From Siphonodentalium dalli (Eukaryota > Mollusca > Scaphopoda > Gadilida > Siphonodentaliidae), in contig CP136069.1 of the NCBI GenBank assembly GCA_032622095.1, forward strand, positions 104,560,278-104,624,277: 64,000 nucleotides of DNA, given 5' to 3'. The stretch's first letter is position 1. Each line of letters starts with the position of its first letter. The notes beneath the pieces are model-generated. The model was not told where the DNA came from and made no database searches. It saw only the letters and a program-made list of their open reading frames with translations. The translations under genes and the position numbers were made by a program. Below are positions 1-64,000 of the stretch, piece by piece.

Positions 1-156
1 AGAAAGAGGTGTGTGAATGAAATTTAATCCTATGTGTTTACAGCAATCTCAAATACAACTCTAACTGTTTGACAGTTTTCACATTTTATAATAGTATTAG
101 TATTAACCATTTCATTACCAGAGCTATGCTGGTACAGCAATAAAGACCCTGCATCA

Positions 157-680
157 GTGTATTCTCCTATATATAAGAGAATAGACTGGGGTTCAAGATC
201 AAGGAAATATTGTTAGGCCAATATAGTCAGACATCCAAATAAATCACATGTGTCCTATTCTCGCAGGGATGTCCCCACATATGTTTGGGAGGGGGCAAAT
301 TTCTCAGATTTGTTCATTGAGATGTAATTTGTTTTCCAAAACCAATTACATATACTAAAATAAAATGAATATAAAATAATAGACCATTGATCAAGAGAAA
401 TGAGCTCCTAGTTTTAATATTTGTCCAATATTTATTATTTTATAACAAGGTACTGATATCATGCCAGTGCATTGTCTTATATATGTGAGTGTCCCATCGA
501 TAGCCTCACCTAAGAGAATGCACTGGCTTTCAAGGTTAAGGAAATATTGTTAGGCAAATATAGACAAGCATCCAATAAATCACAGATGTCCTATTCTTGC
601 AGGGATTGAGGGGGTGGAATTAGCAGATTTGTTCAATGAGATGTAATTTGTTTTCTCAAAATTAATTATTTAGACTAAAA
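157..680. repeat. Diverged direct duplication, about 200-bp unit
   Basis: Two related copies lie at about 157-350 and 465-680. Both share the block GGAAATATTGTTAGGC, a CCTATTCT(C/T)GCAGGGAT block, and the ending GAGATGTAATTTGTTTTC. Neither copy contains a convincing reading frame. The flanking DNA to about 977 is AT-rich and shows no gene; a 13-base G run sits at 978-990. Confidence 0.7.
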
Positions 681-1021
681 TGAATATAAAATAGTAAACT
701 ACTTAATTTTTTAACCCCCAGATTACATTATATAAAATATATGCCATATTATATACCATTTGAAATAGCAAGCTCCAAAACATTGTATTATCAACTTATT
801 CAGTATAATAAACTGTGGACATGTTGTTTATATTGAGTTGCCAAAGAGTTTTGTCATCTAGATTGCAGTAAAAGCTAAATTATTTTCAATGCAGGGGGAA
901 TAACTCTATATATTAAAGATGGAGTTCTTCCCCTTCCATTAAAAAAGTTTGAATTCTGTTGCATTTTGGGATCCAAAGGGGGGGGGGGGGCCAGAGTCAT
1001 TCTATAATTTCAATAGTTTAT

Positions 1022-1814
1022 GGCTCACCTGAGACGAAGTCTCTGGTGGAGCTATAGTCATCACTCCTCGTCCGTCCGTCAACAATTCTTTAAACTTCTC
1101 CTGGAACCATAAGACCGTATGGGTTCATAGTTGGTGTGGATATTGCCTATGTGACTCACATTCAGATTTGTTCAAATGAGGTCACTGGGTCAAATGTGGG
1201 CAGGGCCAGGGACATAACTCCAAAAAATATTAAAAATTGCAAGTGAAGTTTGAGATTTTTTATAAACATTTCCTGGAGATCTGCTAGAGGTCATTAATTC
1301 CCAATTACAACATCAATCTATCATATGTATTGTTCAAATCTTTCAACAGGACATTTAACTCTCCCACACCCACCACTTCACCAGAACATATTTGGCAAAC
1401 TTGAAAAGTGTTCTTTGAAAGAACCACCAGCTCTATTTAGTTCACATTTAATATTGAGGCTCCTTTGGTGATGTGTAATTCAGATTTGTTTAATCAGGGT
1501 CACCAGGTCAAGTGGGTGCAAGGCCAGCTACATTACTCTTTCTCTCCATAGTAATTCATGATACGTCTTCTATGCAAGAATGAAATGGCCTATTTTGCTT
1601 ATATTTGGTAGGAAATTACCTTGGGTGACAGATTTGTGAAAATGGCATCACAAAGTCGAATAAGGGCATTGCCAGAGACATAACTATTTCACAACATAGT
1701 AATTCCTAATATATGTATGGAAGAGCCAAGAACTAGTTGGCTTATTTAGCATGGAATGTTCTTGTTTGACTGCAATACAGATATTTTTAATGGGGTAACC
1801 TGGAAAAATAGGAC
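1022..1814 (+). mobile_element. Helentron-like non-autonomous element, family B (5' end and body)
   Basis: The segment opens with GCTCACCTGAGACGAAGTCT followed by a short hairpin (GAGAC/GTCTC inside GCTCACC/GGTGGAGC) and a CGTCCGTCCGTC microsatellite. The same opening recurs at 49015. The body is made of diverged units containing 'ATTTGTTCAAATGAGGTCACTGGGTCAAA'-type text (seen here in shorter blocks). No family B 3' end (hairpin plus CTTGTT) is present, so this copy is truncated. Assignment to the Helentron-associated group rests on architecture only. Confidence 0.5.
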
Positions 1815-2035
1815 AGTATCTCCGTCAAAGGTATCTTGCCCACTGAACTATATGGTATATCCCCAATATTAACAAGGAAGGGTTAACAAACCCGCGTTGA
1901 AAACGGAACGAAAATTCTGTGGTACATTTTATCCTGTTTCCTGACCGGTAACCTCTGATGACGTCATCTCCCAATGTCCATTTAAACTCGTCGCCAAATC
2001 GTTATTCTCACTTTTTCCCTTGTTAACGGAAGGAA
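1815..2035. repeat. Left arm of a large inverted repeat
   Basis: About 200 bp here reappear in reverse complement at about 9577-9750. Shared text includes the block GTATCTTGCCCACTGAAC and the block CTGATGACGTCATCTCCCAA. The right copy lacks about 15 bases. The arms enclose about 7.9 kb, including the LTR element. They could be terminal repeats of one large element or two opposed copies of a smaller one. Confidence 0.65.
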
Positions 2036-2221
2036 CACATCGAAGATAAGTTGACAGTTTTTTGTGTTATACAAAAAACATTATTTCCGTTAATTATTAT
2101 GTTGAATTGTGCAATTGACTCGCGTTGCTATAGCGATTAGCATCCATTTTTTAAACGATCGAGAACGTTCATAATTCAACGAATGCATCTTTTTTCTATT
2201 TGTCGTGGAACGGACGAATAA

Positions 2222-2760
2222 ATTATTCAATAATAGATGCACATTTGGATATGACTAAAGACGCTAAAAAATCTTTATAGCACGAATCGATTGCACACAT
2301 GTGCGATTTTCTGTGGTCGAAGCAAAAATTACCACGTGCGTCGCTTGGTTAGTAACAGTATCACGAAATTAAGTGACTTACTTTCAGCGATCTGACGGCT
2401 TGGTAAACTGTAGCTACAATTTATTTATCAGAAAGAAAGCTGTATTAAAATCTTATGAAAGCGGATTGTAAGGATATGCAATATATCCCGGCTTTGTGTG
2501 AAAACTCTTTTCGTTTTAAGTCATTTCGTTTTCCATATTTTTTACAAATTCAAAATGGCATCTGTATATTATAGTCGTAAAAAGACAGAATGATATATGC
2601 ACATTGGAATATGACTAAGATGCTCATCTTTATTGCAAGAATCTATTGCATACATGTGAAATGTATTCCGTGGTCCAAGTGGAGGCGACACGTGCTCTGG
2701 CCTGTGCGATAAGGTATCGCGAAATTAGGTGACTTACTTTCGGCTTCTGACAGCTTCGTC
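2222..2760. repeat. Diverged direct duplication, about 180-bp unit
   Basis: Segments at about 2230-2400 and 2595-2760 share the order: ATGCACATTTGGATATGACTAA-like opening, ACACATGTG, CGTGGTC, ACGTGC, then a (T)ATC(A/G)CGAAATTA(A/G)GTGACTTACTTTC block. The copies are clearly diverged, so this is an old duplication with no coding content. Confidence 0.6.
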
Positions 2761-3339
2761 GCTACAAGCTTTATGTATACTAGAGTGTAAATTGACACTT
2801 GTTAATAATGTTTTCATTGTTTCAACTTAACAATATTGGTTTACAATATTGATTTCGTGCAAAACAACGATAGGTGCTTATCATTATCAACATAAAAATA
2901 ACAGATTGTTAGCAATTGTCAGAACTAGATCAGATACCAAGCTTGTCAGGCTGAAAAGTCTCATTCAAGATCACTGAATACAGATCCGAATGCAAAATGC
3001 CGACTTCCCCCCATTACAACACTTGTCCAGGTATGTTGTCGTGGGTGCAGTACGATGCACGATCGGTCGCGAACAAGTTAATAGCTGATCCGTGTACACG
3101 CCTCTGAGTGTGCACATTAAAGAATGCTACTGGAGTCACCACAGATCCCTGTAGCTCCCCTAGAGCTGCTTCCCCTCATTTCGAGGGTCCCAAGAGAAGA
3201 GAAGAAACCTTTGAGACCAGGACACTTGTAGCTCTATCCCCGAGGTAAAAAGGCTCTGGACATTCCTTTGGGGTCACCCATCCATGCGCTCACGAGGGAG
3301 CTCAGATAGTTGTTCAGGGTTCTCTGATGCAGACAAGAG

Positions 3340-3413
3340 TCGTTGTAGCCGAGTGGTTAGGCCATCGGACTGCAAACCGAGCGACATGAGAGCGGACCAG
3401 GTATTCAAGTTTT
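3340..3413 (+). pseudogene. tRNA-Cys-like fragment (tRNA pseudogene or SINE head)
   Basis: The segment has a box-A-like GTAGCCGAGTGGTTAGGC, a D-arm that can pair GCC with GGC, and the anticodon-loop text ACTGCAAA, giving a GCA (Cys) anticodon. The anticodon stem pairs only after allowing one missing base, and the expected box B (GGTTCGANTCC) is reduced to GGTATTCAAG. This suggests a decayed tRNA or tRNA-derived SINE head and not a functional tRNA. Confidence 0.35.
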
Positions 3414-4015
3414 ATTGTTCTCGGATTGAGCAGAGTTCAGCTCCTTGCTTTATATTGTTTCTTTCAATGTGCCGTCCGGCGCCTGCGAGGTCGTGGTCAT
3501 GGCTGGAATAGAGTGTCACCCGTGTCAATAGTCTTCAGGAATGATCTTTGGATGATGGGTCAGTCATATCACGAAGAGCGGTACTGATACAATGGGTCAC
3601 TATATGAATCCATCCTAGACATATGCTCATCTTCTGAAAGCAACTGATTTCCTATCTTCACGATTCACATTAATAACGTTGTACGCTCTTCATACCGACA
3701 GAAGATCCTTACCAGATGCTTCCCCTCGGGCGAGGTATTCACTAGCATTGGGTGTAGGATGCCAGATCATATGCTCCGCACACTAGCTTCGCACTTCAGG
3801 CGATGGTTGTCTCAAGAACAAGGTGCAATCGGAGGGGCACCCCATCCGTCCCAGAAGGGGTACCTTGGACCATCGACCCGTCGGGGGTCCGTCAGAAGAT
3901 CAAGAATAGAGAGAAAAGAAAACTGGGTCTTTGTTTTTCAATAGTTCAACCGGCCATCTGTTTCGGCTGGTTTTGGGCTTGTGCCACAATCACGGTGCAT
4001 GTTTCCTGTGATTTC

Positions 4016-4653
4016 TCAGTTGGGTTTAACTTTGGAGCTAGCCGGTATTTCAACATATTGAATATCGCCAGGTTGGGAAATGAAAGCCTTCTCGAAATCG
4101 TGAAACATATAAATGCCAGGCTCCAAATGCATTTCCTTTTGGGAGAATCGAAGCGGAAGCAGGTTGGTCATACAGCACTGAACTTTGAAAAGTTTGCGAG
4201 CATCATTACGAGCATAGGTTTCGTGGTTCTCATTGAATCTCAAGGCTTGCAACCACTTGTTGCCTACTTTAGCGGACAGTTGAATAGACGTAGCCTTTCT
4301 AAATGGTCTATCTGATTTCTTCTCGTCCCATTATCTTCTCTTCTTCTCCATGACATGAGACACATTGACAGCGACGTTGGGGCTTCATTTAGACCTTTCA
4401 ATTTGTGAATGACTGCTTATGGTCCATAATGTTCACTGATTCATTAGGATCCTCTTGTTAACGTATTCAATGGTTTATTACAGATCTTGCGAAATTTGTT
4501 GTATGCATGAGCTAGTGTCCACACGCGGGTGTCTCCATTGGTATTCACGGCGGTCATCCGGACTACGTAAGCCTGTAATTTGCTCAATGTTGTTGCTAAC
4601 GCGGGCAGGCAGGGACTTCCTTGACGGGTCACCTGCAAATGGGGTAATTCCAC
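4016..4653 (-). pseudogene. Unrecognised minus-strand coding remnants
   Basis: Two minus-strand open segments (4653-4444 and 4252-4016, 69 and 78 codons) read like ordinary protein, with balanced composition and no low-complexity bias. They are in different contexts with stops between them. I do not recognise the family. They lie inside the 7.9-kb interval bounded by the inverted arms at 1815 and 9577, so they may be the decayed gene of that element. Confidence 0.2.
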
Positions 4654-5342
4654 GAATAGCTTATTCCTGTACTTCCTGGTTATAGGGTCAATCCAACGTT
4701 TCCTTTCTAGTACTCACTAATACTACACGGCCCTATTTGAATCTACATTGGTGGGTCATCTTGGCACATTTGATTCTTCTGGTGCTTTCTATAAACAGCA
4801 TTGTCATGTGCTCTGGTCATCAAAGCGACTCTAGGTTTCCTACAAATTGTCTTTTGGTTCCAACAATTACATGTATGGTTCCCTATATGTCGGATTAGGT
4901 CAGTATTCTATACATTCAAATTCCTCTGGATGTATTACAGGGGTGGTGCAATCGACTATTTCAGCGAGAGTCTCTTACCGGTCACTAGTATAGATTCTCG
5001 GTCCATGATATCTCAATCCTTATCAACAATGGCATATCTCGGGTTACTGGGTGTCTGGGCTCTTTTTGAGCTTGTAGCCGTTTTTTCATCGGGCTAGATC
5101 TCGTACTTGGACTCTGCCTCCTCAAGAATTGACTTTGGGATTTATTCTATGGTTTTTATAGGGGTCTCCTTTGTCCTTTGAGGCCTTTGCCTCTGGTTGT
5201 TTCTCCATGTTCCTTATAAGGCTGGTTATTCCTTATAGTATTTGTCTACACATGGGGTAGCCCTTTAAATACATTATTGCAAAATCCTCAATTTTCATTT
5301 TCTATTTCATCAGGAAAATAGATATTTCTTCCCTTCCGGGGA

Positions 5343-5362
5343 GGGGGGGGGGGGGGGGGGGT
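5343..5362. repeat. Poly-G run, 20 bases
   Basis: A mononucleotide G run. Similar runs occur elsewhere in the window. It can form G-quadruplex structures, and its length is likely unstable or miscounted in sequencing. Confidence 0.9.
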
Positions 5363-5642
5363 TATACATTCCTTGTCCAGCAAAATACTCAGCTGATACA
5401 TTGATAGCTCTAAGCTCCTACTTTATTTGCAGGATATTCAATCCAAGTCACCACTATTTGTTTAGTTTGGGCCCTCTGGTAGCTGGCCAACATATATTAG
5501 TCTTCCGGTGTAATTACGTACATTGGCTTATGTGATATTGTATATATTGTAGGTTATCAGGTCAATCCAGTTCTTTGATTGAGGTGCGTAGAGGTGTTTA
5601 TTTTTCCTCGTGGCCTCCACCTGCCAGAAAATTCTATATTAT

Positions 5643-5775
5643 TGTCGTGGATATTTGTGTGTACTCGTTTGCGACGTAATTGGGTACTGTGACGTCATAT
5701 GGATGTGTGTGGTTACGGTGAAGTAAATGGCTACCTACACATAGCATAGTCTTTAATGTCTCTATTTCCGTGACA
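5643..5775 (+). repeat. 5' LTR, 133 bp
   Basis: It begins TGTCGTGGATATTT and ends TTTCCGTGACA. It is identical to 9287-9419. It contains a perfect CRE/ATF palindrome TGACGTCA at 5690-5697, which may be a promoter site. 133 bp is short for a BEL/Pao LTR. Confidence 0.93.
5690..5697. promoter_or_regulatory. CRE/ATF-type site TGACGTCA in the 5' LTR
   Basis: A perfect 8-bp palindrome that matches the CREB/ATF consensus; the copy in the 3' LTR is at 9334-9341. Its use as an enhancer of the retroelement promoter is an inference. Confidence 0.45.
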
Positions 5776-5780
5776 TAAAT

Positions 5781-5798
5781 TGGTCCCTCGAACCGGAA
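5781..5798 (+). other. Primer binding site for reverse transcription
   Basis: After a 5-base spacer (TAAAT) the sequence TGGTCCCTCGAACCGG follows the 5' LTR. It begins with the diagnostic TGG that pairs with a tRNA 3' CCA end. I do not assign the tRNA species. It ends just before the Gag start codon at 5801. Confidence 0.75.
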
Positions 5799-5800
5799 AG

Positions 5801-7063
5801 ATGTCGATCAAATCAGAACTTTCGCTTAAGGCTATACGGATGAAACGCAGAGCACAGAGAGGACACACCACGCGGTTGATCAAGGATGCTGATATCATGT
5901 TGAACGCCGATCAAGTCGACATGAAGTTTCTTAAGGACGTTTTGGCGATGTTAAACGAAAAAGTTTCTCTTCCTGTTGAAATGGATGATGCAGTTCTTAA
6001 TTTCTTGGTTGATGATGATTCTGAGTTCGACAGAGAATCTGATGATATAGAGAGATACATGAGAGAAATAAAGAGTCAACGTAATTCTTATGTGGCTTTC
6101 GTGGACATTCATGATGCTTGTCGGGTTGGTGCAAGAAGGCCTGTCGCTTCGCCGGAGAATGATCGTGTATGCAATGTTCGTCAAAGTGTTGCACTTCCCA
6201 AACTTTCATTGCCGTTATTTGAGGGCGTATTGGTGCAATGGCAACCATTTTGGGATTCGTTCCATGCTGTGGTGCATTCAGTTCCTGAAGACGAATTACC
6301 ATCGATTCAGAAATTTCAGTATTTACAATCGTTGTTGCGTGGACCTGCGGCAATGTGTGTTGATGGACTATCTTTGACAAAAGATAATTACTTTCATGCA
6401 ATTGCTGTTCTGAAAGAGAGATTCGGACAGACGCATAAAATTATACATGCACATTTGCAGTTGCCTCAAAATAATGTGCACAGTCTTGGTCAGTTTAGAG
6501 ATGTTATTGAGTCGAATATTCGATCTTTGGACGCGTTGGGACAAGGGACATCTTACAGTGACATGCTTTTTTCAATGTTAATTCAAAAGTTTCTGGCGAT
6601 TCAGCGTGGCAATTTGGTGCGTCGATATGGTAATCGCCAATTTTCATTGGAAGACATTAGAGAATTTTTGCGTCTTAAAGTTGATATATTAGATGCCGCT
6701 GAACAAAGTTCTTCTTACGAGCCCACAACTTCAACATTGACCGCACCATCCAACAGGTTTTCATTTAATCAAGTGAAGGATCCGACTGCTTTTCCAAAGG
6801 ATTCAAGTGTTCCAGTTTGCTCGTTTTGCGACGGCAAACATTTACCGGCGAACTGTTCGATGGGTATTAAAGAACGGCTTGATATTGTAAGGTATCGGAG
6901 ACTTTGTTACAATTGCCTTTCTAGTACACATCGATGTTCTGAATGTGTATCGCGCTTCCGTTGTAGACTTTGTTCAAGAAAACATCACACTAGTATATGT
7001 GAGTCGAGCAGTGCTAAAGATGGCATGTTAGTGGAATTTTTGGACGAGTTTCCGGTTATGTGA
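5801..7063 (+). CDS. Gag polyprotein of a BEL/Pao retrotransposon
   Basis: I chose the ATG at 5801 because the longer frame upstream only reads through the primer binding site. The product is 420 residues. Residues about 130-230 form the DUF1759 capsid-like domain, with a LPKLSLP...FWDSF opening and a LKERFG motif. Residues about 339-405 carry Cys/His zinc-knuckle clusters (CSFC, CYNC, CSEC, CRLC). The protein would assemble the cytoplasmic particle that packages the element RNA. The frame ends at a TGA (7061-7063). The next domain continues in the same frame with no further stop, so protease may be made by readthrough, or the TGA is a mutation. BEL/Pao elements usually have one uninterrupted Gag-Pol frame. 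Confidence 0.9.
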   Translation: MSIKSELSLKAIRMKRRAQRGHTTRLIKDADIMLNADQVDMKFLKDVLAMLNEKVSLPVEMDDAVLNFLVDDDSEFDRESDDIERYMREIKSQRNSYVAFVDIHDACRVGARRPVASPENDRVCNVRQSVALPKLSLPLFEGVLVQWQPFWDSFHAVVHSVPEDELPSIQKFQYLQSLLRGPAAMCVDGLSLTKDNYFHAIAVLKERFGQTHKIIHAHLQLPQNNVHSLGQFRDVIESNIRSLDALGQGTSYSDMLFSMLIQKFLAIQRGNLVRRYGNRQFSLEDIREFLRLKVDILDAAEQSSSYEPTTSTLTAPSNRFSFNQVKDPTAFPKDSSVPVCSFCDGKHLPANCSMGIKERLDIVRYRRLCYNCLSSTHRCSECVSRFRCRLCSRKHHTSICESSSAKDGMLVEFLDEFPVM

Positions 7064-7090
7064 CGAACAATCAGAGTTCATTACATTGTA

Positions 7091-8692
7091 ATGTCAAATC
7101 TGACAGTGGAAATAATGGTAACTATATCAACGGTGCTGTACTACCGACGGTTTTCGCATCATTACTCCTTGTTAAAAACTGCAATTTCAGATGTATCTTC
7201 CGGGACGACTACTATTGCAGCCAACATTCTGTTAGACGATGGTTCACAGACTTTTTTTATCAGACAGGGTTTCGCTGAAGAACTAGGGCTCGTACCGATT
7301 GGACAACGGGAGATAAGTATTTCGGCGTTTGGGTCCACGAGTTCTGACAAGCGTTATTTGAATGTCGCAAAAGTGAATCTCTTATGTGACAATGGTGCGA
7401 TTGAACTTGAACTCCTTATTGTTCCTACAATTTCTACACCACTGAACATTAAGTTGAACAAAAATATTAGACATTATCCTCATTTGAAAAGACTCAAATT
7501 AGCACATCCTGTTACCGGTGCTGATACGTTTAACATTGACATTTTAGTGGGAGCTGATTTTTATTACGATGTAGTGGAGGATACGCAAATAAGAGGAGTT
7601 GACGGGCCAGTGGCTGTTAAATCGAAAGTCGGTTTCTTGATTACAGGACCTGTCCGTAATCAGACAACTGCTGAAGTGTTGGAGATCACTGATTCCTCTA
7701 GTAAAGCAATTAGAGATGAAGTGATCAGGATGAAGGAAAAATTGCTCAACTCTTTCAAGGATCAAATGGAACTCAGGAAAAGTCTAATGGAATTGAACAA
7801 CGCATCGATGGAAGTTAGTCTGGAAACAAACAGAAACCAGCTAACTGTCAGCCATTTTGAAGTAGAGAAAACTAAAATGTTACGCAAACGAGAACAAGAT
7901 GGCACAGAGCCTGATGGAAAGATAAAAGATTTAGATAATGCCACGGACTTGGCTGGTTCTGACTTGCTACAAGACCCCGATGATGTCAAGACAGCTAGAG
8001 ATGAGCTGAAAGTACTACACGCAGAGAAACAGAAAACGGAGAAAATACGCATCACAATTCAGAAAGAACTAGAGGAGTCCAAATCAAGAACGGGGATATT
8101 GGAGGAGGGTATTCCCGGAACCATTAACAGTGTAGAACACCGAGAGATTCTTCAGCCTTTGTGTAGGGTACATGAGCTGGAGATGAAGAATATGGAATCT
8201 CATTCATCGTGTCTGCTGCGTGACTTCCAAATCAAAAAGAAAGATATGATCCTAACGCAGTATCGGACACACAGGAATCTGTGTGATGAAATCATACAAC
8301 AACAGAAAGTCCTCATTGATGACAACAACGTCGATACTCCAAAGGATCTCGATGAATTGTACGATCTCTATTTCTTGGAACGGAAGAACAAAATATTCCA
8401 AGCCGACGAATCTGACTCAAAAGAGATGTTGAGCTACACAAGACTGGCGCCGATACCAAGCAGCAAAAACGACGAGAAAATATTTACACCTAGTGCTAAA
8501 CTGAAGGATATGAAGCATTCCGAGAGCAAACCTAACTCCAAAGCAAGGCATAACCCTCCGTTAAACCAAATATGGAGAAATAACTCGTTTGTTAACCTGA
8601 ACTCTGGGAGAAATTCTCCGTCCACTCCCGGATCTAAAGCTTACTCTGATGATCCGCGAGTTCGGCCGACAGATGGCTCTTTGTTCGGTTAA
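7091..8692 (+). CDS. Fusion of BEL/Pao aspartic protease with KIF19 (kinesin-8) tail
   Basis: This 533-residue frame is in phase with Gag and separated from it only by the TGA at 7061. Residues about 35-200 are the retroelement protease (DUF1758-type). The active-site-like LLDDGSQ is at about residue 47, and the DILVGADFYYD and GFLITGPV blocks are typical of this family. From about residue 203 (nt 7700) the protein becomes the coiled-coil tail of KIF19, with MELRKSLMEL, LCRVHELE (about residue 356) and HRNLCDEII (about residue 393). The motor domain is absent. KIF19 acts at ciliary tips as a microtubule-depolymerising kinesin, so a motorless tail could dimerise with or compete with the host protein; that is inference. 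The frame stops at 8692, within the tail. Confidence 0.88.
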   Translation: MSNLTVEIMVTISTVLYYRRFSHHYSLLKTAISDVSSGTTTIAANILLDDGSQTFFIRQGFAEELGLVPIGQREISISAFGSTSSDKRYLNVAKVNLLCDNGAIELELLIVPTISTPLNIKLNKNIRHYPHLKRLKLAHPVTGADTFNIDILVGADFYYDVVEDTQIRGVDGPVAVKSKVGFLITGPVRNQTTAEVLEITDSSSKAIRDEVIRMKEKLLNSFKDQMELRKSLMELNNASMEVSLETNRNQLTVSHFEVEKTKMLRKREQDGTEPDGKIKDLDNATDLAGSDLLQDPDDVKTARDELKVLHAEKQKTEKIRITIQKELEESKSRTGILEEGIPGTINSVEHREILQPLCRVHELEMKNMESHSSCLLRDFQIKKKDMILTQYRTHRNLCDEIIQQQKVLIDDNNVDTPKDLDELYDLYFLERKNKIFQADESDSKEMLSYTRLAPIPSSKNDEKIFTPSAKLKDMKHSESKPNSKARHNPPLNQIWRNNSFVNLNSGRNSPSTPGSKAYSDDPRVRPTDGSLFG

Positions 8693-8697
8693 ATCCC

Positions 8698-9234
8698 TTG
8701 AATCGGAATCGATCACAGAGCCTATCTCCTGTTCCTAGGGCTTCACGCAAAGACGCTAATAGGTCAAGGACGGTAAGTCCAAAAAGCCCAACTGGATCTC
8801 TGAACTCTCTGGAGGAAAAGAGCGTAATTTCTGTGAGCACGCGTGGAATAGCTGCTCTGGCAGCGAAAAAGAAATCAAAAGTGCACGCTTCCAATTATGA
8901 GAGACAGAGAGTCAGTTGCCCACTTTTTCGGCCTGTTCGGGAGAATCCGGAAGAACGTGAGGACTATTTGTCACCAAGCAGGCTGGAGAGACACAATAGA
9001 ATATTCAGCGATCCGACAAGTTCACACGTGGCGGATCCTGATATTCAAACTAGCATGTTTCTTGACGATCGCAACAACCGACATGCAATCCACGAGGAGT
9101 ATAGTCGAAGTGGCGCAAGAAAAGCTGAATTGATGAGGCTTAGGAAGAACAGACCACCCGATAATGAGCGGCAGCATCAAAATAGACCTTCAGACATAAC
9201 ATCGGTAAGGACACTAAAGCGAAGACACGGATGA
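8698..9234 (+). pseudogene. Distal KIF19-tail coding segment, shifted by one frame
   Basis: This open segment (178 codons) starts five bases after the stop of the fusion frame but in another phase. It is rich in Ser, Arg and Lys, with SP-dipeptides and a GIAALAAKKKSK block, as expected for the basic, disordered C-terminal tail of a KIF19-type kinesin. The continuity of composition suggests a one-base indel near 8690. That would be either a mutation after capture or a sequencing error. The stop at 9232-9234 may be the captured gene's own stop. The region then returns to retroelement sequence before the 3' LTR. Confidence 0.65.
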
Positions 9235-9268
9235 TGAACTATATAAATGTTGCTAGAACTCAATTTAT

Positions 9269-9286
9269 CCCCTCCCCACCGGAGAA
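9269..9286 (+). other. Polypurine-tract position before the 3' LTR
   Basis: The bases directly 5' of the 3' LTR are CCCCTCCCCACCGGAGAA. Only the last six (GGAGAA) are purines, so this is a weak tract. The same short text encodes a PPEN-type ending in many BEL elements, which marks a return to retroelement sequence after the captured segment. Confidence 0.4.
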
Positions 9287-9419
9287 TGTCGTGGATATTT
9301 GTGTGTACTCGTTTGCGACGTAATTGGGTACTGTGACGTCATATGGATGTGTGTGGTTACGGTGAAGTAAATGGCTACCTACACATAGCATAGTCTTTAA
9401 TGTCTCTATTTCCGTGACA
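9287..9419 (+). repeat. 3' LTR, 133 bp
   Basis: Identical to the 5' LTR. It is followed at once by the target duplication ATTAT. Identity of the LTRs is the usual sign of a very recent insertion or recent gene conversion. Confidence 0.93.
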
Positions 9420-9423
9420 ATTA

Positions 9424-9787
9424 TACCATATAGTTCAGTGGGCAAGATACCTTTGACGGAGATACAATATTTTTCTAAATAAGTAAAATATATATCTCCT
9501 AGAAGTATCTTGCCCACTGAGCTCCCTCCCAGGGTTTCGCACCCACCCACCCCGCTCACGAGGAATGTCCTAATGGGGAAAAAGTGAGAATAACGATTTG
9601 GCGTCGAGTTTAAATGGACATTGGGAGATGACGTCATCAGAGGTTACCGGTCAGGAAACAGGATAAAATGTACCACAGAATTTTCGTTTGTTAACCCTTC
9701 CTTGTTAATATTGTGGATATACCATATAGTTCAGTGGGCAAGATACTTCTAGGAGATATATATTTTACTTGTTTAGAAAAATATTGT
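9424..9787. repeat. Right-side inverted repeats around GTTCAGTGGGCAAGATAC
   Basis: Three copies of the GTTCAGTGGGCAAGATAC block lie here in alternating orientation (about 9432, 9505 reversed, 9728). The span about 9577-9750 is the reverse complement of 1829-2021. The spans about 9455-9525 and 9720-9787 are also mutual inverted repeats. The structure looks like stacked terminal inverted repeats of one DNA transposon family. Confidence 0.6.
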
Positions 9788-9950
9788 TTCCTTCTTAATA
9801 TGCTTCCTTCACAAGGACCATCATGTCTATTTTATAAAAAGGCGCTTGTGAGATTGGAAATTTCCAACAATTGGGAAAGTTTGAGATGTCAATTGTGTAA
9901 TTCCAACCTAAGACTTGGGAGTCTGGAGCCCAGTCGGGAGGGGACTTGTT

Positions 9951-9976
9951 GGGGGGGGGGGGGGGGGGGGGGGGGG
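9951..9976. repeat. Poly-G run, 26 bases
   Basis: An uninterrupted G run just before the family B tail. Apparent polyglycine and polyproline reading frames across it are artefacts. Confidence 0.9.
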
Positions 9977-10121
9977 TAGTGTAGAGTTGGTAATTTGGCC
10001 ACATATCCTGTTTAGATCTACTTCTTTTAAAGTGATTATGAAAAGTTCTGACTGTTGTGGTCTCCAGAGTCCCAGTGTTTGCAGTCTGGTGAGCGACCCC
10101 ACAGTCATTGACTGTCTTGTT
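9977..10121 (+). mobile_element. Helentron-like family B, 3' end
   Basis: The segment ends with the hairpin ACAGTCATTGACTGT followed by CTTGTT, exactly as at 48867 and 53889. The preceding 'CTCCAGAGTCCCAGTGTTTG' text is also shared with those copies. The end abuts the truncated transposase frame at 10122. Confidence 0.6.
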
Positions 10122-10731
10122 ATATTGCCATTTTGATTCTATGAGAGATGTGATGTTTCCAGATAGGAATATTCTGAAAAAGTCTGTGCCAAAATCACAG
10201 AAAGGATTCAAGAATGTACGGTGTTCCATTGACTGCACTGAATTATATGTGCAGATGCCAAGAAATCTGGCAAGACAAAGTAATTTGTTTTCAAATTATA
10301 AACATCACCATACATTCAAATGCCTGATAGCTGTGGCCCCTAATGGAACAGCAGTGTTCGTGTCTGATCTTTATGAAGGAGCTATGAGTTACCGAGACAT
10401 ATTTCAGAAATGTGGAATTTTGAACCATCTCCATCCAGGTGATCTTATCCTGGTGGACAGGGGTTTTACTGTGGAGGATATACTGATGTCACGTCAAGTG
10501 CATATGAACATACCTCCATTTTTGATGGGTCATGATAAACTCACTGCTCAGGAGGAACTTCTGACCAGGAAGATCACTAAAGCACGAATACATGTTGAGA
10601 GGTTCAATGAACGAATCAAAAAGTTTCGTCTAATATCTGGCATCATGCCACTCAGTATGACACCGATGGCAACTCAAGTTGTTTTTATTGCCTGTTGTCT
10701 TGTAAACTTTCAAGACCAGTTGGCCAAGTAG
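10108..10731 (+). CDS. ISL2EU-type (Harbinger-related) DDE transposase, 5'-truncated
   Basis: The open frame is 207 codons, but its first residues come from the repeat tail that abuts at 10121; transposase similarity starts near 10126. The three catalytic acidic residues of a DDE_Tnp_4 domain are visible: Asp in SIDCTEL (about 10231), Asp in LVDRGF (about 10456) and Glu in HVERFNERIKKF (about 10596). The SNLFSNYKHHHTFKCLI block is typical of the family. The N-terminal DNA-binding region, often a THAP-type finger, is missing, so the protein is probably inactive. The minus-strand gene at 11342-12569 is the usual second gene of this transposon group. Confidence 0.85.
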   Translation: MTVLLYCHFDSMRDVMFPDRNILKKSVPKSQKGFKNVRCSIDCTELYVQMPRNLARQSNLFSNYKHHHTFKCLIAVAPNGTAVFVSDLYEGAMSYRDIFQKCGILNHLHPGDLILVDRGFTVEDILMSRQVHMNIPPFLMGHDKLTAQEELLTRKITKARIHVERFNERIKKFRLISGIMPLSMTPMATQVVFIACCLVNFQDQLAK

Positions 10732-11341
10732 ATTACTGCATATACCGTACTATTACTATGTGTATATTGTACTAATTCTCCACTATAAATCTCAATCTCA
10801 AATTGGCACATAACTTTAAAGTCTCAAATTAAGCCTAATAATTACTTGTTTTCACTGTGACAGACATTCATCCACACAAACGCTCTCTATTTTACCATAT
10901 CAGACCATATATTACAATGAACCCTCATCTTTATGGCTATATAGCAAAGGGACCTTTTGATAACTCGAGGCAATAATTTCTGTAACTTAAATAGATCATA
11001 AAGGCATATATAGTGCGTATAGCATTATTCATGTATATGTTCAAATATCAGACGTGATGTTGTATTTATCCATCTTTATATAAAAAACAATTACACCACA
11101 ATACAATGTACGTGTAGGACTTAATTACTAGTTTTAATATGAGACTATAAGAATATGTGCCACTTTAAGTTTAATGTACTGTACTGTTGAATAGAATGAA
11201 TGCACAAACATATCAATGATAGAATGCTCAATGGTAACTTAGTTCATGTTATTATTCTGACAGTATGAAAGGCATCAGTCCCCTTGGTACTCTTTTTTCG
11301 AACACTTCAGGGGCAACAACAGATTTCCATAATTTTATATT
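10732..11341. other. AT-rich spacer between the two ISL2EU genes
   Basis: I see no coding sequence, tandem repeat or RNA gene. The two genes converge on this spacer, as expected for their shared 3' region. Confidence 0.5.
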
Positions 11342-11590
11342 TCAAGTAAATAAATCACGAATACAGTTGTGATTTGGGTGTATTCTTTGAACAGAAGGGG
11401 GTCCTTTTGATGAAAATAGAACAAAATCACACCAGTCGAATCCTGTGACCCCCAACTGGACTTTAATCTGGTGGTAATATGAATGAGATTCCTTAAGAAT
11501 CAGCTTGTCCTCATCAATCCTGAAGCATGATTTCTTTATCGCAGGATCATTTGAATTTTTCAGTTCATCAACTGTGTACTTTTCCAGCAA
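11342..11590 (-). pseudogene. YqaJ-type exonuclease fragment of the ISL2EU second protein
   Basis: The 82-codon fragment contains LKESHSYYHQIKVQLGVTG and WCDFVLFSS. These are the C-terminal hallmarks of the YqaJ/lambda-exonuclease domain carried by ISL2EU transposons. The core of the nuclease, with its metal-binding acidic residues, is missing, and the segment is out of frame with the preceding exon at 11593. It is therefore the remains of an internally deleted gene. Confidence 0.75.
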
Positions 11591-11592
11591 CT

Positions 11593-11905
11593 TTAAACAC
11601 CAGATGCCACATATTGTCTTCCTCTCATCAACTGCTTCTCCGTTATTGAGGCACCGAATTCATCACTGTCAGCCCCATCATCAGGCAGATTTGGCATTGA
11701 CTCCACAAGCCAAAAATACACATGACCATAATTAAATAATGGCAGCAGAGCATCGGCATGGAATTCTTTCCAGCCTGTGATTGGCAAAACTGTTGCCACG
11801 GCATTATTATCATTACTACTGATGTCCTTGATTCTCTTATCATACCATTTCCCTTTATCGATTTTAACGTCAATCACTTTGCACATCACTCTAGCTTCTT
11901 GACAT
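11593..11905 (-). pseudogene. Second exon of the ISL2EU accessory protein
   Basis: The exon begins after a minus-strand acceptor (TTTCAG at 11911-11906) and continues in phase from the SAP exon at 12415. It encodes a block with ITGWKEFHADALLP and KQLMRGRQYVASG, which in this family precedes a zinc-binding region. The frame then stops at 11593, and the following zinc-binding region is deleted. Confidence 0.65.
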
Positions 11906-12414
11906 CTGAAACATAAGAATATAACATCATGAGTCATTGAGTATTAAAGTAAGAATAATATATACAGCCTCAATGCCAATTTAGCACATGATATATATAC
12001 TTTTTTTACATTTACATTTCTCCCAACTAGTCTGGACTACATGTAATAATATTGATAAATGTCATGATATTACCATCATAAGAAACACAAACATTGTAAT
12101 ACTCCAGAAACCATTGACCATGAATGGTTTGATTCCAGCTCGAAAGGCTAAAGCTAAACAACAACAAACAAACAAAAAACTTTGCCAGTGTTTACAAACT
12201 TACAAAGCAAATAGCAAAAACAAAACAGAAGAAAATATGCCACGTAATGGGTTAATAGATACACGATCGGGGCAGTAATAAAATTATAATCAATTCATTC
12301 ATTGTCGAATATTAGTTAACTATCCGCAAACTTGGTAATAAAGTGATTTTAAAACAGTTTAGATCGTTCGAGTGTACAACAACTGAACGAGGAAGTAAAT
12401 GAAAACAAACTCAC

Positions 12415-12569
12415 CGGTTGATAAGTTCCGATCGGTTTCCACTTAATTTCAATCCTCTACATGCCAACCATCGCTTCAATTGGACGCTGGTGTATTGGCT
12501 GAAAATTCCTTTCAGTTTGGCACCAGGTACTTCTTCTTCGGAAATGTTTATACACGTAAATTCAGACAT
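12415..12569 (-). pseudogene. First exon of the ISL2EU accessory protein (SAP-like domain)
   Basis: I chose the ATG at 12569 (MSEFTC) because the upstream in-frame extension lacks conserved character. The exon encodes LKRWLACRGLKLSGNRSELI, a SAP-like DNA-binding helix-turn-helix. It ends at a minus-strand donor (CG/GTGAGT at 12415/12414). The split codon joins the exon at 11905 in frame. The gene as a whole is broken downstream. Confidence 0.7.
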
Positions 12570-13688
12570 TTTTGTGACAAAGAATTGCGAACAATGAAAC
12601 TCTGTCAAAAGACAGCTTGGTCGACTTCCGGCTATAGCAGACACATCTCATCAATATTCATGAGTTGTGACGTATCGAGTGCGCTGTGCTATTGATGTCA
12701 AACCAGAAGACATTTCCTTTATATTGAGTTCTTTCACGATCGATTAGGGTCGATGGCAGATATCAGAGGTCTTTTGCATGGTGTATTTGAAATATTTTAC
12801 TTGAACATATGGATATGTAGCAATCTCTAATATTGTAGTAATTTTGGAGATTATATTCAAAAAGTTTTTAATTATGTCTGTTTAGAATCCCGCCGAGATC
12901 ACAACAACATGACGGCATTCGTAGTTACAACCGGAAATAATATTCCGATTCTCTGACATAACCTGATTTCTCAAAGTAAATTTGTTCAATAAAAGCAGAA
13001 AATTCCGCTTTGATTCATCAATGTGGAATTACAATGTTCGAGTTCTCAAATTAAACAATTGTGAAACTTAATGAATATGTTTCACAACATTTTTTGTGTG
13101 GAGAGGTTCACCTAATCTGGATACAAATTTTGTCTTTGTCGCAACCACCATACCAGTTTAATAGGTACCACGTGTTTCTGTTTTGTTTGTTTTCATTTTG
13201 TCAACCAAAACGAGTATTCTATGTCAACATTTTGTAATATACAGGAAGTAAGGATGTAAATATGTGCCTTCATTATATTTTTGGTGAATAAAAAATATTT
13301 GATTTAAATAGTTTTTCTTCATGGCCAGAATGACAATGGAACTAGACAGGAAAAACATCCCAATTACACAACTGTTACTCTGAGATTTTGCTTATCCTTG
13401 CCCATTTAGGACTGGGAAAATAAGTTTATATTGCACTATTTGAAAATATAAAATCGCCACCTAAGAAATATTACATAAACCAACATAAATATCAATTTCA
13501 AGTGTCCAGTTGATACATAGATTGTCCTCGCAGCCCAGCATTACCCAGTCAACAAGGAAGCGTCTCTGACAACAAATTTCATCTTCATCGGAAAAAAATG
13601 TTTCTGGAATTTCGAGACCCATAAATTGCTAGAAGACCCTGGAATTAATTCATCTTGAATGTGTTCCCGAACCCTGCAATTTCATATA
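12570..13688. other. Upstream flank of the ISL2EU gene and unassigned DNA
   Basis: No gene is visible. The only structure is at about 13335-13455, which is the reverse complement of about 17595-17715 (shared blocks TGAGATTTTGCTTATC and ATATTGCACTATTTG). These look like two opposed copies of a short repeat on either side of the first GAK exon. Confidence 0.5.
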
Positions 13689-16282
13689 TAGCCCAAGTCT
13701 TCTCGTACTAAAACCAGCTAAGATATTGGGTTGGCTAGATGCTGGATTTTAGTCCGAGATTGTCCCGTATGGTCTCTTATGACACGACTTACGCCCAAGG
13801 TTTGTGGCGGGTATTTGTTGTGTATTTTACTCGATTTACCTAGCAAATCAATATGTGATGCTATATACATCGGAAAGAGTGACATCTTATGGTAATAATG
13901 GTGTATAATAATCTAACATAAAATATTCCGGTTGATTGCCACAAACATCGCTTTTTATGTTTACCCATACCATGTATGGTAAACATAGTGTCGTTGTCCG
14001 GATTGACCACTCGTCGTTCGTCCGTCCGTCCGTCCGTCTGTCCGTCCGTCCGTCCGTCTGTCCGTCCGTAGACACTTCACGTGTAATGCGATAACTCAAA
14101 CATTTTCTATCCAATCAGAAGCAAATTGTGTATATGGGTATATCAGCCCAAAATACAGATCGAGTTCGAATTTGGGTTTGATCCGAGTTTTTGTTACAGA
14201 GTTATGGCCCTTTTTCGACTTAGAATTCACACATTCTGCCATAACTCAAACATTTTTTATCTGATTGGAACCAAATTTGGTATGTGAGTTTCACAGCCCA
14301 AAATACAGATCTAGTTCGAATATGGGTTTGATCCGATTTATTTTAAAGGAGTTATGACCATTTAAAAAAAAAAAAATTGAAAAAAAAAATCGATTTAATT
14401 TTTTTTTTTTTCAACTTTTATAATAATAATAAAAAAAATGTCATTGACATTGTCATTTGTTTTCATTTAGATATTGATGATTATGATACAAGTTGATAAA
14501 AAGATTTCCAATGTGTCCCTTTAATTTTTTAATTAATTCACCAATTGCATTTGGACTACTTAGCTATTGATAAAGCTATATTATTTTCTGATGTCTCTTA
14601 TGCCAATGTGCAAATAATCTGATAAAGAAGGCTATGGTATCTAATTTAAAATAAGATTCAACAATAAACATCACATGATATTAACAGTAGACTTGGACAT
14701 CTGTGCTGCAGAGTTATATCTTCAGATGGTCTGATATCATTATAATTGTTATTGGTTTAATAGAGGTCAGTGTTCAACATAAACAATTCCTGTGATTTTT
14801 TGACAGCTGTGCTATATATTTGATATTAATGGGTCAGTGGTGAGGTTGCTTATCTGTATACTAGGACACATTATTATTGTAAACTTAAATTGGACTCTCT
14901 TAACCCAAGTATTCCATGTCCAGGTCACACCTACACATTTAACCCACGGACTTGCTGGCTGTGGTGGTTTAGCATTACAGATCCTGTACCAGTGCATTCT
15001 CTTATATAAATGCCAGTGACCCATAAATTCCAATAATTTGTGTTATGTACATTTGTCTATAATAGTACATAACAGTATACTCTATAATTCAACACCAAAA
15101 CTCTCATTTATCCGATCATATTAAATTTTTATCGCCAAGGGATGGGTTAACATCTGCCGATCGTGATCGGCCTCTCGTTTTCTCTGTTTGTTTACGTTTT
15201 AACTGAAAGCCGAAGTGGTCCGAATAACTTCGGTATAATCCGGAGTTTGTTTGGGTATACTAGTTTCCATTTCTATATATAGCGTGGGGTTTTCCGAACA
15301 AAATGGCGAAAACCGATCGCCCCAAAGTCCAGTTTCCTATGTGCTTTGAGAACAATTCCCGCACTAAAAACTTAATAACATAATGGAGGATCAGAACGGT
15401 AGTTTTGTTGACAATTTTCGCAAGCAACTTGTCAAATTGGAGCAAATTAGAACTCTTTTGTCTGACTTGCCATGTGTGTGATTTTCGTCCATGTGCATTT
15501 TGACTTTTGTGTTGATAAAATAATCGGAGAACCGAATCACACAGTTTCGAAATATAGTTCTTCCGTTTTAGTGGGACTTTTCAAACTTAAGGTTCAAAAT
15601 TTATACAAATTTTGTTTGATTTTTTGTGTGCTTAACAAGAGCAGTATATTGCTCTGTTCGCTTAGTATATATCTTAATTTCGCGGAAGTCCACCAAATGT
15701 TGGTGAAATGAAGCGCCATATTTATTGTAATGCTCGTTGTGTTTACACTGTTTTAAACTTTGAGGGTTGTAATTCCCGTAATTTATTTAATGTATTACAT
15801 TTATATCTTCAATGTTTACTTGATCTATTTATTTTTTATTTATTGACACACATAATTACGATTACAATGGAGAATTCATCGTAATTTGCGTGGTTAGTCG
15901 AAAATCTACGGAATATTTACAACGGAAAATGCCGAACACAGTTCGCGAGGTCAACTGAGTTCGCATACTTTAAAAAGTTTGTAAACAGTGCGGTAATTGT
16001 CTCTTTTTCACATTAAATTACCGCTTTCAATTCACAACTAAATTACCGCTTTCAATTCACAACTGATGTGGGTTTCAGATCAAATAGCATGTCTTCTGCA
16101 GAAAATATCCGTTTATTGTCGCAATTGTGATATTTTATTTCATATAATTGTGGTTTTATTTGAGCTGGTCATTAACGCTTAACTCGTGCCATAAGAAGGC
16201 ATAGGGCGCGATCTCGGACTAAAATCCAGCATCTAGCCAACCCAATATCTTAGCTGGTTTTAGTACGAGAAGACTTGGACTA
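13689..16282. mobile_element. MULE-like non-autonomous element, copy 1
   Basis: Terminal inverted repeats of the type TAG(T/C)CCAAGTCTTCTCGTAC bound the element. The 9-bp target duplication TTTCATATA is perfect at 13680-13688 and 16283-16291. Inner terminal text (AACCAGCTAAGATATTGGG) is also inverted at the right end. A Helentron-like element interrupts it at about 13955-15179; copies 2 and 3 supply the uninterrupted version. A small frame at 15472-15711 is shared by all three copies. A 9-bp target duplication fits the Mutator superfamily, but no transposase is present. Confidence 0.85.
13955..15179 (+). mobile_element. Helentron-like family A element inserted in MULE-like copy 1
   Basis: It starts TATGTTTACCCATACCAT, a palindrome-forming end. 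A CCGT/CTGT microsatellite follows at about 14014-14070, then diverged tandem units ('CATAACTCAAACATTTT', 'GGTTTGATCCGA'). It ends with the hairpin GCCGATCGTGATCGGC and CTCTCGTT. Comparison with copies 2 and 3 places the insertion inside a run of T, consistent with T|T targeting by Helentrons. Confidence 0.65.
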
Positions 16283-16344
16283 TTTCATATAATGACCTAA
16301 TTCAGTACTGATAATAATGTGTTTTTGGTGATTCATTAGCCTTA

Positions 16345-16870
16345 TTTTAATATAATAAATTCCTGGGAGGTAATTTCAAAACTCGTGCACTTGTCCTCAT
16401 TTTTATGCGCCTGTTTGAAAAAAACAGCTGTATTATGTGATTGGTCTGTCTGTCCTGTCCGTCTGTCCATGAAGCCATCCGTCTGTCCATTAACAGTCTT
16501 GGTTTCCAGATAATAACTTTAGTTTGGGTTATTTTATTGGAACTAAATTTGGTATGTGAGTTTTCCAGACCAAAATACAAGTCAAGCTTGAATATGGGTT
16601 TGATCCGTATATTTTTTACTGACTTATGGCTCTTTTCGACTTAGAATTTTCAATATTTGAGGTTTCTGGATGATAACTTTAGTTTGGTTTATTTTATCGG
16701 AACCAAATTTGGTATGTGAGTTTTCCAGACCAAAATACAGGTCAAGTTCGAGGATTCGGTCCAAATATTTTTTACTGACTTATGGCTCTTTTCGACAATT
16801 TATTGTAACTGCCATTGTTTGTTTTTTTTTCAGTTCATAAAAACACATATATGCATATTTTGCCATGCCT
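16345..16870 (+). repeat. Family A-related tandem units
   Basis: A GTCTGTCCGTCTGTCC tract at about 16443-16490 is followed by two units carrying GGAACCAAATTTGGTATGTG and TTATGGCTCTTTTCGAC. These match the body of family A but lack its hairpin ends. The fragment ends about 90 bp before the GAK exon. Confidence 0.55.
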
Positions 16871-16960
16871 AGCGTAGCTCTTGTTAAAACTGTTTTGACA
16901 TATCAAATTAATATTGTTGAGTTTTTTTGACAATTAACCAACTGAGAAATTTATTTACAG

Positions 16961-17157
16961 GTATGACTTGGACCAGCTTGATAGCATAGACAAATATCCA
17001 GACCCATTCAGTATTTCGTTAGAGGTCAATGTTCCAGTAAAAGACCGACCAAAGGGTGATGTAAAATTTCCATGGGATAACTTCAGCCCAGAGAACATTA
17101 GCCCGAAACTGTTATTTTCTGATAAAGAAGAAATGTATCTGTTTGGAACAGAATTTG
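16961..17157 (+). CDS. Auxilin/GAK exon: end of the PTEN-like C2 domain
   Basis: This 197-nt exon lies between a good acceptor (TTTATTTACAG) and a donor (TTTG/GTTAGT). It encodes 65 residues with YDLDQLDSIDKYPD, the acidic FSISLEVNVPVKDRP segment, a PWDNFSPENISPKLLFS block and the ending EFG. These follow the order of the end of the C2 domain and the start of the linker in cyclin-G-associated kinase and auxilin. The family uncoats clathrin-coated vesicles by recruiting Hsc70 through a C-terminal J domain. Phase is 2 on entry and 1 on exit, and it joins the exon at 25759 exactly in frame. The kinase and phosphatase-like exons were not found in the window. Confidence 0.88.
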
Positions 17158-18301
17158 GTTAGTATTCTACAGACCTTAAAAGCTAGTTGTAAGTGCTGAG
17201 GCGATTTGCTCATAATGAGGGTGAACCCATCACCTCTGCATCCAGGTCTGCCGTCATAACGGCATTTGTCGGCGTCCAGGTCTGCCATCAGAACGGCATT
17301 TGTCTGCAGTAAAAAACGTATATTGTTACTCTCTGTTTGGCACCTTATTTCAGCGTTTTTAGCAAATCAAAGACCAACATTATTAGTATCAATAGAAAGC
17401 TGAGATCATAATATAGCTATTTTTCACCATGTAAACATTTTCAAGATAGCTTGTATTCCAACAACAAAATCTTCGCGTTTTCGTGTCATAGACTTGTTGA
17501 CTGCGTTCTGTAAGGTCGCAAGGGCAAACTATGTGGAATCCGACAACTTGAAATTGAGATTTATATTGGATTATGTATTATTTCTTAGATTTTGATTTTT
17601 GATTTCCAAATAGTGCAATATAAATATATTTTTCCCAGCCCTAAATCGGTCACAGATAAGCAAAATCTCAGTATAACGTTTGCGTAATTGGGATATTTTC
17701 CCTGTTCATTTGTAACAAGTCACATGACGATAACAAATATTAATATTTTAATTTGTTTATATTAACTAAAAAATATAAGTGAGTTCAATCATTTATATCG
17801 AATATTTAAAATATATTATTTAAAATGTATCGGATAACAATGCGATGAACAAATTAGAAGCTTCCAAGGAAACAGCACGTTTACCAATTTCTGAACACGT
17901 GCTTCCATCAACGCTGGGCGTGAATTTCAATTTTTTAATTATCAATAATTTTTCAAGAGATAGTCCTCATTTCACTATCAGTTTTATATGTCCTTTAATA
18001 CAAGTTGAACATGTACCGAACAATATTTCGATTTGATTAACTATGTACACTCATTGTGTTATGACACTAACTGTGATCGAGATTGCATCATCATTACATC
18101 AAGGTCAAGGTAACGCCTTGATGTGATTTATTTTTAGTAAATTTCGTCATCATTGTTCAACAGGTTGTCTTGCTAACTCTTATTAAGTTTGGCATCTCAT
18201 ATATTCACGAAGAGAAAGTACTTTTATCGACCTTAATGGTCATTCAATTTTTTTCAAATGACAATATGAGATGCACATGATCTGCGCATGTAATATATAA
18301 G

Positions 18302-19592
18302 TAGAGCTGGGACGGTTATGGGTTTTTCGTGACCGGTTATGAACGGCAAAAAACCGCGATTAACCGGTTAACCACATATTATAGGTACTATTATGGGTGG
18401 GTAAGCCCAGTATGCAGAACGGCGATGATTGTGATGCTCACTGACATGGTACGTTTGAGAACGGCTCCTGCCCATTATACAAAGAAGTTGTCACCCATGA
18501 CACACATAATCACATATCTAATTAAGTACTGTATACACCCCGTCAGTAAGCCCAGGGGGCACGTGCACGTTTTTGTCAAAAAAGTGGGTACTGCATGGGC
18601 TTACTCACGGGGATCCCCCCGTGCAAAATCTCAGTTAGCCTTGAGATGCTGGTTTACCATCGTATTTTATACTGATACCAAGAGTAGTTGCGTTATATTA
18701 TTTATATAAAGAGAATGATGCGTTTTATTAAGATAAAATCATATAATAACAAGATACAGATGTCGACAGGTAAAACAAAAAATACAATTTATACGTTGTA
18801 AACATGCGTATGGAACGGTTAATAGCGCACATAAATAGCACAAAGTTCAAACAACAAAGTTCAGAAGACGACAAGTCCATCGTCGTCGAAACCATCGAAC
18901 TCCAGGTCGTCGTCGTCAGAATCTTCCTAGAAGAAGAAAAAATTTATGAATTTCGCGGTAATCGACGAAACGTATTATGTACGTTCTGCAACAAGAACAA
19001 TAACTCTATAAATTCGACGTGGATTAATATTCGAATGGAAAAACTCATTATCTGATACTATTTTAAATGTAATGGTTCAAAAATGATTTAATATAAATAT
19101 TAGCTGCTCTGATATATATATTGCCTCATGTTAAAATGAAATAATCCAAGATTAATTAACGGAAATTGAGCCACAAAGATTGTAAACGAATTAACACCAG
19201 AGAACGTGGCAACTTTTAACAGTATATCATAGAAAGCAGGACTGCTCGTGGAAATTATTGGGCTCAATTTATATTTTCTTGGGATCAATTTGAAAACACA
19301 ATAGTTGTGTAATGAGTTCACACCCAAATTTAGTTGGAGTAATGCTAATTAAATGCTAATTAATCAAGCCTTCAAAGAGCCGACACACCGCGTTTGATGT
19401 TGTTCCGTCAATCTCGGATTCATTTTAATTGACGGAGACAGATTAACCCTCTTATAGCCAGTTATAGCTGACCATCACAGTGATCATACACTATAATAGT
19501 GATGTTACGGTTAACTGACCACGGCAAATCCGTGACCGGTCACGGCCATAGTTGGTGGTTAACCGGTTAACCGCATAACCGTCCCAGCTCTA
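18302..19592. mobile_element. hAT-type non-autonomous element (1291 bp)
   Basis: The ends are inverted: TAGAGCTGGGACGGTTATG on the left and its complement on the right. Subterminal AACCGGTTAACC blocks follow on both sides. The 8-bp target duplication TATATAAG is perfect (18294-18301 and 19593-19600), which is the hAT signature. There is no transposase. A nested palindromic repeat with GTAAGCCC/GGGCTTAC ends lies at about 18530-18615. A small exon-like acidic frame lies on the minus strand at 18861-18926. Confidence 0.85.
18861..18926 (-). other. Exon-like acidic reading frame inside the hAT element
   Basis: On the minus strand a pyrimidine-rich acceptor (TTTTTTCTTCTAG) is followed by 21 codons and a stop: mostly Asp and Glu, with FDGFDDDG near the end. 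The phase-0 acceptor, strong bias and clean stop resemble the last exon of a gene. It may be the remains of the parental transposase gene or of a captured host exon. It is short, so chance is possible. Confidence 0.3.
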
Positions 19593-19900
19593 TATATAAG
19601 ATATATCGTAATTAACTGGGTCAAGTTCAAAGTATGTATGCATTACGTTCGTGAGGTACACGGAAGGAGTTGTTGTTAGCTCTGAATATATTGTTCTTGT
19701 GTGATTACTAAAGTTCATTTTCACTGCACATTAACTTACGGATATCCACTGGTAAATTCGCCAAATTCTGATGTGAAAAATCACAGAATGACTATGTAAA
19801 ATTTGGTTTATGTTTTATTTGAAATGCTTATGTCAATGTGGTGAAAACGCATAAAACGTGGCATGCCGTTTTCAAAAATAATGGTTGAACGCATTTCGTT

Positions 19901-22139
19901 AACTCTATTTAAGAACTATCTCAGTTGACTATGTTGCCAATTTATATTGAGTATTATTTCTAAAAATGATACTGGGTGATATTACTTTTTTTATTTTGAT
20001 ACATTGAGTGACAAATTTTGACAATTCAATAAAGTTTTGATCGGAAAGTTGCACCAAGATTTTTGATTTTCTCTTCACGCATTGTCTACAGAAGAATGAG
20101 TTACACGTCCCAATGTCATGCCAATTCAGCTCAATGATGTGGGCACGGGGATTGCTTAGATTAATACCCAAATAAATTATGAATTTAAAGCGCATTGACA
20201 AATACATAATCTTGAGTATATTCTCCACAATATAATCGAAAAATACAAACGAATGGACACATGATTCAATCCAAATGGTTTATTTAAAAAACATTCCTGC
20301 CAAGAAACGCCCACTGATTACGTGCGCAGAAAATATGTACACGTGTTGTTGTCATGTGGGGCACGCAATGGGGAATGGCATCTATCATGGCTATAACTAT
20401 TACCCATTCTGTAATAAATAAATTACATTCATTGAAAATTCAAACAGAATATATCTTAGAGTTAGTATCAATTGACAATTTCTCGAGTTGCCATTGAATT
20501 TATTGATCAGCCGATGACGATGAAAAAATCTGGGAACATTGCCACGACGTCAGAGTGGCAATGATAAATTCGGGCCATTTTGTTCTCTTGTTTGATTCAG
20601 AAAATGTTTATTCTCTGCGCTTTAACATTGCAAAATACTCCAGTAAATTGGCCATATCATGATGTGAAAAATCAAAGAAATGACATTGTAATACATTAGT
20701 TATGTTTATTTGGAAACACGTGTTCACGAGACATACGCGTTTTTTTTGTAAAATAAAAGTGCGCGAAGCAATTCGAAATATTAATTAGTGCGCAAGGCTG
20801 CATTTACCGCAAATTAATTATCAGCATTGTCTTGTAATTTTATATTGAATACGATTGCTCAGAATTCACTAAGAGAAAGCACTTTTCTCGATCGTAATAC
20901 ACAATGTAGCCACGAATGAATTGTTTACTTTACACAAGATCTATACGGGCGAATGTATTGACTGCAATGTCAAGGTTAAAAGCTGGTGCCAGACAGAAGA
21001 AAACACGTGCGTGTATAAATCACTGGTACAACAACTGGTACAATATGGATTAGTTTTGTCTAATAATGCAGACAATTGTAACTGAATTTACACGTAACTA
21101 TCCAAGAATTGTTATGCCACTTGATAGTTTATTTTTATGTTTCTTTTTACCACGTACCATTGATTTAAACCATTAATAAATCACCCAATTTCGTGATGTG
21201 GTTTGCCGACAGAGAAATTGAAGACTGAAATTCACATTGAGAAAACAAAACTGACCTTTTGTTTGTTATTGTTATAAATATAACTATGAAACCTAATAAA
21301 TATTCACCATACTATCATGCTAGAGGGAGGGGATTCACAACTCTGAAAAACAATTACTCCCATCATGCAGTTGAACATACAGTCAATTTCGCTTTATTGC
21401 ATAGGCGTCGGTGCATGGCCTTTCTCATGCAATTAACCGAATATGCATAAAGCCGAAATCACCCCATCACCCAATTTGAGGTTCTTAGATTTTTTGTTTT
21501 TACCGTAGTATGGCGAAATAGCAAATCATTCTGTCGCCGTCTATCAATTTCAAATTTCATCTCACAACTTGTTGTAAATTACTATTATGTCAATAAACTG
21601 ATTCATTAACATCTTTATTTGTTGTTATAAAATTATTACATACCATCATTATCACACACAAAAAACATTAAGAAACAAAACCATTTCTTAAACATGTTTT
21701 TATTTCTCCCATCCCATAATTTCTACAGCCTATCTATTTATAGACATTATGACATTGTATGGGAGGCCAAACCAAACACATTCCTTGTTATTTCCATTAC
21801 AGAATGGATTTTATATTGAGTAAGCAATTGTGTTTAATACTTTATTTTAATTTAAACGAACATGATAAAAACAGCAAAAGCAAATGATAAACAACAATTA
21901 CAACAACATTAATAATATACGTTGCGTTTTCGTTTTGAAGACATGATATGCTGTACACTGATAACCAGTAGCCTTATACTGAGAAATGTTTTGATAAAAC
22001 CCCGAGAGTGAATCCTAGTGAACCATTGTTACACTATAAATCAGTTGAATTCATTGAATAAACACGGCACCATGTGTGTCGGGATGAGAAACAAAGACAG
22101 TGTTGTTTTAGCATTTGTGTCTAACTTGGGGAAACAGTG
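19901..22139. other. AT-rich intronic DNA with one further copy of the arm repeat
   Basis: About 20590-21000 repeats the arm sequence in the same orientation as the left arm (GATGTGAAAAATCA, GTTTATTTGGAAA). The rest shows no gene, RNA or obvious tandem repeat. Confidence 0.5.
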
Positions 22140-22730
22140 ATGTCAACCAGCTGTTCAGTTAATGAGAAGCCATCACCATGTAAACATGTTTCTATTCATT
22201 AAATTATTGTCGGCTCATAAACAAAGAGACCATTGTGTTGGCCTTCTTTTTTGTGTCGGCGACCTTGACACTTTGTTGATAGAATTCCCGAATCGTCCTT
22301 TCACATTCAATAGGATTTTCGGAATTCGAACTGCAGCTAGTTGTTTACAAATGTTTTTATTGTTATGAATCAGACACAAAACAAATATACAAACTTTAAT
22401 CAATCATACAATTCACAAAGAAATAAGGAAACATACAGGAAATGTGTGTGAACAGAAGCATGTTAGAAGAAATAGAAAAGCACTTGGGTTTAGTTGGCGT
22501 CCTTGACACTTTGTTGGTGGAATTCCCGGGAATTTTCCTTTCACTTTGAATTCTCAGAATTGCAACTGGAACTTCAGGTGTTTACAAACGTTTACAAACT
22601 CAACAAACAAACAAATAAATATACAAATTTTAATGAATCATGCAATTCACAAATAAATATGGAAACATACAGGAAATGTGTGTCAACAGAAGCATGTTAG
22701 AAGAGATAGAAATTTGTATTAAGCTTTCCC
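22140..22730. repeat. Tandem duplication, about 225-bp unit
   Basis: Two direct copies meet near 22490. Each runs from CCTTGACACTTTGTTG through GTTTACAAA to AACAGAAGCATGTTAGAAG. No coding frame is preserved between the copies. Confidence 0.75.
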
Positions 22731-23126
22731 GTAAAATACGTATTTCAAACTAAATTTTATTTACAATTTGCTATAAATTCGGCACCATAAGGTGACTTTT
22801 TACCCCTTCTCAGAAACATTTTTGGCGATTTTCGTATTGCATAAAAACAGAATACAGTCTGACCCTTATGCAAATAAACGATTAAAAAATGGTCTTTTTA
22901 TGAGAAAATGGTTTGGTGCATGCATATTTTATGCAAATAGCCGAATTATGGATTTAAACGATATGCAATTAACTGAAATTGACTGTATTACATAAAACAA
23001 GAGCCACCATAAAATTTAGTAAGAATACTTTTTTTCCCCCAATAACTTTGACGTCACCATAAAGTTCTGTTGGCTGGGGCGGCGACGTTCTCTCCAGTCA
23101 GTATTGGCTGGAGGTAATGATGTTAA

Positions 23127-23345
23127 GGGTCATCTCAAAACTACTATCGGGATCCCGATAAATATCCCGATAGGATCCCGATAACTCAAAACTATCTTCT
23201 AAATTTCCCGACAGATCCCGATAGAGCGGTCGCCATTTCCCGAAAATATTCCGATTCCGCATCTAAATATTCCAATAACACGCTGATTTCCCGAAAATTT
23301 CCCGATAACTTTCTGAAAGTAATGTACGTAGCGTATTGCCGATAA
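23127..23345. mobile_element. TAAGGG-type transposon end with CCCGATA subterminal repeats
   Basis: The end reads GGGTCATCTCAAAACTAC after a TAA (23124-23126). Many copies of (T)CCCGATA and CCCGAAAAT follow. The layout resembles the TAA-flanked element at 30858 and the end at 63531. The opposite end was not located. Confidence 0.45.
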
Positions 23346-24034
23346 CTTTTCGATAATTTAACCATTTATTTCAAGAACAATTATGTCTGTTTTGATAATA
23401 GATGAATCGAGCATGTTGTTTTGTTTATTTCAGTGTTTCTGTTTCCGGTTCAATGTGTTGTCATTACTTTTGGATTCGTCCACAGCTTCCTTTGTAAGCA
23501 CATTTTTGTTCGGGTGGAAGCTTGTTTAAAAGAATTAAAACTCTACATGTTTCAAGCGTTTCGATTCAAAGTTATTAAATTGTCCATTGAATTATTTTTG
23601 CATATTATTCATACAGCACATATCTCCTAGAAGCGCTCTGAAGAAAACATAAAAAGGAATGGTTTCATAAAGGTAGTATCCCTTCAACACTAGCAATAGA
23701 CTGGTCCAAAGTGAACGTGATAAAAAATTCAAATATATATTTGATAAAAATCGAATGGATTACCAACATGTGAAATAAATGCCATAAGATTACGATAATT
23801 ACTACACATTGGCTTCAAATAGTTGATTTTCAATAGCAGGTAGCTTTCTTTAAACAATATTTGAGAACTATATTGTTCGGCTGATTTTCCCACCACCTGA
23901 TTTGCTCTTATTTTTTGGCGCCATCAGTGTCTTGTAAACAATTCACGCTGCCAGGATTTCGATTCATCATTCAAAAATAAATTTGTTCTCAAAACTACGG
24001 CCAATAAATATAATTTCTCCCAGTGTATTTTTTT
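23346..24034. other. Intronic DNA without recognised features
   Basis: The sequence is AT-rich, with a 69-codon frame at 23421-23630 that has no family resemblance or splice context. I treat it as non-coding. Confidence 0.5.
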
Positions 24035-24330
24035 AGCTCAACTTTACTTTGTAAAGTTTGAGCTATTGCCATGGCTTGGTATCCGTCGTGCGTGTGTGCG
24101 TGATTCGTCAACAATTTCCTTTAGCACGGGCTACAGTTCGTACCTTTGGTCCGATTATTATGAAATTTGTCATGGATGTTGACATTGACATGTAGATGGG
24201 AACGAGTCATTTTGGGGTCATTCGGCCAAAAAACATGGCCGCCAGCAGCCATCTTGGATTTTACTCTTTGCATGACTAAATCCTTTGGCATGGGCTACAG
24301 GTCGTACCTTTGGTCAGATTATTATGAAAC
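24035..24330 (+). mobile_element. Helentron-like family C, truncated
   Basis: It opens with AGCTCAACTTTACTTTGTAA, the first half of a near-perfect palindrome, then a CGTGCGTGTGTGCGTG tract and units containing GGTCGTACCTTTGGTC and CATGGCCGCCAGCAGCCAT. It breaks off where the right inverted-repeat arm starts. Confidence 0.6.
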
Positions 24331-24900
24331 TTTAAAATGCAGATAACGAAATGCGCTAAATCATTATTTTTTTGAAAATGGCGCATTTTGCACGCGTTCG
24401 CCTCGCCGCCTATACTGACACAAATAAAACATAACGCAAGTTTTACGCAGTCAATTCTTTAATTTTTCACATCACAATTTGGCGAATTTCCTGGAGGCTA
24501 TCTAAGTGATAATGCGCAGTGAATGTGAACATTAGTAATCACACAAGAACAAAATAATCAGCGCTGACAAAAATGTTTACCCCTCCGAGAACCTCATATG
24601 CACCTAATGTTCGTACTTGACCCAATTAATTATGATCGATAGATCCCTCCCTACACATTTCAATGCGTCGATCATGCCCGTCATATATGACATAATATTG
24701 GCAAGTCATTTTAAAACGATGGACTGGCTATTAATATCGATAAAAGTATGCACATTTGAGATATCAAACTAACTAAAAGTTAGCAAGACATCTTTTTGAA
24801 AAAAGATGACGAAATATAGACCTACTACAAACAAATCGCATCGTGTTACCTTGACCTTGATGATGCAATCGTAAAATTCGACACTGTCAACATAATTAGG
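24330..24900. repeat. Right arm of the long inverted repeat
   Basis: Diverged reverse complement of the left arm at 18050-19900. The loop between the arms is about 4.4 kb. In the nuclear pre-mRNA the arms could pair. Confidence 0.65.
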
Positions 24901-25224
24901 CTATGTTCAACTTATCAAAATTATTAATGCAGCCTATTTATATTAGTAATAATTACAGAAAACGAAATTAATGTAGAGTATATAGGCCTACAAAAGCAGC
25001 CCATGCACACATTGTCAGTTAAATGTTATGATTGCTTCGCGTATTTATAACTTTTGCACTGCAGATTTGCATGGAATTTTCCAGTCATATTTTCACAGGT
25101 CTGTATAGACGCTCTTTATTTACCATATTAGGATTCATGGAAACAACAACAACATTATGGAAAAACTATGGAATTACTACTAAATTGTTAATGCTAAAAG
25201 TTTACATATACAGCAGGACCCCCC

Positions 25225-25226
<2 letters not shown>

Positions 25227-25261
<35 letters not shown>
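25227..25261. repeat. Poly-C run, 35 bases
   Basis: The longest C/G mononucleotide run in the window, about 500 bp before the second GAK exon. The polyproline frame across it is an artefact. Confidence 0.9.
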
Positions 25262-25758
25262 ACATGTCATGTTACGAATCTCTATAGTCTGCATGTACTA
25301 AATGATAGAGAACAGAGTAGATATTCATGGCTTGCATGATCGATCTACCCCCCAGGTCAGGTCAGGTCAGGTCCAGTTAAAAGGTTTAAAATGATCTCAA
25401 ATAAAATTCCCCATACTGATAGAATGACATGTGTGAACAACCTGACAAATCAATATAATGATCAATATAACTGAAGCAGCATGAAACAAGTTAGATATTG
25501 CCAACCCACTCAAACAACTGTGTTCTAGTTTAATTACACACCCGGATGACAATGAAGGGTCACTCATTAATTTCTTGTTCAAAGGTATTCTTCATGAGCT
25601 GCTTAATTGCCATATAAATAAAACACAAATGTTCTGTTAAGATTATGTCTTTTCCAAGGATGTTGATGCATTATTTGAATATCTTGAAATTCCTTTTATT
25701 TATTTATTTATGATATGGCATGTAATATAATAATAACTCTGTTCTGGTCCATTGATAG

Positions 25759-26832
25759 GAGCATCAGAGAGAGCTCGAAACAGAATGCAGAGAAGCTCAA
25801 GCCTAAGCTCAAATGAGAGTCCAGTTCATAAACCATTCAGCGACGAACCTAAACCAACCAGTAAGCCTTCAACGAACAACATTGATAAAGAAACAACTAA
25901 GAAGTCAGAGCCTCCCACTGGCTCCTTCTTTGATACACTTGATTGGAAGGACAATTATGGATCTGTTCCTGATGAGCCTGTGGTGCCACATATAATCCAG
26001 GAAATGGAAATCAAGTTAATAGACAATGAAAGCTCAGATGATGAAGATTTCTCATCTTTATCAAATAATGCTGGTCAAATAAAGGAGAACAAATTTAATT
26101 CAATATTTGGAACTCATTTCAAATCACCCCCATGTCCTCCAACTACCCCGAATCCTCCTGAGCAGGATGCTGACCTTTTAAACATAGGTAGTGGCCCAAC
26201 TCAAAATGTCAACAGTTTCGTTGACAAATTAGACTTATTAAATATTGGCGGGAGCATTGCTGATGGTAGTTCTAGGAATTTAGACTTATTATCTGGTGGC
26301 GGCGGCACCTCAGACTTTGATTTCTTTGGACAAATGGACAGTATGAACAAACCATCTCAACCATCTAGTCAAACTACAGTAAAAAACAATACATTTGACC
26401 CATTCAAAGCTGCCGGAGACAAAACATCAGCAGGTAATGACTTCTTCAATATGATGGACAGTAATTCCAACAATCCCCCTGCTTCAAATGACTTAATTGG
26501 CAGCTGGGGATCAACTATAAAGACAAACATGACTTCGACAGGTTCAGGTGGCAGTGACAAGGACTTATTCAGTAATTGGAATTCAGGAAAAAATAACCAG
26601 TTCCAATCTGACATTCCAAAGAACAATAGTTTTAGTAGTTTTGGTTCTGCTGGAGTTCCTAGAAATAATAGTTTTAATAATTTATCGTCTGGAATGACTA
26701 CAAATATGCCGAAAACAAACAGTTTCAATAACTTGGACAGTGTGAATTCTTCTGGATGCAATGATGGTTTAAATCCAAATACCACAGAGGCACAGTCCAA
26801 TCAGATGAAAAATGACCCATTTGCAAACTTCG
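25759..26832 (+). CDS. Auxilin/GAK exon: clathrin- and adaptor-binding linker
   Basis: This 1074-nt exon lies between an acceptor (CATTGATAG) and a consensus donor (TTCG/GTAAGT). It encodes 358 residues in phase 1 and continues the exon at 16961. A FFDTLDW motif near residue 56 matches the conserved block after the C2 domain in GAK and auxilin. The rest is low-complexity and acidic, with repeated DLLNIG/DLLSGG motifs (clathrin-box-like), DPF motifs (two copies, AP2-ear-type) and FDFFG. Near the end, three related units PKNNSF, PRNNSF and PKTNSF follow each other. The linker would bind clathrin and AP2 on coated vesicles. The J-domain exons expected downstream were not found. Confidence 0.88.
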
Positions 26833-26867
26833 GTAAGTAATTATAAATTTTTAGACTCCCGTTTTTT

Positions 26868-27410
26868 AGTGCAACTTTACTTTGTAAAGTTTGAGCTATT
26901 GCCATTGCCGTGTGTGTGCATCCATCAACAATTTCCTTTAGCTCAGGCTACAGATCGTACCTTTGTGTCATTGCAGTTGAGATTGATATGTAGATGGGAA
27001 CGAGTCATTTTGGGGTCATTCGGCAAAAAAAATAAGGCCGCCAGTCATTTTGGGGTCATTCGGTCATAAAACATGGCTGTTGGCAGTCATCTTGGATTTT
27101 ACTGATTGCATGACTAAATTCTTTGGCACACCCTACAGTCCACTTCCCTCAGCCGATCATCACCAAACTTCATAATAATCTTGATATTGATATACTAGAT
27201 GGAAGCTATCAAATGTTTTTGAATTTCATTTGAAAACATAGCTGCCAGCAATCATCTTGGATTTTACTTTATATATATCTCTTCGTGTTGATAATCTAGT
27301 ATTACTTAGACTTTTCAACTTTCCGTATTCTTAATTGCTCCATTGAATGTAACGCATGAAATTATTCCATTTTCAAGTTGAGCTACAGTGTCATTGACAC
27401 TTTCATTTAT
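26868..27410 (+). mobile_element. Helentron-like family C element in the next GAK intron
   Basis: It starts with the CAACTTTACTTTGTAAAGTT palindrome and contains three or four 'CATTTTGGGGTCATTCGG / CATCTTGGATTTTACT' units. It ends near the perfect hairpin AGTGTCATTGACACT followed by TTCATTT. The 3' hairpin plus pyrimidine-rich tail parallels families A and B. Confidence 0.6.
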
Positions 27411-27985
27411 CTGATTGGAACCAAATTTGGTATGCGAGTTTCTCAACTCAAAATACGGATCACGTTTGAATATGAGTTTGATCTGATTTTTTTACTGGAA
27501 TCACGGCCCTTACTAAGAATTAAACATATTTGAGGTTTTCTGATGATTGCCCTTAGTTGCTTACCTAATTAACCTTAACTAATTACCAGTAATACCAGCT
27601 TAGCTGCAAGAGAGACAGGAGAGAATGAGGCTTATTGAATTAGTGTTGTTTTTAGCTCTATATAATAGAATTAACTGCAAAGAGTAGTGTAAGGTGTAAC
27701 CCATTCATGATTCAATGGAATCTCCCATTCAGTTCTAAAAGTATAAATTGGAATAGTCTATTGTTCATTTGTAGGCATGTTTTTGAGCAGTCAGAGAGAA
27801 CTCCATTCAGTATCACTATTTTAAATAATTTAAAAATTTCTGCAGGTTCTATGGGCAGATTTCCATTATACTTGGCATGGAGCATTGCCTTAAAGCATAG
27901 TTTATTATTTGTTCATATGTTCATGGTTGAGTGAATGCCATAGAGCATGGATAGTTGGGCGGATATGTGTAAAATCGTTCATTTT
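27411..27985 (+). repeat. Family A internal fragment
   Basis: It begins with the GGAACCAAATTTGGTATGCG unit and ends with the TTCATGGTTGAGTGAATG block, both shared with other family A copies (38.0-40.0 kb, 46.7 kb). No terminal hairpin is present. Confidence 0.5.
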
Positions 27986-29040
27986 AATGAACAAGGTAGC
28001 ATAGGTTGTAGCTCACTTGGTTATTAACCAAGTTATATAATCAACTGACAACCCAATGTTCTATTCTGGTTGTCCCAGTACCTTCTGGGGATGACAAATT
28101 CATTTTAAAGATGTAGTATGGAATTCTGCCAAAACGTCTTTTGGGATTCTGGTCATATTTCTGAATGGAAATGGGCAAAACTTCGAAACAGAACTGAGAG
28201 GAACCATATTATGTGGCTACTCTTGCCCATTAGTATCACAATTGATCAACTTAATACATGGTGTATGTCAAAATTGCGTGACTGCATGTGTGGTCATATG
28301 TGAGGTTTGAATATGTTTAGAGGGAGTTATTGTATGATCATGAATGATGTGAATAGTTATACAAGGAGTGGCCATATGGTCATTGGTGGGGTGTCCATGA
28401 GCTGCATATGTATACAAGGAATGGCTGTATGGTCATGGGTGAAGTGAATATGTATACAGCGAGTGGCTGTATGATAACAGATGTTGTGTATGGGTATAAC
28501 GAGAGTAGCTACATGGTCATCGGTGTGTTGTTTATGTATATATGAAGTTACTAGATATCCTTGTGTGTGATGCACAGGTGTATCTTGGAGGGCTATTGTT
28601 GTGGATGGGTATATATCTATACACGTGTTGGCTGTATGATCATGGGTTTGTGTATGGACAAATGGGGGAGTGGTTGTACTTATGGGTAATGTACATTGGT
28701 GTACATGGAATGACTGTATGGTCATGATTTTTGAAGTGTATATGCATACATGTATAGCTTGGTAGTCATTGGCGGGCTTGTGGGTATATAGGAAGTGTCC
28801 TTGTGATCATGGGTGTATATGGGATGTATATGCATCTCAGCTGTGTCTGTACTGTCATGGATGAGTGTATCAGTATCCAGCGAGTCGCTGGGTTGTCATG
28901 GTGATGTGTATATGCAGGTCTGGAGTGTACAAATGGCTGTGTGTGCGGGGTATTGGTATATCTATTGATGAGGTGTACTGTATGTGTATACATGCAGTGA
29001 CTCTACAGTGATGTGCGGGGTGAATATGTATATGTTGAGT

Positions 29041-29865
29041 GGCTATATATATACAACTAGAAGGTGACCCGACTTCGTCCGGGCTTTGACCTTGAATTGA
29101 CCATTTTGAAGGTCAAGGTCAGGTGGGGTCAAACACCAACACCCCAAAAATGGTGGAAATCGGCCCAGCGGATACCGGGAAATCGGCCCAGCGGATACCG
29201 AGATACCCTATGCATCAAATTTCGTCCGTAAAAATCCGCCAGTTTAACCCGATTTGATTTCCACTCAAGTATATAAACGCGCCTCATATACACACGCTCA
29301 TTAATTATCAAGTTTCAACGTAACGATAAATTACCATCGGTGCCCGAGATATCGCCAAGACGTCTGAAACAGTCAAATGCATCGGCCGGTTATTAAAGCG
29401 TTAACGTGATCTAACGTTATGACCTCTAACGACGTCATAGAAGTTACGCATTGTTTTTATCCTGATGGAAGATAGTACCACTTCTTCTTGATAATGGAGG
29501 CAGATAACTAAAACGGATACATACGCATTATATATCGTTGGAAAGAGGAAACACGAAAGATTCTCACAGTGTCATTATTATGACTGGCATTTTATTATTC
29601 GCGCTGTTTCGAATCGATTTGTAAGCACCGAACTCAAATGAAAGTCCTGTAACACAGCGTAAAAACAGATTTGACCTCGGCACGTGAAAAGTTGACCTCG
29701 GATCTGAAAATTAATATGCCTATGCCACTTCCCGACCGATAGTAACCTCACATACGAAGTTTCATCGAAATCGGGTCGGCCGTTTTCGAGTCCATCGCGA
29801 TCACACACACAGACACACAGATACACACACACACACACAGATCTTCCAAAATATATAATAGATGA
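29041..29865 (+). mobile_element. Retroposon-like insertion in the minisatellite
   Basis: The segment begins near ACTAGAAGGTGACCCGACTT and ends with TTTCATCGAAATCGGGTCGG, an (AC)n tract, and TTCCAAAATATATAATAGAT. The wording near the end resembles 3' ends of some non-LTR or SINE elements of invertebrates, but I cannot name a family. A short internal tandem repeat (AAATCGGCCCAGCGGATACC, two copies) lies at 29157-29200. Confidence 0.4.
29261..29347 (+). repeat. 87-bp exact duplication, copy 1
   Basis: The 87 bases from CCACTCAAGTATATAAACGC to CATCGGTGCCCGA occur again without a mismatch at 29977-30063. The copy here is within the retroposon-like insertion. Confidence 0.9.
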
Positions 29866-29976
29866 GTGAGTAAATATGTATACAAGTAGTCATAAATGCG
29901 GTGTGTGAGTATATACAGCGATTGTCTGAATTTTCTATTGGCGAGGTGTATAAGCAAACATGGAGTGTATGGATGG

Positions 29977-30063
29977 CCACTCAAGTATATAAACGCGCCT
30001 CATATACACACGCTCATTAATTATCAAGTTTCAACGTAACGATAAATTACCATCGGTGCCCGA
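29977..30063 (+). repeat. 87-bp exact duplication, copy 2
   Basis: An exact second copy of 29261-29347, but standing alone between minisatellite units. The segment contains TATATAAA followed by GC-rich text, which resembles a TATA box. Confidence 0.9.
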
Positions 30064-31200
30064 CTGTTCAGGGCATTGGTATATATTGAATGACTCTATG
30101 GCCATTGGTGAGGTGTAGATGTATACCTGGAGAGACAATATGGTCATGAGTGAGGTGTATATGTATATATTGAGTGGCTATATGGTAATCAGTGTGACCG
30201 ATAGGTATACCTTGAGTGACCGTATGGCCAATGTTGAGGCGATATGTGGGGTATTGGTATACCTATGGTTGTAATGACATTGTTGAGGTGTTTATGTACC
30301 GGTATACCTTGAGTGACTGTATGCATGGATAGGGTTTATATGTATGTTTTGAGTGGCTATATGTCCATATGTGTGGCCAATAGGTGTACACGGAGCAACA
30401 ATATGGCTAATGGTGGAGTGAATATGTATACAAGGAGTTACTGTATGACCATGAATGTGGTGTGTGAGTATACAGCGAGTGGCTGAATTGCCATGAGTGA
30501 GGTGTACATTCAAGTCTGGCTTGTATGAATGGTCGTGTGCGCATAGTATGGTGATATATAGAAGGGCTGTATGGCCATTGATGAGGTGTATATGTTTACC
30601 TGGAGTGACTATGGTTATGGTTGCGGTGTATATGTATATCTTGAGTGTCTATGTGGCCATAGGTGTGGCAAATAGATATACAGGGAGTGATTGAATGGCT
30701 AATATGTATAGAAGAAGTGGCTGTATACATGGAGTGATCATATAGTCATGGTGAGGTGTACATGTAGGGTTATGCCTGCATGACTGTATAGTCACGTGTG
30801 GATGTACAGGTATACCAAGTGTGGCTGTATGGTCATGCATGAGGTGTATGTGTATAAGGGAGCGTCTCAAAAGTCTTTGCGGAATTCCGAAAGTATTTTC
30901 CAAAAACAAATGACGTTATGAACACTTTGCGGAAAACTGTTTGCGGAAATTTTTCGGTAATTACGTTCCTTCTTTCGGAAAATAGCGCTAAGGCTTGCGG
31001 AAAAGAAGACGACGTTTGCGGATTTTTTTCGGAATACGTCCGACATTTTCGGAATTTGCGGAAATAATTGCGGAATTCAACCCAACGTTATCGGAATTTT
31101 AGTTTCCTCTTTCGGAATTTGCGGAAATAATTGCGGAATTCACCCTAACGTTATCGGAATTTGAATGCATGCGGACCTCGTTCCGGAAAATTTGCGGAAT

Positions 31201-33340
31201 ATATTCATGGGTGTCGGGCCGGTAAAATCGTAAACATCACCGCATACTAGAGTATATAGGTCTATTGCTTTTGGGTTTGTTTATTTATTAGGTTTACAGT
31301 GTTTATTAACTTAATAAAAACAATACAGCAATTAAAACACTTTTCCTTGACGAATCTTGGTATGGCTTCATCAAGCATTCATTGCCACAGCTATCTAGTC
31401 AAAACGTGTTTTAATTCACAAGCACGAATCATGTATATATATGGCATGCAGGGAGTGAGTACCGGTACCCTATATAAACCTCCTGACATGTACTCATATA
31501 TATTTGACACGAGAGTGCGCAATTATCGCTACATGTATAACAAGTTCCATGACACTGGAAAAGTTCACGGCCGACCTAGTTAATTATAGCAATGATGTCA
31601 GTTTGACACTGTTTGCAATGTCAACACTGTCCTCCCCATTGAAGTCCGTGCAATGCGTGTAGGCCTAATGACTTCTTTCATTAATAGTCGCATTGCGATT
31701 GGTTAGACAACAAACAAACACCGACGTCAATCATAGTATTTCAGGTATTGTTCCCACCGGCCTCTATCTCAGTCTGAATGGAGTTACCACTGATTGGTTA
31801 AATCGAGCTCTGCCCACGCAAAGTGCATGTCTTTTGTGGATTCCGTTTTCGTTAGCTAACGACCAGAATATGCGATGAGGTGTGACTGCATGCATCCTTT
31901 ATATTTCACTTAAATATATGATATATGTTGCCTATTGTGGACCCCCCCCCAACTTTTCGCAAGTAGGGGAACCTAATACAGTCGTAATAGTATATAATAC
32001 TGCCAATTTTAGAATCTAGTTATCGCCATAGAATGACATATTTTTTTTATCTTCCGAAACACTTATTTGCATATTACATTTTAGATACATTAGGTCCCGG
32101 CTTTAATTCGGCTTTACTCCTAACAATTTAATAAAGAGCGTTCCGTAGTTTTTTCATGAATCCTGATGGATAGTAAAAATTAAAAGAGCGCAGGAAATTT
32201 TGATACAAATCTCCAGTGCAAAGGTTATACGCGAAGCAGTCATATTTAACTGACAAGTGTACACGTGCATATGCCTATATGGGCTACTAGTTATAAGTAG
32301 CTGTAAATGAATGTTGTTTTCTTTAATACGGCTACACTTGATTTTTTTTAAATTGAAAAATAGACCCAACATTCTATAAATGTATCTTCAGCCAGATAAA
32401 TACGTATTGTTCCCAATACTGCATTATTAAGTCACACCCAACTATATTTGCAACTGTAACGTTTACTCAGGCGATTTGCATTGGAAGACATGTCCATTCA
32501 AATTAATCCGACCACTTTTTTTCTGGACATGTTGTGTGAATTCAACTGCGAAAATTAATGTGACCTTCAATTAATAATTCCGTCAGAAACGGCATGGGTA
32601 GAACTTAAGTACAAATCTCAGTATAAGCAGGTCATACACTGACACACTTGGGTATCTTTGACAAGACAATAAAGATTAACAATGTGGTCAGTTGATGACC
32701 TATATCATATTATTCATATATTTATATCATTAAGAGGTAAACCTATTATATGCCCATTTACAGTAGTAATCTTACGAACATTGCCAGAAAAAAGTGAATA
32801 AAACCCCTGATTGCGCGCATCTGTATCTCTCAAATGCCAGGTGCACACGTCAGCACGAGGACTGTGTAGCAATGGACATGGTTTGCTACATCGTATACCG
32901 TTGTTTGAGTGAACATGATTGTATGTCACTTTCTCTGCGATATTTTCATTCAAGTTTAATCAAAAGTCCACTGGCACGATGCCCCGCGACTTTGTCTTTA
33001 TAGTAACTATTGAAAAGATTTGAACACACATTCAAGAATGGTGGTCAACAATGCTCGATTTCACCAATTCCCATAATACACCGCGCGCTGGGTGCCGGTT
33101 TACGCTGTACAAGCAGATTCGCATTTTGCAGGATTATAAAGTCAAATTTGAACGAGAGAATTTATACCTATATCCCCTGATGATAATAGAGCAGTTCACA
33201 ATAATTTAGCTTTCCGCACTAGAAACCACAAACTGCCAAAAAGAACTCGGCGCTTGGACGAATAGGCCTACGGATTATTCGGACAGAATCTGCACTCTCT
33301 GTAATCTCGAAATCGGCGATGAATACCACATGGTACTGAA
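31201..33340. other. Interior of the 6.3-kb element, no gene recognised
   Basis: No frame above about 95 codons and no family resemblance is visible. A CCCCCCCCCC tract lies near 31945. I see no RNA gene. Confidence 0.5.
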
Positions 33341-34705
33341 TAGTTCAAGTCTTCTTGTACTAAAACCAGCTAAGATATTGGGATGGCGATTTGCTGTTTT
33401 TAGTCCAAGCCCGCTTGCATACCAATCCTATCACACGAGTTACGCCCACGATCTGTGGCGGGAATCTGTGGTGTATTTTACTCGATTTACCTAATGAATC
33501 AATACATGATGCTATATACATCGGAAAGAGAGACATCTTATGGTCATAATGGTGTATAATAATCTAACTTTCATGTTAAATTACGCATAGAATATTCCGG
33601 TTGATTGTCACCAACATCGCTGTTTTTTCTGTTTGTTTACTTAACTGAAAGCCGAACTCAGGTTCCGAAGAACTTCGGCATTGTCTGGTGTTTGTTCTGA
33701 GTATTCTAGTTTCCGTTTCTATATATTGCGCGGGGTTTTCCGAACAAAATAGCGAAACCCGATCGCCGCAAAGTCCAATTTCCAATGTGCTTTGAGAACA
33801 ATTCCCGCACTAAAAACTTAATGACATAATGGAGGATCAGAAAGGTAGTTTTGTTGACAATTTTCGCAAGCAACTTGTCAAAATTGGAGCAAATTAGAAC
33901 TCTTGTGTCTGACTTGCCATTCGTGTGATTTTCATCCATGTGCATGTTGACTTTTGTGTTGATAAAATAATCGGAGAACCGAATCACACAGTTTCGAAAT
34001 ATAGTTCTTCCGTTTTAGTGGGACTTTTCAAACTTAAGGTTAAAAATTTATACAAATTTTGTTTGATTTTTTGTGTGCTTAACAAGAGCAGTATATTGCT
34101 CTGTTCGCTTACTATATATCTTAATTTCGCTGAAGTCCACCAAATGTGGGAAATGTAGCACCATATTATTTATTCTAATGGTCGTTGTGTTTACACTGTT
34201 TTAAACTTTGAGAGGGTTGTAATTCCCCGTAATTTATTTAATGTATTACATTTATATCTTCAATGTTTAATTAATCTATTTATTTTTTATTTATTGACAC
34301 ACATAATTACGATTACAATGGAGAATTCATCGTAATTTGCGTGGTCAGTCGAAAATCTACGGAATATTTTCAACGGAAAATGCCAAACACAGTTCGCGAG
34401 GTCAACTGAGTTCGCATACTTTTAAAAATTTGTAAACATTGCGGTAAATGTCTCTTTTCGCATTAAATTACCGCTTTCAATTCACAACTGATGTGGGTTT
34501 CAGATCAAATAGCATGTCTTCTGCGGAAAATATCCGTTTATTGTCGCAATTGTGATATTTTATTTCATATAATTGTGGTTTTATTTGAGCGGGTCACAAA
34601 CGCTTAAGTCGTGTCATAAGAATGCATGGGCCTGGAACTCGGACTAAAGACCGGCACCTCCATCCCAATATCTTAGCCGGTTTTAGTTCGAGAAGACTTG
34701 GACTA
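33341..34705. mobile_element. MULE-like non-autonomous element, copy 2
   Basis: This is the most complete uninterrupted copy (1365 bp). The ends are TAGTTCAAGTCTTCTTGTAC and the matching inverted end. The 9-bp target duplication GGTACTGAA is perfect (33332-33340 and 34706-34714). The small shared frame is at 33925-34158 here. Confidence 0.88.
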
Positions 34706-34889
34706 GGTACTGAATTGTAGGGAACTTAGCAAACTAAGAATAAAATATCTGAAACCCGACTTCTATCAGAGACCAAACACTTATAATTAGCCGCTCTATT
34801 TAACTCCCTAAATCATATATATTGTATTTATGTATACAACTCTTCTGTAATGTCTATAATTGACGACCAGAATAAACTTAATTGAATTG

Positions 34890-35255
34890 AATAGCCAGGA
34901 CAACTCTGTTAGCCGGGACAACTTGGTCCATGTAACAGCATAGATGAAGGAAGGATTTTTATGCTAACAGCGAGTCATCCCGGCTAGATATGGAACGTTA
35001 CACGATTCGTTGTTACTTTCATGACGTCAGCCAATAGAATGTTCGCGTCATGTGAGTGACGTCTAATGACCACCCACATTACGCCGTGACTCGGTGATTG
35101 ACAGCTAGTTTTGTGCACGTCAACCGAGTTGTCCCGGTTGACCGAGTTGTCTCGACTCATTTAACAGCGCGACCGAGTTGTCCTAGCAGACCGAGTTGTC
35201 TTGGCAGACCGAGTTGACTCGGCTAGCCGAGTTCTCCCGGCTCATGTAACAAGCC
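34890..35255. repeat. 18-bp repeat cluster, GACCGAGTTGTCC type
   Basis: Units of GACCGAGTTGTC(C/T)(C/T)GGC occur about six times at 35125-35245. They occur in opposite orientation (GCCGGGACAACTTGGTC) at about 34893-34950. Both edges carry CATGTAACA. The layout looks like a small transposon made of its own terminal motifs. Confidence 0.55.
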
Positions 35256-35589
35256 CCTTTGGTTCATAAAATGTTCGCGAGCGAAACATACCTTACCACG
35301 CACAAACGCTCTTTATTTTTTATTGTGAAGAAAATTCTGGCTGGCAGTAAATTCCAAAAGGAGGCCCACATGGACCGATGTAGTCAATGTAATTTCAAAC
35401 CAAATAATTAGTTTAAATTAGTGTAATTTAATTTAGTATACCGGTAGGACGTCGACTATATACTTATAAGATTATCACACCTTGTCGCCTGACGTAGCAG
35501 ATCGCCAACACACTGAATAGATCGTCTGGCTAAACAATGGGCTCAATCAAACCACATTTATAGTGCCCTCTTTGTGTTTTTCAACACAT

Positions 35590-35745
35590 TCTAAAAACGG
35601 CAAGTACACTGTGACCGAAAGGCAAGTATACCGCGGGCGAACGGCAAGTATACCGCGGTCGAACGGCAAGTATACCGCGGCCGGACGGCAAGTATAGGCC
35701 TACATCGCGGCCGAACGGCAATTAAACCGCGGAACATTAACTGCA
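35590..35745. repeat. Minisatellite, about 22-bp unit
   Basis: Six units of the form CGAACGGCAAGTATACCGCGG with small changes. The high CpG content stands out against the AT-rich surroundings. The flank to 36110 has no gene. Confidence 0.75.
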
Positions 35746-36109
35746 GTTAGCCGGTGTGGCCGCGATGTTGTTGCAGTTCGGCCGCGGTGGAAACACAAAC
35801 CGCACCGCGGTTAAGTGGACACTTGTTTTGTCCAGCGTGGTAGCTAATTGTGAATATGGAAATCCCTCATTTATATAGGTGAGAAGCACCCCAGTATATT
35901 GGGTATATAAACGATAATAGTAAAACTATTCTGATAAAACTATCGTAATGATAGAAGAGTTTATAAAACTGTGGATACAGTGTGTTGAATGATCATATTA
36001 AAATATAGCACGTTTGTTTGTTGATTCGAGCAATTATATTTACAGTGCTGATTAACAATCCCTTTAATGCCTTGTGTGTCAGGTTCCCGTTTGTGATGCG
36101 TCTTGTCTC

Positions 36110-36860
36110 GAGATTTAATTGCGACGTGACGATTTGCAGAAGTATATTTCGCCGCAACAATTTTCCGGACACTTCGCCGAGATTTGGGACAGTTCGCCGG
36201 AAACTGACGACAACTTCACCGAAGGTCGGGACTATTCGCCGTAATTTAAGACATTTCGCCGAGATATACGACTTTTCGCCGGAATAGACAACTGTTAAAA
36301 AAAATCGCCGAAATAAATTTACTTATATGTGGGTGTATTGTGGGACAATTGAAAATTTCTGACATTTATTGCATTATTGTGCGCATACACAGTTTTATGA
36401 CAAGCAATAGCCTACACGACTATCCATCTTGGGTGGATATGGTAAATGTTGTAAAGCCAGTGATATATATGGATACCATATGAAAGTCGCTAAAACAACC
36501 TAGTTACTATACGGATCACCACCGCTAAAACAACATAGGCCTATAGGCTACTTACTTTTCGGATCACCAATGGCTTCGGGTGAATTGTAATATGAACACA
36601 CCTCAGGTAACAGTATTGTCGGTAAAACACAAATGATGGTAATAATCACACGTGCCAGGAAGGAAGCCCGAAGTTTGTTTTCATAGTACCTATGTCAAAC
36701 AGTCTTCACTAATGACTAATTAGCAGTTCGCAGGATTATAATACCTGTGTCAATCATTCTTCACTAATGACTAATTACGGGATTATAATATTCCGCCGAA
36801 CTGTCACTCCGTCGAAAATGACTTTCGGCGAAATGTCCATTCCGGCGAAATTTACTTCCG
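36110..36860. mobile_element. Short element with TTCGCCG subterminal arrays
   Basis: Repeated TTCGCCG(A/G) motifs at about 36145-36310 are matched by inverted CGGCGAA motifs at about 36795-36860, with an AT-rich core. I did not find a convincing target duplication. It lies within the 6.3-kb element. Confidence 0.45.
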
Positions 36861-37959
36861 ACGAGGAGTCCAGTCCCCAATCATGAATTTTCAACGTTTT
36901 CGGAAAATTACTTTTCGCAATGTCGACGTTACGGACTTTGCGGAAAATAGCGGAATGTTTGCGGAATTCTTTATTTAACGTTTCGGTAATTTTTGCGGAA
37001 AACTCAATTTAACGTTTCGGTAATTTTTGCGGAAAACTCATGGCGTTTGCGGAAATCTTTATGTAACGTTTCGGTAATTTTGCGGAAAACTCATGGCGTT
37101 TTTCGGAACATTTGCGGAAAAATTCAGACGATAGCGTTGCGGAAATCTCGACGTTTCGGAAAATATTTGCGGATTTCCCAAAGACTTTTGAGACGCTCCC
37201 TAAAGCGAGTGGATGCATGGTCATCTGTGTGGTGTTCATGTATATATATGGAGTGACTGCATGTTCATGGGTGGGTTGTACGGGTGTACCTTTGGGTGAC
37301 CATCGCTTTCCACAATAACTCATGGATATGTTATTCGACCGAGAGGTAGTGTCAGAGTGTTCTCTAGCTTGATGGCGTCTTATCTGCACAATGGAAGAAA
37401 TGGGTTTTCTGACATAAGTCAATCAATTTTAATGCCAATGGGCCAGAATTTTGATGTTATTGGGCAGAGTAGCCACATAATATGGCCCATCTCAGTTTCA
37501 AAGTTCTGCCCATTTCAGTTCAAAACATGGCTAGAATCCCAAAAGAAGTTTTCATTAACATTCCATGCTGCATCATTTAACATGAGTGTGTCATGCCGCA
37601 TAAGGTACTGAGACAACCAGAACAGAACATTTTGTTATTTTGTTCATATTTAACCAAGTATTTGCTACCTTTTTGGAACAGCAGAGAATAATGTTCGGGA
37701 TATATGTGAGAATTTATTTTTTTTACCAAATTTGGTTGCCATTTTGCAAGCCATCTTGGGTAATATTGTCTGAAAACACCTCAGTGTCATGCATTTTAAT
37801 AAGACAGATCAACACAATAAACAAATTTTATGCCAAAGATAGTTCCATTTTACTTGAAAAAATCGTCTAAACCCGAAAAGTGATTTTTTTGCTGTTTTCG
37901 GTGTCAAGTTTGTGATAGAGAATTTAAATAATTCTGGTAATGTCAGTGGCTATATACAT

Positions 37960-40050
37960 AAATGTTAGTATTCAATGTATACAATACACAATAGCCAATT
38001 TTAGTAATCAACCCCAACTTTTAACCAATTGTATGACACGATGGGGTGATATCTACCATTTTCCATATTTTGGCCTCCAGATTTGGTACATATGGTCCTC
38101 GCCCCGAAATACAGATCAGGTTCGAATTTGAGTTTGATCGGGTATATTTTAACAGAGTTATGGCCATTTAAAATTAAAGTGACTGATAATGTAATTTAAT
38201 AATGCCTGCACTGTGAAGAGAAGATATCACATAACACAGAGTGTATTATTGGCAATGTTTTAGCTGGACACCAGATAGAGATAAATAACATGGCTCTGGT
38301 TATAAAGTCTCACAATCCAATTTGATGTGCTATTAATCTGTCTGATCTCACAGCTCACTGTACTGGCCTAGAGCTTATTAACTCCCACATAGGTCTCTGG
38401 TTTGTCCTATTGTGTTCATATTTTATATTCAGGTTTAATTATGATGGCATTTGCCTCACCTGTATAGTTTTTGGTTTTGATTGGTTGATCGGTTTAGAAA
38501 TAATTTACCCTTTCTTACCGATTCAATAATTCAAATACTTTTCTTCTGATTTACCTCATATGTCTTACCTAGGTTTTCCTTAGCACACTCTTCCTTTGTA
38601 TGGATTTTGGTCTTGATTAAATAACCCTTATACTATTGAACCAGGGTTATAAATGAACATTCTACATGTATTTTGATAGTTTTATACCATTACTTAGGTA
38701 TGATGCCCTGTATTGAAAATATGAAGATTTTATTGCAATAGTTGCATGTAATATAAAGATATCAATAAATTATCATGTGGACATCCAATATCCAGAATAT
38801 TTGAGAGTATATTTTATACATTTTGTCATTCCACATGAAATGAAATGAGTAATGACATATGCTACAGAGCTATGGCCAGTGGTTAGATGGAGACCAATAT
38901 AAACAGTAGTGATGGTTGGCTAATTTTTTATAATATGTCAAATTTGATAAAATGACATGAGACCCTTGTTTATCCTATTTTGAATTTTCATTACAGGCTG
39001 TCTGATAATGGACCCCTCACCTTTTAGTCTTCTATATTCCATTGATATGCTTAGAAAATAATTAATCCTTTCCAAGGTTCCAACAGTCTCATGCTGTAAT
39101 GCACATGGGCTCTTCCTCATATGTCTTATCTTGGGCTATCTTCACACTATTCACTTCTATGGATTGTGGTATTGATTGTTTAATTGATTTAAAAAAAATA
39201 TATTAACCCTTCAGACACTTCTTTCGATATTACATTAAAATAATGGCTAATAGCCAATATGATTTTATATGCAATGGGTTACAAGCAGATAAATCTACAT
39301 TATTGTTTGAATTATGCAGAAACATATTAAACGAACCCTCTTGTTGAATCAGGTTCATTAGTTAATGAACACTCAATAAGACACCAATTGAATATGCTTA
39401 CAGATTATAGGTGATACATTATTTTGAAAATCAATATGGCAGATGTTGTTAATATTGCCAGGAACCTTATTTTCCCATCTGTTCATATTGTCATGGTTGA
39501 CTGAATTTTGGGGGGCCACAGAGCGCTTAAAAGATTAACAGTGAAGGTTATGTGTTTTAGTCTCTAAGCTACTTGTAAAATATTGTTATGTCTGGAAACA
39601 ATTTGATTGAGTGCTACTTACTTTCCTTTATATGAACTATGGTAATCTTTTCGATTTAGGGGTCGGGTCATATGGGCCAGCATCCTCATCATATAATGTC
39701 ATATAATGGCTGTATAACATTATATAGATAACACTTTTGTATTGTATAAACTACAAGCATTTTTGACATATTTGATAAACAAATAATTAAATTAAAGTTC
39801 AAATTAAATATGAGATGGAATCCCACATGTTGTTTTAAGCAGTCTGGCTTGTCAACTAATTATAATTTCTCTTTAGAAGTGAGTGAGATTTGAATAGCTG
39901 GTAGGTCAAAAGTGGCAGAGATAGATATTTAATAGTTTTGCTTCCAATGAGTTAACTTCAACTTATAAACATATCCTCAGAAATAACTAAACCATTGGAT
40001 CTCACATAGAGAGGTCCTTGGATGAATAAGGATAGAGTTATTAGATTTAA
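37960..40050 (+). repeat. Family A internal region, fragmentary
   Basis: It shares ATACAGATCAGGTTCGAATT and TAACAGAGTTATGGCCATTT with 60.4 kb. It also shares GTATAGTTTTTGGTTTTGAT, CTTACCTAGGTTTTCCTTAG and GTCATGGTTGACTGAATTTT with other copies. Hairpin ends are missing. No gene is seen in these 2 kb. Confidence 0.5.
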
Positions 40051-40101
40051 AACACTCCCCTCCACAACCCCAAATACTTTAACCCCTTCTTAACTCTTTA
40101 A

Positions 40102-40562
40102 CACTTACGCCCATTTGGTGACAGACACTCAGTGACGTGATTTGACGTGGCTGTGCCACTCCTCAATGACGTGATTTGACGTGTTTATTTTACACAGAAC
40201 TGTGTGTGTACATAAACTTGTGAATCATTTCGTGCTGTCGTATAATTTGCAAAAATATGAAAATAAACAATTCTCAAACTTGAGCTGTTGTTGATAAATC
40301 ATTACCAAAACCCTTCCAGCATGTTCTTCAGTCCATATTAAATCCCTCTAATAATTCATGTTTGTGTGTATATTATTGCTACTGATATGTATGTATTTGA
40401 TTGGAAAAATAAAAAAAAGAATGATGTTCGGCAAAACACGAACGAAAAATTCGCGGCACACGTGTTGTTTACTTGAGCGACAGGGGGGATAATTCGTGGG
40501 GTACAAGGGAGGTAAAATTGAATATGTAAATGCAGACGAGTTCAAATATGTTGGGGTAGATT
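40102..40562. other. 5' untranslated part of the piggyBac element
   Basis: Two near-identical TGACGTGATTTGACGTG motifs lie at about 40134-40185. No reading frame of interest is present before the transposase ATG at 40563. Confidence 0.5.
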
Positions 40563-42770
40563 ATGATGGATTCAATTTCAATTATGGATTCGTTATTATT
40601 AACAAATGAAGAGGCATTACAGGTGTTAGAGGAGTCGGACAGTGAAAGTGATTTTGGTGGATACGATTTTGATTTGTTAACAAATAAAGAGGCATTTGAC
40701 ATATTTAATTCGGACAGTGAAGCCAGTGATTTCAGTGGGTTCTATTCCGAGTCGGACGAGGAGCGAGATTTATCGGAAGATGAGAGTGATGGAGAAACAG
40801 TTGAAAACGGCACAGTAAATTCAAACTGTGCAAAGGTTGGCCCCATACTCCCGGACGGGTTTGAGAAAGTCACACCACTTGCTTATTTTGAACTGTTTAT
40901 GGAGGATGGCATATATGAACATATAGCAAAAAATACAAATGCATATGCCGAAATGATTACTTGTGAAAAGGGAGTGGGAGATCCCCGTTGGTCCCCAACA
41001 AATGGTGCCGAAATTCGGGCCTATTTCGGCCAAGTTATTCCGATTATTGGAGTAAGAATGAGTTCATGGGCAATGCTGGATTCCAGAAAGCGATGACGAA
41101 GGCGCGGTACGAAACGCTGACACAATACTTGCATTTGAATGTTGATGCAGCAAGAACACCGAGAATTGATCCAGATTACCACCCGATAAACAAAGTTAAG
41201 CCAATGTTTGATATGACCAGTAAAATTTTATGAAACATTTCAAACATTCCAAAGAGATCTCTATAGACGAAGCCATGTAGGGTTACAGAGGTCAATCGGA
41301 AATTAGACAGTATATGCCAAATAAACCCGACAAATTTGGTATCAAATTCTTAGCAACGTGCGATGGGAGGAATCATTTTATGTCTAAATATCAATTGTAT
41401 ACAGGTAAAAGAGATCGCACTGCTATCCAAAACCAATATGGTCTAGGCTATAGAGTTATTCGGGATATGAGCAGGGAGCTGACAAACAAAGGACATGTGT
41501 TATACTATGATAGGTACTTTACTGGGATTCCACTCATTCGTCACCTGAGAATTAAGGGATGGTCTACATAGCTGTGCCACTATTAACCTTAACAGAAAGG
41601 GTCTGCCGGACGAAGTTAAAAATAAGGCAGCTCTTAAGAAAGAAATTCCGTCAAGAGGTGCGGTATATTATATAGCCCAACAAGAAATGATAATTATACA
41701 TTAAGTAACACGATCTTCTTTCTAAATTGAAACAAAACTAAAGAAAACGTGTCTGATATGTTTGTAGGCCTACATGTAAAAAATAAAACAAAACACTATG
41801 TATATACATGTAACATTCAATAGTACATTATAATTTGCTTATCTTGTTGTGGCTTGCCATCGCTTGAATGTTACGATTTCGTACGGATATATACGCATAA
41901 GTATGTGTAGGCCTAAACTGTACATGTAAAGTGCAGCATATATGCTGTTAACTAGATATATATGATTTTATAAATTGAATTTAAAAGCTATGAAAAAGAT
42001 AAACATAAATTGAACAAAATTTCACAGGTTTATATATATATATGTATATATATATATGTTTTTCCCATCTGAAGAACCATGTCTGTAAGCAGTTTTGTTT
42101 TTAAGTTATTAAAATATACTGGTACGGTACGATATCTAAAACTCATTTTTCAGGTGACAGTGTAACATACCAGGAGCACCATAGTCGAATTGTCGCATGG
42201 AACGATAACAATATTGTTGTACTTGCACACAACCTGTCAGAGGCAGATGGTAGTTCTGTTTGTAAGAGGCGAGTTAATGGGCAATTAGTCGAGATTCCTC
42301 AACCTAATGCAATTAAATTGTATAATCAACATATGAACGGAGTGGATGTACATGACCAAATGCGAAAGAAGTACCCAAGCGGAAGATCATCAAAGAAATA
42401 TTTGAAGTTCATTATGTGGTTCATGGTTGATTGTAGTAGGGTCAACTCGGCTGTATGTTACAATTTGGTCTCTAAGAGAGTTATTAAAGGAAAGAAAGGG
42501 GTCAAGATGGACCAGAAGGACTTTATCCTTGAACTGGGAGAATTGCTCATTAATGGGTATACTTGTCGAAAACGACAGTGTTCCGATAAGCCCGGTGTTG
42601 GTAACCACATCAAACTAACACATATGCATGTAAAGCTTCCAGGAAAGCAGAAGCGCTGCAAATCTTGCTTTGCAAATCAAATTCGCAGGGAGACAGTGTA
42701 TGGATGTCCGACCTGTGACATACACTTATGTTCAGGCTGTTTCACCAAGAAACACTCAATTGAGTCATAA
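40563..42770 (+). pseudogene. piggyBac transposase, disrupted
   Basis: The protein starts at an ATG with an acidic N-terminal region (residues 1-80). It continues through PLAYFELFMED, WSKNEFMGNAGFQKAM and RYETLTQYLHLN. Catalytic-type Asp residues remain in SIDEAM (about 41266), YYDRYFTG (about 41509) and NGVDVHDQM (about 42345). A Cys-rich C-terminal domain follows (CKSC, CPTC, CSGC). Damage includes a frame change with a short deletion near 41035, another frame change near 41230, a TAG at 41278-41280, and a frame change near 41567. A probable phase-1 intron runs from 41658 (GAG/GTGCGG) to 42153 (TTTTTCAG). The gene cannot make an intact product. Confidence 0.85.
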
Positions 42771-42929
42771 ATAGCCCGATAATCAGGGATAATTATAATT
42801 ACCTAGCCATTTAGGACTCAGCGGTGTGCTTCGGAAGATGACTTATCTCGTCCTTGGTTTTATTTGTACTCTGCCTTATTCTATCTCACTTTCTCTCCCC
42901 TAAAATTGGCGACATTAAATGGGTACTTA

Positions 42930-43435
42930 CACTAAAGTTGGCCATCTGTGGGATCATCTCATGTTATACTCAACAGAATATATGCAACAAATGAATGAAT
43001 TTGAGTCATGGATTTTGCAACATACACTCGTGTGCTATATATGAACAATGCAAACAACATGGTAATTATAATGAAAGAGAATTTATGATTCCAGTAAATA
43101 AATTCATTTTTCATTATAAATACATGTTATTTGCATCATTCATATAGCACATGCACAAACTCATTCATTTGTTGCATATACTCTCTTGAGTATAAAAGGA
43201 GATGATCCCATAAATGGCCGGATTTACTGTGCAGTACCCCTATAATATCGCCAATTTTTAGGGGGAGAGAAAGTGAAATTGAAAGTGTTTCTTGGTACAT
43301 TACAATTTTGTATTTTGCACTAACCCAAGGCTCAAATTCACTTATTTGTTGCATATACTGTTGAGTATATATAAAAGGAGATGATACCTTAAATGACCGG
43401 ATTGAGTGTGCAGTGTCCCTTTAACCTTCACTTGT
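42930..43435. mobile_element. Foldback MITE cluster inside the piggyBac element
   Basis: The arm 42940-43070 is the reverse complement of 43100-43245, sharing TATATGCAACAAATGAATGA and GATCATCTC. A third, partial arm is at about 43330-43430. Both outer edges read AAATTGGCGA(C/T)ATT in opposite orientation. Confidence 0.65.
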
Positions 43436-44535
43436 GTGGTCATGCACTTCATTTTTCTCACACTCCTTTTGCTTTTTTCTCCATATACCATGTGGTCAAA
43501 CTGTTTATAATGACCAAGAGGTCGCAGATATTACCGAGATTAATAGATATATAGATAGATAGATACCCGGTAGTCACTTTGTTACTATTTTTTAAAACAC
43601 TGAAGAGTTTCAAGAGTCAGTTTGTGAACTACCCGTGTTTCTCCATTGAATCACTACCTTGGAACTAACTAAACAAAAGTTTGCCAACACAGGCCTATGT
43701 ATTCCTCATATTACTTGTTTTATTACTATTACATTTGTGCCGCCCAGGAAGAGATACAGCATCTTCAAATAAAATGCCATGCAACTATGTAATGTATTGA
43801 TGTTCACTTTAAAATTATTTAATTTCGAATTTCCATAACATATGTACGTTAATATGATGATCACATCAATGAAGATCTAAGTATATAGATCTGAGTAAAT
43901 ATGTGACCGGAAATGTATGTGGGGATGAGAATTATATGTTTATTCTAATAAATATGTTATTCACATAAATATAATTTTTGAATTTAATTTGAGTAATTGA
44001 CCATCTAATTTATTTTAAAACAAACCCGCTTCATGTGCGAGAAACTGAAGAAAACATTTTTTCAATATTTTATGAAATTAATCAAATTATCTCAATTTAT
44101 AATGATAAACCAGGATAAACCAAAACAATATATTAAGCCGGTAATAATACAAATGGGAAGAAATTACAACATTCTGCAATAAACATTTTAATAATCGATA
44201 CATAATGTATATTTATCTAACGTAAAACTTGTATTCTCTTGGATCTTGTTGATAGACCTGTATGTTCCTCAGTTGCGTGCTCTAAATTACGGATGGAGTA
44301 TTCCACTTCACTTGGGGGTGCTTGGCAATTACACGTGTATTCTGTTGATTGTCACGCTTTGTATGGATTGAAAAAGTTTATATCAGTCGATTCTGTATAT
44401 GATTACAATATTTTTGTTTCAGAAATAGTTCATTAGAAGAAATTATAAGTATAAGTTGTCTTTTTGTGACCAAATTGCATGATCATCAAATAATTACCGG
44501 TTGTGCCGATGCAGGTAAGTTCTTCGAATTTAGCT
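43436..44535. other. AT-rich DNA, no gene recognised
   Basis: A short GATA tract lies at 43545-43565. A 65-codon frame at 44239-44436 has no family resemblance. Confidence 0.5.
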
Positions 44536-44790
44536 AATTCAAACAGCGGTTACAATAACCTCCCGCTGTAGGGCGGAGTAATTAGTAACAGCCATGCTGG
44601 TAGACGAAAACGGCACATTCTGAACTCCTCGACCTGTGACCTTTGTGGGCCAAGGGTGACGGAATCTGACGAGGTTTGCCGAATGGAAAACGGCACTGTG
44701 CAGTTTACTGCCAGTGTCTCTGAGCTGTTACAATTTACTCCCCCCGTGCAGTGGGGGTGAATTGTAACAGCGTTGCTAATAAAACGCTTC
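44536..44790. mobile_element. Small palindromic repeat (MITE-like)
   Basis: GCGGTTACAATAACCTCCCG on the left and GGGGGTGAATTGTAACAGCG on the right are inverted. The interior is GC-richer than its flanks (GTGACCTTTGTGGGCC). Target duplication is not clear. Confidence 0.4.
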
Positions 44791-45284
44791 CGGTGAATCT
44801 TTTCGTTTTGTTTTTTTTTCTTTGGGGCGAAGCCTGAAAATAAATATGATTTAATTCAATATTGTTAAATGGTGATGGCGAATCACTAATTGACAACACC
44901 ACTAAAACTATATTAATTAGATAATATGGTGTTAGTTACTTAACTTGACACAAAACGTCGCAATAATATACAAAAAGTAAAAATTATACAAGACGACGTA
45001 TTGTGTTGAATATAAGTGCCGGTGGCTGCATCGGTAAGAACAACTTTCAACATTTATTTCACCGATGATTACGCCGCGTTTGACGTTACGTACACAATAG
45101 ATCTGAGGGTTGCGCCAGGTAACGTCACAGCTGACATAGGTAAATGCCAGACACGTCAAATCACGTCAATGAGGGTTAAAGAGTTAAGACAAATTATTTG
45201 AGCTATTCAATTCAAGATGGTGCTGATATATGGATACCTGTGATCATGTATTTGATAAATTATCAGTTATTGCTATTGCTGGGG

Positions 45285-45324
45285 TATGGGTTAAACATCT
45301 GCCGATCGTGATCGGCCTCTCGTT
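45285..45324 (+). repeat. Family A 3' end
   Basis: GGTATGGGTTAAACATCTG then the hairpin GCCGATCGTGATCGGC and CTCTCGTT, just outside the piggyBac element. The body upstream is not recognisable because the piggyBac element is adjacent; it may have inserted into this copy. Confidence 0.65.
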
Positions 45325-47155
45325 ATTTCGTGTTAACATTGATTAAAAGTTGAGGGACATCATAAGCAAGAAAATGAGTCAGGTGAAGTTAAAATTATGG
45401 GGGGTGCGTGAGTACCCTACCAACTCCTGGATTGGTGTACGTATTAGCAGATTTAATTGGGGAACACTTGTTCCCATGGCAACTAGGACCTAAATGTGGG
45501 CATGGTGAAACCTGCTTTCAGGATATATATAACATTTCAGAGCTGCGAAGGTAATCTTATAGCAGGAATTCCCATTCTTAACATGCACACCAAAGCTACT
45601 ACCTGAACTTCAATTTGTCAACAACCGGCCAATGTCGAAACTGCCAATTCGCACCAACCAGTAATCATACAAAACTTCGTTTATTGTGGTCAATCACTTA
45701 CTAAATCAAAAAAATCTGTTATATTGTTTGTATGGATTACCGACGATGATATTATCATAAATTGAAACTTATCACATCAAATTTGTGCTGAAGGGTACAA
45801 ACTACTAAAGTAAAAAAAAAAAAAAAAATTAATGTTTTTGGAGAAAATCCATTCGTTTCCAAACAAAATGTTGGTGACCTGGGCCCAATTTTTACAGTCT
45901 ATTATATATATATATAGGCCTTTTTTCCATTGGACAAAGCAATGCTTACATCAATGTGGCTGATACTATTCACATAGTTGGCATCAAAATAAACTGCCCT
46001 ATACTGTAAACTAAATTAGGGGTTGGTTGCTATGGCAACTGCTTAATCACCCTAACTGACCTCGGATTTTTGTGCCTACCACTTTTTTTAACTGAGACAT
46101 ACCAAAGATTATGTATGCGAAATTTCGTATTTTATTCACAAAGTGTAACGATTCCCCTATTTTCTGGCACATATCTGCTCCACCAGGATACTATATTGTT
46201 GATGTCTACTGGTGTGTGTTATAACCGCTCCTTAGCCATGTGAATCTAATCAACTAGAACAATGGAGCTCTAATGTAGGTCCTTGGATGCTTGGATTTAT
46301 ATTTGATCAAACAAGGCCACATATAGGAGATTAACCCATTTTACCCATTCCATGTCTTTTAACCTTTTCCAGTATCAAATAACTATATTATTTTGATATC
46401 TCACATATCTCACAATAATATAAATAGATCTGCTTACACTATGATAGTGGTGACAGCCTCTATGGTTTAGATGTTATATTAACCCTTCTCTTTTGAAACA
46501 TAAATTCGAATAAATTTGTGTTATTATGTACATTTGTCTATACCACTTTGGTACTTAACAGTATACTCTATAATTCAGCATCAAAACTCTATTTAATAGG
46601 TATCAATTATTTTATTGCTATAAACCATGTACTATACTTGCTATTATGCATTACTATAATACCTAGTTATAATTTGTTCATAGGGTCATGGTTGAGTGAA
46701 TTTTAGGGTGCACCGAGTGGTCAGAAGATTAACATTGATGGCTATGGGGTTTCATGGATTTCATCTCGAGAACATAAAAATGCTGTTCATTGTATGTAAA
46801 AATCTATTGAGTACTTTTGAGCATTTAGGCCTGTTATCGGTTTATCATATTAGGGGCTTCAGGGGGGGGGGGGGGGGGGGGGGGTCCTAGACAGAAGGAA
46901 ACAAAAGGGTCAGATAACACTAAATCAAATAAGTACATGTACCTCAAAATTCTTTTTCTCCAGTCCAAGATGGCAGATGTTATTAATACTTGGTTTGGAT
47001 TATTGCCAGGACTCTAGTTTTCAATTTGTTCATACTGTCATGGTTGACTGAGTGCTTTGAAGATTAACATTGAATATTATGGATTTTAGCATACAAGCTG
47101 ATCACTATCGCCAAGGTATGGGTTAAACAGCTGCCCTTGTGATCGGCTTTTCGTT
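45325..47155 (+). mobile_element. Helentron-like family A, internal part and 3' end
   Basis: Shared internal blocks include TGTACATTTGTCTATA (also at 15047) and GTCATGGTTGA. The copy ends with a degenerate hairpin GCCCTTGTGATCGGC and TTTTCGTT at 47155. A 23-base G run is at 46862-46884. No gene is seen. Confidence 0.5.
46862..46884. repeat. Poly-G run, 23 bases
   Basis: A mononucleotide run inside a family A copy. Confidence 0.9.
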
Positions 47156-47275
47156 TGCCATATGTAGCTGCTGGGTGGGCAGGGGACTCAATCAACCATT
47201 TTTTGTATAAAGTTAATTTCTCGCCATTTCATGATTATAAAGCAAAATAAGCAATAAAATCATAAGCTGATTTTC

Positions 47276-48480
47276 AGCTCAACTTCACTTTGTAAAGTTT
47301 GAGCTAGTGACATGGGTTGGTGTTAGATGTCTGTGCATTTGTGCATGCATGTGTCAACAATTTCCTTTGGCTCACCCTGCAGACTGCATCCCTCCTCCGA
47401 TCATCACCAAACTTCATATGTATCTTAGGGGTGACCTCTACTCTAGATGCGACCCATAATTTTTTTCCGAAATTCGTTAAAAACATGGACGCCAGCAGCC
47501 AATTTGGATTTCAAATTTTAATCCATCGGCACACCCTGCAACCCACATTTATTGGAGAAATGTTTTGAAAATTTACAGGCATGTTTAGGATCACCTCTAG
47601 ATGGGAGGTATCAAATTTTTAGCAATTTTGATGAAAAACGTGGCCGCCAGACCTGTTAACCCTCCCGGATTGTGCGGGAGACTCCCGGATTTGAGCACGA
47701 TCTCCCGCACTCCCGGACAGGCTCCTATTCTACAGGATAGAAAGACATTGTATTCACCTTCCAAATACTCAAAATGGGGGTGGGCTTATCTACGAGGACC
47801 ACCCCATGTTTTGTTTAGGGTAAAAAACCCAGACTGGGCTTATCTTCGAGGATGGGCTTACTGACGGGTGTATACAGTAATACCTTTGGTTGGATCATCA
47901 TGAAATTTGTCATGAATGTTAACATTGACATGGAGATTGGAACGAGTCATTATGGGGTCATTCGGCCAGTGGCTCTCTTGGATTTCAAAATTCAATCTAT
48001 TAGCATGGGCTACAGACCGGAGTGTTCGTCTGATCATCATGAAATTTGTTGTGGATGTTAATATTGACATGTAGATGGGAATAAGTCATTTAAGGGTCGT
48101 TTGGCCATCAAACATGGCCACTGGCAGCCATCATGGCCACTGGCAGCCATCTTGAATTTTACTCTTTGCATGACTAAATCCTTTGCCACGGGCTACAGGT
48201 CCTGCCTTTGGTTGGATCATCATGAAATTTATCATGGATGTTAATGTTGATATGTAGATGGGAATGAGTCATCTTGGGGCCATTCTACCATAAAATATGG
48301 CAGCCATCTTGAATTTTACTCTTTGCACAACTAAATCGTTTGGCATGGGCTGCAGATCGTACTTTTGTTCGGATCTGATTCTGAAATTTTGTCATAGCTG
48401 TTGACATTGCCATGTAGATGGGAACAAGTTATCTTGGGGTCATTTGGCAAAAAAAACAAAAACAATGACATAAACTTCAC
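47276..48480 (+). mobile_element. Helentron-like family C element with tandem units
   Basis: It begins AGCTCAACTTCACTTTGTAA and holds about six units of about 150 bp with 'GTTGGATCATCATGAAATTT' and 'GGCAGCCATCTTGAATTTTA' blocks. A small repeat with GTAAGCCC-type ends interrupts it at about 47770-47880; the same repeat lies in the hAT element at 18530. The next family C start is at 48514. Confidence 0.6.
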
Positions 48481-48513
48481 CGGCAGCTGCACACCCTGCA
48501 GCCCTCATTTATT

Positions 48514-48867
48514 AGCTCAACTTTACTTTGTAAAGTTTGAGCTATTGCCATGGCTTGGTATCCGTCATGGGTGCGCGTGAGTGTGTGAGGCATTAACAAT
48601 ACAGGCTACAGGTCGTACGAATTTTACGAACTTGGGAGTGTGTTTGCTTCAGTTGGGAGGGAGCAGACTATGGACTATGTGGGGTGGGTGGATCTGGACC
48701 ATATTTCAAGGTGGACACCCCACTGCTCAACGGAGACCCTCTAGGCTACATCCTTCTTTAGGACTACTTGTTTTTAAGTGAATTTGACAAGTACTAACTC
48801 TTATGGTCTTCCGAGTCCCAGTCTTTACAGTCTGATAAGCGTCTCCACAGTCATTGACTGTCTTGTT
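48514..48867 (+). mobile_element. Family C start joined to a family B 3' end
   Basis: A second AGCTCAACTTTACTTTGTAA start is followed after about 100 bp by family B text. The segment ends with ACAGTCATTGACTGT and CTTGTT at 48867. This hybrid shows how ends of these families are shuffled. Confidence 0.5.
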
Positions 48868-49014
48868 AAAATACTAGACCATAAAATGTGGATTTTAACT
48901 AATTCTTAAGAAATTGAGGCTCCGAAATTAGACAAACTCACAATTTTGGAGGCACATAACTCGAAAAATTCTCAACATATCTGGAAAATGAAGGACATGT
49001 GAAATTAAGTTGTT

Positions 49015-52000
49015 AGCTCACCTGAGACGAAGTCTCCGGTGGAGTTATAGTCATCACTCCTCGTCCGTCGTCCGTCCATCCATCCGTCCGTCCGTCCGTC
49101 CGTCAACAATTCTTTGAACATCTTCTCCTCTGGAACCGTAAGACCAAACGGGTTCATATTTGGTGTGGATGTTCCCTCTGATTCAGATTTGTTCAAATGA
49201 GGTCACTGGGTCAAATAGTTGCGAAACCAGGGCCATAACTCTATTCCTCCATAGTAATTCTTACAGTGACTTCTTCTCGAATTTCATTGGGCCGAATGGG
49301 TTCATATTTGGTACAAAGGGTCCTTGGGGGACTGTGGTTCGGATTTGTTCAAATGGGGTCACTGGGTCAAATGTGGGCGGAGCCAGTGACATAACTAAAA
49401 AAAAAAAAAAAAAATTTAAATTCAGATTTTCGGAATTTTCAGGTCGACATTTCTCAAAAAACATTTTTTTTTTTTTAAACATGTTATAAAATTTTAAAAA
49501 AGTGACACCATTATAACATCTGCACAGTTATGAAACTTTACTCTTTAATGAAATTATGGAAACATTCCACCCTCCCCCACCCATGCACCCCCTCCCACAT
49601 GGCCCAGACCCACCCCACCCTGCCATCAACCAACATCCCTTCCAAGCCATATCACCTCCCAATTTAATTAATACCTCTTCTCACCACAGAAGCATATATA
49701 TCTGCAAAGACACAGGTCATTAATTTAGATTAGAATAATAGATGTCATCTGGCTGGTTTATGTTAACATATCTGTAGCAATTTAAAAACAAACTGGTGCT
49801 CCCAAGGTTAGGTGATGACTGATATGTTTCCCTGACATACAATGGTACTGTGAGTGGCTTAGATTTCTTCAAGTCTTGAAATAGTGTGTCTGACATTTAC
49901 AGAATGAGGTCCCCAGAGGGTGAATTTAGTGTTGCTACCCCATACAGCATGCTAGCATCACCAAATACACCCTCCAGGGACCTAATTCTGCTTAGGCCTC
50001 ATCTTCAAGTATCAAATTGAAAGTTTGTTTTAGTCACTTTTTTCCACCTTTTCAGTTTCAATGTCCCCCTAATTTGCAGAAGATAAAATGCATAATTGAG
50101 GTGCTCAATGGGTGTGTATCACCAACTTCAACTGTAGGACTTCAATCTGTTCCCAGGTTTTTATTGGCCTAATCAGATTGAGGATGAATTTGGTGATGCT
50201 AGCCTACCTTACTGAATATTGTCATTAAATCACGCTTTTGGGGACCTAATTCTGCAAATGTCAGACAAACTAAATTCAGGCTTGGCCATTTCATATTATT
50301 TTCTTAATCACCACTTATCCAGATGAAATCATACCTCTATTTTTCAAAGAAAAATTGTGGGGTATATATTGGATTAAATTTGTCTTCTATCTGTCAGGCT
50401 TCCATCCGTCTGCCTATTGGGATGTCTATCCATCCATCTATCGACAATTGTTTTCTTCTCCATATTAAAAACGGAATGTGTTTATATAGTTCAGTGTGCA
50501 TGTTCCCCAGGTATCTCACAATCAGATTTGTTCAATTAAATTCATCAGATCAAATACATGTAGGTGCGAAGCCAGGGCCATAACTCTTTCCCTCCATAGT
50601 AATTCTTAAAACAGTTTTTATCCCATACCATAGTATGGTAAACATAGTGTCGTTGTCCGGATTGACCACTCGTCGTTAGTCTGTCTGTCTGTCTGTCTGT
50701 CTGTCTGTAGACACTTTACGCATGGTGCGATAACTCAAACATTTTATATCTGATCGGAACCAAATTTTGTATATGAATTTGTCAGCACCAAATACAGATC
50801 GAGTTCGAATATGGGTTCGATCCGATATTTTTCAATGGAGTTATGGCCCTTTGACATAGAATTTCTGCATATTTTGATAAATCAACCATTTTTATGTTTA
50901 CCCATACCATAGTATGGTAAACATAATGTCGACGTCCGGATTGACCACTCGTCGTGTGTCCGTCCGTCCGTCCGTCTGTCTGTCTGTCCGTGGACACTTT
51001 ACGCATGGTGCGATAACTCAAAAATTTTCTATCCGATCGGAACCAAATTTTGTATATGAGTTTCTCAGACCAAAATACAGATCGAGTTCAAATATGGGTT
51101 TGATCCGAATTTTTTTTACGGAGTTATGGCCCTTTTTCGACCTCGAATTCACGCATGCTGTCATAACTCGAACAATTTTTATCTGATCGGAACCAAATTT
51201 GGTATGCGAGTTTCAGAGCCCAAAATACAAATCGAGTTCGAATATGGGTTTGATCCGATTTATTTTAAAGGAGTTATGACCCTTTTTTTCAAAAATAAAA
51301 TTAAAAAAACAAAAATCCGATGCTAAAACCGAAGTATATTTTGTCCGATTGTGTTCATATTTGATATGTAGGTTTATGATGACATGCCCCTCATCTGTAT
51401 AGTTTTTGGTATTGATTGGTTGATCGGTTTAGAAAATAATTAACCCTTTGCACACATGCTATCCAATGCAATAAGTTGAACATATTTCTTCTGATCTGCC
51501 TCATATTTCTTACCTAGGTTTTTCTTAGCTTGTTCTCCGTTTGTATGGTTTTTGGTATTGTTTAATTAACCCTTTTCACTCTTATGTTTACTTAGAATTC
51601 ACCCAAGCTGCTATGACTCAAAATATTTTTCATCTGATCAGCACCAAATTTGGTATATGAATTTATCACCCCTAAATACAGATCGAGTTCGAATATGGGT
51701 TTGATCCGATATATTTTAACAGAGTTATGACCCTTTATAATTCAAGTAATTACTGGTGGGAATTTTAAGAGAACTTATCTGGCAGACCATGTGTGTAATT
51801 GAAATGAGTTAATTATCACTAGGGACATGCTATAAAGCCTGATAGCGGTACTCTTGGCTGGCAGGATTTGTTATCATATTAATGTCAAATTGATTGATGG
51901 CTATCTGGTGGAGTTCTGTTTTCTGTGCAATATTAAGTTAACCCCTTTACTGAAACAGGTTCATTACTAAAGTTTATGTAAACACTATAGGACACCTATT

Positions 52001-53889
52001 CTAAAATATTAAATTGGAATAGTCCATTGTTACTTTGTAGGGATGTTTTACAGACATTGTTGTCTACATACACTGTTGTCTTATCTTAGACAAAAATTAA
52101 TCCACACATTCCCAGTTCCATGATATGATGTCATTGCAAATGATTAACCCTCTCCACACATCATATGGTTTTGATGCTTTTCATTTGATCATTCTCCTAT
52201 ATTATGTCCAGGTTGATGGTGATCCACTTTTGATTTGCATGGATTTGGGATTAAAATTAAACCATTCCATAGACACATATTATGCAATAGACAGATATAA
52301 TATTATCCATTTCACTTTGATCCAGGTTCAGTAAGGGTTTCAATAAATCACCAATTATATATTCATCATTAGAGGAAATGTCTTATTTTGAAATTCCCTC
52401 AATTGCATTTGGGCTCCAGAGTAATATTAATGGTGCTGGTATTCTTGAGAGTGACTTATTGTATGGGTTTCTAAATCCAATGACATGCTTTGTATAGACT
52501 ATTTTGTGTTTATCAGTTCATTAGTTTGGGTAAGATTAACCCTATTCTAACCGATTTGATAACTCAAATATTTCCATTGATTATGTTTATACATGTAGTT
52601 CTTGGCATAGTTGACAAGAACACACCCCTAACCCGCATAGTGAGGGTCATTTGGTTTATTTGCTTAAAAATATTAACATCCTCCGCCAATCCTGTTGACA
52701 CAATGTGATAACTAAATATTTTTCACATGATCACTATATTAAGTTTGAATTGTTGAAACTTTAGCACTCATGAAAAGGTTGATGTAAGGATTTATAAAAT
52801 TTATAAAAATAGCTAATCTCTATCGCCAAGGTATGGGTTAAACATCTGCCGATCATGATCGGCCTCTCGTTTCTCAAGAACCATTGGGCCTTATTAGCTT
52901 ATATTTGGTATGGAGGGGCCTTGTGTGACCGGGGTTCAGATTTGTTCAAATGGGGTCATTTTTAGGAAATGAGGTCCCCAGAGGGTGAATTCAGTGATGT
53001 TAGTCCACCTTGCTGAATACTGTCATTAAATTCACCTGCAAAGGTCAGACACACTAAATACAGACTCAGCTGTTCCAATATTAGTTTCTTAACCACCACT
53101 TATCCAGGTGAAATCATACCCTGATTTTTCAAAGAAAAATTGGGGGGATATTGGGGGTTATATTGATATTACTAGATGAATGGATCTCATAGATGGGGAT
53201 TCACATTTGTTCTAATAGGGGCATATATAAGAGATTTAACTCTCCTCTATGGCGTTTGGTACTGGTATAATAATATTGATTTCTAGACAGCCTGGGTGGG
53301 GGCAATGTTTGAGGGGGAGGGGGTGTAGATTTGACCCCCTACTTTGATCAAAAGTTAAAAACAGTTAACAATTTCATGCCTGATACTACATTAGTTGTAG
53401 ATTAGATATTCACACCAAAAATAAGTTAGAATTGTTCTCGTAGTTTGGTTTGATTTTCTAACATGTATGTTTTTAAACCATCAGTCCATATGTTCCTACT
53501 TCAGGTTAAACTATTGGACCGAATTGGCCACATATTTTAACTTTATGGGGGGTAGTTGGTAATTTTCAAACGTTTGAGAGCTTGAAGTACTGGTACTAGT
53601 CGTAAAATTCAACCTAAGAGGAATGTACAAAAGGATTTTTGTGAACTTAGTACTGTGGTATGGTTGTCCTCTTTAAAAGGTAAGAGGTTGGAGATTTGTC
53701 AGTGATGTGCGATTAGAAATTTCAAGGTGAAGAACCCTGCTCATCTGAGAACATCCCGCTATATGTCCATGTTTAGAACTACTTGTCTTAAGTGATTTTG
53801 TCAAGTACTGACTCTTGTAGTCTTCAGAGTCCCCGTCTTCTCAGTCCTTACAGTCTGGTGAGAGACCCACAGTCATTGACTGTCTTGTT
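49015..53889 (+). mobile_element. Helentron-like family B, near full length, split by a family A insertion
   Basis: The 5' end AGCTCACCTGAGACGAAGTC and a CCGT tract are at 49015-49105; the 3' hairpin ACAGTCATTGACTGT and CTTGTT end at 53889. Family B body text on both sides of the inserted family A copy (about 50618-52871) becomes continuous when it is removed: CATAGTAATTCTTAAAACAG joins TTCTCAAGAACCATTGGGCC. No coding sequence is present. Confidence 0.65.
50618..52871 (+). mobile_element. Helentron-like family A inserted in family B
   Basis: Two 5' ends stand in tandem (50625 and about 50897), each with CCATAGTATGGTAAACATA and a GTCT/GTCC tract. The copy ends with GCCGATCATGATCGGC and CTCTCGTT at 52871. 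Long internal blocks are shared with 59.8-62.0 kb. Confidence 0.7.
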
Positions 53890-54364
53890 TATAAACATCC
53901 TTGAAAAGCTATAAATGGGAAGCGGCTTCAGCTTTTCTCGTTGGGCATGACAGCAAAGCAAACAGTTATTACCGTGTGGTTATTCATTTACGTAATAGGA
54001 TTGTGCGAGGTTAGCGGCCTCCACAATCCCCTCAGCTTGAATGCTACTTCATACATCATGCATGAGTTGGATAATATGTCATATAACATTCACGACGCAA
54101 TTAGTTATAGCATATTATAGCAGACTACAATCCAAGTATGTTTTCTTCATTTAAGCAATAAGATTGCGCGAGGTAAGCGGCCTCCGCAATCCCCTGAGCT
54201 TGAATGCTACTTTCTACACCACATGTCAGATCACATTCCATGGGAACTATTTGCTATATTACACCAGCCTGGGCAAGCGGCTTTTGCTGGTGACCGTTCT
54301 TACACCTATCTGGATAGCTATCTTATTATTAAAGGGGGGTATACTGTTTTGCACCTGTCCGTCC
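53890..54364. repeat. Short direct duplication before MULE-like copy 3
   Basis: About 60 bp, including GCGAGGTTAGCGGCCTCCAC and CCTCAGCTTGAATGCTACTT, occur at about 53995-54052 and again with few changes at about 54155-54215. The function is unknown. Confidence 0.65.
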
Positions 54365-55673
54365 TAGTCCAAGTCTTTAGTCCGAGTTCGTCCCGTATAG
54401 TCTCTTATGACACGACTTACGCCCACGATCTGTGGCGGGAATCTGTGTTGTATTTTACTCGATTTACCTAATAAATCAATACATGATGCTATATACATCG
54501 GAAAGAGAGACATCTTATGGTCATAATGGTGTATAATAATCTAACTTTCATGTTACATTACGCATAGAATATTCAGGTTGATTGTCACCAACATCGCTGT
54601 TTTTATATTTTGTTTACTTAACTGAAAGCCGAAGTCAGGTTCCGAAGAATTCCGGCATTGTCCGCTGGGTATTCTAGTTTCCGTTTCTATATATAGCGCG
54701 GGGTTTTCCGAACAAAATGGCGAAAACCGATCGCCCCAAAGTCCAGTTTCCTATGTGCTTTGAGAACAATTCCCGCACTAAAAACTTAATGACATAATGG
54801 AGGATCAGAACGGTAGTTTTGTTGACAATTTTCGCAAGCAACTTGTCAAAATTGGAGCAAATTAGAACTCTTATGTCTGACTTGCCATGCGTGTGATGTG
54901 CATTTTGATTTGTGTGTTGATAAAATAATCGGAGAACCGAATCACACAGTTTCGAAATATAGTTCTTCCGTTTCAGTGGGACTTTTCAAACTTAAGGTTC
55001 AAAATGTATACAAATTTTGTTTGATTTTTTGTGTGCATAACAAGAGCAATATATTGCCCTGTTCGCTTAGTATATATCTTAATTTCGCGGAAGTCCACCA
55101 AATGTGGGTGAAATGTAGCACCATATAAGGCATATTATTTATTCTAATGCTCGTTGTGTTTACACTGTTTTAAACTTTGAGAGGGTTATAATTCCCGTAA
55201 TTTATTTAATGTATTACATTTATATCTCCAATGTTTAATTAATCTATTTATTTTTTATTTATTGACACACATAATTACGATTACAATGGAGAATTCATCG
55301 TAATTTGCGTTGTTAGTCCAAAATCTACGGAATATTTTCAACGGAAAATGCCGAACACAGTTCGCGAGGTCAACTGAGTTTGCATACTTTAAAAAAATTG
55401 TAAACATTGCGGTAAATGTCTCTTTTCGCATTAAATTACCACTTTCAATTCACAACTGATGTGGGTTTCAGATCAAATAGCATGTCTTCTGTTGAAAATA
55501 TCCGTTTATTGTCGCAATTGTGATATTTTATTTCATATAATTGTGGTTTTATTTGAGCGGGTCAATAACGCTTAAGTCGTGTCATAAGAGACTATACGGG
55601 ACGAACTCGGACTAAAGACCGGCACCTCCATCCCAATATCTTAGCCGGCTTTAGTACGAGAAGACTTGGACTA
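54365..55673. mobile_element. MULE-like non-autonomous element, copy 3
   Basis: The ends are TAGTCCAAGTC and GACTTGGACTA. The flanks GTCCGTCC (54357-54364 and 55674-55681) match over 8 bp; the ninth base differs. The inner part of the left terminal repeat is deleted. The small frame shared with copies 1 and 2 is at 54898-55128. Confidence 0.82.
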
Positions 55674-56595
55674 GTCCGTCCGTGCGTCCGTACGTTCGTC
55701 CGATGTCTGTTCATGTCATAACTTGAACAGTAGTGCTCGAATCTCAATGAAATTAGGTATGGATGTTCACTACTATGAGGACATTAAATAGAGGTTTCCA
55801 TCGTTTAGTTCGGATTTTCCATTCTAGAGTTATTCATCTTTGTTTATCTGGAAATAGTGGCTTTTTGGTCTGTCTGGTGTCTGTTCATGTCGTAATTTCA
55901 ACAATTGTGCTGGGATCTCAATGGAATTTGGTATGGATGTCCACTGCTATGAGGACATCAAAAAGAGGGTTCCATCGTTTTGTTTGGATATTCCATTCTA
56001 GAGTTATACATCTTTGTTCATCTGGAAATGTTGGCTTTTTGGTCCGTCTGGTGTCTGTTCATGTTGTAACTTCAACAATTGTGCTGGGATCTCAATGGAA
56101 TTTGGTATGGATGTTCACTGCTATGAGCATATTCAATAGGGGGTTCCATTGTTTTGCACCTCTCTTCCTTTCTAGAGTTATTCATCTTTGTTCATCTGGA
56201 AATATTGGCTTTTTAGTCCGTCTGGTGTCTGTTCATGTTGTAACTTCAACAATTTGCTGGGATCTCAATGGAATTTGGTATGGATGTTCACTGCTATAAG
56301 GATATTCAATAGGGGGTTCCATTGTTCTGTTCCGCTTTTCCATTCTAGAGTTATTCATCTTTGTTTATCTGGAAATGTTGGTTGTTTGGTCCATCCGATG
56401 TCTGTTCAGCTCATAACTTGAACAGTAATGCTCGGAACTCAATGAAATTTTGTATGGATGTTCACCACTATGAGGACATTTAATGGCACATTTAAAAGTT
56501 TGTTTGGTTTTTTGTTCTATAGTTATCTTTGTTTATATGAAAATGCTGATTTCTGGGGCCATATGTCTGAGTATAGCCATCATAAGTTATAGATG
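55674..56595 (+). repeat. Tandem repeat, five units of about 175 bp
   Basis: Units contain ATGTCTGTTCATGTC, CTCAATGGAATTTGGTATGG and CTAGAGTTATTCATCTTTG. Because the period is close to a multiple of three, a 178-codon frame runs through several units; I regard that frame as non-coding. A CCGTCCGTGCGTCCGT tract begins the array, as in the Helentron-like families. Confidence 0.8.
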
Positions 56596-57529
56596 TGCCC
56601 ACACTAGTTTTGGCTGGGAATAAATAATTGTGCAAGCAATATTAGCTAGGATATTCGGTTATTAGCAGATAATAGCAGACTATATATATATACTAAGTAT
56701 GTTTTAGGTTTGGAGATGAATGCTGTTACTTACATCAGTCTGGACAAGCAGCTCAGGCTGGTCACAGAGACGGTACTTATCTCAAAATACATTTCTCAAT
56801 ACATGCTTAATTACACAGGGACCCAATTAACTAGTAGTATGAGGGTTTGTCCCCTTGTAAATATTGTACAAATGTTGCTTCCTGAGGTAGTTGGGTGGGG
56901 TCAGGTTCCTAGAGCCGGAATCGGTGGCGGCTTATGGAACCTTGTGGCGTTTTTATATATAATAGTCTCCCACCTTTGAGCCTGACTATCATTTTTACAT
57001 GTATATAATTTCATCTTGCCAAAATTTTAATAAATACGGTTACCATTTGATTGGGTAGCCATTTACCTCAATTGATAGTTGGCTCAAACCAAGCAACTCC
57101 CTCCAGGCCTCAGATTTGAACAACAGGGTAAATATGGTAAAAATCAGTAGGTCTCAACTTGAGTGGGGTGAGGTGTCGCAATGATGGTTTATAGTGAACG
57201 GACTCACCCCAAGGAGAGTTTTCTTTCTATAACTGGTTGTTGGTCATCCTCACTTCTCTCGAGTTGAGACAAACATTTTTAATATGAGCTTGGGTTGCGA
57301 ATTGTTCTGAATTCGGATAGTCTGTCCTACTCTGGTAGCTGCATAAAATGGGTATTTTACCAAACTTTACTAAATTTATTTCACAAAATTTATCAAATTC
57401 GCCTTTCTTGATCCTTTTTGATTTTTAGTATGTTGTTTATAATTGGTTAATAGACTTGTTCCTGCTAAGAAACAATGTGTTGCAATTAGTTTGAGGTTTG
57501 GCACTTTATTCTCATAAATGCACTGGACT
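56596..57529. other. Unassigned DNA
   Basis: An 89-codon frame at 56710-56979 has no family resemblance or splice support. No repeat structure stands out. Confidence 0.5.
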
Positions 57530-58850
57530 ACAGGCTACAGGTCGTACCTTTGGTCGGATCATTATGAAATTTGTCATGGCTGTTGCAATTGACATATAGC
57601 TGGAACGAGTCATTTTGAGCTATCTTGGATTTTTCTCTTTGCATGACTAAATTATTTGGCATGGGCTACAGGTCGTACCTTTAATAGTCGGATCGTCATG
57701 AAATTTTTCACGGATGTTGACAATGACATATAGATGGGAATGAGTCATTTTGGGGTCATTCGGCCAAATAACATGGCTGCCAGTGGCCATCTTTGATTTC
57801 AAAATTCAATCCATTAGCACGGTTACAGGCCATACTGTTTGTCTGATCATCATGAAATTTGTCATGGGTGTAATGACATTTAGATCAGAACGAGTCATTT
57901 TGGGGTCATTCGCCAAAACAAATGGCCACCAGCAGCCATCTTGGATTTTTCTCTTTGCATGACTAAATCCTTTGGCACAGGCTATAGGTCAGACCTTTGG
58001 TCGGATTATTATGAAATTTGTCATGGCTGTTGCAATTGACATATAGATGGAACGAGTCATTTTGGGGTCGTTCGGCAAAAAAACATGGCCGCAAGCGGCC
58101 ATCTTGGATTTCGCAATTCAATCCATTAGCACAGACTACAGGCCGGTGTGTTCGTCTGATCATCATTAAATTTGTAGTGGAAGTTAATATTGACATGTAG
58201 ATGGGAACGAGTCATTTTGGGGTCATTCAGCCATAAAACATGGCCGCTGGTAGCCATCTTGGATTTTACTTTGTATGACTAAATCCTTTGACGCAGGCTA
58301 CAGGTCGGATCATCATGAAATTTGTCATGGATGTTTACATTGACATGTAGATGGGAACGAGTCATTTTGGGGTCATTTGGCAGAAAAGCATGGCTGCCAG
58401 TGGCCATATTGGATTTTAAAATTCAATCCATTAGCATGGGCTACAGGACGTACTTGTTTGTCTGATCATCATGAAATTTGTCATTTATGTTAATATTGAC
58501 ATATAGATGGGAACAAGTCAATTTGGGGTCATTCGGCTAAAAACATGGCTGCCAGCAGCCATATTGGATTTTACTCTTTGCATGACTAAATCCTTTGGCA
58601 TGGGCTTTGGTCAGATCACGGATGTTAACATTGATATGTAGATAGGAATGAGTCATTTTCGGGTCATTCAGCCATAAAAATTGCTGCTGGCAGCCATCTT
58701 AGACTTTACTCTTTGCATGACTAAATCCTTTGGTACGGGCTACAGGTCGTACCTTTGGTCGGATCATCATTAAATTTGTCATGGCTGTTAACATTGAAAT
58801 GTGGACGGGAACGAGTAATTTTTGGGTGTCATTCGGCCATAAAACATGCC
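57530..58850 (+). repeat. Family C tandem array, about nine units of 130-165 bp
   Basis: Units carry GGCTACAGGTCGTACCTTTG, ATCATCATGAAATTTGTCAT, CGAGTCATTTTGGGGTCATT and GCCATCTTGGATTTTACTC. Every unit contains a GCCGCC...GCCATCTTGG-type block. The palindromic 5' end of family C is not attached here. Confidence 0.75.
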
Positions 58851-59814
58851 TGTTTCCCGTGGGGACTGAAGGGGACCAAAGGCGATATGTCAAGTTTGTC
58901 GAATGTCGGTTTAATGAAGTTTCAAACCTGCGAATAAACAAACACAAAAAATATATATAAAGCGAAATGAAATCGACACAAATGCATGATTTAGATGCAA
59001 CAATTGAATAAACCGAGAGTAAGCCATTTGCATGTGAGATACAGAACAAGATAAGCCCATGACATATGCAAATATAGTTCACACGCATGTGACATTGCAA
59101 CTAAATATAACTAAATCCATAAGCATGCAACATTGTGATACCCAACACAAAATAACCGTAAATGTATTGCTATAGAGTATAACTGTGTGAAAGGTATTAA
59201 TACATGATTGTCGATGATATTCACATTTCTTGAAGATAAACTACACGTGCAGGCTGTATCACATCACAGCAAAGATATCACACGATTTATAGTCAGAGTT
59301 CCAATATTGCTTCCAATATATCACACCATAGCGTTCACGATTTGCAAAGTAAAAGTTATAACACATAGTTTGTGTCCATATATATAGTCACATGTGGAGT
59401 GATGATTGACTCCCATCAATAACGCTGATCCCGATGTCCAAGACGTCAAACAAGCCATATAGTCCAGGAGATATTGGTCGAGCTGTGCACCCCCCCCCCC
59501 CCCCCCCCAGGACTCAACTTCACCCCAATAATTTTCTTCCTTAAGGTCTCCTCTAATTTTTTTCACTTGTTAACAAGAAAAAAAAGTGGCCGCAGAGACT
59601 CCAGACAAGATGGCGTCCATCATGGTGGCCATTTAAAAAAAATGCACCAGGTCTCTTTGATCGCCGTTATAGTAAAGATGATATCACATGCGGTCTTGTT
59701 TTCCACTCAATTCGTTATGCTGATATACAACCCTTACAAATTAGCCCAAAATCTGACACCAGAATCCAATATGGTGGCCAAGATGGCCGCCGAAATGTGA
59801 AAATATGCTATTTT
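58851..59814. other. Unassigned DNA with a poly-C run and CAAGATGGC blocks
   Basis: No gene is visible. A 19-base C run is at 59490-59508. Two CAAGATGGC blocks with the text GGTGGCC occur in 59580-59800. Confidence 0.5.
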
Positions 59815-61975
59815 TATGTGTACCCATACCATCTATGGTACACATAATGCTGACGTCCGGATCAACCATCCGTCTGTCCGTCTGTCCGTCCGTCCGTCTG
59901 TCCGTAGACACTTGCTATCCGATTCATTTACTTGAATATTTTTTATCGGATCTTGTTAAAATTTATGTGCTGTTTATGATGACACACTCCTCACCTGTAT
60001 AGTTTTTGGTATCGATCGGTTGATCGGTTTAGAAATTATTAACACTTTGCATCCGCACATAGGCATGAGCTATCCGATGCTGTAACCAAAGTATTTTTTG
60101 TCCGATTGTTTTCATATTTGATATGTAGGTTTATAATGACACACCCCTCACCTGTATAGTTTTTGGTATCGATTGGTTGATCGGTTTAGAAAATAATTAA
60201 CCCTGCACACAAATGCTATCTGTTGCATCTAAGTCAAACTGTTTTCTTCTGATATGCCTCATATTTCTTACCTAGGTTTTTCTTAGCACGTTCTTTATCT
60301 GTATGTTTTTTGGTATCGTTTATTTAACCCTTTCTGCTCTTGTTTTTAAATAGAATTCATCCAAGCTGTGTTGACTTAAATATTTTTCATCTGATCAGCA
60401 CCAAATTTGGTACATCTGGTCCTCACCCCGAAATACAGATCAGGTTCGAATTTGAGTTTGATCTGGTATATTTTAACAGAGTTATGGCCATTTAAAATTC
60501 AAGTAGCTGATAATCTAATTAATGCCTGCAGGAACTGTTAGCTTAGAAGAGGAGATCTTATTACACAGCCAGTGTCTTATTGGAAATGAGTTTTGTTTAG
60601 CTTGACATTAGATAAATACCATGGCTCACAGAGTCAAATGTCTTTAGACACATCACATGCAGTGATAGTGGTTCTCTCCTGTATGGACCAGAACACCTGA
60701 TCAAACAAATCTCTCAACACTAATACAATTTCTCTCCTGACTCTCAGACTCTATCACACACAGTGTGCTAGCATCTCTAAAACATTGACAAAACCATGAT
60801 TGATGACTCTCTGGTCCATTCTGTGTTCTGTACAAAATTAATTTAACCCCTTTGTTGAAACAGGTTCATGACATTAGAGACTGACTTATTGTATGGGTTT
60901 CTAAATCCAATGACATGCTTTTATAGACTGTTTGTGTTTATCAGTTCATTATTTTGGGTAAGATTAACCCCATTCTATCTGATTTTATATCCATTGATTA
61001 TGTTTATAGTTTTTGGCATAGTTTATGATAACACACCCCTAACCTGCACAGTGAGGGTCATTTGGTTTATTTGCTCAAAAATATTAACATCCTCCACCAA
61101 TCCTGTTGACACAATGTGATAACTAAATATTTTTCACTTGATCACTATATAAATAATTGCATCCATGTTAATGATGAAACATTCTTCACCTGTATAAATT
61201 TTGGTATCAATTGAATTATTTTGATAATATATTAGCTGTAACTTCAATTATATTTCCGCTGTTTAGATACATTATATCTTTCCAATGATCAGCTTAGAAG
61301 AAAATTAACCCACCCCATTCCATAGTCATACAGTATGCTATTCAATGTAATGAATCTAATATTTTCAATCTGACCAATCTCATATCCTACCTCTAGCTAT
61401 CTGAAAATTCTGCATAAAAACATTTTATATCCAATCATTATCAATCATTTTATATCCAGGTTTATACATCCCTCACTTGTATAGTTGTTCAGGTATTGAT
61501 TAGTTTTTGAATCGGGAACTATTAACTCTTTTGTCCCATCTAAATGATCCCAATAATTTTTAATATGCAGCTAACACAAAACATAATAAAAAAAATAACA
61601 ATATTAAAAAAATCATAATATGTTATGTCTCACATTCCAGTGTAATAAGCAAATAAATAACTATTTTGTCTTTAACTGCTATGGTGCTTCTCTCTGACTA
61701 TGGATTGAGCTTAATTAGCTTTATCACTCTATAAGATATATCTGTGTTGAAGTGACTTAATAGGTTGAAATGGAATGCCACATCCGTGTTCCTATTGTGT
61801 TTATGTGAGCAAGGTGCCCAATAAGTCTGATTCCACTTGTGACCTTAATAGTAAGGTGTCAATTATTGAAACTTTTGCACTCGTGAAAAGGTTGGTGTAA
61901 GGATTTATTAAAATAGCTAATCGGTATCGCCACGGTATGGGTTAAACATCTGCCGATCGTGATCGGCCTCTCGTT
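59815..61975 (+). mobile_element. Helentron-like family A, near full length
   Basis: The 5' end GTGTACCCATACCATCTATG and a CCGT/CTGT tract are at 59818-59905. The 3' hairpin GCCGATCGTGATCGGC and CTCTCGTT end at 61975. Several internal blocks (for example GGTTTCTAAATCCAATGACA) match the copy at 50.6-52.9 kb. No coding sequence. Confidence 0.7.
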
Positions 61976-62209
61976 CTGATACGTTACCACCTTTCGTTTG
62001 TCTCTGTGGGAAATGTTGGCATCTTTGCGTCATGTTATACATTTATCATATAGAGGAATCATTGGCGACCATATGGGGACCATAATATACATTCATTGCG
62101 GGATATTTTTGTCCGATATCACGTTTTCCCAAATGCCGGTATAATAGGTCAAAGCCGAATCTACGTTAATAACGCGATGTAATGTTTCGAATCAATGAAT
62201 GTTATTGTT

Positions 62210-62870
62210 ATTGTAACAACACCCATGCATATATATGTGCAGGAGATACTCAAGCTAGGATTCCTCTTATACCTGAGTTGAGGAATATTTACCCAAATCC
62301 AAGATGGCGGCCAAAATGGCCACCAGAAATAAAAAATCACGGAAAATCGCCGATTTTAACATCAGTGAGCATTATTGTCATGACAACTCCACACCTGCTT
62401 ACTATTGTGAGTTGGGAACACTTAGGCGAAGAACTTTCCTTGTACCATATCCAAATAAAAGTCCCCCAAATACAAAATGGCGCCCACAATGGCGGACAGA
62501 TTTTGAAAAATTACCGAAATTCCCTCATATTCACATCATTGGGCATTATTGTCGAGATAACTCCACCCATGCTTACAGTTGAGTTGGAAATACTGAGGTG
62601 AAGTAATTACATTACACCTCATGCAAGTAATTGTTTTCAAAAGATGGCGGCCAAAATGGCGACCAAAATTTGAAAACAAGTCTACATTACTTTACTTTCT
62701 TAGGACTGGCGTTATTGTTTCGCGATTTCTATCCACCATTACATGTTGATATGGAATAGTGACATGAAGTATTCATTAGGGTTTGGCAATTGATACTCAC
62801 AGCCAATATCGCTGCTAAATTGGCGGTAAGAAATTGAAAATAAATCGATTTTAATTTCAACTATTTGTCA
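62210..62870 (+). repeat. Tandem repeat, about 170-bp unit, with AAGATGGCGGCC blocks
   Basis: Three to four units share ATTATTGTC, ATAACTCCACCCATGCTTAC and paired blocks of AAGATGGCGGCCAAAATGGC. Open frames across it follow the repeat and are not credible genes. Confidence 0.7.
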
Positions 62871-63530
62871 TAATATCAGTATGTATGGATGAAACTATAC
62901 ATACACCATCTACTAGTTCAACTTATAGGTATCAAAACGCATAACATAGCTCGTATCCTTCTGGAAAGACGAAAAACCACAATTAATATCGCGATGTGGC
63001 ATTTCGAAATCCATTTTCCACTTAGCGCCGATAATGGCCGTAAGCGTAGGTGCGCCTAATAGTTATATCAGAACAATTACCTGATAACAGATTCTGATTT
63101 TCCACGTCACGTCCATAATTATCTGGACCAGCTTCCATTGTTTGTCTGATAAATCTAGGTCGCTCACACCGACAAAGTATTCACCACTTCCTGGGAGTAG
63201 GGTCCCTCTAATCATAACGTTTCAAACAATTCATTTTCCGGTGTCTAGCTTACGATTTTAAATGTTTGCTAAATATGATATTTGTGCGTCATCTTGAACT
63301 AGGAAGGCATATGACCGATGAGTATACAAGCTTACAGAAGGTCATCTCTATGTATGTGTCTCATACCCCATGGGGATAACGACATGTACACCTAGCGAAC
63401 CAGTTAGCTAGTCACTTCTCAATAGATGGTTCGTCAACTCAGCGAACGCATTGGCATATGTGGACAACTTCGACAGTGTTTCGAAGGTTGCTAGCTTTCT
63501 CATTCCCTTGGACAGATGTCTATCTGCTAA
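62871..63530. other. Unassigned DNA
   Basis: No coding sequence, RNA gene or repeat is recognised. Confidence 0.5.
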
Positions 63531-63677
63531 GGGAGCATGTCAAAACCTCTTTCGCATATGTGAAAAAAATGTGATAAAAGTGTGAAAAATGTGACGTCAT
63601 TGACGTTGTTTTTTTCGACATTATCGGAGTTTTTTCGTCGTTATCGCCCGCCGTAACGTTGTACGTTTTCGTCAATT
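63531..63677. mobile_element. TAAGGG-type transposon end with GTGAAAAATG subterminal repeats
   Basis: After TAA (63528-63530) the end reads GGGAGCATGTCAAAACCTC, very close to the end at 30858. Subterminal GTGAAAAA(A/T)GTGA motifs follow. A family A element begins at 63678, so the rest of this element would lie beyond the window. Confidence 0.45.
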
Positions 63678-64000
63678 TTTATGTTTACCCATACCATAGT
63701 ATGGTAAACATAGTGTCGTTGTCCGGATTGACCACTCGTCGTTAGTCCGTCCGTCCGTCCGTTCGTCTGTCTGTCTGTCTGTCTGTATGTCTGTAGACAC
63801 TTTACGCATGGTGCGTTAACTCGAACATTTTATATCTGATCGGAACCAAATTTTGTATATGAATTTCTCAGCACCAAATACAGATCGAGTTCGAATATGG
63901 GTTTGATCCGAGTTTTTTTTACGGAGTTATGGCCCTTTTTCGAATTAGAATTCATGCATGCTACCATAACTCAAATTTTTTTTATCTGATCATAATCAAA
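63678..64000 (+). mobile_element. Helentron-like family A, cut by the window end
   Basis: It begins TATGTTTACCCATACCATAG with a GTCC/GTCT tract at about 63745-63793, followed by the 'CGGAACCAAATTTTGTATAT' unit. The rest lies outside the window. Confidence 0.7.

What the first reader, a model, noticed from the sequence alone, without database searches (positions are those of the whole stretch)
5643..9419. A retrotransposon has captured a kinesin: BEL/Pao Gag-protease fused to a KIF19 tail
The sequence shows identical LTRs, a 5-bp target duplication, a primer binding site, BEL/Pao Gag and protease, and then about 1.5 kb that matches the KIF19 (kinesin-8) tail in motif order (MELRKSLMEL, LCRVHELE, HRNLCDEII). 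Reverse transcriptase, RNase H and integrase are absent. The captured part has no introns and is in frame with the protease. This is the layout of an acute transforming retrovirus, in which viral replication genes are replaced by host cDNA, but in an invertebrate LTR retrotransposon. I know of no described BEL/Pao element carrying a kinesin; that is a statement about my memory and not a search result.
Basis: partly seen in the sequence, partly recalled or inferred. Interest (0 to 1): 0.93.

Follow-up and report, generated by a model that had tools for sequence, protein, structure and literature searches.

The report
Retrotransposon that captured a kinesin tail
A mollusc-like genome holds a recently inserted jumping element whose copying enzymes have been replaced by a spliced copy of the tail of a host motor protein (KIF19); the process is known from other elements, but this is a clean new animal example.

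Summary
The observation largely holds. At 5643-9419 there are two identical 133-bp LTRs with a 5-bp duplication ATTAT, a BEL/Pao-type Gag (DUF1759, E 5.8e-29) and protease (DUF1758, E 4.6e-5), then about 1.55 kb of KIF19 tail. A search with the tail gave 31 proteins: 31 of 31 carry a kinesin motor domain, 21 are named KIF19 or KIF18_19, 23 come from named molluscs (best E 2.7e-75, Haliotis). Of 2918 six-frame window pieces one matched a KIF19-tail profile; of 200 shuffles, none.

Corrections: an in-frame TGA (7061) separates Gag from protease. The kinesin part is not one frame to 9234: frame A stops at 8690, frame B carries the C-tail, and the stretch between two landmarks is 57-74 codons too long. 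Kinesin similarity probably begins near 7670.

Best explanation: a non-autonomous BEL/Pao derivative made by RNA-level recombination with KIF19 RNA and inserted as a unit by helper proteins. No stop in 503 kinesin codons outside the frame-change zone caps neutral drift since capture at about 5%. Maize Bs1 and metazoan LTR-mediated retroposition are the known kind. Copy number, the host's own KIF19 and expression are unseen: the genome search did not complete (10 tries).

The parts
5638..5642 (.). target-site duplication ATTAT, left copy
5643..5775 (+). 5' LTR, TG...CA
   Evidence: 133/133 identical to the 3' LTR
5781..5796 (+). primer-binding-site-like stretch beginning TGG, 5 bases after the LTR
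   Evidence: sequence; not tested against any tRNA
5801..7063 (+). Gag, BEL/Pao type, with three zinc-knuckle-like motifs; ends in TGA
   Evidence: DUF1759 E 5.8e-29; knuckle-like motifs at 6818, 6905, 6962; 5 Gag relatives at E<=1e-3
7064..7669 (+). protease, same frame as Gag but after the TGA; first ATG 7091; GPV at 7646-7654
   Evidence: DUF1758 E 4.6e-5, 23.6 bits, cut-off 22
7655..7669 (+). 5' junction zone between protease and KIF19 sequence
   Evidence: KIF19-like motif AEVLE begins at 7670
7670..8652 (+). KIF19 tail, frame A (frame stops at 8690-8692)
8653..8703 (+). zone in which the KIF19 reading frame changes; the wider stretch 8489-8851 is 57-74 codons longer than in 16 measured orthologs (insertion, retained intron or host peculiarity)
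8704..9234 (+). KIF19 C-terminal tail, frame B; the last 25-40 residues of most orthologs are missing; donor-like GTAAGG at 9205
   Evidence: hmmsearch E 1.6e-23
9235..9286 (+). last 52 bases before the 3' LTR; presumably the 3' end of the element; no clear polypurine tract
9287..9419 (+). 3' LTR
9420..9424 (.). target-site duplication ATTAT, right copy

Best explanation
This is a non-autonomous derivative of a BEL/Pao LTR retrotransposon. Its pol region downstream of the protease (reverse transcriptase, RNase H, integrase) was replaced by an RNA-derived copy of the tail of KIF19, a host kinesin-8. The likely steps are: KIF19 RNA was packaged with, or read through from, BEL/Pao RNA (inferred); reverse transcriptase switched templates so that KIF19 cDNA lay between the protease and the 3' end (inferred); the product was inserted with its LTRs and a 5-bp duplication by proteins supplied by an intact relative (insertion as a unit is shown by the sequence, the helper is inferred). 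The capture is recent compared with the divergence of the kinesin sequence from known molluscs. As it stands the copy could make Gag. A protease-kinesin protein would need translation to start past the Gag stop, or readthrough, and it would lack the KIF19 C-terminal part. It is probably not a working gene.
For: LTRs 133/133 identical plus 5-bp TSD. Gag and protease domains. KIF19: 31 hits, 31 of 31 with a kinesin motor domain, 21 named KIF19/KIF18_19, 5 named otherwise, 5 unnamed; an earlier narrower search gave 7 of 7 kinesin-motor proteins and no other tail-without-motor fusion within its length limits. One match in 2918 six-frame pieces of the window, 0 of 200 shuffles of 7703-8410. The protein similarity runs on without an intron-like break across places where the models P0007 and P0033 show probable errors at exon edges. 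Of the runs of 6-14 bases sought between 7640-7690 and 9191-9290 the longest shared was 6, and no poly(A) is seen at the end of the kinesin piece, against a LINE-type insertion into the element. No stop in 503 kinesin codons read in frames A and B outside the frame-change zone: neutral divergence since capture at most about 5%.
Against: No second copy, no parental KIF19 gene, no reads and no transcript were seen, because the genome search did not complete. The polypurine tract is poor, so plus-strand priming in this copy is unexplained. The captured tail has the longest end branch (0.72), the most changes at sites conserved in molluscs (6 of 58; 0-4 in the 27 other rows of that count) and the most private residues at variable sites (30 of 177; at most 18 in the others); that could also mean longer evolution inside the element. 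Intronlessness is inferred from proteins, not from a KIF19 gene, and the over-long stretch 8489-8851 could be a retained intron.
Confidence: 0.85

Rival explanations
1. A sub-variant of the best explanation, capture by the retroviral oncogene route: a BEL/Pao copy sat inside or upstream of KIF19, a read-through RNA was spliced from the protease region into a KIF19 exon, and a later switch added the 3' end. (The confidence is that of this route, given a capture.)
For: KIF19 similarity begins at AEVLE, where a Mytilus edulis model (P0007) lacks four residues that its congener P0018 has, a hint of an exon edge. A donor-like GTAAGG at 9205 sits near where the KIF19 C-terminal coding similarity ends and where the Patella isoform P0001 has another C-terminus than the other rows, a hint that the RNA ran into an unspliced intron.
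Against: GT(A/G)AG occurs 6 times in the 3777-bp element, about what chance gives (7.4 for equal base use, my arithmetic), so one of them near the end is weak. No gene structure of KIF19 was available.
Confidence: 0.3
2. Assembly chimera: the KIF19 cDNA (or a KIF19 retrocopy elsewhere) was joined to a BEL/Pao element by the assembler.
For: Only one assembly was seen; long G runs at about 5338 and 9952 flank the element.
Against: Both G runs lie outside the LTRs. The target duplication matches across the whole unit. The kinesin piece is in frame with the protease.
Confidence: 0.06
3. A LINE-made KIF19 retrocopy landed inside an existing BEL/Pao element.
For: RNA-derived host sequence inside a mobile element.
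Against: No poly(A), no flanking duplication longer than 6 bases, no RT-RNase H-integrase part on either side of the kinesin piece, and the fusion is in frame.
Confidence: 0.03
4. An old BEL/Pao gene: the kinesin tail has been a stable, useful part of a non-autonomous lineage for a long time.
For: Longest end branch (0.72), most changed conserved sites (6 of 58) and most private residues (30 of 177) of the rows, with no stop in 503 kinesin codons.
Against: 7 of 7 and 31 of 31 database hits carry the motor domain, so no other fusion was found in that database within the length limits. The frame is broken in this copy. From the same fork the five heterobranch rows have summed branches of 0.70-0.78 (my sums from the tree), so the length alone is not odd.
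Confidence: 0.1

Closest known systems
LTR-mediated retroposition in metazoans (Tan et al. 2016, known to me here only through passages of the review PMC5408686; the paper itself is not held)
   Same: Host mRNA joined to LTR-element sequence by template switching, intronless, inserted with the element's own machinery.
   Different: Here the host piece is in frame with the protease and stands in place of the rest of pol; BEL/Pao-type carrier and kinesin cargo. Whether Tan's set holds BEL/Pao carriers could not be read.
Bs1 retrotransposon of maize (passages of PMC5408686 and PMC13317346)
   Same: LTR element carrying host gene pieces as a hybrid reading frame (that Bs1 lacks RT is recalled).
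   Different: Plant element, pieces of three host genes, transcription and translation reported; here one host gene, one copy seen, frame broken, expression unknown.
Acute transforming retroviruses (recalled)
   Same: Host cDNA replaces replication genes, so a helper is needed.
   Different: No envelope gene seen, no evidence of a growth-driving product; the frame is broken.
Retroelements that took up a viral envelope gene (Atlas virus of hookworm, PMC9094657; [quoted passage not shown] starts of abstracts in search listings only; that these are BEL/Pao elements is recalled)
   Same: Such elements acquire foreign genes.
   Different: Those genes are viral; here a host gene stands in place of pol.

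Membership tests
BEL/Pao (Belpaoviridae) | LTRs TG...CA with a short target duplication | tested here: met
BEL/Pao (Belpaoviridae) | Gag of DUF1759 type and protease of DUF1758 type (family link recalled) | tested here: met
   Gag relatives
BEL/Pao (Belpaoviridae) | RT, RNase H and integrase after the protease | tested here: not met
   no such domain in 7 of the 8 ORFs of 80 aa or more that overlap the element; hence 'derivative of BEL/Pao', not a full member
BEL/Pao (Belpaoviridae) | tRNA primer binding site and polypurine tract | tested here: inconclusive
   TGG stretch at 5781 untested against a tRNA (ARAGORN found none in the window); weak polypurine tract
KIF19 (kinesin-8) | tail sequence closer to KIF19 than to other proteins searched | tested here: met
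KIF19 (kinesin-8) | motor domain | tested here: not met
   no motor domain in the element's ORFs; the similarity begins after the motor: a piece of a kinesin. The rest of the window was not searched for a motor.
LTR-mediated retrocopy | intronless host cDNA between LTRs of one insertion | tested here: met
   intron loss inferred from proteins; the stretch 8489-8851 is over-long
LTR-mediated retrocopy | short matches between element and parental mRNA at the junctions | not testable with these tools
   neither the host KIF19 mRNA nor an intact relative of the element was available
Acute-transforming-retrovirus-like transducer | transmitted as a lineage of copies with a helper, product active | not tested
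   the genome search did not complete; frame broken in this copy

The most novel reading that the evidence does not exclude
A transducing lineage: several copies of a BEL/Pao element move the KIF19 tail around a mollusc genome with the help of intact relatives, and some copies make a particle protein fused to a kinesin tail, which could interfere with ciliary KIF19 or tie the particles to microtubules.
Probability: 0.12. Interest if true: 0.85.

Novelty: new member of a known kind. Interest (0 to 1): 0.5.

Why it matters
It is a young, well-bounded animal case of an LTR element that swapped its own replication genes for host cDNA, the step that in vertebrate retroviruses gave the acute transforming viruses (recalled). 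Because both junctions, both LTRs and the target duplication are preserved, the route of capture (template switching or read-through with splicing) becomes testable once the host's KIF19 gene and an intact relative of the element are at hand. Eight paper searches ran. No held paper has both 'LTR retrotransposon' and 'KIF19', and no title or abstract start in the lists reports a kinesin carried by a BEL/Pao element; two of those lists were cut short (20 of 77, 25 of 235), and most subscription papers are not in that library.

Tried and rejected
Similarity by chance or by composition: rejected (0 of 200 shuffles, 1 of 2918 window pieces). Solved structures: 2 hits, E 0.067 and 0.78, de novo designs, no use. 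No Pfam model reached its cut-off on the tail. Other copies in the window: none, only matches of 13-34 bases, best E 0.023. IMG/VR for Gag and for protease-kinesin, GTDB contigs for the tail: no relative; neither collection is one of animal genomes. Host identity: not found; the captured tail falls at the base of the gastropod rows with weak support (86/71) on a long branch, so I say only 'mollusc-like'. P0007 was left out of that tree because its gene model is faulty in this stretch. In the length comparison, 16 of the 26 rows printed could be measured; in 10 the first landmark was not found. Internal duplication as the cause of the longer stretch 8489-8851: no support (only 9-base matches). 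I did not fold the protein.

Full report
What is there. The interval 5643-9419 looks like a single inserted unit: identical 133-bp direct LTRs, TG...CA ends, and the pentamer ATTAT on both sides. Inside lie a Gag of the DUF1759 family (E 5.8e-29) with three zinc-knuckle-like motifs and a DUF1758 protease (E 4.6e-5, just above the curated cut-off). These two Pfam families are the ones I recall for BEL/Pao. Five Gag relatives were found at E<=1e-3 of 3480 candidates, one of them from the clam Ruditapes philippinarum.

The kinesin. The 329 residues coded by 7703-8689 match 7 proteins at E<=1e-3 of 2259 candidates, 7 of 7 with kinesin motor domains. With a query of full kinesin length, 31 proteins of 2998 candidates matched; 31 of 31 carry the motor domain PF00225, 21 are named KIF19 or KIF18_19, 5 bear other names and 5 none; 23 are from named molluscs, 3 from a nemertean and two fishes. 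The best is KIF19 of Haliotis cracherodii (E 2.7e-75, 49% over 96%). A tail profile of 30 orthologs hits one of 2918 six-frame pieces of the window (E 1.6e-92) and none of 200 shuffles of the captured sequence. So the window holds no other KIF19-tail piece; the motor domain was sought only in the ORFs scanned. The kinesin claim stands beyond reasonable doubt.

Borders. Orthologs have a motif like (A/S)EV(L/V/M)E before the conserved tail; in the window AEVLE begins at 7670, right after the protease's GPVRNQTT. The 5' junction is therefore most likely in 7655-7669. The 3' limit of similarity is about 9205-9234; the final 25-40 residues of most orthologs (PTIPxYRKGDI...) are missing.

Frames. 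Gag ends in TGA at 7061-7063; the protease continues in the same frame, so this is either a lesion or a readthrough stop. In the relative P0008 Gag runs into protease without a stop (sequence, match). In the kinesin part frame A stops at 8690-8692, and similarity goes on in frame B (E 1.6e-23). Between the landmarks xSAK and AALAA the captured copy spans 120.7 codons, against 47-64 in the 16 orthologs that could be measured (10 of 26 could not). The extra length could be retained intron, insertion or a peculiarity of the host gene; I did not try to mend it.

Age. Two LTRs without a difference in 133 bp mean a young insertion. Zero stops in 503 kinesin codons (frame A 7670-8651 and frame B 8704-9231, the zone between them left out), at 56 expected per unit of neutral divergence, cap the neutral divergence since capture at about 5%, unless selection kept it open. 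On a tree of 31 rows (30 of the 31 database hits plus the captured tail; P0007 left out) the tail sits at the base of the gastropod rows with weak support (86/71) and the longest end branch, 0.72. The five heterobranch rows have summed branches of 0.70-0.78 from the same fork (my sums). It changes 6 of 58 sites conserved in molluscs (0-4 in the 27 other rows counted) and has private residues at 30 of 177 variable sites (at most 18 in the others), the highest on both counts. I read this as a gene that evolved mostly as a host gene in an unsampled mollusc-like lineage, then was captured recently, with perhaps some relaxed change since; a longer stay in the element is not excluded.

How it works. 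Shown by the sequence: one insertion event of the composite. Inferred: packaging of KIF19 RNA and template switching, or read-through with splicing; trans-mobilisation by an intact relative, since no RT, RNase H or integrase was found. Hints for the splicing route are an exon-edge signature of the Mytilus edulis gene model at the 5' junction and a donor-like GTAAGG at 9205. Such donor-like words occur six times in the element, so these hints are weak. A LINE retrocopy inside the element is disfavoured: no poly(A), no flanking repeat above 6 bases, pol missing.

Known or new. LTR-mediated retroposition is described for invertebrates and vertebrates, and Bs1 in maize carries pieces of three host genes (passages read: PMC5408686; PMC8232201; PMC13317346; Tan et al. 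2016 itself not held). No held paper has both 'LTR retrotransposon' and 'KIF19'. So this is a new, unusually clean member of a known kind, with a carrier and a cargo that I saw reported nowhere in the listings of my eight searches.

Limits. The host genome, its KIF19 gene, other copies, reads and RNA were not seen. Eukaryotic genomes may not be held by the genome tool at all, and it did not complete (10 tries).

Noticed in passing
window 9422-9790: Inverted repeat arms of 63 bases (9461-9523 and 9728-9790, 95% complementary) and a 29-base direct repeat (9422-9450, 9718-9746) directly beside the element: a MITE-like structure; the element's target site abuts it.
   Followed up: no
window 10108-10731: Transposase piece of the DDE_Tnp_4 (Harbinger-type, name recalled) family, E 7.9e-42.
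   Followed up: partly
window 40563-42770: Pieces of a DDE_Tnp_1_7 (piggyBac-type, name recalled) transposase in two ORFs (E 2.8e-7, and 3.7e-4 below Pfam's cut-off).
   Followed up: partly
window 5338-5364 and 9952-9978: Long G runs on both sides of the element, possible weak points of the assembly, but outside the LTRs.
   Followed up: no
window 25752-26840: Exon-like ORF of 362 aa rich in N and S, no Pfam match at E<=0.1; resembles a cyclin-G-associated kinase segment from memory only.
   Followed up: partly
window 55763-56299: ORF with an internally repeated protein sequence, no Pfam match that reaches its cut-off.
   Followed up: no
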